From Echinicola marina (GTDB lineage: Bacteria > Bacteroidota > Bacteroidia > Cytophagales > Cyclobacteriaceae), in assembly GCF_020463795.1 (NCBI RefSeq), contig NZ_CP080025.1:1429001-1493000 (forward strand): 64,000 nt of DNA, written 5' to 3'. Of this stretch, positions 1 to 64,000 are shown one piece after another; position 1 is the first letter of the stretch; the number at the start of each line of letters is the position of its first letter. The translations under genes were made by a program, and so were the position numbers. Below the pieces are notes generated by a model. That model was not told the DNA's origin and did no database searches. It saw only the letters and a program-made list of their open reading frames with translations.

Positions 1-1472
1 GCGTAATAGGAGTAAAGACCAGCATAGGTCTGGAAATAAAAGCAAAATCCGTAGTACTTACCAACGGTACATTTTTGAATGGACTTATCCATATTGGTGA
101 AAAACAATTCGGTGGTGGTAGAACAGGTGAAGCCGCAGCAAGAGGAATAACAGAACAGCTTGTAGAATTAGGTTTCGAAGCAGGTAGAATGAAGACAGGT
201 ACTCCACCCAGGGTAGATGGAAGGAGCTTGGATTACTCTAAAATGGAAGTGCAATATGGCGATGAACACCCTGAAAAGTTTTCTTTTTCGGATGAAACCT
301 CTCCTCTAAAAGAGCAAAGAACCTGTTGGATTACCTACACCAATAAAGAGGTGCACGAAACTTTGGAGACTGGTTTCGATAGATCTCCTATGTTTAATGG
401 TAGAATACAAGGCTTAGGACCTCGATATTGTCCCTCTATTGAAGATAAAATCAACCGTTTTGCAGAACGCGATAGGCATCAAATATTCGTGGAACCAGAA
501 GGTTGGGATACAGTAGAGATATACGTTAATGGCTTCTCTACTTCCCTGCCTGAAGATGTTCAATATAAAGCCATCCGTAAAATACAAGGTTTTGAAAATT
601 GTAAGATGTTCCGTCCTGGCTATGCCATTGAATATGATTTCTTTCCTCCTACTCAGTTAAAACTTACGTTGGAAACACAGTTGGTAGAGAATCTATTCTT
701 TGCCGGACAAATCAATGGGACTACCGGTTATGAAGAAGCCGCCTCCCAAGGGTTAATTGCAGGGATGAATGCAGCACAAAAGGTCAAGGAAGAAGCGCCT
801 TTTATTCTAAAAAGATCAGATGCCTACATCGGTGTACTGATAGATGACCTCATCAATAAGGGTACCGAAGAACCTTATAGGATGTTTACCAGCAGGGCAG
901 AGTTCAGACTATTACTAAGGCAAGACAATGCAGATCTCCGATTGACCCAATTAGGCCATAAAGTTGGTCTGGCATCAGATGAAAGACTCGATAAAATGAT
1001 GGACAAAAAGAACGATACTGCTAAACTGATCAATGATCTAAAGCAGAAAAAGCTAAGTCCTGAAAGCATCAATACAGGTTTAGAAGATCTACAGACTGCT
1101 TCTATCAAAGAAAAAATAACGGTAGAAAAACTATTGAAAAGACCTCAGCTAGGTTTACAAACTATAAAGAATTTAGATGAGGAATTAAATAGCTACCTAA
1201 ACAAATACCCAAAAGAGGTATTGGAGCAGGCAGAAATCCAGGTCAAATATAATAGCTATATAGAGAAGGAACAGCAGATGGTAGAAAAGCTTAATAATAT
1301 GGAGAATTTCAAAATACCTCTTGACTTCGACTACTTATCTGTACCAGCTCTATCCGCGGAGGGCAAACAAAAACTTAATAAAGTAAGACCAGAAACCCTA
1401 GGACAAGCATCCAGAATCAGTGGCGTATCACCTGCTGATTTATCCATACTCACAGTATATTTAGGAAGATAA
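1..1472 (+). CDS. mnmG: tRNA uridine-5-carboxymethylaminomethyl modification enzyme MnmG (GidA), 5'-truncated by window edge
   Basis: With MnmE, this FAD enzyme installs the carboxymethylaminomethyl group on wobble U34 of several tRNAs. The reading frame is open from base 3, so the first roughly 130 residues, including the FAD dinucleotide-binding motif, lie off the left edge. The visible part carries hallmark MnmG blocks: GTFLNGLIHIG, then FGGGRTGEAA, RMKTGTPPRVDG, GLGPRYCPSIEDK and GTTGYEEAASQGL. It ends in the helical C-terminal domain (SGVSPADLSILTVYLGR). The stop lies one base before the methyltransferase start, so the two are almost certainly cotranscribed. The gene is transcribed toward the candidate oriC; mnmG/gidA next to oriC is a recurring bacterial arrangement. 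Confidence 0.97.
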   Translation, partial: VIGVKTSIGLEIKAKSVVLTNGTFLNGLIHIGEKQFGGGRTGEAAARGITEQLVELGFEAGRMKTGTPPRVDGRSLDYSKMEVQYGDEHPEKFSFSDETSPLKEQRTCWITYTNKEVHETLETGFDRSPMFNGRIQGLGPRYCPSIEDKINRFAERDRHQIFVEPEGWDTVEIYVNGFSTSLPEDVQYKAIRKIQGFENCKMFRPGYAIEYDFFPPTQLKLTLETQLVENLFFAGQINGTTGYEEAASQGLIAGMNAAQKVKEEAPFILKRSDAYIGVLIDDLINKGTEEPYRMFTSRAEFRLLLRQDNADLRLTQLGHKVGLASDERLDKMMDKKNDTAKLINDLKQKKLSPESINTGLEDLQTASIKEKITVEKLLKRPQLGLQTIKNLDEELNSYLNKYPKEVLEQAEIQVKYNSYIEKEQQMVEKLNNMENFKIPLDFDYLSVPALSAEGKQKLNKVRPETLGQASRISGVSPADLSILTVYLGR

Positions 1473-1473
1473 C

Positions 1474-2361
1474 ATGTACGAAAGATTAACCAAATGTCCA
1501 CTTTGTCAAAGTGGACTTTTTATTAATCATTTGGTGGTAAAGGATCATAGCGTTTCGCAAGAATCCTTTACCATTTGCAAATGTAATAACTGCAATTTTT
1601 TATTTACCAATCCTAGACCAGACCAGAAACATATTGGTGATTACTATAAGTCAGAAGACTATATTTCCCATACTGATAAATCCACCAATCTGGTCAACTT
1701 TATTTACAAGCAAGTAAGGAAATTCACACTAAAGCAAAAGGTTAACTGGATCAATAAATACAGTAATAAGAAGGGAAGACTTTTGGATTTTGGATGTGGT
1801 ACAGGACATTTTCTCAACCAAGCAAAACAAGATGGTTGGCAATGCATTGGCCACGAACCTAGCAAAGATGCAGCAATAATTGCCAGGAATAATTTCAAGC
1901 TCAGTATATATGACAATACTCAAGGGCTAAACAAAGAAAAGAAGTTTGATGCCATAACATTATTCCATGTTTTAGAACATGTACATGACCTCAGTGGCAC
2001 CATGGAACTCCTACTAAACAGGCTGAAGAAAAGAGGAACATTGTACTTGGCCGTACCCAATTATGACGCTTATGATTCAAAACAATTTAAAGAAGATTGG
2101 GCGTCCTTGGATGTACCTAGACACTTATATCACTTCACACAAGAAACCATGCAGTTCTTAGCTGATGAATTTAATCTGAGGATAATTGCCAGAGAACCCA
2201 TGCCTTTTGACAGTTACTATGTCTCAATTTTATCCAACAGTATAAAATATAAAAGGAAAAATCTAATAAATTCATTCATAACAGGATATAAGTCAAATAA
2301 AAAGGCAAAAAAAAATAATAATAACTATTCAAGCATATTATTTATATTGAAGAAAAAATGA
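1474..2361 (+). CDS. Class I SAM-dependent methyltransferase with N-terminal zinc-ribbon-like motif
   Basis: The 295-residue protein begins with two CxxC pairs (C8/C11 and C37/C40), a probable small zinc-binding module. A Rossmann methyltransferase core follows, with motif I DFGCGTG at about residues 105-111 and a later FHVLEHVHD block typical of the Methyltransf_23 group. Substrate cannot be read from the sequence. Related Bacteroidota genes are often found beside mnmG and annotated only as methyltransferases. It starts one base after the mnmG stop and overlaps the next gene by four bases (ATGA), so it is the middle gene of a three-gene operon. Confidence 0.88.
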   Translation: MYERLTKCPLCQSGLFINHLVVKDHSVSQESFTICKCNNCNFLFTNPRPDQKHIGDYYKSEDYISHTDKSTNLVNFIYKQVRKFTLKQKVNWINKYSNKKGRLLDFGCGTGHFLNQAKQDGWQCIGHEPSKDAAIIARNNFKLSIYDNTQGLNKEKKFDAITLFHVLEHVHDLSGTMELLLNRLKKRGTLYLAVPNYDAYDSKQFKEDWASLDVPRHLYHFTQETMQFLADEFNLRIIAREPMPFDSYYVSILSNSIKYKRKNLINSFITGYKSNKKAKKNNNNYSSILFILKKK

Positions 2362-4088
2362 ATAGCAGATTATACAAAATATTATTAGCTATCATTGCGA
2401 TAGTCTTTTGCTATGCTTGTGCAAAGCAAAGTTCACCAATGGGTGGTCCCAAAGATGAAGAACCACCAAAATTACTTACATCCAATCCACCAGATCAAAC
2501 CTTAAATACCAAGCCCGAAAATATCACTTTGGAGTTTGATGAGTATATCAAAGCAGATAACCCAACCAGAAATATCATTATCACTCCAAGTCTGGAAAAG
2601 GATAAAATGGAGATTTTAGCAGTTAAAAATACTCTGAGAATTAAACTCAACCAGGAATTAGAAGACAGCACCACCTACGTATTCAACTTTCAAAAGAGTA
2701 TACAGGACATTTCGGAGAGCAATCCAGCCATGAACTTAAAACTCGTATTTTCAACTGGTGACATGATCGATAGCCTTAAATTTTCAGGAACAGTAGACTA
2801 TGTATTTCCGCAAAAATCAACAGAGATAAAAGATGTCCTAGTAGGACTCTACAGAATAGAAGATGATACCATGGATGTCTTTTCTGACCCACCTTACTAT
2901 ATCAGCCAAGCAGATTCAGCGGGAAAATTTGAAATCACCAATATCAAAGCAGGAAAATACAGGGCTTATGCCTTTCACGATGACAACAACACTTCCAAAG
3001 CCGAATTCAAAAATGAAAAATATGGTTTCATAGCTGATACGCTTACCATCATGGAAAATATTACTGGTGCTCATTTTAAACTATTCAGGGGCGATCTTTC
3101 CGAATTCAAAATCAATAGATCCACAGCCATAGGTAGCAATTTTGATATTGTACTAAGCAAGGAACCTTCCAGCTTACACGTGGAACATCCTGATTTTGGG
3201 ACCAAACTGTTTTATCGATTAGATGAAAAACAAGTAAGGCTCTACCATACTGAACTAAGAAACGATAGTACGCAAATCAAACTTGTATCTACTGACTCCG
3301 TCGGCTTCAAAATCGATACCACTCTATATGCCTCATTCATGGAAAGCGATCGAAAAGCCCAAAACTTAGAAGCTACATTGGGTAAGAAAAAAGAATTTCT
3401 TCAATCCATAAAGACAGAAATTACTTTTAATAAACCCATTTTGGAGGTCATCTATGACTCATTATATGTTCAGTACGATTCGGCCTCATTTATTAAAATA
3501 AAACCGGAATTCCTAAGCTTCAAGGATAGTAGTAGAAGAACAGAACTGCTCTTTGATATACCTGTACCAGATACCTTGAATAGTAATAATTATAATTTCA
3601 TCGCAGCAGATTCTTCCTTTCTGGATATAGAAAAAGAACATAATACCAAAGCGCTCAAAACTTCTTTCAAACGCTTAATACAGGATGATCTTGCAGATGA
3701 AGTAAGTGGTGAGATACTTACTGAAGAACTACCTATTATAGTCCAACTCATTTCTAATGATGGCATCATCGTGCAGGAAGAATACCTGACCAATTCAAAA
3801 AGCTATAACTTCAAAAAAGTAAAAGCAGGCGAATATGAAATAAGAGCGATAATAGACAGAAACAAAAATAGGCAATGGGACCCTGGCAACTATTTCGAAA
3901 AGCGGCAACCAGAACCTGTGTACTACTATTTTGATGAGGAAAACAATACCAGAAAGATCCTCCTAAGGGGAAGATGGACCAGACAAGATCTTAATATCAA
4001 AAGCAGTCCGCAATCTGGCCTTAATCAATCTACCAAGCCAATAATCGACTCAATAAATAACCTAACACAGCCCAAAGAAACCATGTAG
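2358..4088 (+). CDS. Ig-like domain lipoprotein (Big_5 / SbsA Ig-like type)
   Basis: This is a 576-residue predicted lipoprotein. A hydrophobic N-terminus leads to a likely lipidated cysteine at residue 21, followed by the SPMGGPKDEEPPKL segment that marks a family of Bacteroidota surface or periplasmic proteins with a bacterial Ig-like domain. The first domain (about residues 35-130) has the LEFDEYI and TTYVFNF strands of that fold. The remainder looks beta-rich with repeated carboxypeptidase-regulatory-like segments (for example KAGKYRAYAFHDDN and KAGEYEIRAIIDRNKN). Function is unknown. It overlaps the methyltransferase by four bases and is followed by a terminator. Confidence 0.85.
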   Translation: MNSRLYKILLAIIAIVFCYACAKQSSPMGGPKDEEPPKLLTSNPPDQTLNTKPENITLEFDEYIKADNPTRNIIITPSLEKDKMEILAVKNTLRIKLNQELEDSTTYVFNFQKSIQDISESNPAMNLKLVFSTGDMIDSLKFSGTVDYVFPQKSTEIKDVLVGLYRIEDDTMDVFSDPPYYISQADSAGKFEITNIKAGKYRAYAFHDDNNTSKAEFKNEKYGFIADTLTIMENITGAHFKLFRGDLSEFKINRSTAIGSNFDIVLSKEPSSLHVEHPDFGTKLFYRLDEKQVRLYHTELRNDSTQIKLVSTDSVGFKIDTTLYASFMESDRKAQNLEATLGKKKEFLQSIKTEITFNKPILEVIYDSLYVQYDSASFIKIKPEFLSFKDSSRRTELLFDIPVPDTLNSNNYNFIAADSSFLDIEKEHNTKALKTSFKRLIQDDLADEVSGEILTEELPIIVQLISNDGIIVQEEYLTNSKSYNFKKVKAGEYEIRAIIDRNKNRQWDPGNYFEKRQPEPVYYYFDEENNTRKILLRGRWTRQDLNIKSSPQSGLNQSTKPIIDSINNLTQPKETM

Positions 4089-4145
4089 ATAACTATGGAA
4101 TATCATGTTGATAAGTGTATATAACCTATGGAAAAAATCAGACTT

Positions 4146-4181
4146 ATCCCGATCGTATATCAACTTTCGGGATTTTTTTTT
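4146..4181 (+). terminator. Rho-independent terminator after the mnmG operon
   Basis: The stem ATCCCGA (4146-4152) pairs with TCGGGAT (4167-4173) and is followed directly by a run of T to 4181. It lies 58 bases after the Ig-like lipoprotein stop, before the DnaA-box cluster. Confidence 0.85.
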
Positions 4182-4214
4182 CCACCCTGAGGATAACCAC
4201 AATTTTATAAACTC

Positions 4215-4482
4215 CTATCCACATTTATACACACACAAATTCATACACATTATCTAGCATTCACATTTATACACAAAAAAGTAGCCTTTTCATGAAGTAC
4301 TTAAATTATAATGACTTACAAGTTGATAAACTGTGGATATCAGGTGTATTAAATATGGAAAAACTATGATAAACATGTTGGTAAAAAAACCTTACAGACT
4401 TACCCACAAATCCACAGCTTAATAACTGTAATAGTTTTTTATTTAAAAAAAGAATATATATAAATATATAGGATGTGGATGA
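4215..4482. other. Candidate chromosomal replication origin (oriC): DnaA-box cluster with AT-rich flank
   Basis: Two exact TTATNCACA boxes occur at 4225-4233 and 4267-4275. One-mismatch boxes occur at 4215-4223 (CTATCCACA), 4241-4249 (TCATACACA) and 4400-4408 (TTACCCACA). On the other strand they occur at 4332-4340 and 4474-4482. A very AT-rich stretch at about 4430-4470 could be the unwinding element. The whole gap 4089-4926 lacks credible genes. Plus-strand coding DNA is C-rich before the gap (2461-2520: 3 G, 20 C; 4021-4080: 4 G, 16 C) and G-rich after it (5101-5160: 19 G, 9 C; 6241-6300: 21 G, 5 C), although all these genes lie on the same strand. That switch is what an origin gives. The boxes and skew are seen; the origin role is inferred. 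Confidence 0.75.
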
Positions 4483-4926
4483 ATTAAGAATTGAGTGAAA
4501 AAGGAACTTCATTTTTATAAAAAGGATCAATCGGCTCTGTTCTTGTCAATTCATATAAGAAAAAAGATAAAATCATTTTAAAGCCCTGTGAAGCCTTTAA
4601 AATATCCCAAACAATTAACCTTACATTTTAATCATTATCTCAAGGCAGAGCTGCTTAAAATGGTGTAAAAAGATAATTTACAACTGGGTGTTATCTGTCA
4701 AAATAAATCTGACAAACAAAAGATGACCTTAATGGATCAATATAGAGATAACCAATTTTAGCGATTGAAAAATTAAGAAGGTATATAAACTGATAAAAAT
4801 CAATTCAAATAAAAACTGCTGAAAACAAATAAAAATGGATAAATTTAAAAATTAATGATCTCTTGATCTTTTAAGATTATTCGCTGGATTGGGGACATTT
4901 AGAAGGTTTCTAAAAGAAATTAGATT

Positions 4927-5682
4927 ATGGTTAAACGGATTTTCGTCTTGGTGCTTTTTGCCTTGTTCTTCGAAAGCGGCATTGTCATGGCTCAGGACAA
5001 GATATATTTTACTGATTTTTATGTTTCAGCTGGATTTAGAAATCAGGCTTATAAAGACCTAAGTGATTATTTGGAAAATTCAGGTTATCAAACTTTTGAT
5101 CAACAAACAGCTACATTGGGAGGAGGGGTATCATATGTGGCTATGTCAGGACTGGGATTTTATGTGGAAACGGAGTTTAACCTTAATCGAAAGCAATACA
5201 GCAACGATTTTGTGAATTATAGGTACCTGCCCATACATGTGACCGGTGGATTTCAGTATCATTGGAAAAATACCACGCTGAAAGATTGGAGGTTTTATCC
5301 AAAATTGGGCTTATTCAATGGATCTACTTCACTGGACATGATTGCCAAAGATCTCAATACAGATTTCAACGAAAACCTCATGGGAGGAATGAACACCAGT
5401 TTCATGTACCAGAGAAACTATGGCATCAATATCAGTCTCAATGCAGATAAAATTTTAGGAGCTTTTCTAAAACCTACTACTCAGGTGGGGGTATATTCTA
5501 GAATGGGACTGCAGGTAGGTTATATGCTGAATGTATTTACCAGTGTTACTAAGCTAAGAAGAAATTTTAACCCGGACCTTCGTAAGGATTTGATCATTTC
5601 CAATGCTCCCAAGTTTGATCCAAGCGCATTTTACATAAAGCTTAATTTTGCCATTGGGAAGTTCGAAAAGGAAAGGGAATAG
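4927..5682 (+). CDS. Secreted outer-membrane beta-barrel-like protein of unknown function
   Basis: The 251-residue protein opens with a signal peptide (about residues 1-22, cleaved near VMAQ-DK). It then alternates short amphipathic strands rich in aromatic residues and glycine, such as GFYVETEFNLNRKQ and TQVGVYSRMGLQVGYML, in the manner of small outer-membrane barrels. I do not recognise a named family. It is the first gene to the right of the candidate origin and stands alone, with a 140-base gap before the esterase gene. Confidence 0.75.
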   Translation: MVKRIFVLVLFALFFESGIVMAQDKIYFTDFYVSAGFRNQAYKDLSDYLENSGYQTFDQQTATLGGGVSYVAMSGLGFYVETEFNLNRKQYSNDFVNYRYLPIHVTGGFQYHWKNTTLKDWRFYPKLGLFNGSTSLDMIAKDLNTDFNENLMGGMNTSFMYQRNYGINISLNADKILGAFLKPTTQVGVYSRMGLQVGYMLNVFTSVTKLRRNFNPDLRKDLIISNAPKFDPSAFYIKLNFAIGKFEKERE

Positions 5683-5823
5683 CCTAGAAATTTTTCTCAA
5701 AAAATAACTCTCAATCGATTATAATTAGCTTTTGACTGTAGCAGATTTAAGATAAACTATCCTTAAGCTATTGAAATCAAATTAACATTTTTACATAAAC
5801 TCAAATAATAATTCTATATCAAA

Positions 5824-6636
5824 ATGAAAAGAATATTCCTATTGTTAATCGTTCTATTCGGCGTAAATAACCTCACTTTTTCCAAAACAGATACGATCAA
5901 AGTCCATAGCAAAACAATGGACAAAACAATTTCCAATCTGATCATTACACCAGAAGATTATAAGACTTCAGAAAGTTATCCAACCCTTTATTTATTGCAT
6001 GGTGCCGGAGGGGATTTTACCTCTTGGTCAGGAATTGCGGATCTGCAACTATATGCAGACCGTTATGACATGATTATTGTTTGTCCAGATGGTGGAAGAA
6101 CCAGCTGGTATTTTGACAGCCCCATTGACCCTCAAATGCAGTATGAATCGTATGTCAGTACTGAATTGGTCGGATGGGTAGATGATCATTATGCCACGAA
6201 GCAGCAGAGAGAATTTAGGGCCATTACTGGCTTGAGTATGGGAGGTCATGGAGGCTTGTATTTGGGATTTAGGCATCAGGATATTTTTGGAAATGCAGGA
6301 AGTACCAGCGGTGGCGTTGATATCAGGCCATTTCCCAGGAACTGGGATATCTCCAAAAGATTAGGAACTTATGCCGAAAATCCTGCTATCTGGGAAAAGA
6401 ATACGGTTATTAATTTGGTACATCTCCTAGATGGAAAAAGTTTGAATATAATCATTGACTGTGGTACTGCTGACTTTTTCTATGAAGCCAATGTACGCTT
6501 GCATGAAAAGTTGGAAGAAAGAAATATTCCGCATGATTTTATCAGTAGACCTGGGGCCCATAATGGTGAATATTGGAAGAATGCAATAGCCTACCAAATG
6601 CTTTTCTTTAACGATAAATTCAAGTCCGTTAAATAA
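5824..6636 (+). CDS. Secreted esterase of the esterase D / FrmB-like alpha/beta-hydrolase family
   Basis: This is a 270-residue hydrolase with a signal peptide of about 20 residues. An alpha/beta-hydrolase core carries LYLLHGAGGDFTSW (oxyanion-loop region), the nucleophile elbow GLSMGGHGG with Ser138, a downstream aspartate in the CGTADFF segment, and the catalytic histidine in GAHNGEYW. These place it in the esterase family that includes FrmB-type S-formylglutathione hydrolases and mycolyltransferase-like esterases. The true substrate is unknown, and export argues against formaldehyde detoxification. A 635-base gap separates it from marR. Confidence 0.85.
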   Translation: MKRIFLLLIVLFGVNNLTFSKTDTIKVHSKTMDKTISNLIITPEDYKTSESYPTLYLLHGAGGDFTSWSGIADLQLYADRYDMIIVCPDGGRTSWYFDSPIDPQMQYESYVSTELVGWVDDHYATKQQREFRAITGLSMGGHGGLYLGFRHQDIFGNAGSTSGGVDIRPFPRNWDISKRLGTYAENPAIWEKNTVINLVHLLDGKSLNIIIDCGTADFFYEANVRLHEKLEERNIPHDFISRPGAHNGEYWKNAIAYQMLFFNDKFKSVK

Positions 6637-7032
6637 TCCTTGGTAGTATCAATGATGCATAAATCCTTTCGGCATAATTTTGTAGCTCAATTCAGTTAAA
6701 TTCCTAAGCTAGTTTTAGGGGAGATTTTATTGTTAAGCACAGAAGTTCTGAAAAAATAATATTTAAACATGTTTTACTAAAAAAATTATATTGTGGTAAT
6801 TGATGTTTTAACTGATGAAAAATAAACCTGAAACAGCAGTTTACTCTTTGTAAGAATCTAGTGATTTATGTTATTTTCATCTAAAATAAAAAAATACTGG
6901 AAGTGAACTTCACATTTAATACCAGCTGAAATGCATGATAAATCACTTCAAAATTTTTAAATTAATAATTTATTCCTTGGACGTTCAGCCTTTATATATA
7001 GGTCGGATATTTCTATTCAATGTAAAAGGAAT

Positions 7033-7144
7033 TTTCCCAATTCAGAGCTTGTATGGGCCCAGCAACCAAAAGTAGCTGGGAGCATTGAACTTGTTTGTCC
7101 TGCAAGATTGTGTTGTTGAAATGAGCTTTTCTAAAATTGGGAAA
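7033..7144. other. Possible structured element in the 635-base gap before marR
   Basis: The gap 6637-7271 holds no credible gene. Within it a 10-base perfect inverted repeat (TTTCCCAATT at 7033-7042, AATTGGGAAA at 7135-7144) encloses an inner hairpin CCCAGC/GCTGGG (7058-7063, 7075-7080). Smaller complementary AGCT and CTTG/CAAG segments also lie inside, so a branched fold of about 112 nt is possible. This could be a small RNA, a leader or a palindromic mobile remnant. No known class is recognised. Confidence 0.3.
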
Positions 7145-7209
7145 GCAAACCACTGGCAATCTCCCAAGCCTTATAACTATCTATTTGTAAAACTTTTTCG
7201 TTATAAATA

Positions 7210-7223
7210 GTATGCATGCATAC
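7210..7223. promoter_or_regulatory. Palindromic operator candidate upstream of marR
   Basis: GTATGCATGCATAC is a perfect 14-base palindrome, 48 bases upstream of the MarR-family start codon. MarR dimers bind palindromes of about this size and usually autoregulate, so this is a likely operator for marR and the fad genes behind it. The palindrome is seen; its role is inferred. Confidence 0.5.
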
Positions 7224-7271
7224 AAAGTTTTTCTTATATTACGTTAGATCAGTAACAGATAGACCTATACA

Positions 7272-7727
7272 ATGAAACCCGAGGAAACCGTAGACTTTTA
7301 TATAAAGACTGCTTGGCATGCCATCTCCCGGATGTATAATCAGAAAGGAGCAGAAGAAGGTTTGACCACTTCCATTGGTTTTGTATTGATCAATATTAAT
7401 GCTAATGAAGGCACCCCTGCCACCAAGATAGCCCCATTGATGGGGTTAGAATCCAGAAGTCTTACCAGAATGCTCAAATCCATGGAGGAAAGAGGCTTGA
7501 TTTACCGAAAGCCTGACCCCATTGATAAGCGATCGGTCCGTATTTTTTTGACCCCTGAGGGTAGACGGAAAAAAGAAATATCCATAGATACTATCCAAGA
7601 ATTCAATAGATCCATACGGAATGTGATCAGTGAAAAGGATCTTGAAGATTTCTTCCGTGTATTTCAGAAAATCAATCAAGTTATAGAAGAACAACAATCA
7701 GAAATGATCAGCCCAAATAATATTTAG
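7272..7727 (+). CDS. MarR-family transcriptional regulator, probable regulator of the fad operon
   Basis: This is a 151-residue winged-helix protein of typical MarR length. The recognition region ATKIAPLMGLESRSLTRMLKSMEERGLIYRK is followed by the wing DPIDKRSVRIFLTPEGRR, a DxRSxxxxLT pattern characteristic of the family. It precedes fadN by 27 bases in the same direction, so it probably heads the beta-oxidation operon and responds to an acyl-CoA or related ligand, as FadR-like MarR or TetR repressors do elsewhere. The ligand and the sign of regulation are inferred, not seen. Confidence 0.88.
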   Translation: MKPEETVDFYIKTAWHAISRMYNQKGAEEGLTTSIGFVLININANEGTPATKIAPLMGLESRSLTRMLKSMEERGLIYRKPDPIDKRSVRIFLTPEGRRKKEISIDTIQEFNRSIRNVISEKDLEDFFRVFQKINQVIEEQQSEMISPNNI

Positions 7728-7754
7728 GGCCAATTTCAAAAGAACATATCTTAT

Positions 7755-10160
7755 ATGAAAAGAAGCATTAAAAAAGTAGCTATTTTAGGTTCCGGAGTAA
7801 TGGGATCCAGGATTGCCTGTCACTTTGCCAATATTGGTGTGAAGGTATTACTGCTGGATATTTTGCCCAAAGAACCCGATGAAGCCGAGGTCAAAAAAGG
7901 GCTTACGTTAGAAGACCAATCTGTTCGCAACAGACTGGTCAATGAGGCTTTGCAAAAAAGTCTGAAATCCAAGCCTTCTCCCATCTATGATCAATCCTTT
8001 GTCTCAAGGATTCAAACTGGAAACTTTGAGGATGACCTTCCTAAAATCAAGGATTATGATTGGGTGATAGAAGTGGTGGTAGAGCGATTGGATATCAAGC
8101 AATCACTCTATGAAAAAGTGGAGCTTCATCGTAAACCGGGAACATTGATCACTTCCAATACTTCGGGCATTCCCATGCAGATGCTCTGCCAGGGAAGAAG
8201 TGAGGATTTCCAAACCAATTTCTGTGGAACACACTTCTTCAATCCACCTAGGTATTTGCGCTTATTGGAAATCATTCCAGGCCCCAAAACCAATCCTGAA
8301 ATCATTGATTTTTTAATGGGCTATGGAGACAGGTTTCTTGGCAAAGAAACGGTTTTATGTAAGGATACTCCTGCATTTATTGCCAATAGAATAGGTGTAT
8401 ATGCCATTATGTCTAGTATGCATACCATTGAAAAAATGGGATTAGGTGTATCCGAGGTGGATAAGCTTACTGGGACAGTAATTGGTAGAGCAAAATCAGC
8501 GACATTCCGAACCATGGATGTGGTGGGCCTTGATACCATGGTGAATGTGGCGAATAATCTTCATAAAGCCCTGCAGCATGACGAATCCAAGGACCAGTTT
8601 AAGTTGCCCAAGGTGGTTCAGTTTTTATCAGAAAAAAAATGGCTGGGAGATAAAACCGGGCAAGGTTTCTTCCATATGATCCGACATAAGGATGGAAGGA
8701 AAGAATTAAAAGAATTGGATTTTGAGACCCTTGAATATAAACCCGTAGAAAAGCCCAAATTCAAAGCCTTTGAAGGATCCAAGGATATTCAGGATCTGAA
8801 AAAGCGAATTAAGTACCTGTTGAACTTTGATGATAGGGCTGGTGAATTTTATAGAGCTACTTTCTTTGACCTATTCAGGTATTGCTCTTTCAGGATTCCT
8901 GAAATTGCTGATGAATTATATCGTATAGACCAAGCAGTGTGTGCAGGTTTTGGTTGGGAATATGGCCCGTTCGAAAACTGGGATATTGTCGGAGTACAGG
9001 AGACTGTCAAAAAAATGGAAGCCGCAGATCAGCAACCAGCAGACTGGGTTTATGAGATGATCGAGGCTGGCCATGGCAGCTTTTACAAAGTAGAGAATGG
9101 GACAAGACAATACTATGATATCCCATCAAAGTCATACAAAGATATTCCAGGACAGCAGGAATTTATCTTGCTAGACACCTTGAAGGCTGGAAATAAAAAA
9201 GTATGGGAAAATTCAGGTTCTACCATTTATGATATGGGGGATGGAGTACTTGGCCTAGAATTCCATACAAAAATGAATTCCCTGGGAGCTGAGGTAGTTG
9301 AAGGAATCAACACGGCCATTTCGATGGCAGAAAAAGAATATAAGGGATTGGTCATCGGAAATGAAGGAGCCAATTTCTCGGCAGGAGCCAATTTGGCCAT
9401 GATCTTTATGTACGCTGGAGACCAGGACTTTGATGAAATCAACCTCATGATCGCCCAATTCCAAAAGACCATGATGCGAGTACGCTACAGTTCAATCCCT
9501 GTAGTGGTTGCTCCACATAATATGGCTTTGGGGGGTGGCTGTGAAATGTCCCTTCATGCGGACGCAGTGCAGGCACATGCTGAATTGTACATGGGCTTGG
9601 TGGAATTTGGAGTAGGTGTGATTCCTGGCGGTGGTGGCACCAAGGAGATGACCTTGCGATTCTCCAACAGCATCCATAATGGAGATGTTGAGCTGAACAG
9701 ATTGCAGGAAGTCTTTATGAATATCGCGACAGCCAAAGTTTCTACTTCAGCGGAGGAAGCAAGAGGACTCGGGTATTTGCAAGACAAAGATGGTATTACG
9801 CTGAATAGAAAAAGACAATTGGCTGAAGCTAAGGCTAAGGTGACAGAGCTCTACGATGAAGGATATACCCAACCCTTGCAGCAAAGCAATATCAAGGTAT
9901 TGGGTAAAACTTCACTGGCCTATTTCGAAGCAGGAATTACGGGAATGCTCTACGGATCCTATATCTCTGACCATGATGCCAAGATTGCAAGAAAGCTAGC
10001 TTGGGTAATGAGTGGTGGAGACCTATCACAAGAAACAGAAGTTAGTGAACAGTATTTATTGGACTTGGAAAGAGAGGCCTTCCTCAGCCTTACCGGGGAG
10101 CAAAAGACATTGGAAAGAATCCATAGCATTTTGTTTAAAGGTAAACCACTTAGGAATTAG
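7755..10160 (+). CDS. fadN: 3-hydroxyacyl-CoA dehydrogenase / enoyl-CoA hydratase, FadN type
   Basis: This 801-residue bifunctional enzyme catalyses the hydration and NAD-dependent oxidation steps of fatty-acid beta-oxidation. The dehydrogenase comes first: a Rossmann motif LGSGVMGSRIACHFANIG near residue 10, then SSNTSGI-type and GTHFFNPPRYLRLLEIIP blocks. The crotonase domain is C-terminal (about residues 500-720), with NFSAGANLAM and a glycine-rich GLVEFGVGVIPGGGGTKEM segment. This order matches Bacillus FadN rather than E. coli FadB, which has the hydratase first. Even the C-terminal GKPLRN ending resembles FadN. It is followed by a heptad array and a four-helix-bundle gene before fadA. 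Confidence 0.93.
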   Translation: MKRSIKKVAILGSGVMGSRIACHFANIGVKVLLLDILPKEPDEAEVKKGLTLEDQSVRNRLVNEALQKSLKSKPSPIYDQSFVSRIQTGNFEDDLPKIKDYDWVIEVVVERLDIKQSLYEKVELHRKPGTLITSNTSGIPMQMLCQGRSEDFQTNFCGTHFFNPPRYLRLLEIIPGPKTNPEIIDFLMGYGDRFLGKETVLCKDTPAFIANRIGVYAIMSSMHTIEKMGLGVSEVDKLTGTVIGRAKSATFRTMDVVGLDTMVNVANNLHKALQHDESKDQFKLPKVVQFLSEKKWLGDKTGQGFFHMIRHKDGRKELKELDFETLEYKPVEKPKFKAFEGSKDIQDLKKRIKYLLNFDDRAGEFYRATFFDLFRYCSFRIPEIADELYRIDQAVCAGFGWEYGPFENWDIVGVQETVKKMEAADQQPADWVYEMIEAGHGSFYKVENGTRQYYDIPSKSYKDIPGQQEFILLDTLKAGNKKVWENSGSTIYDMGDGVLGLEFHTKMNSLGAEVVEGINTAISMAEKEYKGLVIGNEGANFSAGANLAMIFMYAGDQDFDEINLMIAQFQKTMMRVRYSSIPVVVAPHNMALGGGCEMSLHADAVQAHAELYMGLVEFGVGVIPGGGGTKEMTLRFSNSIHNGDVELNRLQEVFMNIATAKVSTSAEEARGLGYLQDKDGITLNRKRQLAEAKAKVTELYDEGYTQPLQQSNIKVLGKTSLAYFEAGITGMLYGSYISDHDAKIARKLAWVMSGGDLSQETEVSEQYLLDLEREAFLSLTGEQKTLERIHSILFKGKPLRN

Positions 10161-10170
10161 CAAGCAGTAT

Positions 10171-10226
10171 CAAGTCGCTAGTATCATGAATAGCTAGAAT
10201 AAAGAGCCAAGAAGAAAGAAGAATGA
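10171..10226. repeat. Left heptad-period array flanking four-helix-bundle gene 1
   Basis: Four-base cores recur every 7 nt after the fadN stop: TAGA at 10195, AAGA at 10202, 10209 and 10216, and ATGA at 10223. An earlier triplet lies out of register with these: CAAG 10171, CTAG 10178, CATG 10185. The core of the array is complementary to the TCTT array on the other side of the gene. Confidence 0.7.
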
Positions 10227-10260
10227 CATGATTATTTTTTAACTCAAAAAAATTATTGAT

Positions 10261-10620
10261 ATGCACAATTTTAGAAATCTCATTGCTTGGCAAAAGTCGG
10301 TGGATTTGGCTGTAAAAGTTTACTTCACCACGAAGGAATTTCCTAACGAGGAAAAGTATGGAATAGTGTCTCAAATGAGAAGGGCCAGTGTTTCGGTGCC
10401 CTCTAATATTGCAGAGGGTAGTGCCAAATCATCCAAGAAAGTCTTTTGCAATTCCTTGGAGACAAGTTTAGGGGAGAGTTATGAGCTTGAAACGCAACTA
10501 GAAATAAGTAAAAGAGTTGGATTAATATCAGAGAAAGATGCTGAGTTACTTGAAAATGATCTGGTAGAAATTCAGAGAATGATCAATGGGCTCAAGTCGA
10601 AGATAGCATCCCAATCTTGA
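10261..10620 (+). CDS. Four-helix-bundle protein 1 (23S rRNA-intervening-sequence / S23 family)
   Basis: This 119-residue protein belongs to the S23 / four-helix-bundle family first described from intervening sequences in 23S rRNA genes; diversity-generating-retroelement accessory proteins have a similar fold. Diagnostic features are the N-terminal F(R/K)NLxxWQKSxxLxxxVY block, FPxEEKYG, SQMRRASVSVPSNIAEGSA and the YELETQLEIS helix. Molecular function is unknown; a nucleic-acid-binding pentamer is the usual model for the fold. It sits between fadN and fadA, bracketed by inverted 7-nt arrays. Its last codons lie inside the right array. It is about one third identical by eye to the second copy downstream. 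Confidence 0.9.
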   Translation: MHNFRNLIAWQKSVDLAVKVYFTTKEFPNEEKYGIVSQMRRASVSVPSNIAEGSAKSSKKVFCNSLETSLGESYELETQLEISKRVGLISEKDAELLENDLVEIQRMINGLKSKIASQS

Positions 10621-10649
10621 TTCTTTCATCTTGATTCTTTGTTCTTTAA
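10615..10649. repeat. Right heptad-period array of four-helix-bundle gene 1
   Basis: TCTT occurs at 10615, 10622, 10629, 10636 and 10643, five units exactly 7 nt apart. The first unit overlaps the end of the four-helix-bundle frame including its stop. On the opposite strand this reads NNNAAGA, matching the left array at 10195-10226, so the gene lies between inverted arrays. In one register about 17 of 21 positions are complementary. Confidence 0.75.
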
Positions 10650-10678
10650 AAACAAATGAAATTTTAAAACAAAACAAC

Positions 10679-11854
10679 ATGGAAGCTTATATAGTAAACG
10701 GATATAGAACAGCAGTGGGAAAGGCCAAGAAAGGTGGTTTCCGCTTTTATAGGCCGGATGATCTGGCCACGGATGTGATCAAACATTTATTGGCCCAGAC
10801 ACCGGGACTGGAACCAAGTAGGGTAGAGGACCTGATCGTAGGAAATGCAGTACCTGAAGCAGAACAGGGCATGCAAATGGGAAGGATGATTTCCCTGATG
10901 GCTTTGGGAAAGGTGGTGCCTGGTTTCATCATCAACCGCTATTGTGGATCAGGCCTGGAGGCGATTGCCCTGGCTACTGCCAAAATCAAATCTGGAATGG
11001 CAGATTGCATCATTGCAGGTGGAACAGAGTCCATGTCCATGGTGCCTATGATGGGCTATAAAACTTCCCTTAACTGGAAAATTGCCCAGGAACAGCCGGA
11101 TTATTATCTCAGTATGGGCTTAACAGCAGAAGAGCTGGCCAAAGACTATGATATCTCTCGGGAAGATTCAGATCAATTTGCAGTAAGCTCACATGAAAGG
11201 GCCATTAGTGCGATTAAGGAGGGGAGATTTAAAGATGAAATTGTCCCTATACAAGTGGAAGAAACCTATGTCGATGAATCCGGCAAAAGGAAAAAAAGAA
11301 CCTATACGGTAGATACTGATGAAGGGCCAAGGCCTGGAACCAATATGGATGTATTGTCCAAACTGAAACCTGCTTTTAAACAGGGAGGGCAGGTGACAGC
11401 CGGAAACTCCTCGCAAACATCTGATGGGGCATCCTTTGCCTTGGTGATGTCAGAAAGGATGGTTAAAGAATTGAATTTGGAACCTGTGGCCAGATTGGCA
11501 AGCTATTCAGTAGCAGGGGTGGACCCCAGAATCATGGGCATTGGACCGAAGGAGGCAGTACCAAAAGCGCTTAAGCAGGCAGGGCTTAGCTTGAATGATA
11601 TCAGTTTGGTGGAGCTAAACGAAGCCTTTGCAGCACAGGCTTTGGCAGTAATCCGCTCTCTGGATATGGATCCCGAGATGGTTAATGTAAATGGAGGAGC
11701 TGTTGCGCTGGGACACCCTCTAGGATGTACAGGAGCCAAGTTAACCGTCCAGATGATCAATGAACTTCGCAGAAGAAAACAAAAATACGGCATGGTCACT
11801 GCCTGCGTAGGAGGCGGCCAAGGCGTAGCAGGAGTGGTTGAATTGTTGAAATAG
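10679..11854 (+). CDS. fadA: Acetyl-CoA C-acyltransferase (3-ketoacyl-CoA thiolase), FadA type
   Basis: This thiolase cleaves 3-ketoacyl-CoA to acetyl-CoA and a shortened acyl-CoA. From the ATG at 10679 it is 391 residues, the usual thiolase length; an upstream alternative start would add an unconserved extension and overlap the heptad array. The nucleophilic cysteine lies in NRYCGSGLEAIALA, and the C-terminal histidine and cysteine in GHPLGCTGAK and CVGGGQGVAG. AGNSSQTSDGA and GGTESMSMVPMMG are also family blocks. It lies third in the marR-fadN-fadA-fadE order, with four-helix-bundle genes on both sides. The stop codon is part of the left heptad array of cassette 2. Confidence 0.95.
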   Translation: MEAYIVNGYRTAVGKAKKGGFRFYRPDDLATDVIKHLLAQTPGLEPSRVEDLIVGNAVPEAEQGMQMGRMISLMALGKVVPGFIINRYCGSGLEAIALATAKIKSGMADCIIAGGTESMSMVPMMGYKTSLNWKIAQEQPDYYLSMGLTAEELAKDYDISREDSDQFAVSSHERAISAIKEGRFKDEIVPIQVEETYVDESGKRKKRTYTVDTDEGPRPGTNMDVLSKLKPAFKQGGQVTAGNSSQTSDGASFALVMSERMVKELNLEPVARLASYSVAGVDPRIMGIGPKEAVPKALKQAGLSLNDISLVELNEAFAAQALAVIRSLDMDPEMVNVNGGAVALGHPLGCTGAKLTVQMINELRRRKQKYGMVTACVGGGQGVAGVVELLK

Positions 11855-11887
11855 ACACTAGACTTGAGACAATAGATTTGAGATTAA
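11852..11887. repeat. Left heptad-period array flanking four-helix-bundle gene 2
   Basis: AGA occurs at 11853, 11860, 11867, 11874 and 11881, five units exactly 7 nt apart. The first bases are the fadA stop codon. The outermost 14 bases, TAGACACTAGACTT (11852-11865), are a perfect reverse complement of 12290-12303 on the far side of the gene. Confidence 0.85.
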
Positions 11888-11932
11888 ATTTTCAAAGTTG
11901 ATACATTATTTTTTAACAAAAACAATTGTGTT

Positions 11933-12286
11933 ATGCATAACTATAAAGAGTTTAAAGTATGGCAAAGGTCAATTAAATTGACAGTAGAGATTTATAGGGT
12001 TTCTAGATTTTTTCCTTCCGAAGAAAAGTTTGGTTTAACATCTCAAATTAGAAGATGTGCTATTTCAGTCCCTTCCAATATATCAGAGGGGGCTGGTAGA
12101 AAAAGTGATAGGGAGTTTGCTCAATTTTTAGCTGTTTCGCACGGATCTATTTGTGAGTTAGAAACGCAACTAATTGTAGCAAAGGAACTCGAATTTATTG
12201 AAAAAAATGATTTTGATACACTTTCAGAAGAAATCAATGAACTGCAAAAGATGCTTTATACACTGATTCTCAAATTTGAAGGCTAG
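11933..12286 (+). CDS. Four-helix-bundle protein 2 (23S rRNA-intervening-sequence / S23 family)
   Basis: The second 117-residue member of the S23 / four-helix-bundle family shows the same ordered motifs as copy 1: FKVWQRSIKLTVEIY, FPSEEKFG, SQIRRCAISVPSNISEG and ELETQLIVA. It is only about one third identical to copy 1 by eye, so the pair is not a recent tandem duplication. It sits between fadA and fadE, 78 bases after the fadA stop, and is bracketed by heptad arrays ending in a 14-base perfect inverted repeat. Its base composition looks more AT-rich than the fad genes around it, which fits an independent origin. Molecular function is unknown. Confidence 0.9.
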   Translation: MHNYKEFKVWQRSIKLTVEIYRVSRFFPSEEKFGLTSQIRRCAISVPSNISEGAGRKSDREFAQFLAVSHGSICELETQLIVAKELEFIEKNDFDTLSEEINELQKMLYTLILKFEG

Positions 12287-12289
12287 TTT

Positions 12290-12327
12290 AAGTCTAGTGT
12301 CTAAAGTCTTATATCTAAAATCTAAAA
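12290..12327. repeat. Right heptad-period array of four-helix-bundle gene 2
   Basis: TCT occurs at 12293, 12300, 12307, 12314 and 12321, exactly 7 nt apart, ending five bases before the fadE start codon. AAGTCTAGTGTCTA (12290-12303) is the exact reverse complement of 11852-11865, so the gene lies between inverted arrays that could pair in RNA or define element ends. Confidence 0.85.
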
Positions 12328-12331
12328 TAAC

Positions 12332-14134
12332 ATGGAAACAACAAAGAAAAATACCATCAACGGCGGGGAGTTTTTGATTAGGGAAACGGAAGCCAAGGAC
12401 ATATTTATTCCTGCGGAATTTTCAGAGGAGCAGCGCATGATGGCGCAGGCTTGCCAGGATTTTATCGATACGGAGATCTTAAGCAAGGTAGAAGAGATCG
12501 ACAGTATGAAAGATCCTGAATTGGTACCGGGCATTCTTAAAAAGGCCGGTGAATTGGGCTTGCTGGGCATTTCTGTTCCGGAAGCTTACCAAGGATTGGG
12601 TATGAGTTTCAATACTTCCATGTTGATAGCAGATATAATGGGTGCTGCAGGATCATTTTCTACCACTTATGGGGCACATACGGGTATCGGTACTTTGCCG
12701 ATCCTATTTTATGGCACCGAGGAACAAAAGGAAAAATACCTGCCCAAGTTGGCCACTGGTGAATGGGCGGCTTGTTACTGTTTGACAGAGCCAGATGCTG
12801 GATCGGATGCCAATAGTGGAAAGACCAAAGCTACCCTCACCGAAGATGGCAAGCATTATTTGCTCAATGGGCAAAAGATGTGGATCTCCAATGGAGGATT
12901 TGCCGACCTGTTTATCGTCTTTGCCAAAATAGAGGATGATAAGAATCTTACAGCTTTTATCATTGAAAAAGATTTTGGTGGAATTACCATGAACGAGGAG
13001 GAGAAAAAGATGGGAATCAAGGGGTCTTCTACCCGTCAAGTATTTTTCAATGATTGCAAGGTGCCTGTTGAAAATATGCTTTCCGAGCGACAAAACGGAT
13101 TTAAGATCGCTGTAAATATCCTGAATATAGGCAGGGTTAAATTGGGAGCAGGTGTTTTGGGTGGTTGCAGGCTAGTGCTAAAAAATGCCCTGACTTACTC
13201 TTCCGAAAGAAAGCAATTTGGCGTATCCATCAATACTTTTGGTGCCATAAAAGCAAAATTGGCGGAAATGGCAGCCAAGACCTATGTTAGCGAATCCCTT
13301 TCATATCGCTTGGGACAGAATATTGAAGACCGTATTGATGCCTTGATTGCTGAGGGAATGGATGTCAATAAAGCCAAATTGAAAGGAGTCGAGCAGTTTG
13401 CTATGGAATGCGCCATTTCCAAAATTCATGGTTCAGAAGTTTTGGATTATGTGGTGGACCAAGGTGTGCAGATTTATGGAGGGATGGGGTATTCAGCGGA
13501 TGCACCTATGGAACGTGCTTATAGGGATGCTAGGATATCCAGAATATATGAAGGCACCAATGAAATCAACAGGATGTTGATGGTGGGCATGCTTTTGAAG
13601 CGGGCCATGAAGGGAGAAATCAATCTTTTTGATCCAGCCAAGGCTGTTTCTGAGGAATTGACTTCTGTGCCATCATTTGCAACTATAGATACTTCGGAGT
13701 TATTTGCAGTTGAGAAGGAAGTCCTGAAAAAATTGAAGAAAGTATTTTTGATGATAGGGGGCAAGGCTGCAATGGTTTTGCAGGATAAGATCGAAGAAGA
13801 GCAGGAGATCATGATGAACCTAGCAGATATCATGATTGAAATATATGCTGTAGAATCTGCTTTGCTGAGGACAGAGAAGAGAGTTGGCTTGAAAGGGGAA
13901 GAGGCATGCAAGCAGCAAATTGCTATGGTGCAAGTTTACTTAACCGAGGCAGTCAATAAGATACAATCAGCAGGCAAAGAAGCCATTGCAGCTTTTACTT
14001 CAGGAGATGAGCAAAAAGTGATGTTGATGGGGCTAAAACGCTTCACCAAAATGGAACCGTATAATACCAAGGAGCTAAGAAGGCAAATAGCCGATGATAT
14101 GATCTCAAAAGGAAAGTACGCTTATTTTGAGTAA
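12332..14134 (+). CDS. fadE: Acyl-CoA dehydrogenase, FadE type
   Basis: This FAD enzyme catalyses the first step of the beta-oxidation cycle, acyl-CoA to trans-2-enoyl-CoA. At 600 residues it matches the long Bacillus FadE type, with an extra C-terminal helical domain beyond the standard 380-residue core. Visible blocks are CYCLTEPDAGSDANSGKT (FAD/substrate region), GQKMWISNGGFADLF, GRVKLGAGVLGGCRLV, and the catalytic glutamate in RIYEGTNEINRML. It completes the marR-fadN-fadA-fadE set, equivalent to the contiguous fadNAE operon of Bacillus, and is followed by a short heptad remnant and a strong terminator. The partner electron carrier (ETF) is not in the window. Confidence 0.95.
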   Translation: METTKKNTINGGEFLIRETEAKDIFIPAEFSEEQRMMAQACQDFIDTEILSKVEEIDSMKDPELVPGILKKAGELGLLGISVPEAYQGLGMSFNTSMLIADIMGAAGSFSTTYGAHTGIGTLPILFYGTEEQKEKYLPKLATGEWAACYCLTEPDAGSDANSGKTKATLTEDGKHYLLNGQKMWISNGGFADLFIVFAKIEDDKNLTAFIIEKDFGGITMNEEEKKMGIKGSSTRQVFFNDCKVPVENMLSERQNGFKIAVNILNIGRVKLGAGVLGGCRLVLKNALTYSSERKQFGVSINTFGAIKAKLAEMAAKTYVSESLSYRLGQNIEDRIDALIAEGMDVNKAKLKGVEQFAMECAISKIHGSEVLDYVVDQGVQIYGGMGYSADAPMERAYRDARISRIYEGTNEINRMLMVGMLLKRAMKGEINLFDPAKAVSEELTSVPSFATIDTSELFAVEKEVLKKLKKVFLMIGGKAAMVLQDKIEEEQEIMMNLADIMIEIYAVESALLRTEKRVGLKGEEACKQQIAMVQVYLTEAVNKIQSAGKEAIAAFTSGDEQKVMLMGLKRFTKMEPYNTKELRRQIADDMISKGKYAYFE

Positions 14135-14147
14135 AGCATAGAAAGCC

Positions 14148-14168
14148 TTGAGATTTGAGCTTAGAAAT
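14148..14168. repeat. Short heptad-like remnant after fadE
   Basis: Three 7-nt units starting at 14148, 14155 and 14162 (TTGAGAT, TTGAGCT, TAGAAAT) follow the fadE stop by 13 bases. They share the TTGAGATT word with the left array of cassette 2, but no four-helix-bundle gene follows. Three short units could arise by chance. Confidence 0.4.
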
Positions 14169-14171
14169 ATT

Positions 14172-14201
14172 GTCCCGCTGTCTTAGACGCGGGACTTTTT
14201 T
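14172..14201 (+). terminator. Rho-independent terminator of the fad operon
   Basis: GTCCCGC (14172-14178) pairs with GCGGGAC (14189-14195), followed by six T. The GC-rich stem and T run make this a clear intrinsic terminator, ending the marR-fadN-fadA-fadE transcript. Confidence 0.9.
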
Positions 14202-14381
14202 ATATTTATTGTTTATGATTAGGCAAGGCAGGTATTCTTCGCCAACTTATTGAGTTAGATCAGGATTTGTGTATCTAGGTTCGATTTCCCTGAACTAAAC
14301 AATTTTATGATTGTTCTAAATATGCACAAAAAAAGAGTATTGATTAGAGATATAATTACTAAAAATATATAAGTAACTGAT

Positions 14382-15542
14382 ATGCAAAATTTTGAGTTTA
14401 AAAACCCCACAAAAATTATTTTTGGAAAAGGGCAAATGCAAAAGCTTGCTGAGGAAATTCCTTCTGGAGCGAAGATATTGATGACCTATGGAGGTGGTAG
14501 TATTAAGAAGAATGGAATTTACAAATCAGTAAAAGAAACCTTAAAGGATTATGAGCTAATCGAGTTTGGTGGAATTCCAGCCAATCCAGAATATGCTGGT
14601 CTGTTGGAGGCTTTGGAGATAATTAAAAAAGAAAATATTACCTATATGCTGGCTGTAGGAGGTGGATCGGTAATCGATGCTACCAAATTTCTTTCTTCAG
14701 CCGCCCTTTATGAAGGAGAGGAACCATGGGATATTTTGGCCAAGAAAATCAGGACAGAAAAAGGCTTGCCCTTTGGGACGGTTTTAACTATTCCTGCAAC
14801 TGGTTCCGAGTCCAATTCGGGTTCCGTTATTTCCAATAAAGCCACCAAAGAGAAATTAAGTATGGGCGGGCCAGCCTTATTTCCGCAGTTTTCAATTTTG
14901 GATCCAACGGTCGTAAAATCCCTGCCAGAAAGGCAAATTGCCAATGGCCTTGCCGATGCATTTACTCATGTATTGGAACAATATATGACCTATCCAGCCG
15001 GCGGATTTTTACAGGATCGTTTTGCAGAAGGAATTTTACAAACCTTGATTGAAGTAGCCCCTAAAGTACTGGAAGATCCATCTGATTATGAGGCTGCTTC
15101 CAATTTTATGTGGTGCTGTAATTTGGCTTTGAATGGTTTGATCCAAAAAGGAGTACCCACTGACTGGGCCATTCACGCTATGGGACATGAGTTGACAGCC
15201 CTTTATGGGATTGATCATGCCAGAACTTTGGCTATCCTTACCTCCAGTCATTACCAGTACAATTTTGAAAAGAAAAAGGCAAAGCTTGCCCAGTATGCAG
15301 AAAGAGTTTGGGGAGTCGTCCAAGGAAGTGAAGAGGAAAAAGCTAAAGCAGGAATTCAGAAAACAGATGAGTTTTTCCATTCCTTAGGAATTGAAACTAA
15401 GCTTTCTGCTTATATAGATGATTATGATAAAACTGCCCAAGAAATTGCGGCGAGGTTTACTGATCGAGGTTGGCTTGGACTTGGAGAACATAAGGATATT
15501 TCACCGGAGGATGTTAAGAAAATTGTAGAGTCGGCTTACTAG
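14382..15542 (+). CDS. yqhD: Iron-type NADPH-dependent aldehyde reductase / alcohol dehydrogenase, YqhD-like
   Basis: This 386-residue group III (iron-type) alcohol dehydrogenase closely follows E. coli YqhD along its length. It shows NPTKIIFGKGQ at the start, TYGGGSIKKNGIY, VGGGSVIDATKF (NADP-binding glycines), LTIPATGSESNSGSVIS, and the metal-ligand region DAFTHVLEQY and AMGHELTALYGIDHARTLA. YqhD reduces a range of aldehydes with NADPH, protecting from reactive carbonyls, and binds zinc. It has its own gap upstream and a terminator downstream, so it is probably monocistronic. Its position before the ethanolamine ammonia-lyase, whose product is acetaldehyde, is suggestive but not evidence of a joint pathway. 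Confidence 0.9.
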   Translation: MQNFEFKNPTKIIFGKGQMQKLAEEIPSGAKILMTYGGGSIKKNGIYKSVKETLKDYELIEFGGIPANPEYAGLLEALEIIKKENITYMLAVGGGSVIDATKFLSSAALYEGEEPWDILAKKIRTEKGLPFGTVLTIPATGSESNSGSVISNKATKEKLSMGGPALFPQFSILDPTVVKSLPERQIANGLADAFTHVLEQYMTYPAGGFLQDRFAEGILQTLIEVAPKVLEDPSDYEAASNFMWCCNLALNGLIQKGVPTDWAIHAMGHELTALYGIDHARTLAILTSSHYQYNFEKKKAKLAQYAERVWGVVQGSEEEKAKAGIQKTDEFFHSLGIETKLSAYIDDYDKTAQEIAARFTDRGWLGLGEHKDISPEDVKKIVESAY

Positions 15543-15569
15543 CAAAATGGAGACGAAACAATGGTTATT

Positions 15570-15608
15570 TACCCTGAATAGATTTATTTCTATTCAGGGT
15601 ATTTTTTT
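15570..15608 (+). terminator. Rho-independent terminator after yqhD
   Basis: A 12-base perfect stem (15570-15581 with 15590-15601, core TACCCTGAATAG) is followed by seven T. Confidence 0.92.
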
Positions 15609-15752
15609 ATACTTACTTTTTGTGATTCTATGTAATTAGGATTGAATTTGCTAAATTATTTGACTGAAAAGAGAATAATTGAATGGATAGTTCATTTATT
15701 TAAGCCTAAAATACCTGCTATTATACCCACCTTATTTACAAACATTAGTGTC

Positions 15753-18068
15753 ATGAACAGAAAAGAATTTTTGATACAATCGGGCATATTAGGATCTTCC
15801 ATGCTATTATTTAGTGGATTTACTATTCTTAATAGGGAAGGAAAACCTAGTTTAAAACCTTTGGATATTTCAGCTCCCTTGGATGGTGAAGATCTTTTTA
15901 GTTATATCAATAGAAAATCGGGAAAGTATAATTTAGACCTTCACAGGCAATTGCTTGGCTCGGCCAATGAGTTCAAAGAAGGTGACCAAACCTTGGGCAT
16001 AGCTGCCAAAGATCAAGTTTCCCGTGATCATGCCAGAACCTTATTGGCTAATACTAAACTGGGAGAAATCAATAAGCATGTAATTTATCAAGATGATCAG
16101 TTTGATCTGATTATGGATACCACTGATTCAGTAAAGAGAAGTGAGCTGGATAATTGGACGATGGCTGAGCTCAAGGATTTTTTGTTGGAGAATGATGAAA
16201 GGGCAATAAAAGAGATCATGCCAGGGCTAAGCAGCGATGTGATTGGCAGTGTGGCTAAACTCATGAGCAATGGAGAATTGATCCAGGTTAGCCAAAAAGT
16301 TTTCAATCCATTGCCCAATAGTAAAATTGGCAGTAAAGGATATATGAGTGCAAGGGTCCAGCCCAATTCACCCACCGATAATCCGGAAGATATCATCTGG
16401 CAGGTCTTTGATGCATGGTCTTATGGAGTGGGGGATTTGGTATTGGGAACGAACCCCGTTTCCTCTGAGGTGGAATCTGTGGCAAAAATAGAGGCAGCGC
16501 TTTTTGATATTTTGACCACCTTTGGCTTGGAAAGTACCATGCCCAATTGTGTGCTTTCACATATAGATGTGCAAGCTGCAGTAGAAGATAAACAGCCTGG
16601 AACTACTGGAATCTGGTTTCAGAGTTTGGCAGGAACCGTGAATGCCAATAAGACCTTTGATGTGAGCATAGATAAAATGATGGACCATCTGGCCAAGCGT
16701 GATGGGCAATATGGACTTTATGCTGAGACTGGTCAAGGGGCAGATTTTACCAATGGACATGGTGAAGGTTTTGATATGGTCTTGCATGAATCCAGGAAGT
16801 ATGGATTTATTCGGGCCTTAAAGGCAAAAATGGAGGAAGGAAAAACCAAAGATCAAATTCCTTGGGTACATGTAAATGATGTGGCCGGTTTTATTGGTCC
16901 TGAAGTTTTTAAAACCAAGGAACAGCTAGTAAGATGCTGTTTGGAGGATACCTTGATGGGCAAATTACATGGCCTGTGTATCGGACTGGATGTTTGCTCG
17001 ACTTTGCATATGGATGTGAACTTGGATGATTTGGATTGGTGTATAGAGCATATCATGCCTGCCAACCCTGCTTATTTGATGGCTTTGCCAACCAAAAATG
17101 ACCCAATGCTCAGCTACTTGACCACTGGCTTTAACAATCATGTCAAAGTCCGAGAGCAATTTGGCTATAAAGTCAATGATGCCATGTGGGATTTCTTTAA
17201 AAGAATAGGTGTCATTGGAAGTGACAATAAACCTACTGTTCACTTTGGTGACCCTACTTGGGTATATTATCAATATTGCTTGGCAAAGGGAGATCTAAGA
17301 AGTCGCGAAGAAATCTTTGCTGATGGCAAGCGAAAAATTGTGGCCATTCGAGAAAGAGGAGTGCCTATTGCTGAAGGCTATGGAGAGAATATATGGGACT
17401 TGGAACCACAGTTGTCCAAACAGGTGGATGAACTATATGAGGATGCAAAGGTAAGTTTATGGACAGAGATGCCAGAGAGTTTCGTCAAGGGAATTCCGTC
17501 TGCAGTGCCTATCCTTACCCAATCTTTAGATAGAAAAGACTATGTCTATCATCCAGAATCAGGTGAGCAGCTAAGCAAGGAAGCAATAAAAAGCCTAAGA
17601 AAAGTAAAATCAAATTGGAAGGGAAAGGCTCCTAATGTTCAGCTGGTGATATCGGATGGTCTCAATGCAAGGGCTTTAATGGACGAAGGACATTTAGAGA
17701 CATTCTTGGGAATGTTAAAAAGTACTTTGGAGCGTGAGGGATATAGTATTTCAGATGAAAATATTGTCATCCGTCATGGCCGGGTTCGCGCAGGTTATGC
17801 TTGTGGTGAATTATTGTTTGGAGATGATAACGAACCGAATTCCTGTAAAAGCATCCTGCATATAATCGGAGAAAGACCTGGATCTGGCCACCATAATTTT
17901 TCAGTTTATCTTACAACTGCTCCATCTGGAGTCTGGTATAATAAAGGGGAGGTGGACCATAATATTTCAAGGGTGGTTTCAGGAATATCGGACTCTGCTC
18001 TGGTTCCTGAGAGAGCAGCGAAGGAAGCGGTGAGCATTCTTGGCCAGTTATTTTCAAAATGGTCTTGA
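15753..18068 (+). CDS. Fused ethanolamine ammonia-lyase (EutB-EutC) with N-terminal export-like signal
   Basis: The 771-residue protein joins both subunits of adenosylcobalamin-dependent ethanolamine ammonia-lyase, which converts ethanolamine to acetaldehyde and ammonia. The EutB-like part (about residues 40-545) includes the LLGSANEFKEGDQTLGIAA block and a TIM-barrel body. The EutC-like part (about 590-771) includes LVISDGLNARAL, IGERPGSG and the GRVRAGYACGE region. The two are normally separate proteins. The start at 15753 is preferred over a TTG at 15642 because it begins a twin-arginine-like signal (NRKEFL then a hydrophobic run). RK replaces RR, so Tat export is only possible. No microcompartment or other eut genes are nearby. 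Confidence 0.88.
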   Translation: MNRKEFLIQSGILGSSMLLFSGFTILNREGKPSLKPLDISAPLDGEDLFSYINRKSGKYNLDLHRQLLGSANEFKEGDQTLGIAAKDQVSRDHARTLLANTKLGEINKHVIYQDDQFDLIMDTTDSVKRSELDNWTMAELKDFLLENDERAIKEIMPGLSSDVIGSVAKLMSNGELIQVSQKVFNPLPNSKIGSKGYMSARVQPNSPTDNPEDIIWQVFDAWSYGVGDLVLGTNPVSSEVESVAKIEAALFDILTTFGLESTMPNCVLSHIDVQAAVEDKQPGTTGIWFQSLAGTVNANKTFDVSIDKMMDHLAKRDGQYGLYAETGQGADFTNGHGEGFDMVLHESRKYGFIRALKAKMEEGKTKDQIPWVHVNDVAGFIGPEVFKTKEQLVRCCLEDTLMGKLHGLCIGLDVCSTLHMDVNLDDLDWCIEHIMPANPAYLMALPTKNDPMLSYLTTGFNNHVKVREQFGYKVNDAMWDFFKRIGVIGSDNKPTVHFGDPTWVYYQYCLAKGDLRSREEIFADGKRKIVAIRERGVPIAEGYGENIWDLEPQLSKQVDELYEDAKVSLWTEMPESFVKGIPSAVPILTQSLDRKDYVYHPESGEQLSKEAIKSLRKVKSNWKGKAPNVQLVISDGLNARALMDEGHLETFLGMLKSTLEREGYSISDENIVIRHGRVRAGYACGELLFGDDNEPNSCKSILHIIGERPGSGHHNFSVYLTTAPSGVWYNKGEVDHNISRVVSGISDSALVPERAAKEAVSILGQLFSKWS

Positions 18069-18285
18069 TTGCTGAATAGGCTTTTATTGATCAAGTCCGC
18101 GACGGGTGCCTATAGAATAAAAAGAAACATCCTTTATAAAGCTTGTAATGAATACAAATGTTTTTTTTCCTCGAACACTTAATTTCAGCTTCTTACTAAA
18201 TATTAAATAGCGCCAATTAAGGCTTGCAGTAGATTTTCGCAATTTGGGCAAGAAGAAATATTTTAAACCAATGATGTAAGAAAGG

Positions 18286-18326
18286 AAAAAAGCCCTGTAA
18301 CATTCTCATAGTTGCAGGGCTTTTTT
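18286..18326 (-). terminator. Bidirectional-looking terminator between EutBC and the M1 peptidase
   Basis: GCCCTGTAAC (18292-18301) pairs with GTTGCAGGGC (18311-18320) with one wobble, flanked by A on the left and T on the right. It can end the minus-strand peptidase gene, whose stop is at 18343, and possibly the plus-strand transcript too. Confidence 0.85.
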
Positions 18327-18342
18327 ATGTTCGGAAGGAACC

Positions 18343-20010
18343 TTATTTTCCCAAAATATCCATGCTGGCTACATAAAAATTGCGGTCCACTTTTAGGCTT
18401 ATTTGCGTGGATGTAAGTTGAAGGGATTTCCATTCGGTTGTTGGTTTTAACCATTTTTCCTTGCCATCAATCCAGATTTTAACAGGCATATTAAAACCAT
18501 CGACTGTATTTTCCCAGCGGTAAGCCAAAGTGCCATCTTTAACTGTATAGCTGAATACAGGGATTTTTGTATCTCTCAAGTATTGGTCAAAAACGGTACT
18601 TAGGTCAATGCTGACATTTTCGCTAATATAGCTCTCCACCTGACTGCTGGTAACCGTACTATGATAGAATTTCTCATTAAGCCCTCTTAGTATTCCTCGC
18701 CATTTTTCATCGTCATTAACGATTTGGCGGATAGTGTGTAATAGGTTGGCCCCTTTATAGTACATATCCCCTGATCCTTCATAGTTAACCCCATATTTTC
18801 CGATAATAGGTCGATCATTATTGATGGCCATGCGTGTTCCTAAAACATAATCACTGGCAGCTTCTGTACCATAGAAGTAATCCAAAAACAGACTTTCGGA
18901 GTAAGCGGTGAAGCCTTCATGCACCCACATATCAGCCACATCCCTATTGGTGATATTATTGGCAAACCATTCATGACCGGATTCATGAATAATAATAAAG
19001 TCAAACTTCAAGCCCCAGCCAGTACCACTTAGATCACGGCCCAAATAGCCATTTTCATAGCCATTTCCATAGGTTACTGAGCTTTGGTGCTCCATTCCCA
19101 AGTAAGGGGCTTCCACTAGTTTATACCCATCTTCATAAAAGGGATACGGGCCAAACCAGTGTTCGAAGGCTTCCATCATGCGAACAGCATCCTTGAATTG
19201 TTTTTTAGCCTTTGCGAGATTTTCACGCAGGACATAATAGTCCATATCCAGTTCACCTTTTTCTCCTTGGTACTTTTCAGAGAAATGAACATAATCACCG
19301 ATATTGATATTGATGCCGTAATTATTTATTGGGTTTTTGACTTCCCAAGTGTAGGTTTTTGTATTGGCTTTTCTGTTGCGCTCGGTCTTGATCAGGTGAC
19401 CATTGGAAACATCCATTAGTTTTTCAGGTACTTCTACTCTTATGATGGCGCCATTGTCTGGCTCATCGGCAGGATGGTCTTTATTTGGCCACCAGACGCT
19501 GGAGCCTATACCTTGATTGGCATTGGCAATAAATGGCAAGCCATTACTGTCTTTTTGCCAAGTGAGTCCTCCATCCCATGGAGGTCTTACAGCTACTACA
19601 GGACTCCCAGAAAAGTGAAAGGTAATTTCATAACTTTCCCCTATGGATTGCTTAGTTTGTAAACTGATATAATGAGCATTACCATCATGTTCTATTTCAA
19701 GTTCTTCTCCATTCTGAATGGCTTTGTTCAGCTTCATGGGAGGCTGGAGATCAATTTGAAGTCTTTTTTTCTCTCCTTTGACTTGATAGGTCATGGTATT
19801 GGTTCCGGAGATGGATTGTTTCTCAGGATTGACTTTGATATCCAATAAATAATGCTGTAGATCCCACCAGGCCCTTTCTTGGGTAATAGAACCTCTTAAA
19901 GTGTCTTGTCTGTTAAATGTTGCATCATGAGGAAAAAGTTGGGCATTTGCAGATAAACTGCAAAGCAGTAAAGCTGCTACAGGCAGCTGTTTCATCCATT
20001 TCATATCCAT
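18343..20010 (-). CDS. Secreted M1-family metallopeptidase
   Basis: This is a 555-residue zinc aminopeptidase-like protein with a signal peptide (about residues 1-23). The zinc site is HESGH (H342, E343, H346) with the third ligand E365 in VHEGFTAYSE. The exopeptidase loop reads GMEHQ at residues 306-310, where classical aminopeptidase N has GAMEN. It is shorter than full aminopeptidase N and ends in an Ig-like beta domain with no helical ERAP-type C-terminus. It is predicted to be periplasmic and to trim peptides. It is divergent from the M16 gene across a 128-base promoter gap. Confidence 0.92.
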   Translation of the reverse strand: MDMKWMKQLPVAALLLCSLSANAQLFPHDATFNRQDTLRGSITQERAWWDLQHYLLDIKVNPEKQSISGTNTMTYQVKGEKKRLQIDLQPPMKLNKAIQNGEELEIEHDGNAHYISLQTKQSIGESYEITFHFSGSPVVAVRPPWDGGLTWQKDSNGLPFIANANQGIGSSVWWPNKDHPADEPDNGAIIRVEVPEKLMDVSNGHLIKTERNRKANTKTYTWEVKNPINNYGININIGDYVHFSEKYQGEKGELDMDYYVLRENLAKAKKQFKDAVRMMEAFEHWFGPYPFYEDGYKLVEAPYLGMEHQSSVTYGNGYENGYLGRDLSGTGWGLKFDFIIIHESGHEWFANNITNRDVADMWVHEGFTAYSESLFLDYFYGTEAASDYVLGTRMAINNDRPIIGKYGVNYEGSGDMYYKGANLLHTIRQIVNDDEKWRGILRGLNEKFYHSTVTSSQVESYISENVSIDLSTVFDQYLRDTKIPVFSYTVKDGTLAYRWENTVDGFNMPVKIWIDGKEKWLKPTTEWKSLQLTSTQISLKVDRNFYVASMDILGK

Positions 20011-20138
20011 AAAATTGGGTTTCTATTCAACTTATAGCTTACTAAGGTACTTTTTATTGAGCAAAAGAGAGAAAGCAAACCGCTTATTTTTTATATTAGG
20101 TACACCTATGCCAGTATGAACCTAAACGCTTTTCTATT

Positions 20139-22913
20139 ATGAAAAAATCAGTTTTTACCCTATTAGTTATGATAGGCTGTATGGCGACTACCTTAGCCCA
20201 AACCTTTAGATCCGAAGATATCAATATCGAGTATGAACGGTATGTACTGCCAAATGGATTGCGACTTTTGGTACATGAAGATCATAAGGCCCCTATTGTG
20301 GCGGTCAATGTTTGGTACCATGTAGGCTCCAAAAATGAAAAACCCGGAAAGAGTGGCTTTGCCCACTTATTTGAGCACCTGATGTTCAATGGCTCTGAAA
20401 ATTTTGACGATGATTACTTTCAGGCCATAGAAAGGATAGGCGGGACAGATGTAAATGGAACGACCAATACTGATCGTACCAATTATTTCCAAAATGTGCC
20501 TGTAGCGGCTTTGGATCAAGTCCTCTTTTTAGAGTCTGACAGAATGGGACATTTATTGGGCGTTATCGATCAGGAAGTGTTGGATGAGCAAAGGGGAGTG
20601 GTGCAGAATGAAAAAAGACAAGGCGAAAATCAACCTTATGGGATGCAGTGGGATTATGTTACCAAAGCCATGTATCCTAAAGGACATCCATATTCTTGGA
20701 CGGTCATTGGAGAAATGGAAGATTTAAATGCGGCCACCGTTGATGATGTGCATGAATGGTTCAAATCCTACTATGGTGCTGCCAATGCTGTGATAGCCAT
20801 CGCAGGTGATATTGATCCGGATGATGTTTATCAAAGGGTGTTGAAATACTTTGGTGATATCCCAGCCGGTCAAACGGTGGAGCGACAAGAAGTAAATATT
20901 CCCGTACATGCCAGGGATTCCTATCAGGTTTATGAAGACCGTGTACCAGAAAGTAGGGTGCTTTTTGCATGGAATACCCCACAGTTTGGGGATAGGGAGG
21001 ACATTCATTTTGATTTGATTGCGGCCTTACTGAGTAGTGGTAAGAGCAGTAGATTGTACAAAAGGTTGGTTTATGAAGATCAATTGGCCAGTCAGGTTCA
21101 AGCTTTCCAAGCCTCTTCAGAAATTGCTAGCCGATTTATCACTTATGCCAATGTAAGGCCGGGTGAGGATGTACAGGGAGTCAGAAAAATCATGATGGAG
21201 GAAATAGAAAGGTTGGTGGATGAAGGTCCGACAGAAGCAGAACTTAAGCGTGTAAAGGCAGCTTATTTTGCCAATTTTATTAAAGGAATGGAGCGAATTG
21301 GTGGATTTGGAGGGATTTCGGATATTTTGGCTTCCAATGAAACCTATTTTGGAGATGCGTCTTATTACAAAACGGTATTGCAATATGTGGAAGAAGCTAC
21401 AGTAGCGGATTTAAAGGCGACCGCGCAAGAATGGCTGAATCAGGGTAAGCATGTGTTGGTATGTAATCCTTTTCCTGATTATACAGTTAGTGAGGGCTCA
21501 GTGGATCGCTCATCATTGCCTCCTTTGGGAGCGGCAAAAAGCTCTAAGTTTCCTGATTTACAAAAAGCAACGCTTTCCAATGGGATGAAAGTAATTTTAG
21601 CACAGCGCAAAGGAGTTCCGACTGTAGCCATGAATTTAATGTTTGACGCCGGATATAAGTCAGATTATTTGTCCAAAGCTGGTACTGCTTCATTGGCCAT
21701 GAATCTTATGGATGAGGGAACTAAAGATATGGGGACTTTGGAGATCAGTGAAAAACTACAAATGCTTGGTGCCAGCTTAAATACAGGATCTGATACGGAT
21801 ATTTCCTCTGTCAGTATGACGACTTTAAAGCCCACATTGGATGAAAGCTTGGATCTTTTTGCAGATGTAGTGCTTAATCCGGCTTTTGCAGAGAAAGAGT
21901 TTGAGCGTTTGAAGCAAGAACAGCTGAATAATATCAAACGTGAAAAATCCCAACCAGTGCCTATGGCCTTACGGGTGATGAACAGATACCTTTATGGAGA
22001 AAACCACCCATATAGTAATCCTTATACAGGAACAGGATATGAGAATACCGTTGCTGAATTAAGCAGGGAGGATATGGTGAACTTTTATCAGACTTGGATC
22101 AAACCGAATAATGCAACATTGGTGATTACTGGTGATGTGGAAATGGCAGAGCTGAAATCAAAATTGGAAACTGCTTTCAAAAGTTGGAAGAAAGGAGATA
22201 TACCGAGCATAAGCTTTAAGAAACCTGAAACTAATACCAAAAATACACTGTATTTGATGGACAGGCCAGAATCCCAGCAGTCTGTGATTATTGCTGGAAA
22301 CTTGATAGATAAATATGGGGACATTTCTGAAATTGCCCGTGAGCAGATGATCAATATTTTGGGCGGTGAATTTACTTCCCGAATCAATATGAATTTGAGA
22401 GAAGATAAGCATTGGGCATATGGCGCCTTTGGTTTGGTGATGAATGCAGAGCATGAGCGTCCTTTTTTGGTCTATGCACCAGTGCAAACAGATAAATCAG
22501 CCGAATCCATCCAAGAATTGAAGAAGGAATTGACACAATTTATTGGCGATAAACCAGCTACCGAGGAGGAATTGGAAAAAGTTAAAAATAACCAAGTACT
22601 GGCCTTACCCGGACAATGGGAAACCAATGCTGCTGTAAACAGCTCATTGTACAATATGGTGAAGTACAATCTTCCTGAGGATTATTATCAAAAGTATGAT
22701 GCCAATGTAAGAAGCTTGGATCTTACGGATGTGAAGAAAGTCAGTGAGCAAGTTGTACAGCCAGAGAATATCAATTGGTTTGTGGTAGGAGATAAGGAAA
22801 AAATCATGGACAAGCTGGAAACTTTAGGTTTTGATCAGATTGTAGAAATCGATACAGATGGCAATCCAGTCAAAAAGGAAATACCTAAGATTCCTCAAGA
22901 AGGAGACAAATGA
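20139..22913 (+). CDS. Secreted M16 (insulinase-type) zinc protease, two-domain
   Basis: This 924-residue protease has a signal peptide of about 20 residues. The inverted zinc motif HLFEH lies at residues 76-80 and the third ligand is E158 in QNEKR. A second M16 half begins near residue 470 (ATLSNGMKVILAQRKG) and lacks the HxxEH site, as usual for one-chain M16 enzymes: the first half is catalytic and the second closes the chamber. It is predicted to degrade peptides in the periplasm. Short RBS-poor leader, with a weak terminator after the gene. Confidence 0.93.
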   Translation: MKKSVFTLLVMIGCMATTLAQTFRSEDINIEYERYVLPNGLRLLVHEDHKAPIVAVNVWYHVGSKNEKPGKSGFAHLFEHLMFNGSENFDDDYFQAIERIGGTDVNGTTNTDRTNYFQNVPVAALDQVLFLESDRMGHLLGVIDQEVLDEQRGVVQNEKRQGENQPYGMQWDYVTKAMYPKGHPYSWTVIGEMEDLNAATVDDVHEWFKSYYGAANAVIAIAGDIDPDDVYQRVLKYFGDIPAGQTVERQEVNIPVHARDSYQVYEDRVPESRVLFAWNTPQFGDREDIHFDLIAALLSSGKSSRLYKRLVYEDQLASQVQAFQASSEIASRFITYANVRPGEDVQGVRKIMMEEIERLVDEGPTEAELKRVKAAYFANFIKGMERIGGFGGISDILASNETYFGDASYYKTVLQYVEEATVADLKATAQEWLNQGKHVLVCNPFPDYTVSEGSVDRSSLPPLGAAKSSKFPDLQKATLSNGMKVILAQRKGVPTVAMNLMFDAGYKSDYLSKAGTASLAMNLMDEGTKDMGTLEISEKLQMLGASLNTGSDTDISSVSMTTLKPTLDESLDLFADVVLNPAFAEKEFERLKQEQLNNIKREKSQPVPMALRVMNRYLYGENHPYSNPYTGTGYENTVAELSREDMVNFYQTWIKPNNATLVITGDVEMAELKSKLETAFKSWKKGDIPSISFKKPETNTKNTLYLMDRPESQQSVIIAGNLIDKYGDISEIAREQMINILGGEFTSRINMNLREDKHWAYGAFGLVMNAEHERPFLVYAPVQTDKSAESIQELKKELTQFIGDKPATEEELEKVKNNQVLALPGQWETNAAVNSSLYNMVKYNLPEDYYQKYDANVRSLDLTDVKKVSEQVVQPENINWFVVGDKEKIMDKLETLGFDQIVEIDTDGNPVKKEIPKIPQEGDK

Positions 22914-22934
22914 TAAGGAATTTGAATTAACTCA

Positions 22935-22980
22935 TAAAGTGTCTGGTCTTATTTTGGATCGGACACTTTATTATTTCTTC
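22935..22980 (+). terminator. Probable terminator after the M16 protease
   Basis: TAAAGTGTC (22935-22943) pairs with GACACTTTA (22972-22980) across a 28-base loop, 22 bases after the stop. The T tract is broken, so it is a moderate candidate. Confidence 0.5.
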
Positions 22981-23450
22981 CAAAGAACGCCAAGATATTT
23001 ATTGTAAGCCTACAGTCCTTTTTGCGTTTTTGGTGTCAAATTTGTGTCTTTTGCTGCAATCCTTTTTGGCAATATTTGGGATAGATTTCACGCTTTTTTT
23101 CTCCCATAAAAGCCAAATTTGACTGGAACGGGCAATAAAATATAATTTTGGAAAGCCTTTTGGTATCTAGGCTTTCTACATTTTTTATAAGCCCAAGAAT
23201 ACTTTGAACCCTCAGTTGATTTACTATTGAAATTGTATTTATTGGAAGGTTATATTATATTATTTATATGTTTTGTTTAATATAATATATGAAAATTAAT
23301 AAATATTTCATTTAATATTATATTGATTTTGAAATATATTAAATATGGTTTTATGTTATTTATAAGGAATAATATTTAGTTGTAGTTTTATTTTAAAAAC
23401 AATATTTTGATGTTTCTACTCGGTAAATATGATGCTGGCTTACTATTAAT
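22981..23450. other. Gene-free, extremely AT-rich gap
   Basis: No credible frame is seen here. About 23230-23400 is nearly pure A/T with repeated TTTAATAT and ATATATTAAAT words, unlike the flanking genes. It may hold a promoter or be horizontally acquired DNA around the small gene that follows. Nothing specific is recognised. Confidence 0.4.
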
Positions 23451-23474
23451 ATGAAAAATGTTATATTTGTGTTT

Positions 23475-23663
23475 ATGGATAGAGAAGAAATTAATTCCGA
23501 AATTCACAAAATCGTTGATAAGCTACCTGACGAGATTTTTGAAAATTTAGATGTAGTGACCGATAATCAGGAGAAGAACAAGACAAAACTCCTTCGTTTT
23601 TCCCATCGGCTCAATAAGATTTTAAGAGAAGATAAGAAGGTATTCAAAAAGCTTATCAAATAA
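23475..23663 (+). CDS. Small hypothetical protein, 62 residues
   Basis: This is a short, charged, helical-looking protein starting MDREEINSEIHKIVDKLP and ending in basic KKVFKKLIK. The ATG at 23475 is preferred over 23451 because the first eight residues from 23451 look unlike the rest. A Bacteroidota -7-like box TATATTTG sits at 23462-23469, only five bases before this ATG, which would imply a very short leader. No family is recognised, and the frame could be spurious. The flanks are AT-rich and a 269-base gap before the DPP4 gene holds nothing clear. Confidence 0.4.
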   Translation: MDREEINSEIHKIVDKLPDEIFENLDVVTDNQEKNKTKLLRFSHRLNKILREDKKVFKKLIK

Positions 23664-23932
23664 ATCTGTACCTAAGCTATAATTTATATTGCGCTGTAAA
23701 ATCATATTCAGCCTAATATTAATGCAATTGCTTTTTTATTTGAATGGACATTTTTCCCTTTCCTAAATGGCCATTGGTGGAGGAATACACCTTGGATAAA
23801 ACCAAATTACCCATAGCTTGTACATAATTGACCAGTGCTCTTCTAAAAAAGATTTCCCTTAGATCCTTCCGGTTTATTTGGCTATTTTTATTATTGGCCT
23901 GTTTTGCTTTTTAACCATTACCAAACAAACCA

Positions 23933-26179
23933 ATGAAAAAGAGATTATTGATCATGGCATGGCTGATGACTATACTGCCACAAATGCTAATTGCCCAAGA
24001 TTCACAGCTGAGTTTAGACCGCATTTATTCAGGAGAATTTGTTCAAAAAGGATTACCAGCCTTACAGTGGGTGGATGATGGAGAGGCCTATGCAGTAGTG
24101 GAAATAGGTGCTTCTGGCGATCCTGAAATTGTCAAATATAGAACTGATTCTGGAGAGAAAAGCATAATAGTGGAGTCTTCCAAACTGAAGCCCCAAGGCT
24201 CTGATCAATCTATCGGAATAGAAAGTTTTAGCTTTAGTCCTGATAAATCCAAGCTCTTGATTTTTACCAATTCTTCAAGGGTTTGGCGTGTCAATACCAA
24301 AGGGGATTTTTGGGTTTTTGATTTGGCGACTAATGAATTGGAGCAATTAGGCGAAGCGTTTCCAGCTTCTTCGCTGATGTTTGCTAAATTCTCCGAAGAT
24401 CAGACAAAAGTAGCCTATGTGTATGAATTTGACCTTTATGTGGAGGATCTCGAAACCGGTGAAATTACGCAGTTGACCAATTCAGGAGGCAAAGATATCA
24501 TTAATGGAACCTTTGATTGGGCCTATGAAGAAGAATTTGGGGCTCGTGATGGATTTAGATGGAGCCCATCTGGAGAGCAATTGGCATTTTGGAACTTTGA
24601 TATTTCCAAGGTGGGGACTTTCTATATGATCAATAATACAGATTCTATTTATTCCAAGCCAATTCCATTACAGTATCCTAAGGTAGGGCAGGATCCTTCC
24701 TCGGTGAAAATAGGCGTGGTGGATTTAGTAACAGATGAGCTCCGTTGGGTTCCTATTCCTGGATCCACAGTCCAAAATTATTTGCCCGGCATGCAATGGA
24801 TAGACGAGCAAACGCTATTGATCCAACAGCTGAACAGACATCAGAATAAGTTGACTGTATGGACGTATGATATAATTGCTGAGGAGCTAAAGGAGATATA
24901 TAAAGAAGTAGAGGATACTTGGGTGGACATTTATTATCCAGATGTATCTGCAGGAGGTTGGGAAGAAAATGACCTCAAATTGGTGGATGATAATTCAGCC
25001 TTTTTGCGCATGACAGAGAATGATGGCTGGAGACATATTTATAAAGTAGCATTAACGACAGGGGAAAAGACTTTGCTTACACCTACTGACTATGATGTAG
25101 CCAGCATAGCAGGAATGACCGATAAGGAAATCTATTTTCATGCTTCTCCCGAAAATACTGCTCAGCGTTATTTGTACAAAACCGATTTAAAGGGCAAAGG
25201 AAAAAGCAGTAGGTTAACCCCTGAAGCATTCACTGGAATCAATATTTATAATTGCTCTCCAAATGGTGAATATGCTATTTTAAGCCATAGTGAGGCAATG
25301 TCCCCAAATACTTATCATTTAATTGCTTTGAAAAAGCATAAAGAGATAAGAACCTTGGAAGGCAATTTGGAATATAAAGAGCAACTTGGGAATTTGGATT
25401 TGCCAGAGGTGGAATTTTTCCAAGTGGACATTGATGGTGGAGTACAGATAGATGGCCGAATGATCAAGCCGGTGGATTTCGATCCAAATAAGCAGTACCC
25501 AGTGTTATTCCATGTTTATGGAGAGCCATGGGGAGCTGTGGCCACGGATAATTTTGTTGGTCTTTGGAATATCATGTTGGCGCAGCAAGGATATGTGATT
25601 ATTGACATGGATAATAGGGGGACCCCATGTTTGAAAGGCAGTGAATGGAGAAAGAGCATTTATAGGAAAGTGGGAGTGATCAATGCCGATGATCAGGCCA
25701 AGGCAGCCAAAGAAGTTTTTAAGACTTTTGGCTTTATCGACCCTGAAAGGGTGGCTGTTTGGGGTTGGAGCGGTGGTGGTTCCATGACCCAAAATCTACT
25801 CTTCAAATATCCCGATATATACCAAACAGGCTTGGCAGTTGCTGGTGTATCTTTCCAGTTAATTTATGATAATATTTACCAAGAGCGTTATATGGGATTG
25901 CTCCAAGAAAATCCAGAAGATTTCTTCAATGGTTCACCCATTACTTATGCTAAGGGCTTGGAGGGGAATTTATTATTAGTGCATGGTACCAATGATGATA
26001 ATGTGCATTATCAAAGCCAGGAACTATTGGTTAACGAATTGATCCGTCAAAACAAGCAATTTACCATGATGGCCTATCCGAACCGTTCTCATGGGATTTA
26101 CGAAGGAGCTAACACGAGAAGGCATTTGTATACGCTTCTGACCAACTACCTGATGAAGCATACTCCAGTCAATGATTAG
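23933..26179 (+). CDS. Dipeptidyl peptidase IV-type S9 serine peptidase
   Basis: The 748-residue secreted peptidase (signal residues 1-21) has an N-terminal eight-bladed propeller and a C-terminal alpha/beta-hydrolase. The substrate N-terminus clamp of DPP4 is present as the YEEEF segment near residues 198-202. The nucleophile is Ser613 in GWSGGGS, where most DPP4 have GWSYGG. The acid is near D689 in HGTNDDNVH, and the histidine is H720 in NRSHGIY. It is expected to remove X-Pro or X-Ala dipeptides in the periplasm. It is followed by a convergent YfcC-type carrier with a hairpin between them. Confidence 0.93.
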   Translation: MKKRLLIMAWLMTILPQMLIAQDSQLSLDRIYSGEFVQKGLPALQWVDDGEAYAVVEIGASGDPEIVKYRTDSGEKSIIVESSKLKPQGSDQSIGIESFSFSPDKSKLLIFTNSSRVWRVNTKGDFWVFDLATNELEQLGEAFPASSLMFAKFSEDQTKVAYVYEFDLYVEDLETGEITQLTNSGGKDIINGTFDWAYEEEFGARDGFRWSPSGEQLAFWNFDISKVGTFYMINNTDSIYSKPIPLQYPKVGQDPSSVKIGVVDLVTDELRWVPIPGSTVQNYLPGMQWIDEQTLLIQQLNRHQNKLTVWTYDIIAEELKEIYKEVEDTWVDIYYPDVSAGGWEENDLKLVDDNSAFLRMTENDGWRHIYKVALTTGEKTLLTPTDYDVASIAGMTDKEIYFHASPENTAQRYLYKTDLKGKGKSSRLTPEAFTGINIYNCSPNGEYAILSHSEAMSPNTYHLIALKKHKEIRTLEGNLEYKEQLGNLDLPEVEFFQVDIDGGVQIDGRMIKPVDFDPNKQYPVLFHVYGEPWGAVATDNFVGLWNIMLAQQGYVIIDMDNRGTPCLKGSEWRKSIYRKVGVINADDQAKAAKEVFKTFGFIDPERVAVWGWSGGGSMTQNLLFKYPDIYQTGLAVAGVSFQLIYDNIYQERYMGLLQENPEDFFNGSPITYAKGLEGNLLLVHGTNDDNVHYQSQELLVNELIRQNKQFTMMAYPNRSHGIYEGANTRRHLYTLLTNYLMKHTPVND

Positions 26180-26197
26180 TTGACATATATTATTTGG

Positions 26198-26257
26198 GGC
26201 CTCGACGCTGATTGGCAAGACAAAAAGTCAAATTAGTTAGTGTCGGGCCTTATTTTT
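26198..26257 (+). terminator. Probable terminator between convergent DPP4 and YfcC-type genes
   Basis: GGCCTCGACGCT (26198-26209) pairs with AGTGTCGGGCC (26239-26249) with one bulge and one wobble. A T-rich tract follows. Confidence 0.6.
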
Positions 26258-27592
26258 TTAATACCCAATATATATCCCGACCATCACTGCCACAGCTCCT
26301 AAGATCAGCATGACCAAAGTAAGCCTAAAGGCAAATCCCAACCATTTATTAAAAGAGATCCCCGCTACGCTGATAATGGCCATCAGCGCTCCATTGGTTG
26401 GGATGATCATATCCATCATGACAGCGCCATATTGGTAGGCCAATATACAGACCTGTCTGGAGATACCGATAAGATCAGAAAGTGGTGCCAAAATGGGCAT
26501 GGTCATAATGGCCTGGGCTGAATAACTGGGAACTGGAAAATGTAAAAGTGCTTGTGCCCCCATCATAGCAATGGCGGCTACACTTTTAGGCAAATACTGT
26601 AATGGTGTAAATAGCGCGTAAATAATAGTGTCGATGATCATGCCTTGTTTGAGAATTAGCGTGATGCTATTGGCCAAACCTATGATAATGGCCGCAAAAG
26701 TCATTTCTTTAAATCCTTCAATATAGGCTTCTGCTGTTCCATTGAAGCCCAAACGACCCACAAGACCAGCAATAATTCCCAAAGCAAAAAATTCAGCAGA
26801 CATTTCATTGAAGCCCCAATCTAATATTAGCAGCCCATAAATAACTATAATAAAGGCCAGGGCAGTAAGCATAAGTATTGCAATATTCCTGGCTTTCATT
26901 TTATGCTTTTCTCTGGATTCTTCCTTTAGCTTTTCTACTTTATTATTATTGGCATAACGAATGACCAGGCCTGTCCAAAGTATATAGGCCAAAATAAGTA
27001 TTATGATCCTGAAAATGCTTCCAGAGAAAAGGGGTAATTCTGCCGTCTTTTGGGCCATGCCGACGGCAAATGGGTTCATGGGGCTAAAGGAGGAACCTAC
27101 CACAGCCGAACCATAACTTATTCCTATAGCCACGAGGGTATTGTATCCCAGCCGATGGGCGAAAAATAGCAATACTGGAGTCATGGCAATTATTTCTTCC
27201 TGAAGGCCATTGAGGGCTCCTCCGGTGGTGAAAAGTAAAGAAATTACTGCCAGTGCACTGGATTCTTTTCCCGTAAGTTTTTCGGTCATATAATGTATGC
27301 CATCTCTAAATGCCCCTGTTTTATCCACCACATAAAAAGCTCCGCCCAATAAAAAAATCAGGGCTATTAATTCTGCCCTGCCAATAATACCTTCAGGAAT
27401 GGATAAGAGGATTTGCCCGACCTTGAGGGGGGCAGCTTCAATTTCATTATAGGAGTCAGGAACTACTGTGACATAATTGAGATCAGGGTTTTCTATCCGT
27501 TGATATGCTCCTTTGGGAAGTAAATAGGTCAAAAGACTAACAAAAAGAATAAAGCCCAGCATGATGACAAGGGCATTGGGGAATTTTCTCAT
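26258..27592 (-). CDS. YfcC/DcuC-type C4-dicarboxylate or peptide carrier
   Basis: A 444-residue polytopic membrane protein with about 12 hydrophobic segments of the DcuC/YfcC group (PF03606-like). Family marks are the MRKFPNALVIMLGFILFV start, TTGGALNGLQEEI and GSSFSPMNPFAVGMAQ. The ATG at 27592 is preferred to 27685 because it begins the conserved transporter N-terminus. YfcC relatives carry dicarboxylates, short-chain fatty acids or peptides; which one applies here is not determinable. It is divergent from an M1 aminopeptidase lipoprotein across about 210 bases and next to a DPP4, so uptake of peptide products is a contextual guess. Confidence 0.8.
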   Translation of the reverse strand: MRKFPNALVIMLGFILFVSLLTYLLPKGAYQRIENPDLNYVTVVPDSYNEIEAAPLKVGQILLSIPEGIIGRAELIALIFLLGGAFYVVDKTGAFRDGIHYMTEKLTGKESSALAVISLLFTTGGALNGLQEEIIAMTPVLLFFAHRLGYNTLVAIGISYGSAVVGSSFSPMNPFAVGMAQKTAELPLFSGSIFRIIILILAYILWTGLVIRYANNNKVEKLKEESREKHKMKARNIAILMLTALAFIIVIYGLLILDWGFNEMSAEFFALGIIAGLVGRLGFNGTAEAYIEGFKEMTFAAIIIGLANSITLILKQGMIIDTIIYALFTPLQYLPKSVAAIAMMGAQALLHFPVPSYSAQAIMTMPILAPLSDLIGISRQVCILAYQYGAVMMDMIIPTNGALMAIISVAGISFNKWLGFAFRLTLVMLILGAVAVMVGIYIGY

Positions 27593-27801
27593 ATTAAGGA
27601 GAATTGGATAGTATAAATTAATAAATAATCCATAAAGTTTAGCATATACAGGGGTACTTACCTTGTATTTGATCATTAGAATCATCCTTGAATAAAGTTA
27701 AGATCCGTTTCCACGAAGTTTTTGATTGACGGTGAAGCATTAATTCAGGGAATTCTATAAGTTCGGGATTGATTATTCCAATATTAATTTTTGCACAAAA
27801 T

Positions 27802-30360
27802 ATGAACCCTATTATTCCCAAATTTGGCGTTGGATTAAGTTTACTGTCTCTGCTTATGGCTTGTGAACCACAAAACTCAGAATTTACACTTGAGGATGGT
27901 GTTTCCAAAAACCTTGCTGAAACCAGAAAGGAGCTGATCAGTGAGGTCAAATACACCATGGATTTTGATATTCCTGCTGAGATAAATAAACCAATTCCGG
28001 CTGTTTTGGATCTGAGTTTTGCCTTGGGGAAAAAGGAAGATATTTTTCTTGATTTTAGTGCAGCCACCGAAAATCTCAAAAGTATCCAGGTAAATGGAGT
28101 CAGTGTGGCAATAATTCATCAACTGGAACATATCCAAATTCCAGCTGAAAACCTGAATAAAGGTGCCAATCAAGTCCATATAGAATTTATCGCTGGAGAA
28201 AATTCACTCAATAGGAATGAGGAATATCTCTATTCGCTTTTGGTACCTGATAGGGCAAGATCCCTTTTTCCTTGTTTTGATCAACCGAATATAAAGGCCA
28301 GTTATCAGCTGAACATCACCGCTCCTAGGGACTGGAAAGTAATGTGCGGGGCACCAAAGCTTAGCCAAATTGAAAAAGGAAATAGTATCCAGCATCAGTT
28401 TGGGGAGACCGATAAAATGAGCACCTACCTATTTTCCTTTGTGGCAGGAAAATTCAATACTGCAAAAGAAAACCCGGGCAGCTTTGACATGGAATTGTTT
28501 TACAGGGAGACTGATCCTGAGAAAGTGGAGGGATCTGTTCCTCAGATTTTTGAGCTGCATCAAAAGTCAATAAGTTTCTTAGAGGATTATACGGCCTTTC
28601 CCTTTCCTTTCCAGAAGTTGGATTTTGCAGCTATTCCTATATTCCAGTATGGTGGAATGGAACATGTAGGTGCCATTCAGTATAAAGAACCAAGTCTATT
28701 TTTGGATGAAACTGCTACGAAGAGCCAAGTTTTGGGAAGGGCAAAACTAATTTCACATGAGGTTGGGCATATGTGGTTTGGGGATTTGGTGACCATGGAC
28801 TGGTTTGAAGATGTATGGTTGAAAGAGGTATTTGCCAATTTTATGGCTGACAAAATTGTTAATCCTTCTTTTCCTGATATTAACCATGATTTATTGTTTT
28901 TGGTGAGTCATTATCCTGCTGCCTACGCTGAAGATAGAACTCAAGGTACCAATCCGATCAAGCAGCCACTGGAAAATTTGAAATACTCGGGAACCCTTTA
29001 TGGCAATATCATCTATCATAAGGCGCCTATCATGATGCGTCAACTGGAAGCACTTATTGGACAGGAGGATTTTCAGGAAGGGATCAAAGCATATATGGAA
29101 ACCTTCCAATATGGAAATGCTACCTGGGCAGATTTGGTGGGTATACTGGACAAGAGAACAGCAATAGATCTTGATCAATGGAGTGAAGTTTGGGTAAACC
29201 AAAGTGGAAGACCCATTTTTAAGGACAATATCAATTATGATGAACAAGGTTTGATTTCCGATTTTGAGATTAGCCAATATGCAGAAGATGGAAGTGATCA
29301 TTTTTGGCCCCAGGTCTTTGATATTAGCCTTATTTATAATGATAATGTAAAGGTTTACACCCTGGATATGAGGAACAGTAAGGTGCAATTACAGGAAGCA
29401 ATTGGAGCCAAAAAGCCTCAAGCTATTGTTTATAATTCAGATGGTTTTGGCTACGGGGTATTTCCTGTTGGTGAGGTTGAGTTGGAGTTCATTCCACAAT
29501 TAAAGGATGAAGTTAGCAGGGCGCAAGCTTATATCAACAGTTATGAAAATACCCTTAATGGAAATTTAGATCCTGAAGGAGCTGTAACGGTGCGTCTAGA
29601 AGGATTAAAGCAGGAGCAGAATGAATTGTTGATTAGAAATATCAGTGGGCAGTGCAGCAATCTTTTTTGGACATATCTTTCCCAAGAAGAGAGAAATGCT
29701 GTTCAACCAGCATTGTTAAAGGTACTTTTTAATAGAATGGAGACCGAATTGCCCGCCAATATCAAAAAGACCCTTTTTGGCCTTTATTCTTCAGTAGCTT
29801 ACAGTAAAGATGCCAAGGAACAGTTGTACAAAATATGGAGTAAGGAAACTGTGATTCCCAACTTGAATCTCAATGAGGATGATTATACAGAATTAGCCAT
29901 GAAGCTGATACTATTTGAACACCCCAAGACTGAAGAAATCATCAAAATCACCAAAGATGCTATCATCAACCCTGATAAGCTGGAGAGGTTTGAATTTCTT
30001 TTATCAGCCTTGTCAGCAGATGAAAATCAAAGAGATGCAAAGGCAGCGGGATTTGCCCAAGCTGTCAATAGGGAAAAAGAAGCCTGGGTAAGTGCAGCAT
30101 TGTCTTTTATCCACCATCCTTTGAGACAGAACAGTGGAATAAAGCACTTGCGTGCAAGTTTGGATTTACTGGATGAAGTGCAAAGGACCGGGGATATATT
30201 CTTTCCAAAGGCCTGGCTGAACAGTACCATAGGCCGTTATAGCTCTCCAGAAGCTCATAGGATTCTAAATGAATTTCTCGATGATAATCCAGATTTAAAT
30301 CCAGTGTTGTGGAAAAAGTTAATGCAGGCATCAGATGATTTAGTCAGAGTAAATAGCTAG
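27802..30360 (+). CDS. M1-family aminopeptidase, predicted lipoprotein
   Basis: This 852-residue aminopeptidase N-like enzyme has a lipobox LLMAC (lipidated Cys21 from the ATG at 27802). That start is preferred over 27769 because it begins a clean signal peptide. The zinc site is HEVGH (H319, E320, H323) with E342 in LKEVFANF. The substrate loop reads GGMEH at 284-288, not GAMEN. A long helical ERAP1-like C-terminal domain follows, as in full aminopeptidase N. The protein is likely anchored to the inner or outer membrane facing the periplasm. Confidence 0.92.
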   Translation: MNPIIPKFGVGLSLLSLLMACEPQNSEFTLEDGVSKNLAETRKELISEVKYTMDFDIPAEINKPIPAVLDLSFALGKKEDIFLDFSAATENLKSIQVNGVSVAIIHQLEHIQIPAENLNKGANQVHIEFIAGENSLNRNEEYLYSLLVPDRARSLFPCFDQPNIKASYQLNITAPRDWKVMCGAPKLSQIEKGNSIQHQFGETDKMSTYLFSFVAGKFNTAKENPGSFDMELFYRETDPEKVEGSVPQIFELHQKSISFLEDYTAFPFPFQKLDFAAIPIFQYGGMEHVGAIQYKEPSLFLDETATKSQVLGRAKLISHEVGHMWFGDLVTMDWFEDVWLKEVFANFMADKIVNPSFPDINHDLLFLVSHYPAAYAEDRTQGTNPIKQPLENLKYSGTLYGNIIYHKAPIMMRQLEALIGQEDFQEGIKAYMETFQYGNATWADLVGILDKRTAIDLDQWSEVWVNQSGRPIFKDNINYDEQGLISDFEISQYAEDGSDHFWPQVFDISLIYNDNVKVYTLDMRNSKVQLQEAIGAKKPQAIVYNSDGFGYGVFPVGEVELEFIPQLKDEVSRAQAYINSYENTLNGNLDPEGAVTVRLEGLKQEQNELLIRNISGQCSNLFWTYLSQEERNAVQPALLKVLFNRMETELPANIKKTLFGLYSSVAYSKDAKEQLYKIWSKETVIPNLNLNEDDYTELAMKLILFEHPKTEEIIKITKDAIINPDKLERFEFLLSALSADENQRDAKAAGFAQAVNREKEAWVSAALSFIHHPLRQNSGIKHLRASLDLLDEVQRTGDIFFPKAWLNSTIGRYSSPEAHRILNEFLDDNPDLNPVLWKKLMQASDDLVRVNS

Positions 30361-30524
30361 TAGGCAACTACCAGCTAAGCACCAATTGATTTCAAGGCAT
30401 GTTTTATTTTCATTGTTATGATAAGATTATTTTTGATATTCTTGGGACAGCAATCTGATGTCCGATCAAAAATGATTTTATCTTTGGAAGACATCTTGTT
30501 TAAATAGTCTAAAAAACTGCTTTC

Positions 30525-31457
30525 ATGAAACAGGCCCATTATTATATCGACAGAAGGAAGTTTTTAAAGCTTTCAAGTGCCTTTACAGGTGGTATGTTTT
30601 TATCTTCTTTCAACCTGATTGGAAAGGGGAAGACCATCAGAGTAGGCTTGGTGACGGATTCCCACTATGCGGATGCAGAGGCAAAAGGCACGAGATACTA
30701 CAGGGAGTCGCTGGATAAAATGAGAGAATTTGTAGAAGTGATGAATGATGAAAAAGTGGATTTTGTCATGCATCTGGGGGACTTTAAAGATCAGGATGTA
30801 AATCAGCGAGAGGAAGATACGCTTAAATTTTTACAGGATATTGAATCTGTCTATGCCCAATTTAAAGGGCCTCGATACCATTGCTTGGGCAATCATGATG
30901 TGGACAGTATTCGCAAAGAGCAGTTTCTGTCCAATACAGAAAACACAGGGATTGCTAAGGATAAGAGCTATTATTCTTTTGATCAGAAAGGGATGCATTT
31001 TATTGTTTTGGATGCCAATTACCATGAGGATGGCCGTGACCATTTTTATAAAGACGGTGTTGATTGGACCAATACCAATATCCCTGAGACTGAATTAGAA
31101 TGGCTAAAGGCAGATCTTGAAAGTAATTCCTTGCCTACCGTCGTATTTTGCCACCATCCACTTTTTGAATATTTTCATGGAAAAAGCCAGATGCATGTCA
31201 ATAATTATGAGCGAGTGAAAGCTATTTTGGAGGAATCTGGAAAGGTGATGGCAGTTTTTCAAGGACATGTGCATGAAGAACGTTTTGAGTGTCAAAAAGG
31301 AATTCATTACGTAACTCAATTGGCTATGGTGGATGGGAGCGGACTAAAGAATAGTAGCTTTTCCATTTTGGAAATAGACAAAAAGGGAATCAATCTGCTT
31401 GGTTTCAAAAAAGCCAGTGGTCATAAGATGAAAAGGGCAAAGCACTCGAAAAACTAA
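30525..31457 (+). CDS. Exported metallophosphoesterase with Tat signal
   Basis: The 310-residue calcineurin-like phosphoesterase carries its metal motifs in order: VTDSHY, LGDFKDQD, CLGNHDVD, CHHPLFE and GHVHEE. The N-terminus has a twin-arginine signal (RRKFLK followed by a hydrophobic stretch), so the folded metalloenzyme is probably exported by Tat. The substrate could be a nucleotide, a phosphodiester or a sugar phosphate. It may form a transcription unit with the small membrane protein and the sulfatase (gaps of 70 and 73 bases). A TATCTTTG box at 30479-30486 fits the Bacteroidota -7 consensus. Confidence 0.88.
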   Translation: MKQAHYYIDRRKFLKLSSAFTGGMFLSSFNLIGKGKTIRVGLVTDSHYADAEAKGTRYYRESLDKMREFVEVMNDEKVDFVMHLGDFKDQDVNQREEDTLKFLQDIESVYAQFKGPRYHCLGNHDVDSIRKEQFLSNTENTGIAKDKSYYSFDQKGMHFIVLDANYHEDGRDHFYKDGVDWTNTNIPETELEWLKADLESNSLPTVVFCHHPLFEYFHGKSQMHVNNYERVKAILEESGKVMAVFQGHVHEERFECQKGIHYVTQLAMVDGSGLKNSSFSILEIDKKGINLLGFKKASGHKMKRAKHSKN

Positions 31458-31527
31458 TAGACATGGGCTAAACTAAATTTCAATATTTGGGGTTCTAGAG
31501 GAAGAAAACAAAAAACAGATCAATAAA

Positions 31528-31767
31528 ATGGAAATGAGAAATTGGAACAAACCTCAAGTATATTTTGCCATCTTATTTTTGCTTTGTGGGATACTATCAT
31601 TTGTTCCGAGCTTTAAGGAAAAACAACTGAGCATTTTGATTGATCACACCAATTATCTGATTAGCTATAATGTACTTTTCTATGCATTAAGTTTTCTTTT
31701 TGGAGCTATGGTCTTTTTGACTTGGATGGTTTCAATACTCCGAAACAAGCATGCCAATCGTTTATAA
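31528..31767 (+). CDS. Small two-helix membrane protein, hypothetical
   Basis: This is a 79-residue protein with two hydrophobic segments, about residues 10-27 and 47-70, and a basic tail RNKHANRL. No family is recognised. It lies between a Tat-exported phosphoesterase and a sulfatase in the same direction. Confidence 0.6.
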   Translation: MEMRNWNKPQVYFAILFLLCGILSFVPSFKEKQLSILIDHTNYLISYNVLFYALSFLFGAMVFLTWMVSILRNKHANRL

Positions 31768-31840
31768 TAGCTTTATCATAGGGCTTTAGCTGATTTTATT
31801 TAAATTGGTTGTCAAACATTAATTTGACCAAAATAACCTT

Positions 31841-33601
31841 ATGAGAAACTATCTTAGCTATCTGCTTTTTGGTACAGTACTTTTATTATTTCCGAATAAA
31901 CTTTTTTCACAGTCCCCAGGAAAACCAAATGTAATATTAATCATCACGGATGATCAAGGATATGGTGACCTTGGTATTACAGGCAATCCTTATGTGAAGA
32001 CCCCAAATATTGATCAGCTGGCAAGGGAGAGCATTCGCTTTAACCAATTTTATGTTTCCCCGGTTTGTGCGCCTACAAGGTCCAGTTTGATGACGGGACG
32101 TTATTCCCTTCGTACAGGAATTAGGGATACTTATAATGGAGGTGCCATTATGGCCTCGGAGGAAATCACCTTGGCAGAAATGCTCAAAGATGCTGGCTAC
32201 CAAACAGGGGCTTTTGGAAAGTGGCATTTAGGTGACAACCATCCATCGCGACCAAATGATCAGGGTTTTGATGAATCTTTGATCCATTTGTCTGGAGGCA
32301 TGGGACAGGTAGGGGATTTTACCACTTACTTTAAAGGAGACAGCAGTTATTTTGATCCGGTTCTTTGGCATAATGGTCAGAAGGAAGCCTACGAGGGCTA
32401 TTGTTCGGATATTTTTGCCGGGGAGGCCATAAAGTTTATTGAAGATAATTCCCATCAGCCTTTTTTCTGCTATTTGGCCTTCAATGCTCCACATACTCCC
32501 TTGCAAGTGCCTGAAGAGTATTACGAAAAGTATAGGGATATTGACCCCTCTGTTGGATTTGATGAAGAAAAAAAGCCCTACCGGGATATGAGTGAGAAGG
32601 ATAAGGAGGATGCCCGTAAGGTTTATGCAATGGTGAACAATATCGATGATAATTTGGGGCGATTATTCAGAAAATTGAAGGAATTGGGCATAGAGAAAAA
32701 TACTATTTTGGTCTTTATGACAGATAATGGCCCACAGCAAATGCGCTATTTGGCTGGCATGCGTGGAAAAAAGGGTGATGTTTATAGAGGGGGTGTTAGG
32801 GTGCCTTTTTACCTGAAATATCCAGCAGCCTTCGATGGGGATATGGACATTGAAACTAGCGCTATGCATATGGATGTGTTGCCCACTTTAGCAGACTTAT
32901 GTCAGGCAGACTTGCCAACAGATCGTGTAATTGACGGCAAAAGTTTATTGCCGCTGATGCAGGGAGAAAAGGTGGCTTGGGAGGAAAGGCCCCTGTTTTT
33001 TTATTGGACCAGAAGGTATCCTGAGCTTTATCAAAATATGGCTTTGCAGCAAGGGGATTATAGATTGGTGGCCCATGCCAGTTATGATTCAAATTGGCAG
33101 GATTTTGAGCTTTTCGATATGGGAGAAGATCCCTATGAGCGTCATAATATTAATGAGGAAAACCCTGCGGTGGCCCAAAATATGAAAAAGCAATTGGAGG
33201 CTATTTATAAGGAATTGATTCAATCGGAGCATATCAAAAACCAACCTTTTATCTCTGTAGGTAATGAGCAAGAAAACCCTGTGGTGCTTAACAGGAATGA
33301 TGCTGGAGGAGAACGTGGCATATGGAATCAAGAGGAGGTTTATGGCAAATGGAGGGTAAAAGTGGAAAAAGGAAGATATAGCATACGATATAAATTTATT
33401 AAACCTATTCCTGCTGGTGGAAGGATGGTGCTGGAAGCAGGAGCTCAAGTATTTCAATCCAAGAATTCAGAGGAGACTGATATGATTGTAATGGATAATG
33501 TGAATTTGGATAAAATGGAGGGGGATTTGATACCTTTTTATGCTGTAAAAGGAAAAAATATCATGCCTTTTTGGGTGGAAATAGAAAAACTGGAGTATTA
33601 A
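31841..33601 (+). CDS. Secreted sulfatase (arylsulfatase A-like)
   Basis: A 586-residue family S1 sulfatase with a signal peptide (about residues 1-24). The formylglycine precursor is Cys76 in [13 protein letters not shown], matching the C-x-P-x-R maturation signature. Other metal and sulfate ligands are in [15 protein letters not shown] and MTDNGPQQ. The C-terminal extension beyond a typical core contains a beta-rich segment. Maturation needs a formylglycine-generating or anaerobic maturase not seen here. The natural substrate is likely a sulfated polysaccharide. It is followed four bases later by a sugar acetyltransferase gene. Confidence 0.95.
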
Positions 33602-33605
33602 TCAT

Positions 33606-34193
33606 ATGACAGAAAAAGAAAAAATGCTTGCGGGACAGATTTATAATACTTTGGATCCCGAACTTCTGGAACGTTATCATAAAGCTCGAAAGCTTATCAA
33701 AGACTATAACTTGTTGGATTCGGAGGATATGGAAAAAAGGGAAGCAATTTTAAATGAGCTTTTGGGAGAGAAGGGAGAAAAGGTATGGATAGAAGCACCT
33801 TTTTTCTGTGATTATGGTGAGCACATTAGCATTGGTGAAAATACCTTTGTGAATATGAATTGTACATTCTTGGATGACAATATAATTCGTATTGGTAAGA
33901 ATGGATTGATTGCACCGGGAGTTCAAATTTATACTGCTTCACATCCCTTAAGGGCTTCAGAAAGAATCAGAAAGCCAGAAGAACATGCTCCAGGAGCGCC
34001 CATTTATAAGACATTTTCAAAGCCTGTGAGCATAGGTGATAATGTTTGGATTGGTGGAAATGTATGTATTATGCCAGGTGTGACAATTGGAGATAATGTA
34101 ACCATTGGCGCTGGATCTGTAGTGACCAAAGATATACCGGACAACGTTCTGGCTTTTGGGAATCCATGCCGTGTTATAAAAACGATAGAATAG
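33606..34193 (+). CDS. Sugar O-acetyltransferase, maltose/galactoside acetyltransferase family
   Basis: The 195-residue left-handed beta-helix acetyltransferase of the Maa/LacA type transfers acetyl from acetyl-CoA to a sugar hydroxyl. The N-terminal maltose-acetyltransferase cap is present ([19 protein letters not shown]), then hexapeptide repeats. The catalytic histidine lies in YTASHPL, and the coil ends with [21 protein letters not shown]. It starts four bases after the sulfatase stop, so translation may be coupled. Confidence 0.9.
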
Positions 34194-34195
34194 TA

Positions 34196-34951
34196 ATGGC
34201 AAAAAGCTTTCATATATTGAATGGTGATGCCCTAAGGGAGAAATTTCCAAGCTCCTTGATAGGTGAGATCATCGTATTTAGGGAATGCCTAGTAGATGGT
34301 GATATTAATGGTGATTCCGATCAGGAATTTTACCAAAGCCGAGCTCAGTTTATAAGCAAAGCATATGGGGATGTTAAGCCGGAAAGGTATTTTGAAATTA
34401 CAGTGTCGGAGTTGGAAAAAATCAAGCAAATCCCTCAAGAATCCAGCGTGTATTTGTGGTTTGAGGATGACCTTTTCTGTCAGGTTAATTGCTGGTATGT
34501 ATTGCATCAGTTGAGTAATCAGCATCATTCAGGCGAGGTGATTTTGGTGAGACCATTTACCCGTTTGGAATATGGTTTTGGGGGATTGGATATGCAGGGC
34601 TTGAAGGAGGCGTTTGAAAGGGGAAAATTCCTATCAAATGAGGAGTTTTTGGTCTTAAGTAAGATGTGGAAAGCTTATCTGTCGAAAAATGACAATGAAC
34701 TGTATGATTTAGTAAATGAACTACCTGATTTTTTCTCTTATTTGCTTGAGGCAGTGAAAGCTGAAGTTGCCAGGAGACCTTCTAACGGTGATTTTGGAAG
34801 GCCTGAACAAAGTATAATTAATATCATTGAGGAGCTTCAAACCGATGAGTTTGCTCCTGTATTTAGGGAATTTTGTAAGCGTGAAAGCATCTATGGTTTT
34901 GGGGATTTACAGGTCAAGAATTTGCTGGAGAAGGTGAAAAATTCAAAGTGA
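34196..34951 (+). CDS. DUF1835 domain-containing protein
   Basis: From the ATG at 34196 the protein has 251 residues. The N-terminal FHILNGDALREKFP and FRECLVDGD blocks match the DUF1835 family, whose function is unknown. The start at 34166 would overlap the acetyltransferase and is not conserved. It begins two bases after that gene's stop, so it belongs to the same transcript. No catalytic motif is evident. Confidence 0.8.
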   Translation: MAKSFHILNGDALREKFPSSLIGEIIVFRECLVDGDINGDSDQEFYQSRAQFISKAYGDVKPERYFEITVSELEKIKQIPQESSVYLWFEDDLFCQVNCWYVLHQLSNQHHSGEVILVRPFTRLEYGFGGLDMQGLKEAFERGKFLSNEEFLVLSKMWKAYLSKNDNELYDLVNELPDFFSYLLEAVKAEVARRPSNGDFGRPEQSIINIIEELQTDEFAPVFREFCKRESIYGFGDLQVKNLLEKVKNSK

Positions 34952-35080
34952 TTTTCAGTGGGTTTCTGAAGAGAAAATCTTGCAATTAATTCTTAAAATA
35001 AGCTCTTAATTGTATATTGATTAGGTAAGCATTTTTTAGAATCTTGTTTTATTTATCATTTTATTAAACCCATCTACCTA

Positions 35081-35404
35081 ATGAAAAGAATCAAAAAATT
35101 CGGCGTCCTTCAAACAGCCAAAGTAGCGGCCTTACTTTATACAATAGTATCAGCAATTTTCATTATACCTTTTGGATTTATAGCGGTGATTTTCTCTTCT
35201 GTAGATTATCCGTTTTCTGCACTGGGAGGAGGAGGGATTTTGATATTTTTCCTTCCCTTATTATATGGCATTATGGGATTTATAACTGTTGCTATTGGAT
35301 GTTCGATCTACAATCTCATATCAGATAAAACTGGGGGGATAGAAGTGGAGGTGGAGGATGGTCCAAGCCCTTTTGCCGGTCCACAAAATTATCAGCAAGG
35401 TTAG
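35081..35404 (+). CDS. Small membrane protein, hypothetical
   Basis: This 107-residue protein starts MKRIKKFGVLQTAKVAALLY and has two long hydrophobic segments (about residues 15-38 and 45-80) joined by a glycine-rich LGGGGI turn. The acidic C-terminus is cytoplasmic-looking. Similar Bacteroidota proteins with a KKFGVLQTAKV start are known only as hypothetical. It is probably real because codon use is consistent and the N-terminus is family-like. Confidence 0.65.
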   Translation: MKRIKKFGVLQTAKVAALLYTIVSAIFIIPFGFIAVIFSSVDYPFSALGGGGILIFFLPLLYGIMGFITVAIGCSIYNLISDKTGGIEVEVEDGPSPFAGPQNYQQG

Positions 35405-35461
35405 GAATAATCGAGACCTTTCGAGAATTAGATATACCATATTTTAAGCAGTTTGCAAACC

Positions 35462-35878
35462 ATGAGCCTAATAGCCTTAAAAACTTTTGATAATTCGGTT
35501 GAAGCAAATCTTTTAAAAACCAAATTGGAAAGTGAAGGGATTCAAACATTCTTGATGGATGAGAATATGGTTACCCTCAATCCTTTGCTTAGCATTTCAG
35601 TTGGAGGGATCAAGTTGATGGTTCCGGAAGAATTGCTGGAAAAAGCAGTCGGCATATTGAATAAATATAATCAGGCGCCCATTTACGATGACAAGGGTAA
35701 TATAGTAAAATGTCCCCATTGCGAGTCCAGCAATATAGTTTCAGAAACAAGTTCTTTTAAAGATGGAAAGGGAATTTTGGCCTTAATGCTTTCTGCAATC
35801 TTTTTTGTTTTGCCTTTATATGTTAGGCGATATCACAGATGTTTGGATTGTAATCAAGTGTTTGATAAACATAAATAA
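35462..35878 (+). CDS. DUF2007-domain protein with C-terminal zinc ribbon
   Basis: The ATG at 35462 gives a 138-residue protein. The N-terminal region (ALKTFDNSVEANLLKTKLES, then a beta-strand pair) is the DUF2007 putative signal-transducing fold. The C-terminal part has CPHCESSN and CLDCNQVF, two CxxC pairs for a zinc ribbon, around a hydrophobic helix. Function is unknown. An upstream TTG would add three residues only. Confidence 0.75.
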   Translation: MSLIALKTFDNSVEANLLKTKLESEGIQTFLMDENMVTLNPLLSISVGGIKLMVPEELLEKAVGILNKYNQAPIYDDKGNIVKCPHCESSNIVSETSSFKDGKGILALMLSAIFFVLPLYVRRYHRCLDCNQVFDKHK

Positions 35879-35965
35879 GCGGTTTTTTTTCGATTATATA
35901 TAGTTTTATGTATTTTTAATAGAATATTAGGTATTTAATCCTATTATGTTCTAAAATTTCAAAGC

Positions 35966-36628
35966 ATGACCAAAGAGCAACAGCTTGCTTATTGTAAATC
36001 TTGTTCCCTTCGTAAAATGGATGGAGAAAAGGGATTGGTCTGTTCTTTGACTTCTGAAAAGGCTGATTTCATTCATGAATGCCCTGATTATAAATACGAT
36101 CCAAGTGTAGATCTGCAGCTAGATCATGTGCAGGAACGCGAGTGGATGGATTTGAAGAAAATACTTTACGCAGATAATTTTGAAAGACTGCGTTTGGAGC
36201 AAAACCTTCCATTGGCCATTTTTGGTGGATTTATGATAGGGATAATGGGCGCAATTATTTGGGCAACCATTACCTTGATGGCCGATTATAGGGTAGGATT
36301 TATGAGTATTGCCCTTGGGGCTTTAATAGGCTTTTCCATACGTTATTTCGGAAAGGGTATAGATAAGGTCTTTGGGGTTTTGGGCGCAGTCATTGCTGTA
36401 TTCTGCTGCCTTTTTGGAAATTTCTTGGTGTCAATGGGATATATAGCCAATGCGGAGGATCTTGAATATATGGAAGCCCTTTTTCTTTTTGATTATAATT
36501 ATATCATTCAATTAATAGCAGATTCCTCTAATTATTGGGATTTGGTTTTTTATATTATAGCTGCGATTGTTGGGTATAGGTTGGCTTTTAGGAATTTCAC
36601 TAAAAGGGAAATAGCAGAAATGAGTTAG
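35966..36628 (+). CDS. Membrane protein with N-terminal cysteine-rich motif, hypothetical
   Basis: This 220-residue protein begins with a CKSCSLRK and VCSL...HECPDYK cysteine cluster that could bind zinc. After an acidic stretch it has about four hydrophobic segments from residue 80 onward. No named family is recognised. It follows the DUF2007 gene by 87 bases and precedes a lipoprotein by 10 bases, in a run of small envelope proteins. Confidence 0.65.
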   Translation: MTKEQQLAYCKSCSLRKMDGEKGLVCSLTSEKADFIHECPDYKYDPSVDLQLDHVQEREWMDLKKILYADNFERLRLEQNLPLAIFGGFMIGIMGAIIWATITLMADYRVGFMSIALGALIGFSIRYFGKGIDKVFGVLGAVIAVFCCLFGNFLVSMGYIANAEDLEYMEALFLFDYNYIIQLIADSSNYWDLVFYIIAAIVGYRLAFRNFTKREIAEMS

Positions 36629-36638
36629 TTTTAAATAT

Positions 36639-37355
36639 ATGAATAGGATAAATAATTTATTTTACATTTTCATATTTCTATTCTCTTCCTGTAAATATTC
36701 AAGTGATGTAGGAGATAGTTTTGATTATACTGGTTTTTGGGATTGCGGTAGTTATATTATTTTGATCACGGATTCTCTTACAATTCACCCTTTTACTGAT
36801 GCACCAGGATTCTTTCAATATCAAATAGAAGAAGATACTTTCGAAGTTATAGATCCAGATACTTCTTGGAATAATTCTGACTTCAAGGGAAAAATATCAA
36901 TAATTGATTCCATTACTTTTAGTTTGGAAAGAGATAAAGAAAGATTAATTTATAAAAAACTTAGCTCAGATAGTCCATTTAAGAAATTCAATAGACTTTT
37001 TTTCGAAACGGGATATTGTGATGGTAAATGGCCAGTTTTTAGGATGACATTAATGCAGGATGGGAAACTATTTTATGAGGGAATTGCCAATACAAAATTA
37101 AAGGGGAATAAAGAATTATTAATTTCTGAAGACTTATTAAACCAATTAAATCAATTTCTAAATCTTATTAATATTGATAATTATCCTGATGATAAATTAT
37201 CACCACCTGCGGGAAATCCAAGGATAAATATGTTAATAGAGTATGATGATCACATTATAAGTATTGATGATGGTCTCTTTGAAGATAAATATTATAATAT
37301 TTTGAAATATTTTTTCAGATTCGAAACATTGATTTCTTCTTATAATGAACCATGA
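36639..37355 (+). CDS. Predicted lipoprotein, hypothetical, AT-rich
   Basis: This is a 238-residue protein with a short hydrophobic N-terminus ending in a lipobox-like LFSSC (Cys18). The body is polar and acidic with no recognised domain. It is visibly richer in A and T than its neighbours (AAT, ATT and TTA codons dominate), suggesting a recent arrival or relaxed codon use. Its stop overlaps the RDD gene start by four bases (ATGA), so translation is probably coupled. Confidence 0.6.
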   Translation: MNRINNLFYIFIFLFSSCKYSSDVGDSFDYTGFWDCGSYIILITDSLTIHPFTDAPGFFQYQIEEDTFEVIDPDTSWNNSDFKGKISIIDSITFSLERDKERLIYKKLSSDSPFKKFNRLFFETGYCDGKWPVFRMTLMQDGKLFYEGIANTKLKGNKELLISEDLLNQLNQFLNLINIDNYPDDKLSPPAGNPRINMLIEYDDHIISIDDGLFEDKYYNILKYFFRFETLISSYNEP

Positions 37356-37852
37356 AGAGATTGGTTATCAGAAGACTTTTGGCTGGAATGATAGACTATG
37401 GTTGCATAATGGTTTATGCCCTGATATTACTGGCTATTTTTAGTGGAGTTTATTTTGTGCTTCAAGTTAACCCTGCCACCATTCATCCATTATTTGCCCA
37501 ATCTATTGGCTTTTTGACCTTAACCTTGCCCGTTTTCATCTATTTCTATCGAACTGAAAATGGAAGATATCATGGTACTCTTGGAAAAAGAGCCTTAAAG
37601 ATTAAGGTAGTTGGTGGGAATATTTGGCTTAGAAATGTGCTGAAATTATTGCCTTGGGAGCTTGGGCATGCAGGTGTCCATTGGATGATTTTCTTTGCTA
37701 ACAGAGAGGAAGAACCCTCACTATGGCTTTGGATATTATTAATTTTTCCACAGCTGCTTACCTTAAGCTATTGGATAAGTATTTTACTAAGTAAGGGAAG
37801 AAGGAGTATTTACGATCAGCTGTCGAAATGTCGAATAAAAGTGACAATATAG
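37352..37852 (+). CDS. RDD-family membrane protein
   Basis: The 166-residue protein contains the RDD signature elements: the N-terminal RRLLAGMIDYGCIMVYALIL segment with its R..D pattern, then GTLGKRALKIKVV and a final helix followed by basic residues. RDD proteins are small membrane proteins, some linked to Na+/H+ or small-molecule transport, with poorly defined function. It overlaps the AT-rich lipoprotein gene by four bases. Confidence 0.8.
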   Translation: MKRLVIRRLLAGMIDYGCIMVYALILLAIFSGVYFVLQVNPATIHPLFAQSIGFLTLTLPVFIYFYRTENGRYHGTLGKRALKIKVVGGNIWLRNVLKLLPWELGHAGVHWMIFFANREEEPSLWLWILLIFPQLLTLSYWISILLSKGRRSIYDQLSKCRIKVTI

Positions 37853-37950
37853 TTCATTTTCAATTTGGTAGCCTTTCAATGGCATAGTAATTATTCCTAC
37901 ATTAATAATTGCTTATATTTCTGTATGTCAAACCTATAAAGTACACTGGT

Positions 37951-39630
37951 ATGCCAATTAGATTCAGCTTTTTAATATTGTTTTTGGGCTTAATGTCTTG
38001 TTCAGGTCCTTTTGATCATGATGTCATTATCCGAAATGGGCAAATTATCGATGGAAGCGGAAAACCTGCCTTTCTTGCTGATATTGCTATTAATGCAGAT
38101 ACTATTTCGGTTATTGGAGATCTTAAGGAAAAGAAAGCCCGTACAGAAATTGATGCCAAAGGACTGATAGTCGCGCCCGGCTTCATCAATATGTTAAGTT
38201 GGGCTGTGGAGTCCTTGATAGAGGATGGCCGATCCATGAGTGATATCAAACAAGGAGTAACTTTGGAGGTTTTTGGAGAGGGGAGCTCCTGGGGTCCCTT
38301 AACTCCTGCTAGCAAGAAGGAAATGAAGGATGATCAGGGCAAAATCAAATATGATATACCATGGAATACTTTGGGGGAATACCTTGAGTTTTTGGAAAAT
38401 AAAGGTGTTTCAACCAATATAGCTTCTTTTGTAGGTGCTACCACACTCAGGGTGAATACTGTTGGCTATGAAGATCGGGAGCCTAGTAAGGAAGAACTGG
38501 ATAGCATGAAAATGATGGTGAAGCAAGCCATGGAAGAAGGTGCTATGGGGATAGGTTCCTCCTTGATTTATGCCCCAGCTTTTTATTCAAGCACAGCGGA
38601 GTTAATTGCTCTTTGTAAGGTAGCAGCTGAATATGATGGCATGTATATATCGCATTTGCGCAGTGAAGGAAATAGGTTATTGGAAAGTCTGGATGAGTTA
38701 ATACAAATTGCTGATGAGTCAGGGATAAGGGCCGAGGTTTACCATCTCAAGCAAAGTGGTGCAGAAAACTGGGATAAATTCCAATTGGTAGTCGAAAAGA
38801 TTGACTCTGCAAGAAAAGCAGGGTTATATATCACCACTGATATGTATAATTATACTGCTGGGGCAACGGGACTGGATGCAGCTATGCCACCTTGGGTGCA
38901 GGAAGGAGGCTATGATGCTTGGTCTGCCCGTTTGCAAGATCCAGAAATTAGAGCTAAAGTACTTGAGGAAATGAGAACACCCGCTGAGGACTGGGAAAGT
39001 CTGATGCAGGCAGCAGGGTCTGCTGACAAGATGATATTGGTAGGATTTAAAAATGACAGCCTGAAGCATTTTACAGGTAAAACACTTGCTGAAGTTGCCG
39101 AAATTAGGGGGAAGTCCCCAGAAGAAACAGCCATGGATTTGGTGATAGAGGATGGGAGCCGGGTTGGCACGGTTTACTTTTTGATGTCCGAAGAAAACGT
39201 TAAAAATCAGATAAAATTACCTTGGATGAGTTTTGGATCAGACGCCCAGTCCATGGCCACTGAAGGGGTGTTTTTGACTTCCAGCACCCATCCTCGAGCT
39301 TATGGTAATTTTGCCAGGTTGTTGGGTAAATATGTGCGTGATGAAAAAGTAATCAATTTGGAAGAGGCCATTCATAAGCTTACTGAATTACCAGCAAGCA
39401 ATTTGAAGCTCAAAAAAAGGGGGAGTTTGAAGACAGGGAATTTTGCAGATGTCGTTATTTTTGATCCACTTACTATTAAGGACAAAGCCACCTTTGACAA
39501 TCCCCACCAATATGCTGAAGGAATGGTGCATGTATTTGTCAATGGCAGCCAAGTGTTGAAAGATGGTGAGCACACAGGAGCCTTTCCAGGGAGAGTTATA
39601 AGAGGTCCTGGATGGAAAGGCTGGAAGTAG
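37951..39630 (+). CDS. N-acyl-D-amino-acid deacylase-like amidohydrolase, variant active site
   Basis: The 559-residue amidohydrolase has a lipobox-like GLMSC near its start. The ATG at 37951 is chosen because the conserved DVIIRNGQIIDGSGKPAFLADIA block follows its signal sequence. The fold matches D-aminoacylase: ISHLRSEGN, YHLKQSG, SFGSDAQSMATEG and the C-terminal GNFADVVIFDP block. However, the metal-binding HxH that follows APGFI in active enzymes is replaced by NMLSWA, and the GNCG cysteine is replaced in VFGEGSSWG. The enzyme may bind metal differently or have lost deacylase activity. Confidence 0.8.
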   Translation: MPIRFSFLILFLGLMSCSGPFDHDVIIRNGQIIDGSGKPAFLADIAINADTISVIGDLKEKKARTEIDAKGLIVAPGFINMLSWAVESLIEDGRSMSDIKQGVTLEVFGEGSSWGPLTPASKKEMKDDQGKIKYDIPWNTLGEYLEFLENKGVSTNIASFVGATTLRVNTVGYEDREPSKEELDSMKMMVKQAMEEGAMGIGSSLIYAPAFYSSTAELIALCKVAAEYDGMYISHLRSEGNRLLESLDELIQIADESGIRAEVYHLKQSGAENWDKFQLVVEKIDSARKAGLYITTDMYNYTAGATGLDAAMPPWVQEGGYDAWSARLQDPEIRAKVLEEMRTPAEDWESLMQAAGSADKMILVGFKNDSLKHFTGKTLAEVAEIRGKSPEETAMDLVIEDGSRVGTVYFLMSEENVKNQIKLPWMSFGSDAQSMATEGVFLTSSTHPRAYGNFARLLGKYVRDEKVINLEEAIHKLTELPASNLKLKKRGSLKTGNFADVVIFDPLTIKDKATFDNPHQYAEGMVHVFVNGSQVLKDGEHTGAFPGRVIRGPGWKGWK

Positions 39631-39657
39631 TACATTTTTATTAAACGATTAGATTCA

Positions 39658-40092
39658 TTGAAACAGAATTATCAGATCAAAAGGATTAGCCCAGAGCAAA
39701 CTTGGGATTTGCGGCACAGTGTCATGTGGCCAGATAGGCCAATTGACTATGTAAAATTGGATGAGGACAAGAATGGACTTCATTTTGGTTTGGAAGTGGA
39801 GGGCAAATTAATGTCTATTATTTCTGTCTTTGTAGAGGAAGACAAAGCACAGTTTAGGAAGTTTGCTACTGACAAGCCCCATCAGGGAAAGGGATTTGGT
39901 TCACACTTATTGGCTCATGTTTTGGCATTTTTGGAAGCTGAGGAAATAAGCCTTATTTGGTGTAATGCCAGACTAGAAAAGACAGGATTTTATGAAAAGT
40001 TTGGAATGAGAAAAACCGATAAAACTTTCCAAAAAGGAGGAATAGACTATGTAATTATGGAAAAGCAAGTGGCTCAAGGTAGCATTGGTTAA
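39658..40092 (+). CDS. GNAT-family N-acetyltransferase
   Basis: This 144-residue GCN5-related acetyltransferase has the acetyl-CoA loop in QGKGFGSHLLAHVLAFL and a C-terminal NARLEKTGFYEKFGMRK. The TTG at 39658 is the likely start because conserved residues (ISPEQTWDLRH) begin before any ATG. Substrate unknown. Confidence 0.8.
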   Translation: MKQNYQIKRISPEQTWDLRHSVMWPDRPIDYVKLDEDKNGLHFGLEVEGKLMSIISVFVEEDKAQFRKFATDKPHQGKGFGSHLLAHVLAFLEAEEISLIWCNARLEKTGFYEKFGMRKTDKTFQKGGIDYVIMEKQVAQGSIG

Positions 40093-40133
40093 TGCATATT
40101 ATTATAAATCGCAAATATTTGATTTGAAAGCAA

Positions 40134-40847
40134 ATGGACATCCTTACTCAAATTATTCTTTACGCTGGTTTTTCTGGAATAACGGTATTTATTGGTGCTT
40201 TACTGGCCAATTATTTTGATCACCATATTGAACAAAGAAGGATAAAGTATGAGGTCACTCATACAGCCCAAGCGTTTGGGGCGGGTATTTTGTTTTCTGC
40301 ATTGGCTTTGGTATTGGTGCCGAAGGGATTGGAGGAGTTGAGTCTGTGGCCGATGCTCATTTCATTTTCATTGGGAGCCGTCCTGTTTTTTATCATTGAT
40401 AAAAAATTGGCTCATAGTGGAGGAAAAATGGCCCAGCTTTTAGCGATGCTAATGGATTTTATTCCAGAATCCATTGCTTTGGGAGCTTTATTTGCGACTG
40501 ATCAGGCGACAGGGACTTTGCTGGCAGTGTTTATAGGACTGCAAAATTTGCCTGAATCCTTTAATTCATTTAGAGATGTGGTGATCAGTGGTTTTACGGT
40601 GAAAAAAACTTTAGTACTCATGTTCTTTCTGAGTTTTGCAGGAATAATTGGGGCTTTGCTGGGGTATTTTTATTTGAGTGGAAGTCCGGAAATAACTGCT
40701 CACTTAATGGTCTTTTCCAGTGGTGGCATATTGTATTTGTTATTTCAGGATATCGCTCCAGAAAGTGCTATGAAAAACCATCGATGGGGAAGTATTGGAG
40801 CCTGTTTAGGCTTCATGGTAGGAATGATAGGAGAGAAAGTCCTCTAA
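40134..40847 (+). CDS. ZIP-family metal transporter-like protein
   Basis: This 237-residue protein has about seven membrane segments. ZIP metal-site helices are recognisable as LMDFIPESIALG and GLQNLPESFNSF. The second helix has QN where ZupT-type ZIP proteins have HN, so metal specificity may differ. It likely imports or exports a divalent metal. Confidence 0.75.
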   Translation: MDILTQIILYAGFSGITVFIGALLANYFDHHIEQRRIKYEVTHTAQAFGAGILFSALALVLVPKGLEELSLWPMLISFSLGAVLFFIIDKKLAHSGGKMAQLLAMLMDFIPESIALGALFATDQATGTLLAVFIGLQNLPESFNSFRDVVISGFTVKKTLVLMFFLSFAGIIGALLGYFYLSGSPEITAHLMVFSSGGILYLLFQDIAPESAMKNHRWGSIGACLGFMVGMIGEKVL

Positions 40848-40899
40848 ATTTATTTTATTTCATTGAGCTAAGATTCCGCATAAGTTTTACTTTTATCAA

Positions 40900-41472
40900 A
40901 TGAATAAGCCATATTTTGATAATAAAGAATTTTCAGGAACAGACTTCACGGAGAAAAACATTGGATTTGGGGAATATGAGTCTTGCACTTTTAGGCAATG
41001 TAATTTTTCAAGTCAGGATTTAAGGGATATCAGCTTTATAGATTGTGAATTTTTGTCCTGTGATTTTAGCAATGCCCTGCTTCTTCATACAGCTTTTCAG
41101 GATGTCAGGTTTTTAGATTGCAAACTTTTGGGTTTGAGGTTTGATAAGTGCAATCAGTTTTTGCTGACTTTTGAATTTGATCGTTGTCAGCTTGATTTTT
41201 CCTCTTTTTATGGATTGAAGCTTCAAAAAACAAAATTCAGAGATTGTAAACTGGAATCCGTGGAGTTTGTCGAAACAGATTTGATGGCTTCCTCATTTGA
41301 AAAATGCGATTTAAGGGACGCGGTATTTGACCGGGTTAATTTGTCCAAAGTGGATTTTAGATCGGCCGATAATATTTCCATTGATCCGGAAAGGAATAAT
41401 ATCAAGAAGGCGAAGTTTTCACTTTCCAATATCAGGGGCTTATTGGATAAATATGATATTTCTGTGAGCTGA
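40900..41472 (+). CDS. Pentapeptide-repeat protein
   Basis: A 190-residue protein with repeats in the pattern F-x-x-C/D, such as CTFRQCNFSSQDLRDISF, CEFLSCDFSNALL and SSFEKCDLRDAVFDRVNLS, forming a right-handed quadrilateral beta-helix. Some members mimic DNA and inhibit gyrase (Qnr, MfpA), but the family is functionally diverse. No partner is in view. Confidence 0.85.
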   Translation: MNKPYFDNKEFSGTDFTEKNIGFGEYESCTFRQCNFSSQDLRDISFIDCEFLSCDFSNALLLHTAFQDVRFLDCKLLGLRFDKCNQFLLTFEFDRCQLDFSSFYGLKLQKTKFRDCKLESVEFVETDLMASSFEKCDLRDAVFDRVNLSKVDFRSADNISIDPERNNIKKAKFSLSNIRGLLDKYDISVS

Positions 41473-41506
41473 TTAAAACCCAAAAAAGTATAGATAAAAA
41501 AATAGA

Positions 41507-41530
41507 GGGAAGAGCCTTACTGCTCTCCCC
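41507..41530 (-). terminator. Terminator of the DinB-like gene
   Basis: GGGAAGAGC (41507-41515) pairs with GCTCTCCCC (41522-41530) apart from one mismatch. On the minus strand a T run follows (the A-rich tract at 41494-41504), 12 bases past the gene's stop. Confidence 0.65.
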
Positions 41531-41541
41531 AAGAAATAAAA

Positions 41542-42129
41542 TTAATTGGCGTCTTTATACTCACCCAAGAATACATTTACTCCCTTTGGCATGGGATTGC
41601 CGTTGGCTCTTCTGAGGCTTGCAATCTGGCCGCTGTGCCATATGGCATCTGTCAAAGGACCATTGATTACAATCCAAAAAGGGTAGGTGTCCCGAATACT
41701 AATTTTTTCAAGCTCTGATTCAGTCATACCTAAAAGCTGATTATAGGTTTCTTTCAGAATAAGAAGGGTTTCTTTTCTTGTTGTTTCTAAATCAATGTTT
41801 TCCTTTTTTACATAAGGATTTTGGATAACTGCATTCCTGATCACAATGCTTAATCCATATATATGTTCGATGGTTTCACCAATCGTTCTGGCTTCTTTTT
41901 CAGCCTTAAAATCATAATCAGTTTCTTTCAGGTCTTGAGAAGCATAGCGATACCTGAAGCCAAGGCTTTCTACCATTCTTGCCGCTACACTACCAGGACT
42001 ATAATCATCAGGCTGCTTGGTGATATTGCTGAAGGGAAGATTTTCTGGTGATTCCATAGAACTTTGTGCTTTTGAGAAAGAGGACGATAGCCCTATTAAA
42101 ACAAAAAGGACCAAATAAAATGCTTTCAT
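41542..42129 (-). CDS. Secreted DinB-like protein
   Basis: The 195-residue protein has a signal peptide of about 21 residues, unusual for the mostly cytosolic DinB four-helix family. Helix features include TIGETIEHIYGLS and DAIWHSGQIASLRRANG, whose histidines are the usual metal ligands. DinB-fold proteins are metal-dependent thiol transferases or of unknown role. A 65-base gap separates it from the GNAT gene upstream. Confidence 0.8.
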   Translation of the reverse strand: MKAFYLVLFVLIGLSSSFSKAQSSMESPENLPFSNITKQPDDYSPGSVAARMVESLGFRYRYASQDLKETDYDFKAEKEARTIGETIEHIYGLSIVIRNAVIQNPYVKKENIDLETTRKETLLILKETYNQLLGMTESELEKISIRDTYPFWIVINGPLTDAIWHSGQIASLRRANGNPMPKGVNVFLGEYKDAN

Positions 42130-42194
42130 TGGGATGGAGAGTTATTTAGATGAGAATAATTCTGGTAAGTGTTGGCAAAGTGAAGAGAGAAATT

Positions 42195-42812
42195 CTAGTT
42201 CCTATGAAATAATTCCTCCTTGTATTTTTTGAGGCGGTATTCAAGGTTTTTTTTGACCCCATGCCATTCCTGCGCAATAATCGAAAAGACCACGGTATCT
42301 CGGAAAGTTCCGTCGGCATTAAGCCGGTCATTTCTTAGGATACCATCTTGTTTGGCTCCCAGTCGGGCTATGGCGTTCCTAGAATTGGTATTAAACCAGT
42401 CAGTTTTGAATTGAACAGCAATGCAATTCAGTGTTTCGAAAGCATATTGGAGCAAAAGGTATTTGCACTCAGCATTTGTCCCAGTACCTTGGTGACTTTT
42501 GGCATACCAGGTAAAACCAATCTCCAACCTCCTATGGGCAGCGGCAATATTGCAAAATCTCGTGGAACCGATGATTTTATTGCTTGATTTTTCTATAATG
42601 ACAAATGGCATGGATGTTCCAGTCTCTTTTTGAGCCAATGCCTCATTGATATAGTGATCAATAGTATTTTCTGAAGGTACTGATGTAAACCAAAGCTCCC
42701 AAAGTTTACCATCAGAAGCAGCCTCCAGTAGCGCCTTTTTATGGAGTTCTTCCAGTGGAATAAGTTGGACTTTTTCTCCTTCCAAGCTGAGCGGTTTTAA
42801 CCAATTTTCCAT
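42195..42812 (-). CDS. GNAT-family acetyltransferase, RimJ/RimL type
   Basis: This 205-residue protein has EKVQLIPLEELHKKAL at the start, IIGSTRFCNIAAAHRRLEIGFTWY in the core, and GTGTNAECKYLLLQYAFETL at the acetyl-CoA site, as in ribosomal-protein N-acetyltransferase homologs. The acceptor is unknown. Confidence 0.85.
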   Translation of the reverse strand: MENWLKPLSLEGEKVQLIPLEELHKKALLEAASDGKLWELWFTSVPSENTIDHYINEALAQKETGTSMPFVIIEKSSNKIIGSTRFCNIAAAHRRLEIGFTWYAKSHQGTGTNAECKYLLLQYAFETLNCIAVQFKTDWFNTNSRNAIARLGAKQDGILRNDRLNADGTFRDTVVFSIIAQEWHGVKKNLEYRLKKYKEELFHRN

Positions 42813-42873
42813 GCTAAAATGAAGTATGAAGTGAATGATTTATTGCTCAGCAAGATAATAATTATAAAAATAG

Positions 42874-42904
42874 AGGAAGGAAAATAGTCCGGGTTTTCCT
42901 TCCT
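42874..42904 (-). terminator. Terminator of the nitrate-type uptake operon
   Basis: An 11-base perfect stem (AGGAAGGAAAA at 42874-42884, TTTTCCTTCCT at 42894-42904) lies 32 bases after the last ATPase stop on the minus strand. A T-rich tract follows in that direction. Confidence 0.8.
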
Positions 42905-42935
42905 AATTTGAAATAGTAGACCATTTAGATGGCGC

Positions 42936-43757
42936 TTATTTGTGATTTAAAAAATCCATCAGGTATCCTCTAAAATCATAATATTCGGGATGTTCAAGTA
43001 CTTCTTTTCTTATTCTGGGTCTTTCAAAGGGGATGACCAACTCATCTCCAATTTTGGCATAAGGTCCGCTGGTCATCATGATCACCCTGTCTGCCAAAAA
43101 AATGGATTCGTCCACATCGTGTGTTATGGCCACTGCCGTGATTTTCTCTTTTTGCCAAATTTCCAGTAGCACATCTTGTAGCTCTCCTCGGGTAACGGAG
43201 TCCAGCATGCCAAAAGGCTCATCCAAAAGTAGGATTTTTGGTTTCAAGGCAAAAGCCCTGGCAATGCCTACCCTTTGTTGCATTCCCTGGGAAAGGGCAG
43301 TGGCTTTTTTGTCAAAATCATTTCCTAGCCCGACCTTGTCCAGGTAGTATTTACAGATTTCCAATTTTTCGGCTTTGCTGGCGTGTGGGAAAACTTGCTT
43401 AACACCAATCATTACATTTTGAAGGGCTGTCAACCATGGCAATAAACTGGGGGACTGGAAAACCACAGCGCGGTCTGGACCGGCACCGCTGATGGCTTCT
43501 TGGTCCACATTAATTTTTCCAGCGCTGATTTCATTCAAACCCGCTATCATGGTCAAAAGCGTGGACTTGCCGCAACCAGAATGACCGATGATCGATACAA
43601 ATTCCCCTTTTCTTATAGATAGATGAAGATCATCCAAAACAACATAATCTCCTTTTGGTGTAGGATATACTTTTCTGATGTTTTCACAGGAAAGCATATC
43701 AGCTTGTCCCTCCAAATGAGGTATATATAAATTTTCTTTATTCAATAGTGCTTCCAT
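42936..43757 (-). CDS. Nitrate-type ABC transporter ATP-binding protein (NrtD-like)
   Basis: The 273-residue ATPase has Walker [10 protein letters not shown], the signature [14 protein letters not shown] and Walker [14 protein letters not shown]. The atypical LSQGM signature resembles NrtD (LSNGM) more than NrtC. It is one of two ATPases in the operon, 18 bases downstream of the other, and would form a heterodimer on the cytosolic face of the permease. The first 20 residues are an N-terminal extension. Confidence 0.88.
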
Positions 43758-43775
43758 ATTGCCTTATGCTTAGGT

Positions 43776-44660
43776 TTAGAAATATTTTATTTTTTCGTCT
43801 TTAGCCTTTCTTCCAAAACCAATTCTACCAGGCATTATCGGTTGTAAGTCCGGAAGGATATATTTATGATCACTGGATTGCTTTCTGCTTGCACCTACCT
43901 CTATCAAGTATTCCAATATATCATTCCTTAATCTTTTGTAATGAGGGTCTTTATTGATAGCAGTGACATCTCTGGGTCTTTCAAAGTCAATCCTGAATTC
44001 AGGACCTAAAGTAGCATTTGGTCCAGGCCTGAGCGGAATTATTCTATCGGCCATGATGATGCCTTCGTCGACGTCATTGGTGATCAAGATGGCGGTTTTC
44101 TTATCTTGGCTCCATATTTTGATAATTTCTTCTTGTAAACTTCCCCGGGTCAGGGCATCGAGTGCAGAGAGCGGCTCATCCATTAATAGTATCTCCGGGT
44201 TCATGGCCAATGCCCTGGCTACGGCCACCCTTTGTCGCATGCCACCTGATAGTTCCTTGGGTAGCTTTTGGGCGGCATGGCTGAGGTTGACCATCTCAAT
44301 ATACTTTCGGATATGGTCTTCCTTTTTGGAGTTGGAAAGTTGTGGAAATGCCTCGTCTACGGCCAATTTAATATTCTTAAATACCGTTAACCAGGGCAAA
44401 AGAGAGTAGTTTTGGAAAATTACCCCTCTGTCTGGTCCAGGTCCTTTAATCGGCTTTCCTTGAAGCAATACCTCACCAGCATCGGGAAAGTCTAGTCCAT
44501 TGATCATATTGATCAAGGTGGTTTTTCCACTACCTGAAAAACCTACGATGGCCACAAATTCCCCTTCTTCTACACTTAAGTTGATATTGCAAAGGACCTC
44601 AATTTTGGAGGATCCCATTCCATAAGATTTTGATACATTATTTAGTTGGAGTATGGACAT
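43776..44660 (-). CDS. Nitrate-type ABC transporter ATP-binding protein (NrtC ATPase-like)
   Basis: This 294-residue ATPase has Walker [10 protein letters not shown], the signature [14 protein letters not shown] and Walker [14 protein letters not shown]. Cyanobacterial NrtC carries a C-terminal substrate-binding-like regulatory domain of about 380 residues; this protein ends soon after the ATPase and lacks it. It follows the permease by four bases. Confidence 0.88.
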
Positions 44661-44664
44661 GTGC

Positions 44665-45756
44665 TTAGGCTTTATTGAAGGTCATTAAATGCTGTACACT
44701 TAGCATGATTCTGTCTAGGAGGAAGCCTATGATGCCGATTACGAACATGGCGACGATGATTTTAGCATTGGAGTCGCTGGCACCATTTTGAAATTCTTCC
44801 CAAACAAAGGAGCCAAGCCCAGGACTTTGGGCCAATAGTTCAATGGCGATCAAAACCATCCAGGCTACGGATACGGTAATTCTCAGCCCTGTAAAAATCA
44901 AAGGGAAAGAAGCAGGCAGTATGATTTTAAATATTTGTTTGCCAATACTTAATTTGAGCACTTTGGAAACATTTATATAATCTTTGTCAACATTGGCTAC
45001 TCCCATGCTGGTGTTGATCAAAGTGGCCCACATCGCGCAGAGTCCTACACTGATAAATGAGATGATAAAGGACTTGTCCATATCAGGATCTGTGATGACT
45101 GTTTTGACAATCATAAATACCAATAAAAGCCATACAACAGGTGATACGGGTTTCAGTATTTGAATGAGCCAATTGAATGAATTTCTGAGCACCTCACTTA
45201 AACCTATGATGATCCCAATGGGTACAGCTACAAATAAGGCCAATAGAAAACCGGCCGCCACAGTCTTTAGGCTGGTGGCAATCTGGTCCAAAAATGACGG
45301 CCTTCCCGTATAACTGATGGGAGACAAACCCTGTTTTTCACGTTCTGCATTGGTGGCAGCTACTTTTTCCTGAAATTCATCTTTCTTTTCTGAAATTTGA
45401 ATATGGTCTTTCCAAAGTGCCTGGTAGGCTTGGTAAACCTGCTTGGGCGAAGGAAGTGTATTAGGTTGACAGCTTACATCCCCGGAGTTTATACAATCGG
45501 CCATGGCTGCGGCTGCTTCCTCCCCCTGTTCTATCCTTGCTTTTTCTATCCTGGCACTGGCTTCCTTATTGAATAGGGCAGTGGCGCCCAAGTGCCAAAT
45601 AAGGATAAAGACAAATATGGAAGCCAATGGGAATAGGCTCTTTTTGATGAAAATACTGAGGTTTTTTCTGGGCTCTTCTCCACTGATAGTTTTGAGCAGG
45701 GGCTCCAAAAAGCCTAAGCCCATAAATCGCATGTTTTTAATGGTCTTGTCTTTCAT
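44665..45756 (-). CDS. Nitrate-type ABC transporter permease (NrtB-like)
   Basis: This 363-residue permease belongs to the BPD_transp_1 family. The C-terminal two-thirds hold the six-helix core with the EAA loop region ([23 protein letters not shown]). Between helix 1 (about residues 35-55) and the core there is a polar insertion of roughly 100 residues with two cysteines ([13 protein letters not shown]), making it longer than cyanobacterial NrtB. It probably faces the periplasm and might contact the binding protein. It is separated from the binding-protein gene by 160 bases that contain a hairpin. Confidence 0.88.
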
Positions 45757-45837
45757 GGCTTGATCAATTTTCGTTCTTTACAATTCATTTTAAATGATAG
45801 CTTGCCTGTACGATACAAGTGATAGTAGTTTCAGGCC

Positions 45838-45881
45838 AGCTAATACAAGGAACTGAATGGAAGGTATTCCCCTTGTTAGCT
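45838..45881. promoter_or_regulatory. Intergenic hairpin between binding protein and permease genes
   Basis: AGCTAATACAAGG (45838-45850) pairs with CCTTGTTAGCT (45871-45881) with a two-base bulge. Hairpins after binding-protein genes often stabilise the upstream mRNA or attenuate transcription. No T run is evident, so it is not a full terminator. Confidence 0.4.
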
Positions 45882-45916
45882 CCTTGTGCTTAGTGGATTT
45901 TTTATAATTTGGTTTT

Positions 45917-47317
45917 TTAATCTTTGTTACCAATCTTAAAGCTATTGATATAGGTGATGGGATCTTTTCCATCATATTCGATACCATCGATAAAATCTGC
46001 TGTTGGGGCTTTGTAGCCATCGGTGTCGGGCATTTCCTCTGCACTAAGTTTACCCTCTTCCATCAGGATTATAGCAGCTTTTTTCCAAATGTCGGGTCGG
46101 TAAATGTCTTTGATCGTTTCATGGTACCAATTGGCAGGTTTGCTTTCAGGGATTTGACCCCATCTTCTCATTTGCGTCAAGAACCAAATGCCATCAGAAT
46201 AAAAAGGATAGGTGGCATGATGCCTAAAGAAAACATTGAAATCTGGCATGGACCTTTTATCGCCTTTTTCAAATTCGAAGGTTCCAGTCATGGAATTGGC
46301 GATTACAACGGAGTCTGCACCTACATATTCAGGTCGGGAAAGTATGCCCACAGCCTCTGGCCTGTTACCAGGTGTATCCAGCCATTTTCCTGCTCTAATC
46401 AGGGCTTTGGTTACGGCAATGGCCGTGTTGGGATTTTCATCCACAAACTTCTTGGTCATCACAAATACCTTTTCTGGATTGTTTTTCCAAATGTCATAGT
46501 TGGTCGTCACTGGAACTCCAATGCCTTTAAATACAGCCTGCTGGTTCCAAGGCTCTCCCACACAATAACCATATATGGTTCCCGCTTCCAGTGTGGCGGG
46601 CATTTGTGGTGGAGGAGTGACAGAAAGCAAAACATCAGCATCCACCTGCCCTTGTATATTATCAGCAGTATAAAATCCTGGGTTAATACCCGCTGCACCT
46701 AACCAGTACCTGATTTCGTAATTGTGGGTAGAAACTGGGAATACCATGCCCATTTTAAAAGGCTTGCCACTGTTTTTGTATTCCTTGATGACCGGTGCCA
46801 AAGCGTCTGCTTTGATGGGATGGATAGGAAGTCCATTGTCATCTGTAGGGACATTGGTTTTCATTTTGTTCCAAACTTCATTGGAGACAGTGATGCCATT
46901 TCCATTGAGGTCCATGGAAAAGGGTGTAACCAATTCAGCCTGCCTACCAAATCCTGCTCCAGCAGCGATTGGCTGGCCGGCGAGCATATGGGAACCATCT
47001 AGTTGTCCATCTATTACCCTGTCCAACACATTTTTCCAGTTGGATTGGGCTTCAATGGTGACATAGAGTCCTTCCTCTTCAAAGTAGCCAAGTTCTTTGG
47101 CAATGGCCAATGGAGCCATGTCAGTAAGTTTGATGAATCCAAATGTCAACTGCGGCTTTTCAATGGCCAATTTTGGACTGGCGGATGCTTGGTTTTCGGT
47201 GTTTTCATTTTCCGCAGTACTATTGGAACTGCCACTGCTGCATGCCGTCCAAATGGTGGAAAAAGACAATAGGATTCCCAGGCAAGTTAGCAACTTGCTA
47301 TTTTTTAGATAGTTCAT
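45917..47317 (-). CDS. Nitrate/bicarbonate-type ABC substrate-binding lipoprotein (NrtA/CmpA family)
   Basis: This 466-residue protein has a signal sequence with a likely lipidated Cys26 (WTACSSG), then a serine/asparagine-rich linker. The binding core starts at [30 protein letters not shown], as in NrtA/CmpA. The ligand is expected to be nitrate, nitrite or bicarbonate; nitrate is favoured by the Nrf genes in the window. It follows the porin gene by 24 bases on the minus strand. Confidence 0.88.
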
Positions 47318-47341
47318 GTCGGTTAGATCTTTGTTTGGTAA

Positions 47342-48613
47342 TTATTTAGCTGAGGTGAATAAGGTAGGTTTGAAGGTGATCATGGTCCATGCCCAGTTTT
47401 GGAGATGGCTTTTATCCCCACCTCGAAGGGATTCCATGGTGTCTGTAGCAAACATCTGTGAGTAGCCCAGGTTCCAGGTAACTCCACCTTTGAGTTTCAA
47501 GGTGTATACCAAGTCAATTTCTGTTCCCATGCTTTTGCCCAGTTCTTCTCCTGATTCACCAAACTGTTTGGAGCCGGTCAAAAAATGGTGCGCTTTGGCA
47601 ACTATACTGCCTTTGGCTATTGACCACTTTGTTTTGAGATAGATATCGTTTACCCCTACTGTGCCATTTGCAGGGCCTACAAAAAAGTAGTCCATGAAGC
47701 CATTAAAGGCATGGTTGGTACCAAAATCCGGATTGAAAGCTTTGTCCTTGTCATTACTAGGGTCATCATCACCAGAAATGTATTCTACACCGAGGGTGAT
47801 GGGGGTAACAGTAGTGGGAATGGTAGCATTTACACCAGCTAGAAATGCACTTACATTTTTCTTAACCAATTTTCCCGTTTGGTAATAAAAGTCCCCGGCC
47901 AATTTGATGCTACCTATTTTTGTTGTTGGGATAAAGCCAAAAGTTTGTTTATTAGATAGGGTGGTGTCTGCATTTTGGTATCCCGCGTTTAAGGCCAGTA
48001 TAGAAAATGAGGTAGATTCATAATCCTTATGGAACCAGCCATATTGGAGTGTCTTATAGTTTCCGCCGACATTATAGAAGCCTGCACCGTTGCCTTGTAA
48101 AAAGCTGGGTTCTGGCACATCGGTATCTTGGTTATTAGCGAATCCCAGATGTAATTTGGTTTGTTTTTGCTCTTCCTCATAAATGAAGAGCAAAGCATCA
48201 TGCCTTCTTCCCTGCTGTGCCCATTCCAGACCTCCCAGGAACCTTTCATTGTCATAGCTGATAATTTGTCGGCCGACTTTCAGGCTAAAGTTAGTGTTGA
48301 AGAAGTATTGACCCCATGCCTCACTGATAAATGTTTTGCCTAGTTCTTCCTTAAAAATTTGCGGTGATTCTCCCCAGATACGAATATCTTGAAATGCCAA
48401 TTTGAACTGGAAATCAGTGGATAAGTAATCAAGGTATAGTCTAGATCTCTGTTCTGTAAAGAAAGCAGGATCTTTGGTTTCATCTGTCAATGTCTTAAAA
48501 CCATTTCTAAATTCTGTTCTTGGCCTTACTTCAGCCGAGAGGGTAAATTGCGCTAGGGCTTCATAGGCGGTGAGGCAGATTAAAAACGCTGATAAGTAAA
48601 TTATTCTTCTCAT
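47342..48613 (-). CDS. Outer-membrane porin, alginate-export family
   Basis: The 423-residue barrel protein has a signal peptide (about 1-21) and starts LSAEVRPRTEFRNGF, as in alginate-export (AlgE-like) family proteins. Alternating aromatic strands continue to the C-terminus. As the first gene of the uptake operon it probably lets nitrate or another anion across the outer membrane. In Bacteroidota such porins are commonly encoded near nitrate or nitrite genes. Confidence 0.85.
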   Translation of the reverse strand: MRRIIYLSAFLICLTAYEALAQFTLSAEVRPRTEFRNGFKTLTDETKDPAFFTEQRSRLYLDYLSTDFQFKLAFQDIRIWGESPQIFKEELGKTFISEAWGQYFFNTNFSLKVGRQIISYDNERFLGGLEWAQQGRRHDALLFIYEEEQKQTKLHLGFANNQDTDVPEPSFLQGNGAGFYNVGGNYKTLQYGWFHKDYESTSFSILALNAGYQNADTTLSNKQTFGFIPTTKIGSIKLAGDFYYQTGKLVKKNVSAFLAGVNATIPTTVTPITLGVEYISGDDDPSNDKDKAFNPDFGTNHAFNGFMDYFFVGPANGTVGVNDIYLKTKWSIAKGSIVAKAHHFLTGSKQFGESGEELGKSMGTEIDLVYTLKLKGGVTWNLGYSQMFATDTMESLRGGDKSHLQNWAWTMITFKPTLFTSAK

Positions 48614-48650
48614 GGTGAATTGTTTAATGGTCTTTTTGCTTAACTTTTTT

Positions 48651-48697
48651 AAGTATTAATACTTAGTTTTACAAACATAGGAGCTAGTACTTAGCTT
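48651..48697 (-). promoter_or_regulatory. Promoter region of the uptake operon with two palindromes
   Basis: TAAGTATTAATACTTA (48651-48666) is a perfect 16-base palindrome. A second inverted repeat, AGCTA/TAGCT with a 5-base spacer, lies at 48683-48697. Between them is a minus-strand -7-like box TATGTTTG (48673-48680), with no -33 TTG at the usual distance. The layout suggests a regulated promoter with an operator near the start site. The regulator is not shown, though the Crp/Fnr protein next door is the natural candidate. Confidence 0.45.
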
Positions 48698-48738
48698 TTA
48701 TATGGAATATCACAGGTAATATTCCTTTTTTTGACCAT

Positions 48739-48768
48739 ATAAAAACCTGTCAAATTGCAGGTTTTTAT
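48739..48768 (-). terminator. Terminator after the Crp/Fnr gene
   Basis: ATAAAAACCTG (48739-48749) and CAGGTTTTTAT (48758-48768) form a perfect 11-base stem with T-rich minus-strand exit, 33 bases past the regulator's stop. Confidence 0.65.
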
Positions 48769-48801
48769 CAAAAACACTACCATATAGCCTATATGGCTAT
48801 C

Positions 48802-49515
48802 CTAACTATCAAGAAAAAAGTTATGGTCAGAAATTTCTTTACTAAGTAAATCTACGTTTTTTATGCCTAGTTTTTTTCCAGATGCATGGATATGGCCTTC
48901 TTTTTTGAGACTAGAAAGTGTCCTGATCACCTGCTCATCTGTGGTTCCTGCAAAGTCCGCTATGTCTTTTCTTGATAATAACAAACTGAAGAAATTGCCT
49001 TCTTGTCCGAACTTTCTGTTGATATATAATAGTGCATCGATAACCTTTTCCCGAACCGTCATCTGGGCGAATTTTTTCACTTTTGTTTCACTTCGATTAA
49101 GTTCTTCGGCATAGAAAGTCATCAGGTTATAGGTCAAGGAGGGGATCTGGTGGAGCATTTCATTCATGGTTTCCATCGAAAAATTACATAAATAGGTGTC
49201 TTCAAGTGCTGTAGCACCAATATGATAAAATTGTCCGGCTCCAAATCCGCGGTGACCAATAATTTCTCCATTACTGGCAAATCTCACAATCTGGTCTTTT
49301 CCATTAAGGCCAGTCTTGGTGACCTTCACCTTGCCGCGATTTACAAAATACAAACCATGAACAGGAGCACCTTCAATGATGAAATTCTGTCCTTTTTTGC
49401 AAAAAACATTATTCTTCATGCCGAGATAGTTTTTAAGCGCTTCTAACTGACAATTCTTTTTAATGATGCAATTGGTATTTGAACATGCTTGACAATCTGA
49501 ACAAAAAGCTTCCAT
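48802..49515 (-). CDS. Crp/Fnr-family regulator with N-terminal cysteine cluster
   Basis: From the ATG at 49515 this is a 237-residue regulator. N-terminal cysteines at 5, 8, 11, 16, 22 and 39 suggest an iron-sulfur cluster as in FNR, sensing oxygen or nitric oxide. The effector domain (VNRGKVKVTKTGLNGKDQIV) and HTH_Crp (SRKDIADFAGTTDEQVIRTLSSL) follow. The upstream 49563 start would add an unconserved leader. It lies directly upstream of the uptake operon, so it is a probable regulator of it and perhaps of nrfHA. Confidence 0.9.
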   Translation of the reverse strand: MEAFCSDCQACSNTNCIIKKNCQLEALKNYLGMKNNVFCKKGQNFIIEGAPVHGLYFVNRGKVKVTKTGLNGKDQIVRFASNGEIIGHRGFGAGQFYHIGATALEDTYLCNFSMETMNEMLHQIPSLTYNLMTFYAEELNRSETKVKKFAQMTVREKVIDALLYINRKFGQEGNFFSLLLSRKDIADFAGTTDEQVIRTLSSLKKEGHIHASGKKLGIKNVDLLSKEISDHNFFLDS

Positions 49516-49527
49516 AATTCTATTGTT

Positions 49528-49547
49528 TATACGTAAATATACGTAAA
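49528..49547. promoter_or_regulatory. Tandem 10-mer upstream of the Crp/Fnr gene
   Basis: TATACGTAAA is repeated twice in tandem, one helical turn apart, starting 13 bases from the regulator's start codon. It may be an autoregulatory site; the role is inferred. Confidence 0.35.
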
Positions 49548-50003
49548 AACTTGAGCGAAACAATTTCGGATTTCTATATTGACCTTGCTCAATTAATTGA
49601 TAATTAAATAATTGGAAGGTTTTATGTTTTCAATTTGATAATTCTCTCTTTAGGATAAAGGTACTTCTATCTTCATGTACGGCTATACCCATTAGTATTA
49701 TCAAAATTGTTATGATTAGGAATTAATTTGATATCAAATTACAAAAAATAATTATAGAAATTACTGATAGTAAGTGTTTTAAGTGTAAATAAATTTAAGA
49801 AACATTGAAAATATAAAGAAAATACTTATTAACTTAATACTGATTAATCCATGGTCAGTAGGCTGTTGGGAAATGGTTTTCCAGGAGATTTTATGCATGA
49901 GTATTTTTCTATAAAAATTGCTCATAATTCTCTATTGGTGGGTGGGGCTGACTTATCAGATGGTGTTAATTTAATTAATTTCATATCAACAAACTGCCAC
50001 AAT
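49548..50003. other. Gap between divergent Crp/Fnr and GNAT genes with an 18-base palindrome
   Basis: No gene is credible in this stretch. It is AT-rich and contains the perfect palindrome TAATTTGATATCAAATTA (49724-49741). This might be an operator for either flanking gene. FNR-type sites have a 4-base spacer in TTGAT-N4-ATCAA, which is absent here. Confidence 0.45.
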
Positions 50004-50483
50004 ATGGAAGCATACGAGATTATTATCAGGCCTGCCACATTAGAGGATATGCCAAAGATCCAGGAGTTATACGTTCAAACTATCCAAGATTCTTGCAAGG
50101 GAGACTATAGTGAAATGCAGCTGGCAGCTTGGATTTCCTCAGTGGTCAATGAAGATAGGTGGAGAGGGGCATTGTCCAATGAATTTTTTTTAGTGGCTGA
50201 GGATGATGATAAGATCATTGCCTTCGGTGGATTGGAAAATGGCAATTATTTGGATTTTATGTACGTCCATCATAATTATCAAAGGATAGGCTTAGCAGAG
50301 AGACTTTTGAAGGCTTTGGAAAATGAAGCTTCGAGACAAGGGGCCAAAGAGATCACCACAGATGCCAGCAAGACCTCTATTCCATTTTTTGAGAAAAAGG
50401 GTTTCCATTATGTAAAGGAAAACAAAAAGCACGTCAATGGTCTGGAAATCATAAATTATAGAATGAGTAAAGGAATACATTGA
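50004..50483 (+). CDS. GNAT-family N-acetyltransferase
   Basis: The ATG at 50004 gives a 159-residue protein that starts MEAYEIIIRPATLEDM, a typical GNAT N-terminus. The longest frame, from 49851, adds unconserved residues. The acetyl-CoA loop is VHHNYQRIGLAERLLKALE and the end is KKGFHYVKENKKH. Substrate unknown. Confidence 0.8.
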   Translation: MEAYEIIIRPATLEDMPKIQELYVQTIQDSCKGDYSEMQLAAWISSVVNEDRWRGALSNEFFLVAEDDDKIIAFGGLENGNYLDFMYVHHNYQRIGLAERLLKALENEASRQGAKEITTDASKTSIPFFEKKGFHYVKENKKHVNGLEIINYRMSKGIH

Positions 50484-50772
50484 TCTTCATTTTTATGGTT
50501 TTTCTATTCCAAACAGTACCAAATATCAGATATAAAAGAAATAGTGGTTGATAGTGAAGACCGTAGGGCCTGGTGTCTGTAGATAATAACTAAGGATTAT
50601 AAAACCCGATCTTTTGCTACTGGTAGTTTAAAAACAAAACTTTCGAGAAAATTAATGTGCCGCTGCGGCTAGAAATTGATTCCTTAAAGGAAGCCATGTC
50701 CAAAGCCAACAACGAGTCGATGTTTCCAAATTAAAGCCCTAAATTTGTCTAGCCAAACATGCATGAGGTCAA
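50484..50772. other. Gap holding a short coding-like fragment
   Basis: No full gene is present. At 50627-50731 a frame of about 34 codons reads like coding sequence (for example VPLRLEIDSLKEAMSKANNE), ending in TAA. It may be the tail of a decayed gene or chance. Confidence 0.3.
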
Positions 50773-51504
50773 ATGGAAAACCAATCGGTAAGGATTAATA
50801 AATATTTGAGTGAAATAGGCTATTGTTCCAGAAGGGCCGCGGATAAGCTCTTAGAAGAGGGAAGGATTACCATCAATGGCAAGGTGCCGGAATTGGGTAC
50901 CAAGGTTACTCCTGGGGATGATGTGCGGGTAGATGGTGAGTTGGTTTCCCCTCCCGAAGAGGATTTTATTTATTTGGCTTTTAATAAGCCTGTTGGTATT
51001 GTTTGTACCACAGATACTAAGCGGGAAAAGAACAATATTGTAGATTATATCAATCACCCAAAACGTATTTTTCCCATAGGCAGGCTAGATAAACCTAGTG
51101 AAGGTTTGATTTTTTTGACCAATGATGGAGATATTGTCAATAAAATCCTGCGGGCAAAGAATAACCATGAAAAGGAATATGTGGTCACTGTGGACAAACC
51201 CATCACACAGCGATTTATCCAAAGCATGTCTAATGGGGTCCCTATCTTGGGTACTGTGACTAAAAAGTGCAAGGTTGAGCAAATTGGGCAATACAAATTC
51301 AAGATTGTCCTGACCCAAGGGCTGAACAGGCAAATCCGTAGAATGTGTGCGTACCTGGACTATGAAGTGACCAAACTGAAACGCATCAGGATCATGAACA
51401 TAGGATTGGATGTGCCGGTAGGCAAATGGCGATACCTTACGGCCGAGGAACTGTTGGAAATCAACCAGCTCACAGCGGATTCCAGCAAAACTTTTGATGG
51501 ATGA
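50773..51504 (+). CDS. rluF: 23S rRNA pseudouridine synthase RluF
   Basis: This 243-residue enzyme has an N-terminal S4 RNA-binding domain ([20 protein letters not shown]) and the RsuA/RluF-type catalytic motif [10 protein letters not shown], whose aspartate attacks the uridine. The later [15 protein letters not shown] block also matches RluF, which modifies U2604 of 23S rRNA. It starts at the only suitable ATG and is 32 bases upstream of a Crp/Fnr gene. Confidence 0.92.
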
Positions 51505-51536
51505 TTTTAGGAATTTTTCAAGGGCAAAGATGACTA

Positions 51537-52103
51537 ATGGAAAAAATAAGGGATGTTTTTGAGCAGCAAGTAGCTATGAGCGACCATGACTGGGAAATAT
51601 TTTCCTCCTATCTGCTCCAGACCAACTATGCTAAACAAGAGACTATTCTAAATTTGGGAGCGGTGGAAAATTACCTGTCTTTTATAGCTACAGGAATCAT
51701 TAGATATTATATCCCAGGAGAGGAACAGGAGCTTACTTTTGGTTTTTCATTTAAAAATGAATTTGCCAGTGCTTATGATTCATTTTTGACTAGAATGCCC
51801 AGCACCTATACTTTGGAAGCCTTGGGGCCAGTGGAACTTTGGAGAATATCCTATGATGACCTTCAAAAAGTATATCAAGAATCTGCTGTTGGTAATATTA
51901 TCGGTAGATATGCTGCAGAGGGACTTTTTCTAAAAAAGTCAAAAAGAGAGTTGTCCCTATTGCAGGAAAGTGCAGAGGAAAGGTACCTGAAGATTTTTAA
52001 GGAAAGGCCGGAATTGATAAGATCAATTCCACTAAAATATATCGCCAGTTATATAGGTATTACCCCGCAAGCCTTGAGTAGGATAAGAAAACGCATTAGT
52101 TGA
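51537..52103 (+). CDS. Crp/Fnr-family transcriptional regulator 2
   Basis: The 188-residue protein has a cyclic-nucleotide-binding-like barrel (YAKQETILNLGAVENYLSFIATGIIRYYI) followed by a C-terminal HTH (PLKYIASYIGITPQALSRIRKRI). It has no N-terminal cysteine cluster, unlike the regulator at 48802-49515. The DoxX-like gene lies 120 bases downstream, and Bacteroidota regulators of this short type commonly sit next to the gene they control. Confidence 0.85.
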   Translation: MEKIRDVFEQQVAMSDHDWEIFSSYLLQTNYAKQETILNLGAVENYLSFIATGIIRYYIPGEEQELTFGFSFKNEFASAYDSFLTRMPSTYTLEALGPVELWRISYDDLQKVYQESAVGNIIGRYAAEGLFLKKSKRELSLLQESAEERYLKIFKERPELIRSIPLKYIASYIGITPQALSRIRKRIS

Positions 52104-52222
52104 ATTTTTTGCTTAAAAAATTAATGGTTTAGATCTCTTAAGCTTTGAATTTTTGTTAACCTGGGTTCATTGTATGCTAGCGGAAAAGCGTTGAGATTTG
52201 CAATGGATTAAAGAGAGATACC

Positions 52223-52678
52223 ATGTTACCATTTTATGTTTTATTGATGAGCTTTTTATTGTCATCCGGGATTATCTATTTGCTGGGAAAAAAGATTGAC
52301 TGGGTTTTAGCCGGGAGAATTTCCTTGTCTATAATGTTGTTGTTTACAGCCATGGGCCATTTTATATTTATAAGTGGCATGAGCAAAATGTTACCTGGAT
52401 TTATTCCTGCTAAGGAAGTAGTGATTTACTTGACTGGTCTCATGGAAATTGCCGCTGCCATAGGGATTCATATCGCAAGGTTCAGAAAACTTACGGGGAT
52501 ACTCCTGATAGTATTTTTTATAATGATTCTGCCAGCGAATATCAAGGCCAGCTTGGAAAACCTTGATTATAAAACGGGTATTAATGATGGTCCAGGATTG
52601 TCTTATTTATGGTTCAGGATTCCTTTCCAGTGCTTGTTGGTAGGCTGGGCTTATTGCTTTGTGGTAAGGAAAAGATGA
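52223..52678 (+). CDS. DoxX-like membrane protein
   Basis: This 151-residue protein has four hydrophobic segments and family-like residues FTAMGHFIF and GLMEIAAAIGIHI. DoxX-like proteins are linked to thiosulfate-quinone reduction or oxidative stress, but most lack assigned functions. It ends seventeen bases before the convergent BamA-like gene. Confidence 0.75.
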   Translation: MLPFYVLLMSFLLSSGIIYLLGKKIDWVLAGRISLSIMLLFTAMGHFIFISGMSKMLPGFIPAKEVVIYLTGLMEIAAAIGIHIARFRKLTGILLIVFFIMILPANIKASLENLDYKTGINDGPGLSYLWFRIPFQCLLVGWAYCFVVRKR

Positions 52679-52694
52679 GCTCATGGGCTCGGTA

Positions 52695-53775
52695 TTAGAA
52701 TGCCTCCCCAATTCTAAAATAGATTCCCCAGTCATCTTTACCTACGGCAGCATCCAATCCGATATTGAATTTGACATCCTTGAAAGCTCGGTAACGATAG
52801 CCTATGCCACCGCCTGGATAGATGTCCCAGTTGAAATCCGGATTGTCAGAACCGTATATGGTGGCCAGACCGGCAAAGCCTACTAGGCCCATTTTCGGAT
52901 GAAAATTATAGCGGTACTCTCCCTGAAAGGCAAATGGAACCATCTCCTCTATATTTGCCTTCTGAATAGCCTCTGATATCTTTTCCTCCTAGGACTTCCT
53001 GTTGTTCAAAAACAATATTTCCTAGGCCGAAATTACCTGCATATCTAGCAGCAATCACGTCTTCTCCGTCTCTAGCAGAAAAGTACTGGTTATATTCCGT
53101 CTTGATTTTGTCTGCAGTGACATCATTGCCAAACCATTCGGGTAAGCTGACCCACTTGACACGTACTTGCTTGCCTTTGTTGGGATAATAGACGTCATTT
53201 CTGGTATCAATGGTTATGTTGTATTCCAGGGCATTGGTCGAAGTCGTCTCATCGGGCAAGACGTCATCTTGATAGACTGTATAATAATGCGAATAGGTAT
53301 AGTTCAGGCCCACAAAGATATTTCTGGGGAGCCTTCGCTTAAAGCCCGTGGTGACAATGGTGGTATTGGAATTATAGTCATAGAAACTGCCACTCTGAAA
53401 ATCATCCATAAAAAACTGAGAGGTATGATTACCTGTCAGACCGAAAAATATGATTCGCCATTTGTCCTCCTTTAAGAAAAATCTATTGAATACAGAGATG
53501 AAATGGGATCCATTGGTAGTGTAGACTCCTGCGATGCCAGAAAGTGATTTTGGAGATATGTTGTCCTGCTTATCCAGTTTATACATTAACATGGGAATGG
53601 CACCAAACAAAAATTTCAAATTTCTATTATAGCTCAAAAAAGGCATGACCTTTAGTTGCGTTGACTTTTCTTCTTTTAGAGAGGACGTACTAAGACTGTC
53701 TTTTTTTTCTCCTTGTGCAAATAATAGACTGGTTGAAAAAATGAGGATCGAAGAGACTAATAATATTCTTTTCAT
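52695..53775 (-). pseudogene. BamA/TamA-like outer-membrane surface antigen, frameshifted
   Basis: The first part (53775 down to 52906) has a signal peptide and strands such as SYNRNLKFLFGAIPMLMY, ending at GGKDIRGYSEGKYRG, a BamA/D15-like segment. The C-terminal strands continue in another frame (52943 down to 52695) as FAFQGEYRYNFHPKMG and then IGYRYRAFKDVKFNIGL. A single-base shift near 52938-52943 would fuse them into about 365 residues, the expected length. It is a pseudogene, a sequencing error or (less likely) programmed frameshifting. No slippery site is obvious. Confidence 0.8.
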
Positions 53776-53950
53776 TCTATGAGCAGCATTATGGATAAGA
53801 AAATTGTTTTGATAATATATGCAATTGTTGATATATATAATAATTAAAAGAGTATTGAATATTTTAAATATAAATTAGGAATGATTTATTATGGTGATAT
53901 TCCCACACTTGGGGACTCTTATGGGGCTTTTATAAGGAATGCTTAATTTT

Positions 53951-54622
53951 ATGCCTATGAATAAGAATTTAACAGCGGATGAATGGAAGGCCATTGGCCA
54001 ACAACTGGGCCACCCTAAAGGGGAATTGGGGCTGACCGTAGCGAAAAATATGCAGGCTTCAAATGTCTTAATGGTAGAAAAAGCCGTGGAGCTCCTTCAT
54101 TTGACAGGAAATGAAAAAATCCTGGAAATCGGGTATGGGCCAGCCGCTCATGTGGAGGAACTTTTGGAGGTTTTTGAAGGACTGGAATACCATGGATTGG
54201 AGATTTCGGAATTGATGCATCAAGCAGCCCATAAAGTAAACAGCTCGGAGGTAAAATCCGGCAAGGCCCAGTTTCATTTGTATGATGGCAAAAAGTTTCC
54301 ATTTGCGTCTGGCAGCTTTGATAAGGTGATGACGGTAAATACCATTTACTTTTGGGAGGATCCCAAAGAAATGGCTGGTGAAGTGTTTAGGGTACTGGAG
54401 GAAGGTGGAAATTTTAGCTTGGCCTTTGCACAGAAAAGCTTTTTGGAAAAACTGCCCTTTACCCAATCCAACTTTAAATTATATGATGTTGATATGGTAG
54501 AGGACTTGATGTATGAAGAGGGATTTACGATTATTGAACAGGTGGATGTAAGAGAAAAGTTGAAAAGTGATCCGCTTGGAGTACTTGAAAGAGAATTTAC
54601 AGTGATGCGCTTTATTAAGTGA
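53951..54622 (+). CDS. Class I SAM-dependent methyltransferase
   Basis: About 223 residues from the ATG at 53951, preferred over 53939 because an AAGGA at 53934-53938 is then 12 bases upstream rather than touching the start. Motif I is ILEIGYGPAAHVEELL, and MTVNTIYFWEDPKEMAGEVFRVLEEGG is the later conserved block. Substrate unknown. It is followed 40 bases later by a second methyltransferase-like gene. Confidence 0.85.
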   Translation: MPMNKNLTADEWKAIGQQLGHPKGELGLTVAKNMQASNVLMVEKAVELLHLTGNEKILEIGYGPAAHVEELLEVFEGLEYHGLEISELMHQAAHKVNSSEVKSGKAQFHLYDGKKFPFASGSFDKVMTVNTIYFWEDPKEMAGEVFRVLEEGGNFSLAFAQKSFLEKLPFTQSNFKLYDVDMVEDLMYEEGFTIIEQVDVREKLKSDPLGVLEREFTVMRFIK

Positions 54623-54662
54623 GGATATTTAACGAAATTAGGAAAGGTCAAAAAGCTTTGCC

Positions 54663-55433
54663 ATGAAGCGGATACATCTTTTTGAGTTTGAGGATATGAG
54701 CTGGTTCCCGGACCTGATCAGAAACTATATGACAGATTTTTTAGCCTTTATGGCCAATGCCACCAAAATGTATCGTCCCATTTTACCTATTCTTGAAAAG
54801 GGTATACATGCCAGCGGAGCCGGTCATTTTATAGACCTGGCTTCAGGTAGCGGAGGAGGATTGCTTAGCCTCAATAGGGAATTGTTGAAAAAGATGCCTC
54901 ATCTGAAAATTTGGATCAGCGATTATTATCCCAATTGGGAGGCATTTGAGCGGATCAAGCAGGGGACAAAAAATATTGATTATGTCAAAAATCCAGTGGA
55001 CGCTCGAAATGTACCTGATGAGCTGAATGGATTGCGGACAATGTTTTTGAGCTTCCACCACTTTCAGCCAGCGGATGCCAAGGAGATTTTACAAGATGCC
55101 ATCCATGCAGATAGCCCCATTGCTATTTTTGAAGCACAGGACAGGTCATTTGTAAGTTTATTGGCCATGTTTTTCTCTCCTATTACGGTGTTATTGACTG
55201 CCCCATTTATCAAGCCATTCAGCTTGGGGCGTTTGTTTTTTACCTATTTGGTGCCTATAATTCCTTTGGCAGCTTGGTGGGATGGGATCGTTTCGTCGCT
55301 GAGGACCTATTCCATTCCTGAAATGATGGAACTGATCAATACTTTGGAAGGAGCAGATAAGATGACTTGGGAGATGGGGAAAGAGAAATCCGGTCCCGGT
55401 TTTGTGATTTATCTTTTGGGTATACCCAAATGA
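54663..55433 (+). CDS. Methyltransferase-like protein
   Basis: This 256-residue protein has a SAM-binding-like FIDLASGSGGGLLSL and a following ISDYYPNWEAF. After residue 160 there are two hydrophobic stretches (LLAMFFSPITVLLTAPF and FTYLVPIIPLAAWW), suggesting membrane association. Function is unknown. Confidence 0.7.
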   Translation: MKRIHLFEFEDMSWFPDLIRNYMTDFLAFMANATKMYRPILPILEKGIHASGAGHFIDLASGSGGGLLSLNRELLKKMPHLKIWISDYYPNWEAFERIKQGTKNIDYVKNPVDARNVPDELNGLRTMFLSFHHFQPADAKEILQDAIHADSPIAIFEAQDRSFVSLLAMFFSPITVLLTAPFIKPFSLGRLFFTYLVPIIPLAAWWDGIVSSLRTYSIPEMMELINTLEGADKMTWEMGKEKSGPGFVIYLLGIPK

Positions 55434-55525
55434 CCTTGGAATGCATAATTTCCATGGTTCTTTTGATCTCTGAATGTATTTGGTAAAATTGGGCTAAGCT
55501 GTACTATCAGTAAATTCTTAATGTT

Positions 55526-56095
55526 TTATGAGAACGATATTTTGTTGTTTTTCAGGGGCACCTGAATACAATCCTTTTTATAGAAATCATATATATTGGT
55601 TTGGCTGAAATGACTGATGGAGAGATGGCTTTGGATTTTTCCTGGTGCAAGGCCAAATGAATCCTTAAAGCATTTGCTGAAATATGCTGGGCTGTTAAAG
55701 CCCACTTGGTAAGCTATCTCTGAGATCATTCCCTTTCTTTCTACTAGGTAATGGTAAGCTTGGAGCAGTCGTATATAACGGATAAACTTTCCCGCAGAAA
55801 CACCCAGATAGTTTTTAAGTTTACGGTGTGTATGTTCTCGGCTATAGTGAAGCTTTTCCGAAAGCTGGGTTACAGAAAAATGGAATTCGCCTAAGTTTTT
55901 TAAAACAATTTTGACTGCCTCTTGGACAAATTGTTCATCTATTGCACTTGATGGGTTCTTCATCTTAAAAGTCCTTTTAGCTATCGGAATCAAAAATATT
56001 GCCTGAACTAAAGCATTACTTAATATAAAAAATTTCTGATGGATTAGAAAGGTATTGTTCGCTTGGGAAATCGTTTTTGGGCTGACAATTGGCAA
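55526..56095 (-). CDS. AraC-type HTH protein
   Basis: The 189-residue frame ends in an AraC/XylS DNA-binding domain (FSVTQLSEKLHYSREHTHRKLK, then ISEIAYQVGFNSPAYFSKCFKDSFG). The first roughly 44 residues are hydrophobic in part and may not be coding; a later ATG at 55963 gives 145 residues. The effector part is very short, so it may be the DNA-binding end of a larger ancestor. It is divergent from nrfH across 249 bases. Confidence 0.75.
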   Translation of the reverse strand: MPIVSPKTISQANNTFLIHQKFFILSNALVQAIFLIPIAKRTFKMKNPSSAIDEQFVQEAVKIVLKNLGEFHFSVTQLSEKLHYSREHTHRKLKNYLGVSAGKFIRYIRLLQAYHYLVERKGMISEIAYQVGFNSPAYFSKCFKDSFGLAPGKIQSHLSISHFSQTNIYDFYKKDCIQVPLKNNKISFS

Positions 56096-56344
56096 AATGA
56101 TTATGGGTAAGAAAATCTGAAGAGCGAATTCAAGATTGTTTTACTTTATTGTTCTTTTCAGATTTTATTTAGGAATAGTTTTATTACAAGACCAATGCAC
56201 ACTTTTACTGAATGTTAATTTTTATCCTAAGATTTAATTATTTCTATAAATGATTGTAAAAAATATTTTATAAATTGAATGGGTTGTTAATCAGTTAATT
56301 ATATTTTTTATTAAATAATTACGAACCGTTTGAATTGCTGAAAT

Positions 56345-56986
56345 ATGGGAATTTGGCAAAGCACAAAAAGGAGATTATTTCGTTGGCACTTGATTCCCCC
56401 CCACCAATGGAGGAAAACAGCCATTGTACTTGTGGCCGCCATATTTGGGCTTGGAATATATTTGATAAAATTGAGTAATGCTGCTTCCTACTTATCTGAT
56501 GATCCCCAGGCCTGCGTCAATTGCCATTTGATGACACCGCAGTACCTCACTTGGTCGAACAGTTCGCATAGGGAAGTGGCCCATTGCAATGACTGCCATG
56601 TTCCCCATGATAATGTGTTTAATAAATATTTCTTTAAGGCAAAGGATGGTTTATATCATGCTTCTATATTCACGCTTCGCAAGGAACCAGAGGTCATAAG
56701 GGCATTGGCTCCCTCACAGGCGGTGATACAGAGTAATTGTATCAGGTGTCATGAAACACAGGTGACAGATGTGAAAACGGCGGCATTTGTGGTCCATCAT
56801 AAGAAAAATAGAACAGACAGGACCTGCTGGGAGTGTCATAGGGATGTACCACATGGAAAAGTAAAAAGTCTTTCATCCGTAGGTTATCAAATTGAACCTA
56901 TCAAAGCCCATGCACCAAGTGATCCGGAAATAATTCCCTCTTGGCTGAAGGCATCTATGGAAGAGAAAAAAAATCAAGACAAATAA
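56345..56986 (+). CDS. nrfH: Cytochrome c nitrite reductase small subunit (NrfH-type tetraheme quinol dehydrogenase)
   Basis: The 213-residue NapC/NirT-family protein has one membrane anchor (about residues 24-42) and four heme-attachment motifs: CVNCH (57-61), CNDCH (81-85), CIRCH (132-136) and CWECH (161-165). NrfH takes electrons from menaquinol and passes them to NrfA. The gene is 13 bases upstream of nrfA. Confidence 0.93.
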   Translation: MGIWQSTKRRLFRWHLIPPHQWRKTAIVLVAAIFGLGIYLIKLSNAASYLSDDPQACVNCHLMTPQYLTWSNSSHREVAHCNDCHVPHDNVFNKYFFKAKDGLYHASIFTLRKEPEVIRALAPSQAVIQSNCIRCHETQVTDVKTAAFVVHHKKNRTDRTCWECHRDVPHGKVKSLSSVGYQIEPIKAHAPSDPEIIPSWLKASMEEKKNQDK

Positions 56987-56999
56987 AATCAATAGGGCT

Positions 57000-58493
57000 A
57001 TGAAAAATTGGATTCTTTTTACCTTGACCGCAGTCATTGTATTCTTATTGGCAATGCTGGCTTATTCGATTATGGACAGGAAGACAGAGGCCAGATTTGC
57101 CTATGTGCCCAAGGTAGATATCAATGATATAGAACCGAGAGATTCAGTTTGGGGCCTTAATTTTCCCCGACAGCACCAATCCTACATGAAAACTAGAGAT
57201 ACCTCTTTTCATAGTATGTATAATTCCAGCGGTCATGTGGAGGTCCTGGAAGAGGATCCGGAGTTGGTGATTTTATGGGCAGGGTATGCTTTCAGTAAGG
57301 AATATAACCAGCCGAAGGGGCATGCCCATGCGGTGGATGATATCAGGAAAATCCTAAGAACTGGTGCACCCATGGAAGCAGGAGAGGGCCCCATGCCCAG
57401 CACTTGCTGGACCTGTAAAAGTCCTGATGTACCTAGGTTGATGAAAGAACTTGGAGTGACCGAATATTACAGTAAAAAGTGGTCAGACTTTGGCCCGGAA
57501 GTTATCAATCCCATTGGCTGTGCAGATTGTCATAATCCGGAAAGCATGAACCTCACGATCACCCGGCCAGCTTTGATAGAGGCATTTGAATCCATGGGTA
57601 AGGATATCAATGCTGCCAGCCATCAGGAAATGAGGAGTCTGGTCTGTGCACAGTGTCATGTGGAATATTATTTTTCAAAAAACACACCTGGCAAAGAAGG
57701 AGCACAATACTTGACTTTCCCATGGAGGGATGGCATGGATGAACAGTCTGTGGAAGCCTATTATGACCAGATTGATTTTGCAGACTGGGTAAATCCTATC
57801 AGTAAAACGCCAATGCTGAAAGCCCAGCATCCTGACTATGAATTGTACTCCCTTGGTGTGCATGCCAAGAGAGGTGTTTCTTGTGCAGATTGCCATATGC
57901 CCTATAAGACTGAGGGAGGGCAGAAATTTACAGATCACCATATAGGTTCACCACTTAGCAATGTAGAAAATTCCTGTTTTGTATGTCACCGGGAAAAAAA
58001 AGATGACCTGATTACGGATGTTTTTGAACGACAGCGCATCATCAAAGAGGGTTCCCAAAAACTGATGAGGTTGATTGCTATGGCCCATATTGAAGCGGGC
58101 AAAGCTTGGGAATTGGGCGCTACTCAGGAACAAATGGACAATATCCAGCTGGGTATTAGGCATGCCCAATGGAGATGGGACTATGCTGTGGCATCACATG
58201 GGGCAGCTTTTCATGCGCCTTTGGCGACGAGCAGCATTGTCACTTCAGCAACTGGGATTATAGAAGAAACTAGGATAGAATTGGTCAGATTGCTAGCTGA
58301 TTTGGGACATAATAAACCTGTGGAAATGCCGGATTTTGAAGATACTGAAGCTTTGCAGGCATATGTGGGCTGGGATATAGAAAAGGATAAGGCTGCTAAG
58401 GAAAAATTCTTGGAAGAGGTAGTCCCTGCCTGGCTGAAAGAAGGTAAAAAGCGTGAGAAAGGATATACGGTTAAAATGCTTTCTGATAAATAA
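57000..58493 (+). CDS. nrfA: Ammonia-forming cytochrome c nitrite reductase (NrfA)
   Basis: The 497-residue pentaheme enzyme reduces nitrite to ammonium in the periplasm. The catalytic heme uses CWTCK (136-140), and four others use CADCH (174-178), CAQCH (216-220), CADCH (295-299) and CFVCH (326-330). A signal or anchor helix is at residues 4-22. The CXXCK motif needs a specialised heme lyase, and a fused CcsBA gene follows 64 bases later. Confidence 0.96.
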   Translation: MKNWILFTLTAVIVFLLAMLAYSIMDRKTEARFAYVPKVDINDIEPRDSVWGLNFPRQHQSYMKTRDTSFHSMYNSSGHVEVLEEDPELVILWAGYAFSKEYNQPKGHAHAVDDIRKILRTGAPMEAGEGPMPSTCWTCKSPDVPRLMKELGVTEYYSKKWSDFGPEVINPIGCADCHNPESMNLTITRPALIEAFESMGKDINAASHQEMRSLVCAQCHVEYYFSKNTPGKEGAQYLTFPWRDGMDEQSVEAYYDQIDFADWVNPISKTPMLKAQHPDYELYSLGVHAKRGVSCADCHMPYKTEGGQKFTDHHIGSPLSNVENSCFVCHREKKDDLITDVFERQRIIKEGSQKLMRLIAMAHIEAGKAWELGATQEQMDNIQLGIRHAQWRWDYAVASHGAAFHAPLATSSIVTSATGIIEETRIELVRLLADLGHNKPVEMPDFEDTEALQAYVGWDIEKDKAAKEKFLEEVVPAWLKEGKKREKGYTVKMLSDK

Positions 58494-58557
58494 TGGATAG
58501 GGCCAAAATTTGTATGGAAAGGATTATTTTTAGTATGACTACCCAAACTAACATTTT

Positions 58558-61500
58558 ATGAGATTGATAAAGTTACTGGTGTCCAGTAAGTTCATGTTAT
58601 TGTTGTTGATATTGTTTGCTTTGGCTTCTGCAGTGGCCACATTTTTGGAAAATGATTTCGGTACAGCGGCCGCTTGGGAAATGATTTATGAATCTTTTTG
58701 GTTTGAAATGATCATGGTCCTATTGGCCATAAATTTTTTAGCGAATATTCGTCGGTACCGGCTTTTTACAAAGAGAAAATGGCCCATTGGTTTATTTCAT
58801 ATTGCTTTTGTACTTATCATTATTGCTGCTGGAATTACCCGTTATTTTGGAGAAGAGGGCATTATTCACATCAGGGAGGGTGAAGCACAGAATATTTATT
58901 ACAGTAATGAGTTTTACCTCCAATTGAGATCTGTTCATGATGGTGGCCATGAAAATTTTCAAAAAGCAATACCCCTTACTGCCAACAGTGACTTGCCCAT
59001 CATGCTGAAATTACCATTTGAAGAGGAGATGGCTATCCGCATTAAAGACTTTATTCCCCATGGGCGTGAAGCTTTTGAAGCAGGAGATCAGGACTACCTT
59101 GAGTTGGCATTGACCTCAGGAGTGGGCAGGGAAGATTTCACTTTGCCTGTGGGAAAAACGTTGCCCATGGGAGCCATTAGTTTGGGAAGCCAGGAAGGTA
59201 GTGATCACCCTATAACTATCTATAAAGAAGATAGTACTTGGATGATCAAAAGCCGACTACACCTGCAAGTAATGGAAATGAGCACACAGGAATTAGGTGT
59301 TTTGCATGCTGGGGAAGAAAAGCCACTTAAGCTAAGGACCCTTTATCAATGGCCGGATGGGGCTTTTTTAATCAAATCTATTCAGGAAAATAGTAAACAA
59401 GTATTTGTAAAGGAAACTGATCCTGATATTGCAGAAAATCTTGCCGATGCCGTCTTATTGGAGGTTTTAGATGATAGCGCACAAATAGTAGAGTCCACAT
59501 ATGTACAACTTGTAAAGATCAAGCCCAATTGGCATTCATTTGATTATAAGGGAAAGACTTTTCAGTTGACTTTTGGTCCTAAAGCCAAGCTCTTGCCGTT
59601 TTTTGTCTATCTGAAGGATTTTCAGATGGAACGCTACCCAGGGAGTCAAAGTCCCTCCAGCTATGCCAGTGAAGTGGTGGTAGAAGATGGAGAAAAGGCA
59701 TTTGATCACAGGATATTTATGAATAATGTGCTGGATTATAAAGGTTATCGATTTTATCAGGCCTCCTATGATATGGATGAAAAGGGAACAGTGCTCTCTA
59801 TTAACCAAGACAGATTGGGAAGCACTCTCACTTATATTGGTTATTTTTTATTGGGCTTGGGTATGTTCTTTACACTTTTTACGCTAAACAGTAGGTTTCA
59901 ATATTTGAATATCCGACTCAGGGAAGTTAAAAAAGCGGCTTTATTTCTACCCTTGCTTTTGGGGCTGAAGACAAGTTTTGCACAGGAAGCATCAAAGGAA
60001 ACATGGATTATTCCCCAGGAAAGGGCTGCAAAATATGGTCAGCTGGTTGTTCAAGATTTGGATGGAAGGATGAAGCCTTTGAATACCTTGGCCCACGAGA
60101 TTGTTAGGAAGTTAACGGGTAGATCGGAGGTTTTGCTAGAAGAACAAGGAATGGTACTCAGTCCCGAGCAATTCTTACTAGCCGTCCAAATGTATCCTGA
60201 GATGGTCAGTCGCTTACCGATTATCAAGGTAGATGCAGATAAGGGCAGGCAGGTATTTGAGGTATTGGAAGTTTCTGATACCAAGAAGGTAAGCTTTATG
60301 GATTTTGTGGATAAGGATGGACAGTATAAGCTCCAGCGAAGGGTGGAGCATTCCAATATGCTGAAGCCGTCCGAGCGGAATGAGGCAGATAAGGAACTAC
60401 TGAAGGTAGATGAGCGCTTCAATATCTTTTATGGTTTGCTAACCGGCGACTTTTTAAAGCTCTTTCCGAATCGCATGGATGAAAATAATACTTGGTTTAC
60501 CAGAGAAAGCAATACCAACAGTTTTCCTGAAGAAGATGCGCTGTTTGTAAAAAACATTACAAATATCTATTTGCAGGGATTACAAAATGGATTGAATACC
60601 GGGGATTGGGCCAGGGCAGAGGAGTCTCTGGGGTATATGGATCTTTTCCAACAGAAAGCTGGAGCGGCCGTTTATCCAGATGATAAAAGGCTTGATGCTG
60701 AGCTCTTTTATACCAAATTGAATCTGGGAAGCTGGCTGTTTGGCATATTTTGGCTTTTGGGGATAATCATGTTGGTGCTTGCTATCTGGCAAATGTTCAG
60801 GATCAACCGCACCAATGAAGTTTTATGGAAAATAGGCTTAGTACTGAGCGGCTTGGGCTTTTTGGCTTTTAGCTTTCACCTGGGACTTCGTTGGTATATT
60901 GCCCAACATCCGCCTTGGAGTGATGGCTTTGAGATGTTGGTTTTTGTGGGGTGGGGCGTTTTATTATTTGGTTTGGTGTTTTCCGGGAAATCCAGGTTTA
61001 CCGTTCCTTTAGGACTATTGTTTTCGGGGACCCTGCTTTTTGTCGCTTTTTTGGAATGGCTCAATCCGGAAATCACCAACCTGATGCCCGTTTTACATTC
61101 TTATTGGCTGAAAATCCACGTGGCCATTATCGTGAGCAGTTATGCTCCCTTAGCACTGGCAGCGATCATGGCATTGTTTTCTTTACTGCTTATTATTTTC
61201 AGGCCAAAACAGCTAGACGGTGCTTGGAGCAAAAGTATATTGGAACTGGCCATTGTGAATGAGTTAGCCATTACCATTGGTCTATTTTTACTAACCATAG
61301 GCACTTTTTTGGGTGGAGTATGGGCAAATGAAAGTTGGGGACGCTATTGGGCCTGGGATCCAAAGGAAACGTGGGCTTTGATTTCAATTTTGATTTATGC
61401 TTCTGTCTTGCATTTGAGGTTGGTGCCTGGCTTAAAAAACTTTATGGTTTACCAGCTGGCCAGTTTGTGGGCTTTTTCTTCCATCATTATGACTTCCTTT

Positions 61501-61668
61501 GGTGTGAACTATTACTTGTCAGGTTTGCATTCCTATGCCAAAGGAGATCCCGTGCCCATCCCCCAATGGGTGTATTGGGTAGTGGTCACTTTGTTATGTA
61601 TATCCATTACCGCTAGTATTAGATTTAAAGGAATGTCACCTGCAAACAGGGCTATTTTGAAAGTTTGA
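58558..61668 (+). CDS. Fused cytochrome c synthetase CcsBA (NrfI-like)
   Basis: This 1036-residue polytopic protein joins a ResB/CcsB-like N-terminal half (four predicted helices with a large periplasmic loop) to a CcsA-like C-terminal half. The latter carries the tryptophan-rich heme motif GRYWAWDPKETWAL. It attaches heme to apocytochromes. In Wolinella the fused NrfI, encoded after nrfHA, serves the NrfA CXXCK heme; the same order here suggests the same specialisation. A link region LLLGLKTSFAQEASKE resembles an internal signal peptide. Confidence 0.9.
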   Translation: MRLIKLLVSSKFMLLLLILFALASAVATFLENDFGTAAAWEMIYESFWFEMIMVLLAINFLANIRRYRLFTKRKWPIGLFHIAFVLIIIAAGITRYFGEEGIIHIREGEAQNIYYSNEFYLQLRSVHDGGHENFQKAIPLTANSDLPIMLKLPFEEEMAIRIKDFIPHGREAFEAGDQDYLELALTSGVGREDFTLPVGKTLPMGAISLGSQEGSDHPITIYKEDSTWMIKSRLHLQVMEMSTQELGVLHAGEEKPLKLRTLYQWPDGAFLIKSIQENSKQVFVKETDPDIAENLADAVLLEVLDDSAQIVESTYVQLVKIKPNWHSFDYKGKTFQLTFGPKAKLLPFFVYLKDFQMERYPGSQSPSSYASEVVVEDGEKAFDHRIFMNNVLDYKGYRFYQASYDMDEKGTVLSINQDRLGSTLTYIGYFLLGLGMFFTLFTLNSRFQYLNIRLREVKKAALFLPLLLGLKTSFAQEASKETWIIPQERAAKYGQLVVQDLDGRMKPLNTLAHEIVRKLTGRSEVLLEEQGMVLSPEQFLLAVQMYPEMVSRLPIIKVDADKGRQVFEVLEVSDTKKVSFMDFVDKDGQYKLQRRVEHSNMLKPSERNEADKELLKVDERFNIFYGLLTGDFLKLFPNRMDENNTWFTRESNTNSFPEEDALFVKNITNIYLQGLQNGLNTGDWARAEESLGYMDLFQQKAGAAVYPDDKRLDAELFYTKLNLGSWLFGIFWLLGIIMLVLAIWQMFRINRTNEVLWKIGLVLSGLGFLAFSFHLGLRWYIAQHPPWSDGFEMLVFVGWGVLLFGLVFSGKSRFTVPLGLLFSGTLLFVAFLEWLNPEITNLMPVLHSYWLKIHVAIIVSSYAPLALAAIMALFSLLLIIFRPKQLDGAWSKSILELAIVNELAITIGLFLLTIGTFLGGVWANESWGRYWAWDPKETWALISILIYASVLHLRLVPGLKNFMVYQLASLWAFSSIIMTSFGVNYYLSGLHSYAKGDPVPIPQWVYWVVVTLLCISITASIRFKGMSPANRAILKV

Positions 61669-61771
61669 CTTTTTGGATTGGATTGGGATTCAAAAAATGT
61701 CGGTTCAAAATAATGAAATGATCCTTAAGCGGCACTTTTTTCCATAAGCAGGCCAGGTTTGCTAATTGGGT

Positions 61772-62617
61772 TTATTTTATTTCTATAATTGGTTCAGGGT
61801 TTAAGTATCCCAAGGACTGTAAGAATTGATCGGTTTTGATGATGGTATCTTTGTAATGCTCAAAGTGAGAATAATTAAAAAAGCCATGTTCTTCGTCTTC
61901 ATAGAGGAAGAGTGGACATAGACCCCCCAATTTTTCACTGACCCTTTGGTAATATTTTGCTGTTTCTACGGGGATCAGCTTGTCTTTGGTACCAAGGAAG
62001 AAGATGGTAGGAGGAAGGCTCTTTTTCAAATTGTGTAAAGGTGAGAAATCTTTGTAATCATCACCAATGCGATCATAGCCATAGCCTCCGGGGCCATTGT
62101 CAATGACCGGATTGAAAAGGATCAAGGCATCGGGAACACAACTGGTTTTGGCATCATCATTAGGATCATTGAAGCCTGGAATTATGGCTGTTGCAGCAGC
62201 CAGATGTCCGCCTGCAGATCCTCCTGCTGCAATGATTCGATTAGGATCTATATTAAACTTTTTCGCATTTTTTCGTATGTACCTAATGGCTGATTTGGCA
62301 TCCATCAATGATTCAAAAGGGCTAGTACCATGAATGTTTTTTACCCTGTAATCTACCAAAAAGCATACTAAGCCTCTTTGAGAAAAGTATTGGGCATGGT
62401 GTTGAAATTGGTTTTTATTGCCTCCCACCCAGCCCCCTCCAAAGAAGAAAAGCATGGCAGGAGCAGTCTGTGAAGCATTCAAATCAGGTGGATTATAAAC
62501 CTCCAAATATAAATTACTGCTGTCTGCAGTTTTGTAGAGATGTGTTTCCTGGGATAGCCCGACTGAATGGAAGGCCATAGAAAAAAGGATGAGAACGGCG
62601 AGGGGTTTAAAGTTCAT
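61772..62617 (-). CDS. Secreted alpha/beta-hydrolase esterase (BD-FAE-like)
   Basis: The 281-residue hydrolase has a signal peptide of about 22 residues, the FFGGGWVGGN oxyanion loop, the nucleophile elbow AAGGSAGGHLAA, an acid in LGTKDKLIPVE and a histidine in DEEHGFFNYS. It is of the hormone-sensitive-lipase or BD-FAE type. Its stop faces the stop of the CcsBA gene across about 100 bases. Confidence 0.85.
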   Translation of the reverse strand: MNFKPLAVLILFSMAFHSVGLSQETHLYKTADSSNLYLEVYNPPDLNASQTAPAMLFFFGGGWVGGNKNQFQHHAQYFSQRGLVCFLVDYRVKNIHGTSPFESLMDAKSAIRYIRKNAKKFNIDPNRIIAAGGSAGGHLAAATAIIPGFNDPNDDAKTSCVPDALILFNPVIDNGPGGYGYDRIGDDYKDFSPLHNLKKSLPPTIFFLGTKDKLIPVETAKYYQRVSEKLGGLCPLFLYEDEEHGFFNYSHFEHYKDTIIKTDQFLQSLGYLNPEPIIEIK

Positions 62618-62648
62618 TGCATTATGTTTATTGGCAATACTTTGAATA

Positions 62649-64000
62649 TTACCAAATACTTTGTTTGAGTCCTGTTGCTTCAGGTTTTTTTAGGTTGATC
62701 AGGTAGCCGTTGACTACAGCATAAAGTAGTTCGTTATTTTTCTTAAGATAGAAATTAGGGGCACTACCTGCATTGTAGCCACTGGGAATGCTGTCATGTT
62801 CATGTAACACCAGGATAGGGAGATCATGAAATGGAGATTCAGGCATATTTTTTAATCTAATGGCCAAGAATCCTTCTTTTAAAAGTTCCAAGGCTTTTTC
62901 CCTGTCAAGATCAGAAATATCCACAATACTTTCTTCTGCTAATTTTCCTTCTACATATTCCAAGCCTGAAGCATCGAGTTCTTTATATCCAAAATATACA
63001 GACAGGTCTCCGACATCATCAATTTGACCTTTTACTGCATAGCCATTTTCCATTTCCATGTTTTGCCTTTTAATGCCCAAGTCCAATTGATACTTATTTT
63101 CTCCATCATGGATGGTAACATTTTTTAGGATTAAGTCCATCAGTTTGCGGTCATTGTCCGGGATGCGGAAATAGTCTTCCACTGCATATGCTGTATAATC
63201 CCCGTGGGCAATTTCATATAAGGCATTGAGGATAATCATGAAGTTGAGCTGTCTGATATACTGTTTTTCGGGGTCATTGGGATAGCCTCCTGATTCTATG
63301 AGAATGGTGCTGGTTCCCCATTTTTGGAAGTTGTCACCAAATGCCCTTGGTTCAAAAGCATCATCATATTTGCCCACTTGTTCGGGAATGACTTTTTGGA
63401 GGATCCTATTCATACCTACGATTACCTGCATGGCATTTGCCCTTACATCATTGATTTCAGTTTTGTGATTGAAGGCGGGAGCCAAGACTGAGATGGTTGC
63501 TGGTTTTGCTGTTTGTTCTACATTGTAATAGATCTGCTGATCGTGCAGGTTAAAGCCAAAGCTTGGTGCAAATGCTTCCCTTGCAGCTTTTAAGATGCTG
63601 GCCTCAGGAGACACCTCTTTGATGGCATCCCTGTTGAGGTCGATACCATAGGCATTTCTTCTGGTAAAGACCTCTGCTCCATCAGGGTTAAGCATTGGGA
63701 TAAACCTGATTTTGAGGTTTTTCCTGATCACATTTCTGATAATATTAAAACTGTCATTTTTGGCTTCCAAGAAATTAAAGAGATCAAATAAGGCCATGGT
63801 TGCTGTGCTTTCATCACCGTGCATCTGGGACCAAAGCAATACTTTGGTTTCACCTTCACCAAATTCCAGCTGTTGGATAGAACGTCCTTGTACGGATTTT
63901 CCCAGTTCTTCCACCTTAAAAGCCCCTCTGTGCTTCTTGATCAATGGCTGTATATCCCTGTGCTTAAACCTGCGATGGGTGATGGCCGATTCCCTGGAAG
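62649..64000 (-). CDS. M14-family zinc carboxypeptidase-like protein, 5'-truncated by window edge
   Basis: The frame is open to the right edge with no stop, so the N-terminus lies outside the window; the TTG at 63944 is not a real start. Zinc ligands are in SQMHGDEST (H, E) and FNLHDQQ (H), and the general-base glutamate lies in ILIESGGYPND. The family cleaves C-terminal residues or murein-type peptides. It lies 31 bases upstream of the esterase and may be cotranscribed with it. Confidence 0.9.
   Translation of the reverse strand, partial: SRESAITHRRFKHRDIQPLIKKHRGAFKVEELGKSVQGRSIQQLEFGEGETKVLLWSQMHGDESTATMALFDLFNFLEAKNDSFNIIRNVIRKNLKIRFIPMLNPDGAEVFTRRNAYGIDLNRDAIKEVSPEASILKAAREAFAPSFGFNLHDQQIYYNVEQTAKPATISVLAPAFNHKTEINDVRANAMQVIVGMNRILQKVIPEQVGKYDDAFEPRAFGDNFQKWGTSTILIESGGYPNDPEKQYIRQLNFMIILNALYEIAHGDYTAYAVEDYFRIPDNDRKLMDLILKNVTIHDGENKYQLDLGIKRQNMEMENGYAVKGQIDDVGDLSVYFGYKELDASGLEYVEGKLAEESIVDISDLDREKALELLKEGFLAIRLKNMPESPFHDLPILVLHEHDSIPSGYNAGSAPNFYLKKNNELLYAVVNGYLINLKKPEATGLKQSIW

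Follow-up and report, generated by a model that had tools for sequence, protein, structure and literature searches.

IVP genes in operon spacers of Echinicola marina and other bacteria are often flanked by inverted arrays of 7- or 8-nt words

The stretch of DNA analysed here, referred to as the window, comprises 64,000 nucleotides of the Echinicola marina genome and contains an operon in the order fadB-[IVP1]-thiolase-[IVP2]-fadE. The whole set lies on the + strand, and the spacers are occupied by two genes of the four-helix-bundle IVP family, here called copies 1 and 2 (Table 1). Their family profile scores exceed the curated cut-offs (139 and 129.3 bits against 33.8; 136.1 and 121.3 against 24), and sequence matching identifies 2gsc (E=5.8e-33) and 2rld (E=7.9e-15), with five chains each, as crystal relatives of IVP. 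We know of no catalytic motif in this protein.

Table 1. Features of the fadB-thiolase-fadE operon and its two IVP cassettes, in positions of the window
Feature	Position	Strand	Remarks
FadB-like 3-hydroxyacyl-CoA dehydrogenase/crotonase, upstream operon gene	7755..10160	+	
Remnant of an outer array, words of a different family (AGTATCA/AGTCGCT)	10163..10186	+	24 nt shared exactly with sister genome G009; lies beyond the copy 1 array
Left array, copy 1 (AGAATAA-type)	10192..10226	+	lag-7 score 18/28
IVP gene, copy 1, 119 aa	10261..10620	+	PF05635 E=8.6e-38
Right array, copy 1 (TTCTTTG-type)	10612..10649	+	lag-7 score 19/28; overlaps gene end
Acetyl-CoA C-acyltransferase (thiolase), between both cassettes	10680..11854	+	ATG start chosen; mechanical ORF from TTG 10631
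Left heptad array, copy 2 (AGANNNN x5)	11852..11883	+	begins within thiolase stop codon
14-nt exact inverted match, left member	11852..11865	+	
IVP/four-helix-bundle gene, copy 2, 117 aa	11933..12286	+	PF05635 E=8e-41; TIGR02436 E=5e-40
Right array, copy 2 (TCT x5), reverse-complement words	12290..12323	+	
14-nt exact inverted match, right member	12290..12303	+	inner end of right array
FadE-like acyl-CoA dehydrogenase, downstream operon gene	12332..14134	+	

Each IVP gene is bordered on both sides by short tandem words. In copy 2, AGA recurs at positions 11853, 11860, 11867, 11874 and 11881 and TCT at 12293, 12300, 12307, 12314 and 12321, exactly as the first-pass annotation of this DNA had described. 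Neither chain of five arose in mononucleotide shuffles (0/20,000 for AGA and likewise for TCT), a chain of five of any triplet arose in 1/2,000 shuffles of the left stretch, and an exact inverted match of at least 14 nt in 0/2,000, so that a chance origin of the copy 2 arrays is ruled out. The same annotation spoke of a 14-base perfect terminal inverted repeat. The match is indeed exact, but it is not strictly terminal, because the left array contributes its outer end and the right array its inner end; over a wider stretch, the best full duplex of copy 2 joins 11851-11902 with 12270-12318 at -33.2 kcal/mol, in a register unlike that of the 14-nt match. The thiolase stop codon in which the left array starts is TAG (11852-11854), and the right array stops 8 nt before the fadE start.

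Copy 1 has the same flank design with other words (AGAATAA-type), as had been claimed. The proteins of the two copies, said to share about a third of their residues, in fact agree in 46 of 111, or 41%; together with the different words found at other loci, this identity argues against recent duplication as the source of the flanks, in agreement with the first-pass annotation. Based on computed RNA pairing, the two arrays of copy 1 reach -27.4 kcal/mol, compared with -13.2 (sd 3.1) for shuffles, and those of copy 2 reach -25.5 compared with -10.9 (sd 3.1), with 0/200 shuffles as good in either case; the ends of both copies are thus complementary and, by computation, able to pair as a stem. To score arrays, sequence was matched against itself at a given lag, and the best 28 comparisons in any 220 nt were taken. 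In the 64 kb, lag 7 scores 18/28 or more at five places, three of which adjoin the two IVP genes, and the left array of copy 2 scores 17.

Such arrays accompany IVP genes at most of the other loci examined. The first set consisted of the best 80 of 589 confirmed stretches, taken from named genomes (by title mostly Bacteroidota, plus other phyla, with many MAGs), 76 of which had a usable ORF. In this set a lag-7 score of at least 18/28 was found in 40/73 upstream and 43/75 downstream flanks, compared with 4.4% of 1161 control windows taken from the same loci more than 800 nt from the IVP gene. At lags 5, 6 and 10-13 the flanks gave 0-4%, at lags 8, 9 and 15 they gave 1-11%, and lag 14 was high as a harmonic of 7. 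A replicate with 29 of 30 Bacteroidota loci gave lag 7 in 13/29 and 7/29 flanks (controls 10/199) and lag 8 in 6/29 and 7/29 (controls 1/199). Cyanobacterial plasmids, represented by 12 loci fetched from 26 plasmid records with a match, gave lag 7 in 10/12 and 8/12 (controls 7/85), with words including AAAAGCT, AACAGGG, GTAGGGA and GACAGGT. Additionally, eight genomes reached through first-set loci (titles mostly other phyla; 26 of 30 loci usable) had arrays in 21/26 and 14/26 flanks, compared with 13/154 controls. One MAG, titled Limnohabitans (L120 / G253), groups with the window's class, and its title or binning looks wrong.

Under strict labels, 78 of 124 loci have period 7, 18 have period 8 and 28 are unlabelled, which supports the proposal that the arrays are a property of the element. 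The expectation of locus-specific words at a constant spacing held at the loci examined, with words that differ between loci even within one genome; as a refinement, the spacing is not a single constant, being 8 in one protein clade and in scattered others, and rarely 9. Period-9 arrays adjoin the IVP genes at L110, L167 and L286. In the genome of the window, arrays were found at six of the seven IVP genes; at L005 and L007, one of these seven has period-8 flanks and one is without a clear array.

A first explanation of these counts is that heptamer arrays are generic intergenic repeats, spread by slippage or another agent, and that IVP genes merely tend to sit among them. We regard this as rather unlikely. 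As most arrays are intergenic, gaps were compared with gaps: among those of 60-600 nt, arrays occur in 38/67 next to IVP genes and in 21/89 others (Fisher p=2.9e-5), and among those of 60-120 nt in 23/45 and 6/27, respectively (p=0.025). These results indicate that arrays are generally frequent in these genomes, as generic repeats would be, and show an additional enrichment beside the IVP gene, which counts against that explanation. Arrays are also found without an IVP gene and are therefore not exclusive to it, and the numerous solo arrays again suit generic repeats. In the genome of the window the AGA pattern, which is without a useful chance control, has about 36 sites (a nearly complete list, and clustered), only two of them at IVP genes. 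In regions chosen by this pattern there are 71 arrays and no IVP ORF. Three of the arrays fall within ORFs of 150 aa or more, and only 4/71 have a same-word inverted partner within 800 nt, which weakens the view that solo arrays in this genome are same-word hairpins.

Some array-rich regions of the same genome have a structure of their own. L047:5855-7430 and L054:1776-2097, which lie 2.2 Mb apart, carry by eye near-identical terminal arrays at both ends, the pair at L047 enclosing a 355-aa ORF and that at L054 covering about 320 nt. Dense mosaics of heptad arrays, partly tandem duplications, fill L051 (3633000-3648500) and L052 (3674500-3680000), with the word families TTCGGCC, ATTAACC, AATCCCC and TCTCAAG.

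At the level of whole genomes, the link between IVP number and array density is no more than suggestive. The scan covered 80 kb per genome in 22 Bacteroidota genomes, and 200 kb of unselected stretches in the genome of the window. The five genomes without PF05635 had 0 strong arrays (20/28) in 400 kb, and 4 at the looser 18/28. Over the 23 genomes the correlation at 20/28 was 0.48 (Spearman, p=0.02, kinship ignored), compared with -0.02 at other lags, and in the 18 genomes with a GC of at most 0.5 it was 0.33 (p=0.18). The genome of the window had 1 strong array in its 200 kb. The weakness of this correlation favours generic repeats, as do two genomes with 13 and 15 IVPs and no strong array in the 80 kb sampled, and the heptads of Xanthomonas and Nostoc, which are described without a gene partner in excerpts from PMC4692102.

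Two further lines of evidence point away from generic repeats. The first is polarity. At 36 loci scoring at least 17/28 on both sides, the upstream words agree better with the downstream words when the latter are reverse-complemented (mean similarity 0.676) than when they are read directly (0.465), the value for other loci being 0.463; the inverted similarity was the higher in 32/36, and 0/10,000 permutations reached the mean. Among the four exceptions, L091 and L139 are clearly direct, and L130 and L151 are doubtful. Insertion of the gene into a single pre-existing tandem array would yield direct words and is rejected on this ground. The pairing of an array with its own partner was better than with each of 20 foreign partners in only 34/94 loci. 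The second line is descent. On the IVP tree the 7/8 period label requires 8 changes, compared with a minimum of 13 in 300 shuffles; after thinning to below 75% identity (83 rows: 69 and 14), 8 changes compare with at least 10. One IVP clade holds 9 of the 18 period-8 loci (L169, L170, L176, L182, L184, L190-L192 and L196; L154 is unlabelled). Among the 78 period-7 loci, word similarity climbs with protein identity (Mantel r=0.185, 0/5,000 permutations, pairs sharing neighbouring genes excluded). Period and words thus track IVP phylogeny. The word-protein correlation is a small one, and it would follow equally from binding specificity or from descent of entire cassettes from a common source.

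The coupling of period to protein could also suit a second explanation, which we judge improbable, in which IVP, an RNA-binding protein resident in the operon, wraps arrayed units and tunes expression of the downstream gene, with the arrays serving as operators. The principle would be that of TRAP, a ring-shaped oligomer on (G/U)AG repeats. The likeness is one of analogy, a ring oligomer meeting short RNA units at fixed spacing, and no homology is claimed. The position of IVP in the sense direction within operons accords with such a role: at the 116 of 124 loci with a near neighbour on each side, gene order is wholly co-directional in 106, with IVP antisense in 3 (cyanobacterial plasmids) and 7 other arrangements, and control genes from the same loci are co-directional in 54/69, opposite in 3 and otherwise arranged in 12. 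The strand pattern of IVP resembles that of other genes, so IVP behaves as an operon member; since the native genes of the same loci are also in sense, orientation alone is no proof of an RNA role. The five chains of 2gsc and 2rld and the basic character of the family (median pI 8.5; above 7 in 89 of 124 proteins) would likewise fit a regulator. The number of units per array has a weak mode at 5 (12/39 and 9/43, at loci selected on the other side), and the match to a pentamer is no stronger than this mode. Against regulation stand the very different hosts, among them fatty acid genes, cas, tra, ribonucleotide reductase and two more identified by eye, and the patchy presence of the gene within one genus.

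This patchiness was followed at the site of copy 2 in relatives of the window. The comparison took in 30 relatives that have a FadE locus, out of 56 matching genomes; the thiolase lies directly upstream of FadE in 23 of the 30, and an intact IVP ORF occupies the spacer in 11 of the 23. The thiolase-FadE spacer is still of IVP length in three members of the window's genus (G008, G003 and G002; L062, L064 and L068), and the ORF script detected no IVP ORF there. IVP-less heptad hairpins were seen by eye at the same site in other genera (G036, G030 and G031, and more weakly in G026 and G023). Both observations count against a regulator acting on its own operators. The spacer measures 230 nt without IVP in G005, 62 nt in G013 and 76 nt in G019, and in G040 it is an unrelated sequence of 984 nt. 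The array words at this site vary from AGA- and GAG-type through to GTTGAC-type.

The fadB-thiolase site holds an IVP gene in 13 of 15 genomes read (of 20 fetched). One IVP type, assigned by eye, and AGTATCA words are common to G009 and G003, and another type, also assigned by eye, with AGA/AAG words is carried by G000 and seven congeners. G000 and G001 retain an AGTATCA array outside their own array, with 24 and 21 nt identical to G009, and the flanking genes of G009 are near those of G000 (80-98% in 90-nt windows), not those of G003 (70-89%). These mosaic arrays point to exchange within arrays. Two further sites, whose names are our own reading of the sequence, are polymorphic within the genus: odhB-lpd is filled in G000, G009 and G003 and empty in G001, G007 and G008, and the peptidase-argH spacer is filled in G001 and G003 and empty in G000, G009, G007 and G008, the empty spacers being about 40 nt long and alignable by eye. 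Within a single genus, then, operon sites that are themselves fixed have acquired cassettes, lost them or swapped them for others.

Such presence/absence polymorphism, the inverted ends and 19 Y1-transposase matches in the genome might suggest a conventional DNA transposon or MITE that has terminal inverted repeats and depends on a transposase acting in trans, for example one of the IS200/RAYT type. We give this only a slim chance, as the end sequences vary between copies with the period alone conserved, orientation is not mixed (3/109 antisense), and no target-site duplication was seen by eye at the two polymorphic sites. Most strong Y1 matches, moreover, fall into groups with identical scores and so look like IS copies; three of identical score, on C1 at 3511464, 4547221 and 4719627, each have one TAG within the matched region. 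Reverse transcriptase, the other candidate partner, has four PF00078 matches in the genome, all outside the window and none beside the window cassettes; neither it nor the Y1 transposase is tied to the cassettes. A phage origin found no support either, one tblastn query of a phage collection giving no match.

That copy 2 is a true 23S rRNA intervening sequence (IVS) barely merits credence: the protein family is common to both and the end-pairing layout is like that of the Coxiella IVS (in the part of PMC4990558 used here), but the copies of the window sit between fatty-acid genes, copy 2 lying in the thiolase-FadE spacer and not in a 23S rRNA gene, which by location refutes an IVS proper, the window is without an Rfam match at the gathering threshold, and five 23S oligos matched no locus examined.

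The reading we prefer, to which we give a probability of about one half, is that copy 2 is one copy of a widespread semi-mobile IVS-like cassette, consisting of a PF05635 gene between inverted arrays of a short unit and lodged in the sense direction in an operon spacer. The association itself, the inverted polarity, the fixed period with locus-specific words, the tracking of IVP phylogeny by period and words, presence and absence at fixed sites and the fadB-thiolase mosaics are all shown by the data. For the mechanism, an IVP oligomer may recognise its own array at about one unit per subunit, as the five chains of the crystal relatives, the kinship of the family to Avd, its mostly basic proteins and the weak mode of five units suggest. 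In the transcript, both arrays could pair into a stem and so isolate the IVP reading frame, much as the terminal stem of the 23S rRNA intervening sequence does; with such a stem in the mRNA, the operon would be able to bear the insertion. New cassettes would come by exchange within arrays or by another route, and loss of the gene may leave behind hairpins and solo arrays. More tentatively, and as a possibility we would not yet call probable, the cassettes may form a new class of genetic element, with ends set by unit length and not by sequence. The IVP oligomer would then measure a 7-nt or 8-nt unit, surround its own gene with inverted arrays whose words drift, and be the partner protein long missing from the heptamer repeats that occur in cyanobacteria, Bacteroidota and other phyla.

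Several known systems resemble these cassettes in part. In the REP/RAYT system, inverted repeats are scattered over intergenic regions and have a protein putatively dedicated to them; the cassettes are like it in both respects, whereas their repeat words differ between loci. STRR are heptameric intergenic repeats of cyanobacteria, and the period-7 intergenic units present at copy 2 are as in this class. The 23S rRNA IVS shares with the cassettes an IVP-family (IVP/S23p) gene, complementary ends with the capacity for a long stem, and a patchy distribution; in Coxiella the stem is 28 bp long and RNase III cleavage is described (in the portion of PMC4990558 consulted). Unlike the IVS, the cassettes of the window lie in operon spacers, and their ends are arrays in which the unit measures 7 or 8 nt and the words change from locus to locus. 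Avd of the diversity-generating retroelements is homologous in fold to the IVP family, according to an excerpt of PMC10053308. The window proteins match the bAvd profile at 23.2 and 27.1 bits (cut-off 40) and the Avd profile at 25.1 and 30.6 bits (cut-off 80), all below the curated values, and, unlike Avd, the cassettes are without an adjacent reverse transcriptase.

Heptameric repeats have also been described in other bacteria. TAACTGA heptads are reported in PMC4679880, where, in a passage seen in part, MacGregor speculates that the mobile element might be a repeat-binding protein itself. For the GGGAATC/GGGGATT repeats of Xanthomonas, the excerpted text of PMC4692102 counts 186 GGGAATC arrays and 70 convergent pairs in one strain and 183 and 75 in another, chiefly between aligned ORFs and generally with no mobile-element association. 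In the P6b region of Nostoc trnL, a stem is built of seven-base motifs, and it is the origin of these motifs that the section of PMC4476775 cited here leaves unexplained. The period of 7 links all of these repeats, STRR included, to the cassette arrays; the Xanthomonas repeats also share the intergenic position between aligned ORFs and the convergent pairs, and those of Nostoc the building of a stem. In contrast to the cassettes, a link to an IVP gene is absent from the excerpts of PMC4679880 and PMC4692102. Four-helix-bundle genes are mentioned in PMC5524665 and TAACTGA in PMC4853749, and neither source, in its excerpted part, connects IVP with heptamers. Our search of the openly licensed literature found no paper linking IVP (PF05635) to heptamer repeats.

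The hosts of IVP cassettes extend to other kinds of operon. On cyanobacterial plasmids an IVP gene also lies antisense between ribonucleotide-reductase genes. Cyanobacterial cassettes are found inside cas clusters at L239, L240 and L246, as cas6-IVP-cas4 twice, in two genera, and as cas10-IVP-cmr3 with period 8. Their position may help to explain why an IVP domain appears in a figure legend on CRISPR-associated genes, in the portion of PMC10910872 available to us.

In summary, IVP genes, known from rRNA insertions, also occur between ordinary genes, where they are often flanked by inverted arrays of 7- or 8-nt words. Although heptamer repeats have been described repeatedly, in cyanobacteria, Xanthomonas, Beggiatoaceae and Bacteroidota, the literature excerpted here gives them no accepted origin, and the association found in this study makes the IVP family a candidate for their partner protein. 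If this is true, the range of IVS-type elements would widen from rRNA genes to operons, and the association of IVP with arrays opens the way to tests of binding, unit-length specificity and mobility.
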